This document shows, piece by piece, positions 1-14,753 of a DNA stretch of 14,753 nucleotides. Below the pieces are notes generated by a model. The model was not told the DNA's origin. It ran no database searches and saw nothing but the letters and a program-made list of their open reading frames with translations. Within the stretch, counting starts at the first letter, position 1, and every line of letters starts with the position of its first letter. A program made the translations under genes and the position numbers. Source of the DNA: Candidatus Methylomirabilis sp. (lineage in GTDB: Bacteria; DYJV01); NCBI GenBank assembly GCA_020722945.1, contig DYJV01000033.1, positions 1-14,753 on the forward strand, written 5' to 3'.

Positions 1-28
1 TTAGTGTCTTTGTGCCTTTGCGAGAGAT
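1..28. repeat. Short tandem CAAAG-type repeat at the left edge
   Basis: On the minus strand this reads as imperfect 8-base units CGCAAAGG, CACAAAGA, CACTAA. The plus strand therefore carries TCTTTGTG followed by CCTTTGCG. It is richer in G and C than the surrounding A+T-rich DNA and codes for nothing visible. Motifs of this CGCAAAG/CACAAAG type recur as dispersed intergenic repeats in many bacterial genomes. Here only two to three units are visible and the window edge cuts off what lies to the left, so its full length is unknown. Confidence 0.45.
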
Positions 29-284
29 ATAATGTCTTTAGGAAAAAGAAAAATTTTTAGTGTAGATTATTAATGGCATGGATACGAAGAACCAAACATA
101 ACCTTTAGCTGAAAAAGGTGCCACAGTAGCTATAAAGAAGCCAATAATGGAAATTATAATGCTAAAAAAGTATCGTTGGAAGTAGCGTAAGTAGCTGTAA
201 TAAGAAAAAATTCATAATTGGTCTTTACAAAAGGAGTTATTATAGTCTATATTTTTGAGTCAATTATATTTCCTTGATAAATTA
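29..284. other. Intergenic region with a possible decayed hydrophobic ORF
   Basis: No intact gene is visible downstream of gmhA. On the minus strand, an ATG at 215 opens a hydrophobic frame beginning MNFFLLQLLTLLPTI that hits a TAG right after a run of six T. Shifting by one base in that run continues into an open frame (containing GFFIATVAPFSAKGYVWFF) that ends at a TAA at 38-40. Upstream on the same strand there are TATAAT (244..239) and TTGACT (263..258), but they are only 13 bases apart, shorter than a normal promoter spacer. There is no clear ribosome binding site. This could be a remnant of a small membrane protein gene or simply chance in A+T-rich DNA. Confidence 0.25.
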
Positions 285-857
285 TCAATTTGTCCCAAAA
301 ATACTCTTCTCAACTATCTCACATATAATATGGATTATAGTTATATGTGCCTCTTGTATCCTTGGAGTGCAGTCACTCCTAACAATAAGAGATATATCTG
401 AGAAATTTTTGGCATCACCACCATCTTTTCCAAGAATGGCAATATTGATTAACCCTTTGATTTTGGCAGCTTTGAAACCATTGATAATATTTTTTGAATT
501 ACCAGATGTTGATAATCCGATAAGGACATCACCATTAATCCCTATCCCTTCAATTTGTTTTTTAAAAACATCATCAAATGAGTAATCATTCCCAATACAT
601 GTCAAAACAGATGTATCACTACTCAAAGATATTGCAGGAAGTGGTGAGCGTTCGAGAAGAAACCTATTGATAAACTCTCCTGCAAAATGTTGTGCGTCAG
701 CTGCACTCCCACCATTTCCCATAATAAGAATTTTTTTGCCATTTTTGATTGCAGTAGTAATTAGCTGTATAGCATCTTGAAGATTATGAAGGAACTGATT
801 ATCTTTTATCAGCTTTTCCTTAACTTTTATGCTATCTGAAAGAATTTTTTTTATCAT
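285..857 (-). CDS. gmhA: Phosphoheptose isomerase (sedoheptulose 7-phosphate isomerase)
   Basis: Cytoplasmic enzyme that converts D-sedoheptulose 7-phosphate to D-glycero-D-manno-heptose 7-phosphate, the first step toward ADP-heptose for the LPS inner core. The 190-residue length matches GmhA (about 192 in E. coli). The SIS-domain signature GNGGSAADAQHFAGEF lies at about 47-62 and the phosphate-binding STSGNS at 116-121. H57, E61, Q168 and H176 fit the zinc/catalytic residues known for the family. The start ATG has GAGG eight bases upstream. It is the last gene of the waaA-lpxK-pfkA-gmhA operon, 26 bases after pfkA. That it makes heptose for LPS is supported by the neighbours WaaA and LpxK. 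No other heptose-pathway gene (hldE, gmhB, hldD) is in the window. Confidence 0.95.
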   Translation of the reverse strand: MIKKILSDSIKVKEKLIKDNQFLHNLQDAIQLITTAIKNGKKILIMGNGGSAADAQHFAGEFINRFLLERSPLPAISLSSDTSVLTCIGNDYSFDDVFKKQIEGIGINGDVLIGLSTSGNSKNIINGFKAAKIKGLINIAILGKDGGDAKNFSDISLIVRSDCTPRIQEAHITIIHIICEIVEKSIFGTN

Positions 858-883
858 TGGGGAATCCTCATCTATATAAAGTT

Positions 884-1840
884 TTAAACTAAAAATTTTG
901 CAAGCTGTAATAATTTGAAATCGAGTAATTTCTTTGTGGCTAACACAGCATCAAAAGGCATTAATTCTATCTTTCCATCCCATAATCCTGTCATTTCACC
1001 ACTCCTATTATTCATAAGTGCTTCTACTGCTGCTCTACCAAATCTACTTGAAAGTATCCTATCAAAAACAGAGGTGTTGCCACCACGTTGATAGTGTCCT
1101 AATACAGTTATTCTTGTTTCATAGCCTATCTTACTTTGAAGTTTTCTCTGTATCTCATAGGCACTTGAAGCACCCTCTGCAACTAATATTATGCTGTTTC
1201 TCTTCCCATCTCTGAATCTTTTGTATAACATATCCCCTATTTTATCAAGATCGTATTGAAACTCAGGGATAATAACAGCTTCTGCACCACTTGCTATCCC
1301 TGCAGCTAAAGCAAGATATCCACAATGCCTCCCCATTACTTCTATTATAAAAGCCCTCTCATGAGATGAAGCAGTATCTTTTATGCAGTCAATAGCGTTT
1401 GTTATTATGTTTAGAGAAGTGTCAACACCTATTGCCATATCTGTGCCATAAATATCGTTATCAATAGTAGCTGGTATTCCAATAACTTTTATCCCATTTT
1501 TATGGAGAATATTAGCTCCAGTAAGAGAACCATCACCACCAACAACTATAAGTCCATCAATTTGATGTTTCTTTAAAATTTCTATTGCTTTATGCTGACC
1601 TTTTTCAGTTTTAAACTCTTCACATCTTGATGAGAGTAAAATTGTCCCACCCCTTTGCAAAATGTTACTTACACTTTTTGATTCGAGATTTATAAAATCT
1701 TCATCGAGAATCCCTGAATAACCTCTCATTACTCCAAGAATCTCGAGCCCGGCATTTAGTGCATATCTTGTAGCTGCTCTAACGCAGGCATTCATCCCTG
1801 AGGAGTCTCCTCCACTTGTTAGTATGGCAATTTTTTTCAT
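884..1840 (-). CDS. pfkA: ATP-dependent 6-phosphofructokinase
   Basis: Phosphorylates fructose 6-phosphate to fructose 1,6-bisphosphate in glycolysis; cytoplasmic, normally a homotetramer. At 318 residues it is the size of bacterial PfkA (320 in E. coli). It has the N-terminal nucleotide-binding motif GGDSSGMNA (10-18), GGDGS (101-105), PATIDNDI (123-130, with D127 at the catalytic base position) and MGRHCGYLA (169-177). Gly104 and a small residue (Ala124) rather than Asp/Lys at these two positions indicate ATP rather than pyrophosphate as phosphoryl donor, following the known family rule. GGDSSG replaces the commoner GGDAPG. Its ATG overlaps the lpxK stop as ATGA, and an AAGGGGG ribosome binding site lies in the end of lpxK. 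Its position between LPS genes is unusual for a glycolytic gene; translational coupling to lpxK is likely. Confidence 0.93.
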   Translation of the reverse strand: MKKIAILTSGGDSSGMNACVRAATRYALNAGLEILGVMRGYSGILDEDFINLESKSVSNILQRGGTILLSSRCEEFKTEKGQHKAIEILKKHQIDGLIVVGGDGSLTGANILHKNGIKVIGIPATIDNDIYGTDMAIGVDTSLNIITNAIDCIKDTASSHERAFIIEVMGRHCGYLALAAGIASGAEAVIIPEFQYDLDKIGDMLYKRFRDGKRNSIILVAEGASSAYEIQRKLQSKIGYETRITVLGHYQRGGNTSVFDRILSSRFGRAAVEALMNNRSGEMTGLWDGKIELMPFDAVLATKKLLDFKLLQLAKFLV

Positions 1841-2832
1841 CCTGATACCCCCTTATCAAATATAGAAAAAATTTTAAATTTGTAATCTATATTTAGAACA
1901 AAAATATTGTTTCTGAAATTTTTGGTATCTATTTTTACAAAATCTTTAGATGTTGTAATAATAGGAAGAGTGTCACTATCTATTTTTTTATAATCTTTAT
2001 CTTTTAAAACATAGTGGTCGGGAAAAAAAAATTTCTTCTTTATTAATAACCCAGTATCTAACAATACCTTTTCAAAGTATTGTGGTTTACCTATTCCGCA
2101 GAAGATAATGCACTCTTTATCTTTAAAAAAATCGTTTTTCAGAATTTCACCTGTTTTGCAATCTAAAAAACCTTTTACTACTATATCTGTTAAAAAGATA
2201 CTCCTGTTTATTTTGTTTTGTAAAGATATTAATTTTCTATAAATTTTTTGATAGTCATATATTTTGGTAATAACAATAGTGTCTGCTCTTTTAGCATGTG
2301 AGAGAGGTTCTCTAAATCTTCCAGCAGGTGGAAGATAAATATCTTTTTCAAGCTCATCTTGAGTAATAATAAGGATATCTTTGTCTCGCCTTAATCTTAG
2401 ATGTTGAAATCCATCATCAAGTATAAGGAAATCGGGATTGAAGTTATCTTTTATATATTTTGTTGCTGAGACTCTATCCTTTGATACTACAACAGGTGAA
2501 GTTATCTCTTTTGCTATTAAAATTGCTTCATCTCCAGCTTCAGTTGGGTCAGATAAAAAATTTACTCCATCATGGACAACTACCAATGGTTTACGGCTGC
2601 GTCTTTTGTAACCTCTAAGCAAAACAGCTACTTTAAAACCTTTTCTTTTCAAATTTTCAGCTATTTTAATTGTAATAGGTGTTTTCCCTGTCCCCCCAAA
2701 AGATAAGTTCCCAACAGAGATTATTTTGAGATTCTCAATTTTGAAAGATTTAAAGATTCCTGTAAAATAGAGTAAGTTTCTTGTTTTGACAAAAAATAGA
2801 AATATGTATGATAATAATTTTATGATAGACAT
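1837..2832 (-). CDS. lpxK: Tetraacyldisaccharide 4'-kinase (lipid A 4'-kinase)
   Basis: Inner-membrane-associated kinase that phosphorylates the 4' position of the tetraacyl disaccharide 1-phosphate to give lipid IVA, the Kdo acceptor. The N-terminus (about 1-30) is hydrophobic, fitting the membrane-binding helix of the family. The P-loop VGNLSFGGTGKTP is at 40-52, LDDGFQH at 138-144 and the family block PAGRFREP at 169-176. Length 331 is normal. The start overlaps the end of waaA by 13 bases and the upstream sequence has only a weak AGAAGA, so translation is probably coupled to waaA. The stop overlaps the pfkA start by four bases. Adjacency to WaaA, which acts on the LpxK product, strongly supports the call. 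Confidence 0.95.
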   Translation of the reverse strand: MSIIKLLSYIFLFFVKTRNLLYFTGIFKSFKIENLKIISVGNLSFGGTGKTPITIKIAENLKRKGFKVAVLLRGYKRRSRKPLVVVHDGVNFLSDPTEAGDEAILIAKEITSPVVVSKDRVSATKYIKDNFNPDFLILDDGFQHLRLRRDKDILIITQDELEKDIYLPPAGRFREPLSHAKRADTIVITKIYDYQKIYRKLISLQNKINRSIFLTDIVVKGFLDCKTGEILKNDFFKDKECIIFCGIGKPQYFEKVLLDTGLLIKKKFFFPDHYVLKDKDYKKIDSDTLPIITTSKDFVKIDTKNFRNNIFVLNIDYKFKIFSIFDKGVSG

Positions 2833-4079
2833 TCTTCTATGTATTTTAAGGTCATCTGCAAAGCACCTTTGTTATTTTCTAACACCTCAAATCCCTTCTG
2901 TGCAACAGTTAATGAATACTCTTTGTTACCTATTAACTTTATGATCTCACTCTCCAACTCCTCTTTTGATGAAACAAAGATGACTCCACCATTACTCTCA
3001 AGGATAGAGTAGATCTCTCTAAAATTAAAGATATTTTTACCTGAAATAACAGGTTTTTTGAAATAAACTGCTTCAAGGGGATTATGCCCGCCCCGTAGAA
3101 TTAGGCTGCCACCCACAAAACAGATATCTGAGATAGAGTATGCTTTGACAAGATAACCGATCTTATCGAGTATTAATATTTTTGAATCTCTTTTAAAATT
3201 GGATTCACTTAATAAAGAGTAAGTAAAGTTATGAGAATGCAGGAGATCTTCTATATCTTTGACTCTATCAATGTGTCTTGGAGCAAGTAATAAGATTAAA
3301 TTCTGATAATTTTTGAGGAGATTTTTAAAAACTTCAATAATTATAAGCTCCTCCCCCTCATGAGTGGAACCCGCTGTTAATATTGTATGATCTTTTATCT
3401 GAAGTAAATCAAACTCTTCTAATACAGAATATGGGTCAATGTTAAAATTTAGGTCAAATTTTATATTTTTAGTAAGTATGACCCGCTTTTTATCAACATT
3501 TAGATCAAGAAGTCTCTGTTGTGTAATTTTATTCTGGCATAAAAAATATGTTGCACTATTTAATACATTTTTGAAAAAGAATTTATATTTGGAGTAAGAT
3601 TTAAAAGAGTTGTCAGATACTCTGCAATTAAAAACTATAAGTGGAATATTCATCTTCTTGGCATAATAAAATACATTGGGCCAAAACTCTGTCTCTGCAA
3701 TAAGTATAATTGTAGGTTTTACTATCTTATAGAATCTTTTTATTATAAAAGATATATCAAATGGAATAAATGTAACAAAATCAAAGTTTTTTGAATTAAC
3801 AGCATTCTCATAACCGGAGTAAGTCATTGTTGTTATCAAAATTTTTCCTTTTAGATTTTTGGCGACTATCCCTGCTATATTTACCTCGCCTACTGATGAT
3901 GCATGTATCCATATAAGATTAGATGTTTCTCTGATTTTCTGAGTAAAATCTTTAGAATATAGGAGTATTCTATCTCTAAAACCTATTTTAAGATTCTTAT
4001 TTCCTAAAATCTTTATAATAAGTAGTGGGGAAACTGTAACAGCAGCAATTATGAGGATTAGATTATAAATTTGAAACAT
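2820..4079 (-). CDS. waaA: 3-deoxy-D-manno-octulosonic acid (Kdo) transferase
   Basis: GT30-family inner-membrane glycosyltransferase that moves Kdo from CMP-Kdo to lipid IVA. The 419 residues match the family. Residues 1-25 form a hydrophobic N-terminal anchor. The segment WIHASSVGE (57-65) carries the conserved glutamate (E65) known as catalytic in the family; ETEFWPN (129-135), AGSTHEGEE (236-244), APRH (266-269) and the sugar-nucleotide site GGSLILRGGHNPLEA (323-337) follow. It is the first gene of the minus-strand LPS operon and is divergent from mreB across a 270-base control region. The start has a purine-rich AGAGAGAAG just upstream. The sequence does not show how many Kdo residues it adds (mono-, bi- or trifunctional). 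Confidence 0.95.
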   Translation of the reverse strand: MFQIYNLILIIAAVTVSPLLIIKILGNKNLKIGFRDRILLYSKDFTQKIRETSNLIWIHASSVGEVNIAGIVAKNLKGKILITTMTYSGYENAVNSKNFDFVTFIPFDISFIIKRFYKIVKPTIILIAETEFWPNVFYYAKKMNIPLIVFNCRVSDNSFKSYSKYKFFFKNVLNSATYFLCQNKITQQRLLDLNVDKKRVILTKNIKFDLNFNIDPYSVLEEFDLLQIKDHTILTAGSTHEGEELIIIEVFKNLLKNYQNLILLLAPRHIDRVKDIEDLLHSHNFTYSLLSESNFKRDSKILILDKIGYLVKAYSISDICFVGGSLILRGGHNPLEAVYFKKPVISGKNIFNFREIYSILESNGGVIFVSSKEELESEIIKLIGNKEYSLTVAQKGFEVLENNKGALQMTLKYIEECLS

Positions 4080-4126
4080 ACTTCTCTCTAATATAAAATT
4101 AAAATTTTTTCAAATTTAAATAATTG

Positions 4127-4146
4127 CATTAAAAAAATTTTTAATG
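4127..4146. repeat. 20-base A+T-rich palindrome in the waaA-mreB spacer
   Basis: CATTAAAAA, a two-base AA centre, then TTTTTAATG: perfect 9-base arms. It lies 47 bases upstream of the waaA start and about 200 bases upstream of mreB. It could be a regulator-binding site or a curved A-tract/UP-like element. In sequence this rich in A and T, a chance dyad of this size is also plausible. Confidence 0.4.
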
Positions 4147-4325
4147 TATAAAAACAAGATTAAGATAAACAGGGACTAAATTATATTCTTATTTTTAAGA
4201 GCATTTTAGATTTTCACAATATCTTCGAGGAGAGGTAACTTCTTTCTGAATTTTTACTCTTTTTCCTGTTAAAAATCTTAAATAAAGTTTATTATATGTT
4301 TATGACTATTTATTTATATTTCTAA

Positions 4326-5386
<1,061 letters not shown>

Positions 5387-5387
<1 letters not shown>

Positions 5388-6175
5388 TGAACAGTAAAAA
5401 TTACCTCCTGATATTTCTATTCTTTCTCAATTTATCAATATTTTTATCAAGTTCATTTCTTCATCTCAGGATAACTATTGGAGATTCCCTACTATACTCT
5501 ATAAGTAAGCCATTTCTCCTAATAAACAACCATATCTTACAGCTTTATGATGAAGTAAGATTTAAAATAGATGTATTTAGAGAGAGTGAGAAGCGGATAA
5601 AGAGTTTGGAAGATGAGTATAAAGTTTTAAAGGAGCGTGTAAGGAGTATGGAGCAGATTCAGCTTGAGAATAAAGAGCTCAAAGAGTATCTTCTCCTTAA
5701 CGAGTTTTACACCTCCGAAAAAATTTCTGCAAAGGTAATAGGTGGAAGCAGCAGCATATATCAGTCAACAGTTGTATTAGATAAAGGTAAAAATGACAAT
5801 ATCAACAATGGTTCAGGGATTATTAATATTGACGGGGTTGTTGGGCAGATAATAAATACATATCCGACCTCTTCAAATGCAATATTATTGACTGACCCAA
5901 GGTTCAAAATTGATGTGGAGCTTCTCTCTTCAGGACAGAAGGGACTTCTTGTAGGGAACAATGATAACTGCATAGTAAAATATCTACCCATTGACAAATC
6001 TTACGTTGCTGGGGAGATGGTGTTTACATCTGGGTTTAATGATATATTCCCCAAAGGTATCCCGGTAGGATATGTATCCGAAATTGTGGATGATAAGCTT
6101 TATAAATCTGTAATAGTTTTACCTTTTATTAAAAAATACTCTTTGAATATTGTTTCAATAATAAAAAATAGATGA
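5387..6175 (+). CDS. mreC: Rod shape-determining protein MreC
   Basis: Bitopic inner-membrane protein whose periplasmic domain activates PBP2 and the Rod complex. From the ATG at 5387 it is 262 residues: one transmembrane helix (about 6-27), a charged coiled coil (about 58-105), then the double beta-barrel domain. Family-like blocks include VVLDKGKNDNINNGSGIIN near the start of that domain, GLLVGNN, and GFNDIFPKGIPVGYV near the end. The ATG overlaps the mreB stop as TGATG; a TTG three bases earlier (5384) is in frame but less likely. There is no good ribosome binding site, so translation is probably coupled to mreB. The stop overlaps the mreD start as ATGA. Confidence 0.95.
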
Positions 6176-6693
6176 ATACTTATCTTTTTAAAACTATCTT
6201 TTTTCTTGTAGTTACTTCGATTATAATAATAATTTTTCAGCATACTTTATTTAGTCTTCAGTTTTTTAACAGTATAAAACCTGAATTTTTTACTCTCCTT
6301 GTGCTCAATTACTCTTTTTATGAAGCAGAAAAAACAAGAGGTTATCTTCTTGCATCATTTGTAGGATTTATCGAAGATATCTTTACTAACCAAATTTTTG
6401 GGTTAAATATCTTTTTTAAGTCTCTCCTTTTCTTGTTTATATACTCACTAAAAAACAAAATTTATATCAAGAGTCTCTTTTTAAAATCTTTTCTTGGAAT
6501 ATTGATAAACATATCTGAGATATATGCTATATATATTTTATCAAATATCTTCCAGTTTTCCTACACTAATTCACTTACCGAAAATTTTATAAACTATCTT
6601 ATCCTAAATATCATAGTTACCCCTATTTTCATATTTTTTATAGACAGTATCCAATCCAAATATATAAATAATTTCAATGAAAATAAAAACTGA
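6172..6693 (+). CDS. mreD: Rod shape-determining protein MreD
   Basis: Small polytopic inner-membrane protein of the Rod elongation complex. The 173 residues are very hydrophobic and suggest five to six membrane segments (about 5-25, 37-50, 57-75, 80-95, 102-125, 140-160). The short motif GFIEDIF (65-71) followed by GLN resembles the moderately conserved acidic loop of MreD proteins. The rest is poorly conserved, so position between mreC and the PBP2 gene is a major part of the evidence. The start overlaps the mreC stop (ATGA) and the 3' end overlaps mrdA by 17 bases. Confidence 0.9.
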   Translation: MNTYLFKTIFFLVVTSIIIIIFQHTLFSLQFFNSIKPEFFTLLVLNYSFYEAEKTRGYLLASFVGFIEDIFTNQIFGLNIFFKSLLFLFIYSLKNKIYIKSLFLKSFLGILINISEIYAIYILSNIFQFSYTNSLTENFINYLILNIIVTPIFIFFIDSIQSKYINNFNENKN

Positions 6694-8500
6694 GAATATT
6701 TTTGCTAAAAGTAACAGATATTCAATAATTACAATATGTATCCTTCTGCTCATATTTATTATTATATTGAGGTTGATATTTCTCCAGATTTTATATGGTG
6801 ATTTCTACCTTATGCAGTCTGAAAGAAATATGATAAGGATAAAGAGGATACCCCCTTTAAGAGGGACAATCCTTGATGCTAATAAAAATATTTTAGCCAC
6901 TAATAAACCAGCATTCAGCCTTTATCTTAACAGAAAAGACTTAAAAGAGAATAAGATCACTATTGAGGAGATGATTGACACCCTCTCCTATCTTATAGAG
7001 CTGGATAAGGATAAAGCAAGAGCTACTATTGATAAATACAAAAAGTTTTCAGATGCACAGCCTATTAAAATATTATCAAACCTCAAATGGGAGCAGCTTG
7101 TAAAGATAGAAAGTTCTTCAGCTTTTTTGCCAGGGATATATGTTGATTTTGACCCTATAAGATACTATCTGCACGGAGATATAAATGCCCATATTTTAGG
7201 TTATGTATCAGAGGTTGATAAGAAAGAGTTAGAGCGTTTTGATGAGCTTGCACCTGGTGATTTTTCTGGTAAAACTGGGATAGAAGGTTTTTATAACAAA
7301 TTGCTTATTGGAAAAAGTGGTAAGAAGAGAGTTGTTGTAGATGCTCTTGGGAATGAGTTAAAAGTTACATCGACTGTGAATCCAGAAAATGGTAAAACTC
7401 TTATCCTTTCAATAGACAACGAACTGCAAAAATTTGCATACAATCTCCTTGATAATAAATCGGGGAGTATTATCGCTATTGATGTAAATACTGGAATGAT
7501 AAAATGTTTTGTATCTGCTCCATCTTTTGACCCAAATATTTTTTCAAAAGGGATAACATCTCAAGAGTGGAATATGCTCAACAGTGACAAATTAAAACCT
7601 CTTTCAAATAAAGGGATATCTGGGTTATACCCGCCGGGGTCAACTTTTAAAGTAATTACAGCTACTGCAGGGTTATCCTTAAAAATTATTTCACCATCTG
7701 ATTTGCTTTACTGCAGTGGGACATATACTCTTGGTAATGCAAAATACCGATGCTGGAAGAAAGAGGGGCATGGTGCAATAGGGATGATAAGAGCTATAAA
7801 GGAGTCGTGTGATGTTTATTTTTACGACCTTGGAAGCAGAGTTGGAATAACAGGAATATATGAAACAGGTTCAGAATTTGGACTCGGTTTTAAGACAGGG
7901 ATTGACCTTGTTGGAGAGAAAGAGGGACTCTTGCCCTCCAAAGCATGGAAGCAGAAACACCTCAAAACTAAATGGTATGCAGGGGAGACACCACCTATTG
8001 CAATAGGTCAAGGTTATACAACGGTTACCCCACTGCAGATGCTTATGGTGTATAGTGCTATTGCAAATGGTGGGATACTCTATGAGCCGAGGCTTGTAAG
8101 CACAATACTTGATAATCAGGGTAACATTATAGAAAATATAGAGCCTAAAATATTACGGAAATTAAAATTTAGTGATGAAGTGCTCAAAATAATTCAGACA
8201 GGATTAGACAAAGTTGTAAATGAGCAGGGTGGAACAGCTTACTCATCAAGGATTAAAGATTTCAAATATTCTGGGAAAACAGGGACGGCACAAGTGAGGA
8301 AATTAGGTGAACACCGTGAGAAAAATATAAATAAAATAGAGTATGAAGAGAGGGATCATGCTTGGTTTGTAGCTTATGCCCCTTCAGAAAACCCACAACT
8401 TGCGGTTGTTGTATTGGTAGAGCATGCTGGACATGGTGGTTCTGCTTCTGCACCATTGGCAAAAGAGATTATAAAAAAATATTTTAATATACAAGAGTAG
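6677..8500 (+). CDS. mrdA: Peptidoglycan D,D-transpeptidase PBP2 (class B penicillin-binding protein)
   Basis: Cross-links new peptidoglycan during lateral wall growth, working with the RodA glycosyltransferase. In the 607 residues a single N-terminal membrane anchor (about 16-38) is followed by the pedestal domain with RGTILDANKNILATN (62-76), then the transpeptidase domain. The active-site motifs are PGSTFK (320-325; nucleophile S322, K325), SCD (377-379) and KTG (534-536, in YSGKTGTAQ). IAIGQGYTTVTPLQ (441-454) is also typical. Two cysteines at 347 and 359 sit in the CSGTYTLG/CWKKEGHG region typical of PBP2; whether they pair is not shown. The ATG lies inside the end of mreD (17-base overlap) and rodA begins three bases after the stop, which fits a PBP2-RodA pair. 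Confidence 0.96.
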   Translation: MKIKTENIFAKSNRYSIITICILLLIFIIILRLIFLQILYGDFYLMQSERNMIRIKRIPPLRGTILDANKNILATNKPAFSLYLNRKDLKENKITIEEMIDTLSYLIELDKDKARATIDKYKKFSDAQPIKILSNLKWEQLVKIESSSAFLPGIYVDFDPIRYYLHGDINAHILGYVSEVDKKELERFDELAPGDFSGKTGIEGFYNKLLIGKSGKKRVVVDALGNELKVTSTVNPENGKTLILSIDNELQKFAYNLLDNKSGSIIAIDVNTGMIKCFVSAPSFDPNIFSKGITSQEWNMLNSDKLKPLSNKGISGLYPPGSTFKVITATAGLSLKIISPSDLLYCSGTYTLGNAKYRCWKKEGHGAIGMIRAIKESCDVYFYDLGSRVGITGIYETGSEFGLGFKTGIDLVGEKEGLLPSKAWKQKHLKTKWYAGETPPIAIGQGYTTVTPLQMLMVYSAIANGGILYEPRLVSTILDNQGNIIENIEPKILRKLKFSDEVLKIIQTGLDKVVNEQGGTAYSSRIKDFKYSGKTGTAQVRKLGEHREKNINKIEYEERDHAWFVAYAPSENPQLAVVVLVEHAGHGGSASAPLAKEIIKKYFNIQE

Positions 8501-8503
8501 AAG

Positions 8504-9610
8504 ATGTTTGGGATAGACAGAAGACTAATTGTAAATTTTGATTGGAAAATATTTATACTTGCTATCATTATTACATCTATAGGGATACTTACTATTTATA
8601 GTGCTAATTACGGATTTGACAGCAGTGAATCTGTATTTTATATAAAAAGGCAGATAATGTGGCTACTAATTTCTATCTTTGTTATGGTTCTTTTTACAAC
8701 TTTTGATTACAAAAGTCTTGAAGATTACACTATACACATCTACATCATAAATCTGATTCTATTAATTGCAGTTTTACTAATAGGGAAGAAAACAATGGGA
8801 GCCCAGAGATGGCTTGCTATTGGTGGTTTTTCATTTCAACCTTCCGAGTTATTCAAATTTACAACTATACTCCTTGTTGCAAAATTCTTTTCAAAAGATG
8901 ATTTTCTCCATAAATACACTATTTTTGAGATTACTAAAGTTATAATTATGGTAATTATCCCGACATTTTTAATAATAAAGCAGCCTGATCTTGGAACAGG
9001 TATGTTGATACTTTTTGTTTTTGGAACACTTATTTTATTTGTAGGGATAAAATTTTCATCTTTAGTAAAACTTATATTCACAGTCATTATATGTATCCCG
9101 ATTGGATGGACTTTTTTAAAACCTTACCAGAAAAATAGGTTGCTTACATTTATCTTCCCTGAAAATGATCCACTTGGAGCGGGATATCACATTGCACAGT
9201 CAAAGATAGCTATCGGTTCAGGTAAACTTTTAGGGAAAGGTTTCCTGCAAGGGACACAGAACAAGCTTAATTTTCTTCCTGAGGAGCATACTGATTTTAT
9301 ATTCTCGGTTTTTGCTGAAGAGTGGGGATTTATAGGATGTGTAGTTTTGATTTTTCTATATTTCTTGTTTTTTACTTCAATTATAAATGTTTCACTAAAA
9401 GCAAGGGACAACTTTGGTGCTATCATTGCTATAGGTGCAATGTCTATTTTCCTATGGCAATTTTTTATCAATATAGGGATGGTGATAGGGATACTGCCTG
9501 TTGTAGGTATTCCACTTGAAATGATTAGTTATGGAGGGACATCTCTTGTTGTTTCGTATGCACTTTTGGGGATTGTGCTGAATGTCAGCATGAGAAGACA
9601 TCTATTTTGA
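8504..9610 (+). CDS. rodA: Peptidoglycan glycosyltransferase RodA (SEDS family)
   Basis: Polytopic inner-membrane enzyme that polymerises lipid II into glycan strands for cell elongation. The 368 residues give about ten membrane segments. SEDS signatures are GAQRWLAIGGFSFQPSELFK (99-118), KQPDLGTG (159-166), PEEHTDFIF (259-267) with D264 at the position of the essential aspartate of RodA, and ISYGGTS (341-347). The ATG lies three bases after the mrdA stop with a purine-rich AAGAGTAGAAG across the junction. The stop codon overlaps a TTG start of the following PHP-domain gene. Neighbouring PBP2 and MreBCD favour RodA over the division paralogue FtsW. Confidence 0.96.
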   Translation: MFGIDRRLIVNFDWKIFILAIIITSIGILTIYSANYGFDSSESVFYIKRQIMWLLISIFVMVLFTTFDYKSLEDYTIHIYIINLILLIAVLLIGKKTMGAQRWLAIGGFSFQPSELFKFTTILLVAKFFSKDDFLHKYTIFEITKVIIMVIIPTFLIIKQPDLGTGMLILFVFGTLILFVGIKFSSLVKLIFTVIICIPIGWTFLKPYQKNRLLTFIFPENDPLGAGYHIAQSKIAIGSGKLLGKGFLQGTQNKLNFLPEEHTDFIFSVFAEEWGFIGCVVLIFLYFLFFTSIINVSLKARDNFGAIIAIGAMSIFLWQFFINIGMVIGILPVVGIPLEMISYGGTSLVVSYALLGIVLNVSMRRHLF

Positions 9611-10797
9611 GCGAGACCGTATTAGATATTCATCTACATTCAAAATATTCAAGAGCTACTTCAAAGAGTATGAATTTAGCAACGATTGCTGAATATGCAG
9701 ATAAAAAAGGTGTAGATATAGTTGGAACGGGTGATTTTCAGCATCCTCAATACTTTGAAGAGATAAGGAGTAACCTTGAAGAGGATGAAAGAGGGTTATT
9801 CAAATTTAAACATAAAAATTTTAAAAGTAGATTTATCTTAAGCACTGAAATAAGCTCTATATACAAAAAAAATGGTAAAGTCAGGAAAATCCACAATATC
9901 ATAACCTTCTCCAACCTTAAATCTGCTGAAAATTTTTCAACGAAACTCAACTTACTTGGTAATATAAAATCTGACGGAAGACCGATACTTGGAATTGACC
10001 CCAAAATGATTTTGACAATTGCAGTAGAGATAGACCCCTTTTCTATCTTTATCCCTGCACATATATGGACTCCATGGTTTTCTATACTTGGGAAAAATAG
10101 TGGATTTGATACAATTTATGAATGTTTTGAGGAGATGACAGATTATATTTTTGCCTTGGAGACTGGTCTTTCATCTGACCCTGAAATGAATAGTTTATGC
10201 TCATTTTTAGATGATTTTACCCTTGTATCAAATTCTGATGCTCATTCACCTGATAAAATAGGTAGAGAGGTCACAATTGTAGATTCTCCACTCGATTATT
10301 TTTCCATCAGGGAGGCTTTGAAAGATAAAAGGAGAGTCAAAACCGTAGAGTTTTATCCTCAGGAGGGGAAGTATTATAATGATGGACATAGAGCTTGCGA
10401 TGTTTCACTATCACCTGAGGAAGCTGAAAATTGTAATAATATATGCCCAATATGTGGGAAGAAGCTGACTTTTGGAGTTTTGCATAGGGTCTATGATTTA
10501 GCCACAAGAAAATATCCCTCTGATAAATGCCAGAGATTTTACAAACTTGTTCCTCTTCAAGAGATACTATCTCAAATATTATCTGTAAATGTTAAAAGTT
10601 TGAAAGTCAGTGAGTTTTATAACAGACTTATCGATGAATTTGGAAGTGAAATAAATATATTAAAAGATTTGGCTCTAAAAGATTTAGAAAGTTTTGGAGG
10701 GGAGAAAGTAGCATTTGCAGTAAAGAGTGTAAGGGAGGGTAGGGTGTCTATAAATGCAGGGTTTGATGGTAAATTTGGAGTTGTATCAGTTATGTAG
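9607..10797 (+). CDS. PHP-domain endonuclease Q-like DNA repair nuclease
   Basis: By family, EndoQ proteins nick DNA 5' of deaminated bases (uracil, hypoxanthine, xanthine) and abasic sites; this gene is usually annotated only as a PHP-domain or conserved hypothetical protein. The 396 residues start with the PHP metal-binding set: HLHSKYSRA (H9, H11), GDFQHP (D43, H46), E81, H96, H152 and SDAH (D211, H213). A zinc-ribbon-like segment follows (C264, C276, C280, C283, with CPICGKKLTFGVLHRV from 280). It ends with an alpha-helical region closing in GFDGKFGVVSV, which matches the C-terminal style of the family. The start is TTG overlapping the rodA stop as TTGA; the conserved DIHLHSKYS begins at residue 7, so no later start is possible. 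It is the last gene of the mre operon. Nuclease activity is inferred from family, not demonstrated. Confidence 0.78.
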   Translation: MSETVLDIHLHSKYSRATSKSMNLATIAEYADKKGVDIVGTGDFQHPQYFEEIRSNLEEDERGLFKFKHKNFKSRFILSTEISSIYKKNGKVRKIHNIITFSNLKSAENFSTKLNLLGNIKSDGRPILGIDPKMILTIAVEIDPFSIFIPAHIWTPWFSILGKNSGFDTIYECFEEMTDYIFALETGLSSDPEMNSLCSFLDDFTLVSNSDAHSPDKIGREVTIVDSPLDYFSIREALKDKRRVKTVEFYPQEGKYYNDGHRACDVSLSPEEAENCNNICPICGKKLTFGVLHRVYDLATRKYPSDKCQRFYKLVPLQEILSQILSVNVKSLKVSEFYNRLIDEFGSEINILKDLALKDLESFGGEKVAFAVKSVREGRVSINAGFDGKFGVVSVM

Positions 10798-10931
10798 AGT
10801 ATATAAAATCTACTTGCTGAATGTAAATAATAGAAGTTCAAAATTAGATATTTACCATTGAGGTTAAAAAACAAATAAATCAAGTATATTCTCAATTATT
10901 ATTTTAAATTTAAAAAGTGTATTTGTATAGA
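10798..10931. other. Convergent intergenic gap between the mre operon and obgE
   Basis: 134 bases separate two converging transcription units. I find only weak A+T stems: GTAGA/TCTAC (10794-10798 with 10809-10813), GTAAATA/TATTTAC in 10824-10857, and the palindrome TTTTAAATTTAAAA (10902-10915). None has a GC-rich stem plus T-run, so no intrinsic terminator can be called for either side. Confidence 0.5.
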
Positions 10932-11939
10932 TTACTTTTTATCTACTCTAAGGCACTCTGTAATTCGATTTAATAGATCTTTTACTCCACCTCTTGTAAC
11001 GGACGATATGGAGTAAATCTCTTTCCCTGTTTTTATTTTGAGGAATTCTACTAATTTCTTTATATCTGCTTCAGATGCGATGTCATTTTTTGTAAGACAG
11101 ATAAGTTCATTTTTTTTGATAATATCTTCATTGAATTTTCTGAGCTCCTCTCTGATATTTTTGTAAGAGTTGAAAATACTCTCTTCATCAAGAGGAGAGA
11201 TATCTATAAGGTGGACAAGTAGCTTTGTCCTTTCAATATGTTTTAGAAATTGATGCCCTAATCCTTTACCTTCAGCAGCTCCGTCTATCAATCCGGGTAT
11301 GTCTGCTACAGTAAAGCTGTTATTATAATCAATTGTTACTATTCCTAAATTGGGAACTAATGTTGTAAAAGGGTAATCTGCTATTTTAGGTTTTGCATTT
11401 GAAATTATTGAGATTAAGGTTGATTTCCCAGCATTTGGATAACCAATTAATCCCACATCAGCAAGGAGTTTTAGCTCAATTTTATACTCTCTCTCTTCAC
11501 CCTCTTCCCCTTTTTGAGCATAAAAAGGTGCTCTGTTTGTTGAGGAGAGGAAATGTATATTGCCTCTGCCACCTCTTCCACCTTTGGCTGCCTCAAAATG
11601 CTCGCCATTGTATGTAAAATCATAAATAATTTCACCTGTGTAGAGATCTTTTAGGATTGTTCCAATAGGGATAGTGATTATGGTATCTGCACCCTTTTTA
11701 CCATATCTGTCCTTACCTTTACCATTTTCACCATCTTGAGCTTTTATAACTTTCTGATATCTAAGGTCAGATAGGGTAGAGATATTGTTTGATGCAGTAA
11801 ATATTACGCTGCCACCTTTGCCACCGTCCCCACCGTCAGGTCCACCTCTGGGAACAAATTTCTCCCGTCTGAAACTTATGCAGCCATCGCCACCTTTCCC
11901 AGCAGTAACTTTTATTTCAACTTCATCAACAAATTTCAT
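10932..11939 (-). CDS. obgE: Obg family GTPase (ribosome assembly / stress)
   Basis: Cytoplasmic GTPase that binds the 50S subunit during late assembly and is linked to growth and stress control. The 335 residues comprise the glycine-rich Obg domain (1-157, with repeats such as RGGPDGGDGGKGG at 31-43 and KGGRGGRGN at 119-127) and a GTPase domain: G1 GYPNAGKST (166-174), G2 DYPFTT (188-193), G3 DIPGLIDGA (213-221), G4 TKND (283-286) and G5-like ISSVTRGG (311-318). It ends soon after G5, so the variable C-terminal extension found in some Obg proteins is absent. The G4 motif has Thr where most have Asn. It follows rplU and rpmA, the classic order, but a terminator-like hairpin lies just upstream of the start. 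The ribosome binding site is weak (GAAAGAG about 12 bases upstream). Confidence 0.97.
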   Translation of the reverse strand: MKFVDEVEIKVTAGKGGDGCISFRREKFVPRGGPDGGDGGKGGSVIFTASNNISTLSDLRYQKVIKAQDGENGKGKDRYGKKGADTIITIPIGTILKDLYTGEIIYDFTYNGEHFEAAKGGRGGRGNIHFLSSTNRAPFYAQKGEEGEEREYKIELKLLADVGLIGYPNAGKSTLISIISNAKPKIADYPFTTLVPNLGIVTIDYNNSFTVADIPGLIDGAAEGKGLGHQFLKHIERTKLLVHLIDISPLDEESIFNSYKNIREELRKFNEDIIKKNELICLTKNDIASEADIKKLVEFLKIKTGKEIYSISSVTRGGVKDLLNRITECLRVDKK

Positions 11940-11957
11940 TTTACAGTGAACTCTTTC

Positions 11958-11998
11958 TTAAAAATAAAAAAGCCCCTCAATATGTAAGTAAGGGGCTT
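11958..11998 (-). terminator. Intrinsic terminator/attenuator between rpmA and obgE
   Basis: Read on the minus strand, AAGCCCCT (11998..11991), a 13-base loop and AGGGGCTT (11977..11970) form a perfect eight-pair stem, followed directly by TTTTTTATTTTT (11969..11958). It begins 24 bases after the rpmA stop and its T-tract ends 18 bases before the obgE ATG. The structure and orientation fit termination of rplU-rpmA transcripts, with obgE reached by read-through. On the plus strand the stem is followed by A residues, so it does not work in that direction. Confidence 0.88.
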
Positions 11999-12022
11999 AA
12001 AAAAATTTTGTATTAGAAAATT

Positions 12023-12277
12023 TTATGCAGGATATACGCTTACTTTTTTTCTATTTTTATCTTTTATTTGAAATTTAACTATTCCGTCTATTAATGAGAA
12101 TATTGTATGATCTTTGCCGAGTCCAACATTTTCACCGGGATGGATCTTGGTCCCTCTCTGTCTAATGATTATGTTACCAGCTTTGACAATTTGCCCTGCA
12201 AATTTTTTGACACCAAGTCTTTTACTTTCACTGTCTCTACCGTTCCTACTGCTTCCACCAGCTTTCTTATGAGCCAT
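12023..12277 (-). CDS. rpmA: 50S ribosomal protein L27
   Basis: Large-subunit protein whose N-terminal tail reaches the peptidyl-transferase centre. The 84-residue protein begins [16 protein letters not shown], the conserved tail, and contains [20 protein letters not shown] (39-58). There is no N-terminal pre-sequence of the kind cleaved in Firmicutes, so Met1-Ala2 is the mature-like start. A full AGGAGG lies five bases before the ATG. It follows rplU after 12 bases and is followed by a terminator before obgE. Confidence 0.98.
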
Positions 12278-12289
12278 CTCACCCTCCTA

Positions 12290-12601
12290 TTATGCAACTA
12301 TATCTTTAATTTTTAACTTTGTATAAATTTGTCTGTGACCCTTTTTTCTTTGGTAACCTTTCCTATTTTTGAATTTGAAGACTATTACCTTTTTATCTTT
12401 CTCACTATCTATAACTTCTGCTAATACTTTGGCATTTTGAATGTAGGGTGCCCCAGTAAGTATATCTCCATCTTTATTTATAAATAAGATTTTATTGAGT
12501 TCAAATTCAGAACCAGATTGAGCGTCAATTTTCTCTACCTTTAAAATATCACCCTGAGATACTTTGTATTGTTTCCCGCCTGTTTCAACTATAGCATACA
12601 T
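12290..12601 (-). CDS. rplU: 50S ribosomal protein L21
   Basis: Large-subunit protein binding 23S rRNA. The 103 residues match the family, beginning MYAIVETGGKQYKV and carrying the L21 signature FKFKNRKGYQRKKGHRQ (75-91). The ATG has AGGAGG with a five-base spacer. It is the first gene of the rplU-rpmA-(obgE) unit and has a well-formed sigma-70 type promoter 33-62 bases upstream. There is no room for a long structured leader between that promoter and the start codon. Confidence 0.98.
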   Translation of the reverse strand: MYAIVETGGKQYKVSQGDILKVEKIDAQSGSEFELNKILFINKDGDILTGAPYIQNAKVLAEVIDSEKDKKVIVFKFKNRKGYQRKKGHRQIYTKLKIKDIVA

Positions 12602-12633
12602 AAAAACCTCCTATACCTAATTTTAAGGAGAGT

Positions 12634-12663
12634 ATTGTTACCCAAAATTTTTAACAATGTCAA
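12634..12663 (-). promoter_or_regulatory. rplU-rpmA promoter with overlapping dyad
   Basis: On the minus strand, a perfect -35 TTGACA (12663..12658) is followed by a -10 candidate: TAACAA after 17 bases or AACAAT after 18 bases. The start point would fall near 12627, about 26 bases before the rplU ATG. A perfect inverted repeat, ATTGTTA (12658..12652) and TAACAAT (12640..12634), fills the interval from the end of the -35 through the -10, a position suited to an operator. Confidence 0.65.
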
Positions 12664-12686
12664 GATATTTTTATCATCAATATTTT

Positions 12687-12706
12687 ATTTATAAAGTTTT
12701 ATAAAT
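12687..12706. repeat. 20-base palindrome in the rplU-cyclase spacer
   Basis: ATTTATAAA, a GT centre, then TTTATAAAT: perfect nine-base arms made only of A and T. It sits 24 bases upstream of the rplU -35 and 130 bases before the cyclase gene. It may be a protein-binding site or a chance result of composition. Confidence 0.4.
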
Positions 12707-12836
12707 GATAGTGTATAGAAAAGTTCTCTTTTATAATAATTAGGAGAGAATAGTAGAATAAAGTTTTTTAGAATTTTAAGTGAAAAAATTCTTGAATTAT
12801 TGAATCCTTTATAATAATAAAAAAACGGAGAGTCTT

Positions 12837-14735
12837 ATGAAAACAGAAATATTAAAATATGCCTTAAATTATTTCAGAAACAAAAGTTTACTTTACAAGA
12901 TATTTCTTACCTATGCGGTTTCCCTTCTGCTGATAGGTATTTTTGGCTACTCATACTATATATTCAATAATATTCGGACAATTGAAAGGGAAATAGATAT
13001 TTATCAAAAAAATCTTATCAATGACAAGAAAACTTATGTTCAAAATATTGTCAATACTGCACTTAAAGGGATAGAACAATTTTATGAGAATTATAAAGAT
13101 GGCAGTATAGATGAAGAGACAGCAAAAAGTGTAAGTGCAAAATTTATAAATTCTATAAGATATTTCAATAAGTTTAACTCTAATAACTCTGTTGGGTATA
13201 TTTGGATTAATACAATTGATGGAGTTATGGTTGTAGACCCTCCTAAACCTGAATTAAATAATGTAAATGTTATTGATTTTAAAGATAAAAATGGTGTTTA
13301 TCTTTTCAAAGAGATGATAAATATCGTAACAATTGCTGGAGAGGGATATGTCTCTTACTGTTGGCCTAAACTTGAAAGTAACTCTAAAGATTGTTTTGAA
13401 AAAATATCTTATGTTAAATATTTTCCCCAGTGGAAATGGATAGTTGGAAGTGGATTTTATCTTGATGAAGTTGATCAAGAAATTGTTAAATACCATTCAA
13501 GGGTGAGAGATGATATACTAACTACCATGTTTAAAAGTTTGATGTTTGGTATTGTTGCAACTACATTAGCAGGGATGATATTCTTTTTCATAGTATATTA
13601 CATTACATCACATCTAAAGAGGATAAGTCAATTATCTATCAAATTATTAGAAGGGGAGATAAATCCTAAACTCAAACTCCCATATTCATCAAATGATGAA
13701 ATTGGGCAGTTAATTTCAAACTTCAATATATTTATTGATCAAAGCTATAAACTTTTGACTTTCAAAAAGACTATAGAGAATGATATAGACATTGATTCTG
13801 TATATGCGAGGATAATATCCCTTATTACTGATGAGTTCCAAATAGATAAATTTAATTTTTATGAGGTCAACAATAGTAAAAATTCAATTAAGCTGATAGA
13901 TTCAAGAGGGGATTTTTACTGTAACCAAGATATCTTTGTTGATGCTAATTTGTGTCGTGCAGCAAGAGTAGCAAATATTATTGACTCATCAGATGTAAAA
14001 AATATATGCACTTCATTCTCTTGTAATCAAGAAAATAGCTGTTCAATTTATATATGTATCCCAATAATAATAGGTTCAAATGTGAGGAATGTCTTACAGA
14101 TTATATATGATAAAAGTTCCTACGACACCCAAAATATACAAAGACTTTCAAAATTTTTATCAGAGTCTGCACCTGTTATAGAATCAAAGAGATTATTAGC
14201 ACAATTAAAAGAGTCAACTTTGAGGGATCCACTCACAAACCTTTACAATAGAAGATTTCTTGATGAATCAGCCGATATACTTTCATCAACAATCTTAAGG
14301 CGTGGGAGTTATGCGGGTGTTCTCATGTGTGATATCGATTTTTTTAAAAAAGTAAATGATATTTATGGTCATAATATTGGAGACAAAGTTTTAATGGATG
14401 TAGCCCATATATTAAAAAAATCTGTAAGAAGTTCTGATATGGTTGTTAGATTTGGTGGTGAGGAGTTTCTAATACTAATGCAGGATATAGAGCCGGATAA
14501 AGTTATGGTAATAGCTGAAAAGATAAGGGTAAATGTTGAAAGTTTTGAGATTAATCTTACAGGGCACACTTTGAAAAAAACAATCAGTGTTGGGGTGTCA
14601 ATCTTCCCTTCAGACTCCAAAAGTTTTTGGCAGTGTATCAAATTTAGTGATGTTGCACTCTACAAAGCTAAGGAAACTGGAAGGAATAGAGTTGTAAGAT
14701 TTGAAGAATCTATGTGGCAGGAGGAGGAGTTTTAA
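12837..14735 (+). CDS. Membrane diguanylate cyclase: Cache-HAMP-GAF-GGDEF
   Basis: Makes cyclic di-GMP from two GTP in response to a periplasmic and possibly an internal signal. In the 632 residues, membrane helices at about 20-43 and 232-257 flank a periplasmic single-Cache domain (about 45-215) with the family-like GYIWINTIDGVMVVDPP (120-136) and the WKWIVGSGFYLDEV block (199-212). A HAMP-like linker (about 255-308) leads to a GAF-like segment (about 315-450) with cysteines at 362, 373, 391, 396, 402 and 407. The catalytic domain has DPLTNLYNRRF (464-474), CDIDFFKKVND (498-508) and GGEEF (540-544). RSSD (531-534), five residues before GGEEF, is a canonical inhibitory I-site, so product feedback is likely. 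The ATG follows GGAG with a six-base spacer. It stands alone, divergent from rplU; its signal cannot be read from sequence. No EAL domain is present. Confidence 0.93.
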   Translation: MKTEILKYALNYFRNKSLLYKIFLTYAVSLLLIGIFGYSYYIFNNIRTIEREIDIYQKNLINDKKTYVQNIVNTALKGIEQFYENYKDGSIDEETAKSVSAKFINSIRYFNKFNSNNSVGYIWINTIDGVMVVDPPKPELNNVNVIDFKDKNGVYLFKEMINIVTIAGEGYVSYCWPKLESNSKDCFEKISYVKYFPQWKWIVGSGFYLDEVDQEIVKYHSRVRDDILTTMFKSLMFGIVATTLAGMIFFFIVYYITSHLKRISQLSIKLLEGEINPKLKLPYSSNDEIGQLISNFNIFIDQSYKLLTFKKTIENDIDIDSVYARIISLITDEFQIDKFNFYEVNNSKNSIKLIDSRGDFYCNQDIFVDANLCRAARVANIIDSSDVKNICTSFSCNQENSCSIYICIPIIIGSNVRNVLQIIYDKSSYDTQNIQRLSKFLSESAPVIESKRLLAQLKESTLRDPLTNLYNRRFLDESADILSSTILRRGSYAGVLMCDIDFFKKVNDIYGHNIGDKVLMDVAHILKKSVRSSDMVVRFGGEEFLILMQDIEPDKVMVIAEKIRVNVESFEINLTGHTLKKTISVGVSIFPSDSKSFWQCIKFSDVALYKAKETGRNRVVRFEESMWQEEEF

Positions 14736-14753
14736 ATATCTTATTTTCCACCA

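Follow-up and report, generated by a model that had tools for sequence, protein, structure and literature searches.

We think that the last gene of the cell-elongation (mre) operon in this stretch of DNA from Candidatus Methylomirabilis sp. (14,753 nucleotides in all, and called the window here) encodes a bacterial endonuclease Q (EndoQ) that descends from a fusion with a helicase, has since lost both the helicase half and the beta-clamp tail, and sits in its operon incidentally, and we would put the probability of this reading at roughly 0.83. Its sequence places the gene among the bacterial members of the endonuclease Q family, and so in an already known kind of enzyme. More interesting than the place in the operon is the detail that helicase and clamp tail were probably lost secondarily: if the trimmed protein is active, then both parts would be dispensable in a once-fused lineage, and the position behind rodA matters little by itself unless it is conserved.

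Is the gene an endonuclease Q?

The open reading frame is present and intact, as the earlier note had described it, with 396 codons and a TTG start (9607-9609) that overlaps the TGA stop of rodA (9608-9610); its position and those of the features discussed below are collected in Table 1. We take this TTG to be the best start, since no in-frame ATG, GTG or TTG lies upstream and a downstream start would delete the D7-x-H9-x-H11 metal motif, and it is made all the more credible by the relatives, which begin about six residues ahead of that motif, just as the window protein does; an ATT at 9604 may be an alternative.

Against the TIGR00375 profile the protein scores 185.8 bits along its full length, under a curated cut-off of 326.6 bits that is an NCBIfam naming threshold and not a property of the enzyme. 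Since the three other bacterial EndoQs that were scanned, all of them fused to a helicase, also stay under it (178.2, 178.6 and 175.0 bits), the shortfall seems to be a trait of the bacterial type and not of this particular protein. No Pfam model passes its cut-off. In a phmmer search of the PDB the sole good match is the EndoQ of Pyrococcus furiosus (PfuEndoQ, PF1551; structures 5zb8 and 7k30-7k33, E-values of 1e-48 to 3e-49), which aligns over its full length, residues 7-394 of the window protein pairing with 6-381 of the archaeal one at a best E of 2.7e-49, and the family assignment that had been proposed stands on both searches. The predicted structure, made from two input sequences, is of low confidence, with a mean pLDDT of 43.

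The alignment shows all the catalytic and base-pocket residues that the literature names to be conserved, among them the metal-binding residues of the PHP motif and E81, H96 and H152. Identical to PfuEndoQ are the PHP metal residues, the catalytic zinc ligands and the base pocket, and in the zinc ribbon three ligands out of four (C264, C280 and C283, which are Pfu C252, C268 and C271). The roles of the PHP motifs, zinc ligands, pocket residues and SDAH motif are described in PMC8307549 and PMC4357722; for example, an alanine change of PfuEndoQ E76, H84 or H139 abolishes activity, and G169 and S171 line a pocket that excludes normal bases (PMC8307549). The protein also differs from the archaeal enzyme. 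The C-terminal zinc ribbon has the bacterial form H-C-C-C, its first ligand being His instead of Cys, as in 91 of 96 relatives, and the protein is without the C-terminal PIP-like tail of PfuEndoQ. Another bacterial member of the family is the EndoQ of Bacillus pumilus, whose nicking at deaminated bases has been demonstrated (Shiraishi 2017), to go by the passages that cite this work in PMC6202378 and PMC11354406.

If the window protein behaves as its family does, it would recognise uracil, hypoxanthine, xanthine and abasic sites by flipping them into its pocket, and would cleave the phosphodiester bond on the 5' side of the lesion. Polymerase, nuclease and ligase would then complete the repair from this nick, and an ordinary PcrA/UvrD from another locus could assist by unwinding the DNA.

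Table 1. Features of the endoQ region, in positions of the window
Feature	Position	Strand	Basis
mreB-mreC-mreD-mrdA(PBP2)-rodA, overlapping or nearly abutting genes	4350..9610	+	ORFs; NCBIfam TIGR00904, TIGR00219, TIGR03426, TIGR03423, TIGR02210
endoQ, putative PHP-domain nuclease with zinc ribbon, without helicase half or beta-clamp tail	9607..10797	+	TIGR00375 and PfuEndoQ matches, residue conservation, tail inspection
TTGA overlap of rodA stop (TGA) and endoQ start (TTG)	9607..9610	+	Sequence
PHP motif D7-x-H9-x-H11 (Pfu D6, H8, H10)	9625..9639	+	Residue conservation
E81 (Pfu E76), catalytic zinc ligand	9847..9849	+	Conservation; role PMC8307549
H96 (Pfu H84), catalytic zinc ligand	9892..9894	+	Conservation; role PMC8307549
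H152 (Pfu H139), catalytic zinc ligand and base-pocket wall	10060..10062	+	Conservation; role PMC8307549
G187-L188-S189 (Pfu G169 to S171)	10165..10173	+	Conservation; role PMC8307549
SDAH motif, residues 210-213	10234..10245	+	Residue conservation
Zinc ribbon H261-x2-C264 ... C280-x2-C283	10387..10455	+	Alignment; Pfu first position is Cys

What happened to the helicase half and the clamp tail?

EndoQ and a C-terminal UvrD/PcrA-like helicase are joined in one protein in 33 of the 96 relatives (L021:4182-6635, L073, L075, L024, L029, L031 and others), and our literature search found no paper describing such a bacterial EndoQ-UvrD fusion. Fusions of this kind (G001 C400, G191 C107, G345 C1) are the closest relatives of the window EndoQ in the tree, and it differs from them in having no helicase half: the protein stops at 10797, and no remnant follows downstream. 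The case for a secondary loss rests on a quick maximum-likelihood tree without bootstrap, which pairs the window protein as sister with the fused EndoQ of G001, a genome of the same order (SH-aLRT 98), and puts it into a set of 21 rows, 17 of them fused (SH-aLRT 97). On this placement, the window lineage is probably descended from an EndoQ-UvrD fusion and has dropped the helicase half, which makes the protein a secondarily trimmed, stand-alone nuclease.

The source genome yielded no separate helicase of the type seen in the fusions; its assembly is 98% complete with 5.8% contamination, so a helicase half encoded elsewhere may have been missed. The best helicase match there, 716 amino acids long, is a PcrA/UvrD of the ordinary sort that carries a tudor tail, a kind that G001 also has, alongside its fusion. 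Several further proteins in the fused section of the tree look unfused as well, and helicase losses, or else partial gene models, may therefore be frequent. At one locus (L022:5547-8509) endoQ and a UvrD-like helicase are two genes overlapping by 4 nucleotides, a split form of the fusion.

As for the tail, beta-clamp motifs at the C-termini of bacterial EndoQs were described in 2016 by Shiraishi and colleagues (PMC4858679). Of 94 bacterial relatives, 51 have a strict motif within their last nine residues, compared with 3 of 1205 control ORFs, which makes it common but not universal and hence not a defining feature. In about half of the bacterial EndoQs, fused and unfused alike, a QLSLF-like motif stands at the extreme C-terminus. 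The window protein ends in ...GVVSVM, with no such motif and no remnant of a clamp tail in any frame downstream of its stop, and it has probably lost any tail that it had; the G001 fusion, which ends in IKTIF, is likewise without a clear clamp motif. In archaea the EndoQ tail has been shown to bind PCNA, and TkoEndoQ without its tail keeps cutting and is no longer stimulated by PCNA (PMC4858679), so the loss of a tail need not abolish activity.

Does the place behind rodA mean anything?

The claim that endoQ closes the mre operon is confirmed by NCBIfam profiles for MreB, MreC, MreD, PBP2 and RodA upstream (MreC falls slightly under its cut-off, at 92.3 against 92.75 bits) and by the obg, L27 and L21 genes 3' of endoQ (named by eye from their translations), which lie on the opposite strand and so make endoQ the final gene of the run. 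The 4-nucleotide overlap with rodA is ordinary in the source genome, where, in about 169 kb with crude gene calling, 8 of 95 same-strand neighbour pairs overlap by 4 nucleotides and 21 of 95 overlap at all. With gene overlaps this frequent, endoQ is likely to be transcribed together with the mre operon, to judge from the overlap, and a special purpose is unproven.

The earlier note saw growth-linked expression in this arrangement, and the alternative that survives best takes up that idea: co-translation with rodA would set the dose of EndoQ to the rate of elongation, in an arrangement conserved in the phylum. The TTGA overlap is in keeping with it, and so is G001, the only same-order genome compared, which breaks across exactly the rodA-endoQ stretch: its mre contig (L180, C353) ends inside mreD and its endoQ-uvrD contig (L021, C400) begins inside endoQ, neither PBP2 nor RodA was found in the assembly, which gave FtsW/FtsI-like matches only, and the orientations of the contig ends would fit the order mre-rodA-endoQ. 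However, contig ends inside a gene are frequent when an assembly consists of about 500 contigs, 4-nucleotide overlaps are common in the source genome, and RodA is found near endoQ in none of the 96 relatives with fetched neighbourhoods. For 84 of these, including 18 from the same fused clade, the fetched stretch holds at least 1.2 kb upstream, and this 0 of 84 does not support the proposed linkage. We therefore consider a growth-tied EndoQ unlikely, and its position behind rodA most likely incidental. A related version, in which selection in a sparsely sampled phylum keeps EndoQ, fused or alone, behind rodA and doses the repair nuclease with the elongation machinery, strikes us as more unlikely still. 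PBP2-like genes near EndoQ at two loci, L089 and L116, were considered as the same linkage and rejected, neither having a RodA match; at L089 what looks by eye like an NAD-dependent sugar epimerase gene separates PBP2 from endoQ.

Is it still a lesion nuclease?

A protein that has shed its helicase and its clamp tail might of course have gone on to drift, becoming a PHP-family hydrolase that no longer acts on lesions. A drifting protein would suit the long end branch in the quick tree (0.84, against 0.33 in the sister), the lack of a beta-clamp motif, and the threonine (T300) that stands where 90 of 96 relatives have a conserved Asp, but it is hard to square with catalytic and pocket residues that are all kept. 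Moreover, the window EndoQ is 56% identical to that of G001, in the range of the neighbouring housekeeping genes between the same genomes (53% for KdtA and 45% for LpxK), so that there is no sign of decay, and we hold such a drift to be very improbable. Least probable of all is a phage-defence nuclease, a role raised as possible for bacterial EndoQ in a review (PMC8307549), given that the window protein matches no PADLOC model, has no helicase partner and sits in a housekeeping operon.

How common is EndoQ in bacteria, and what might it do in this host?

The idea that an EndoQ is unexpected in a bacterium is not borne out, in view both of EndoQ-like matches in 98 of 386 genomes (5 of them weak) in a sample spread over many families and of the published B. 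pumilus enzyme, as cited in PMC6202378; an activity of B. subtilis EndoQ has also been reported as preliminary (PMC4357722). EndoQ is thus no archaeal oddity: about a quarter of the genomes in a broad bacterial sample have homologues, and one in three of these homologues is a UvrD-type fusion. A mobile origin of endoQ was considered and rejected, no copies having been matched in viral contigs, plasmids or phages.

The suggestion of a warm-living host fares no better. An IVYWREL-based estimate, with a formula from the literature and 44.5 thousand residues as input (some 7% of the genome), comes to about 31 C with a charged-minus-polar value of 4.1, so the amino-acid composition suggests a mesophile, and nothing points to heat-driven deamination. 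The sampled stretches of the source genome have a GC content of 30.7%, and no 16S was found in its assembly. A UDG-superfamily gene is present there, so that EndoQ would not be the sole route of uracil repair. EndoV (PF04493) is absent from both the source genome and G001, and EndoQ may be the main hypoxanthine-incising enzyme of the host. The broader idea of EndoQ as a replacement for EndoV was rejected, since across the 386 genomes the two exclude each other only weakly (together in 33; odds ratio 0.65, p 0.10, uncorrected for relatedness).

What else lies in the window?

A second MreB paralogue, with 53-56% identity to the MreB of the window, is present both in the source genome and in G001 (window 4350-5387; L182:4377-5411; L181:5166-6188). 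On the minus strand, at 884-2832, a gene that reads by eye, from its translation, as phosphofructokinase-like overlaps an lpxK-like gene by 4 nucleotides, and the pair belongs to a divergent cluster that also holds kdtA- and gmhA-like genes; in G001, too, lpxK and kdtA adjoin mreB. Finally, the plus-strand gene at 12837-14735 reads by eye, from its translation, as a long sensor containing a GGEEF motif, probably a diguanylate cyclase.
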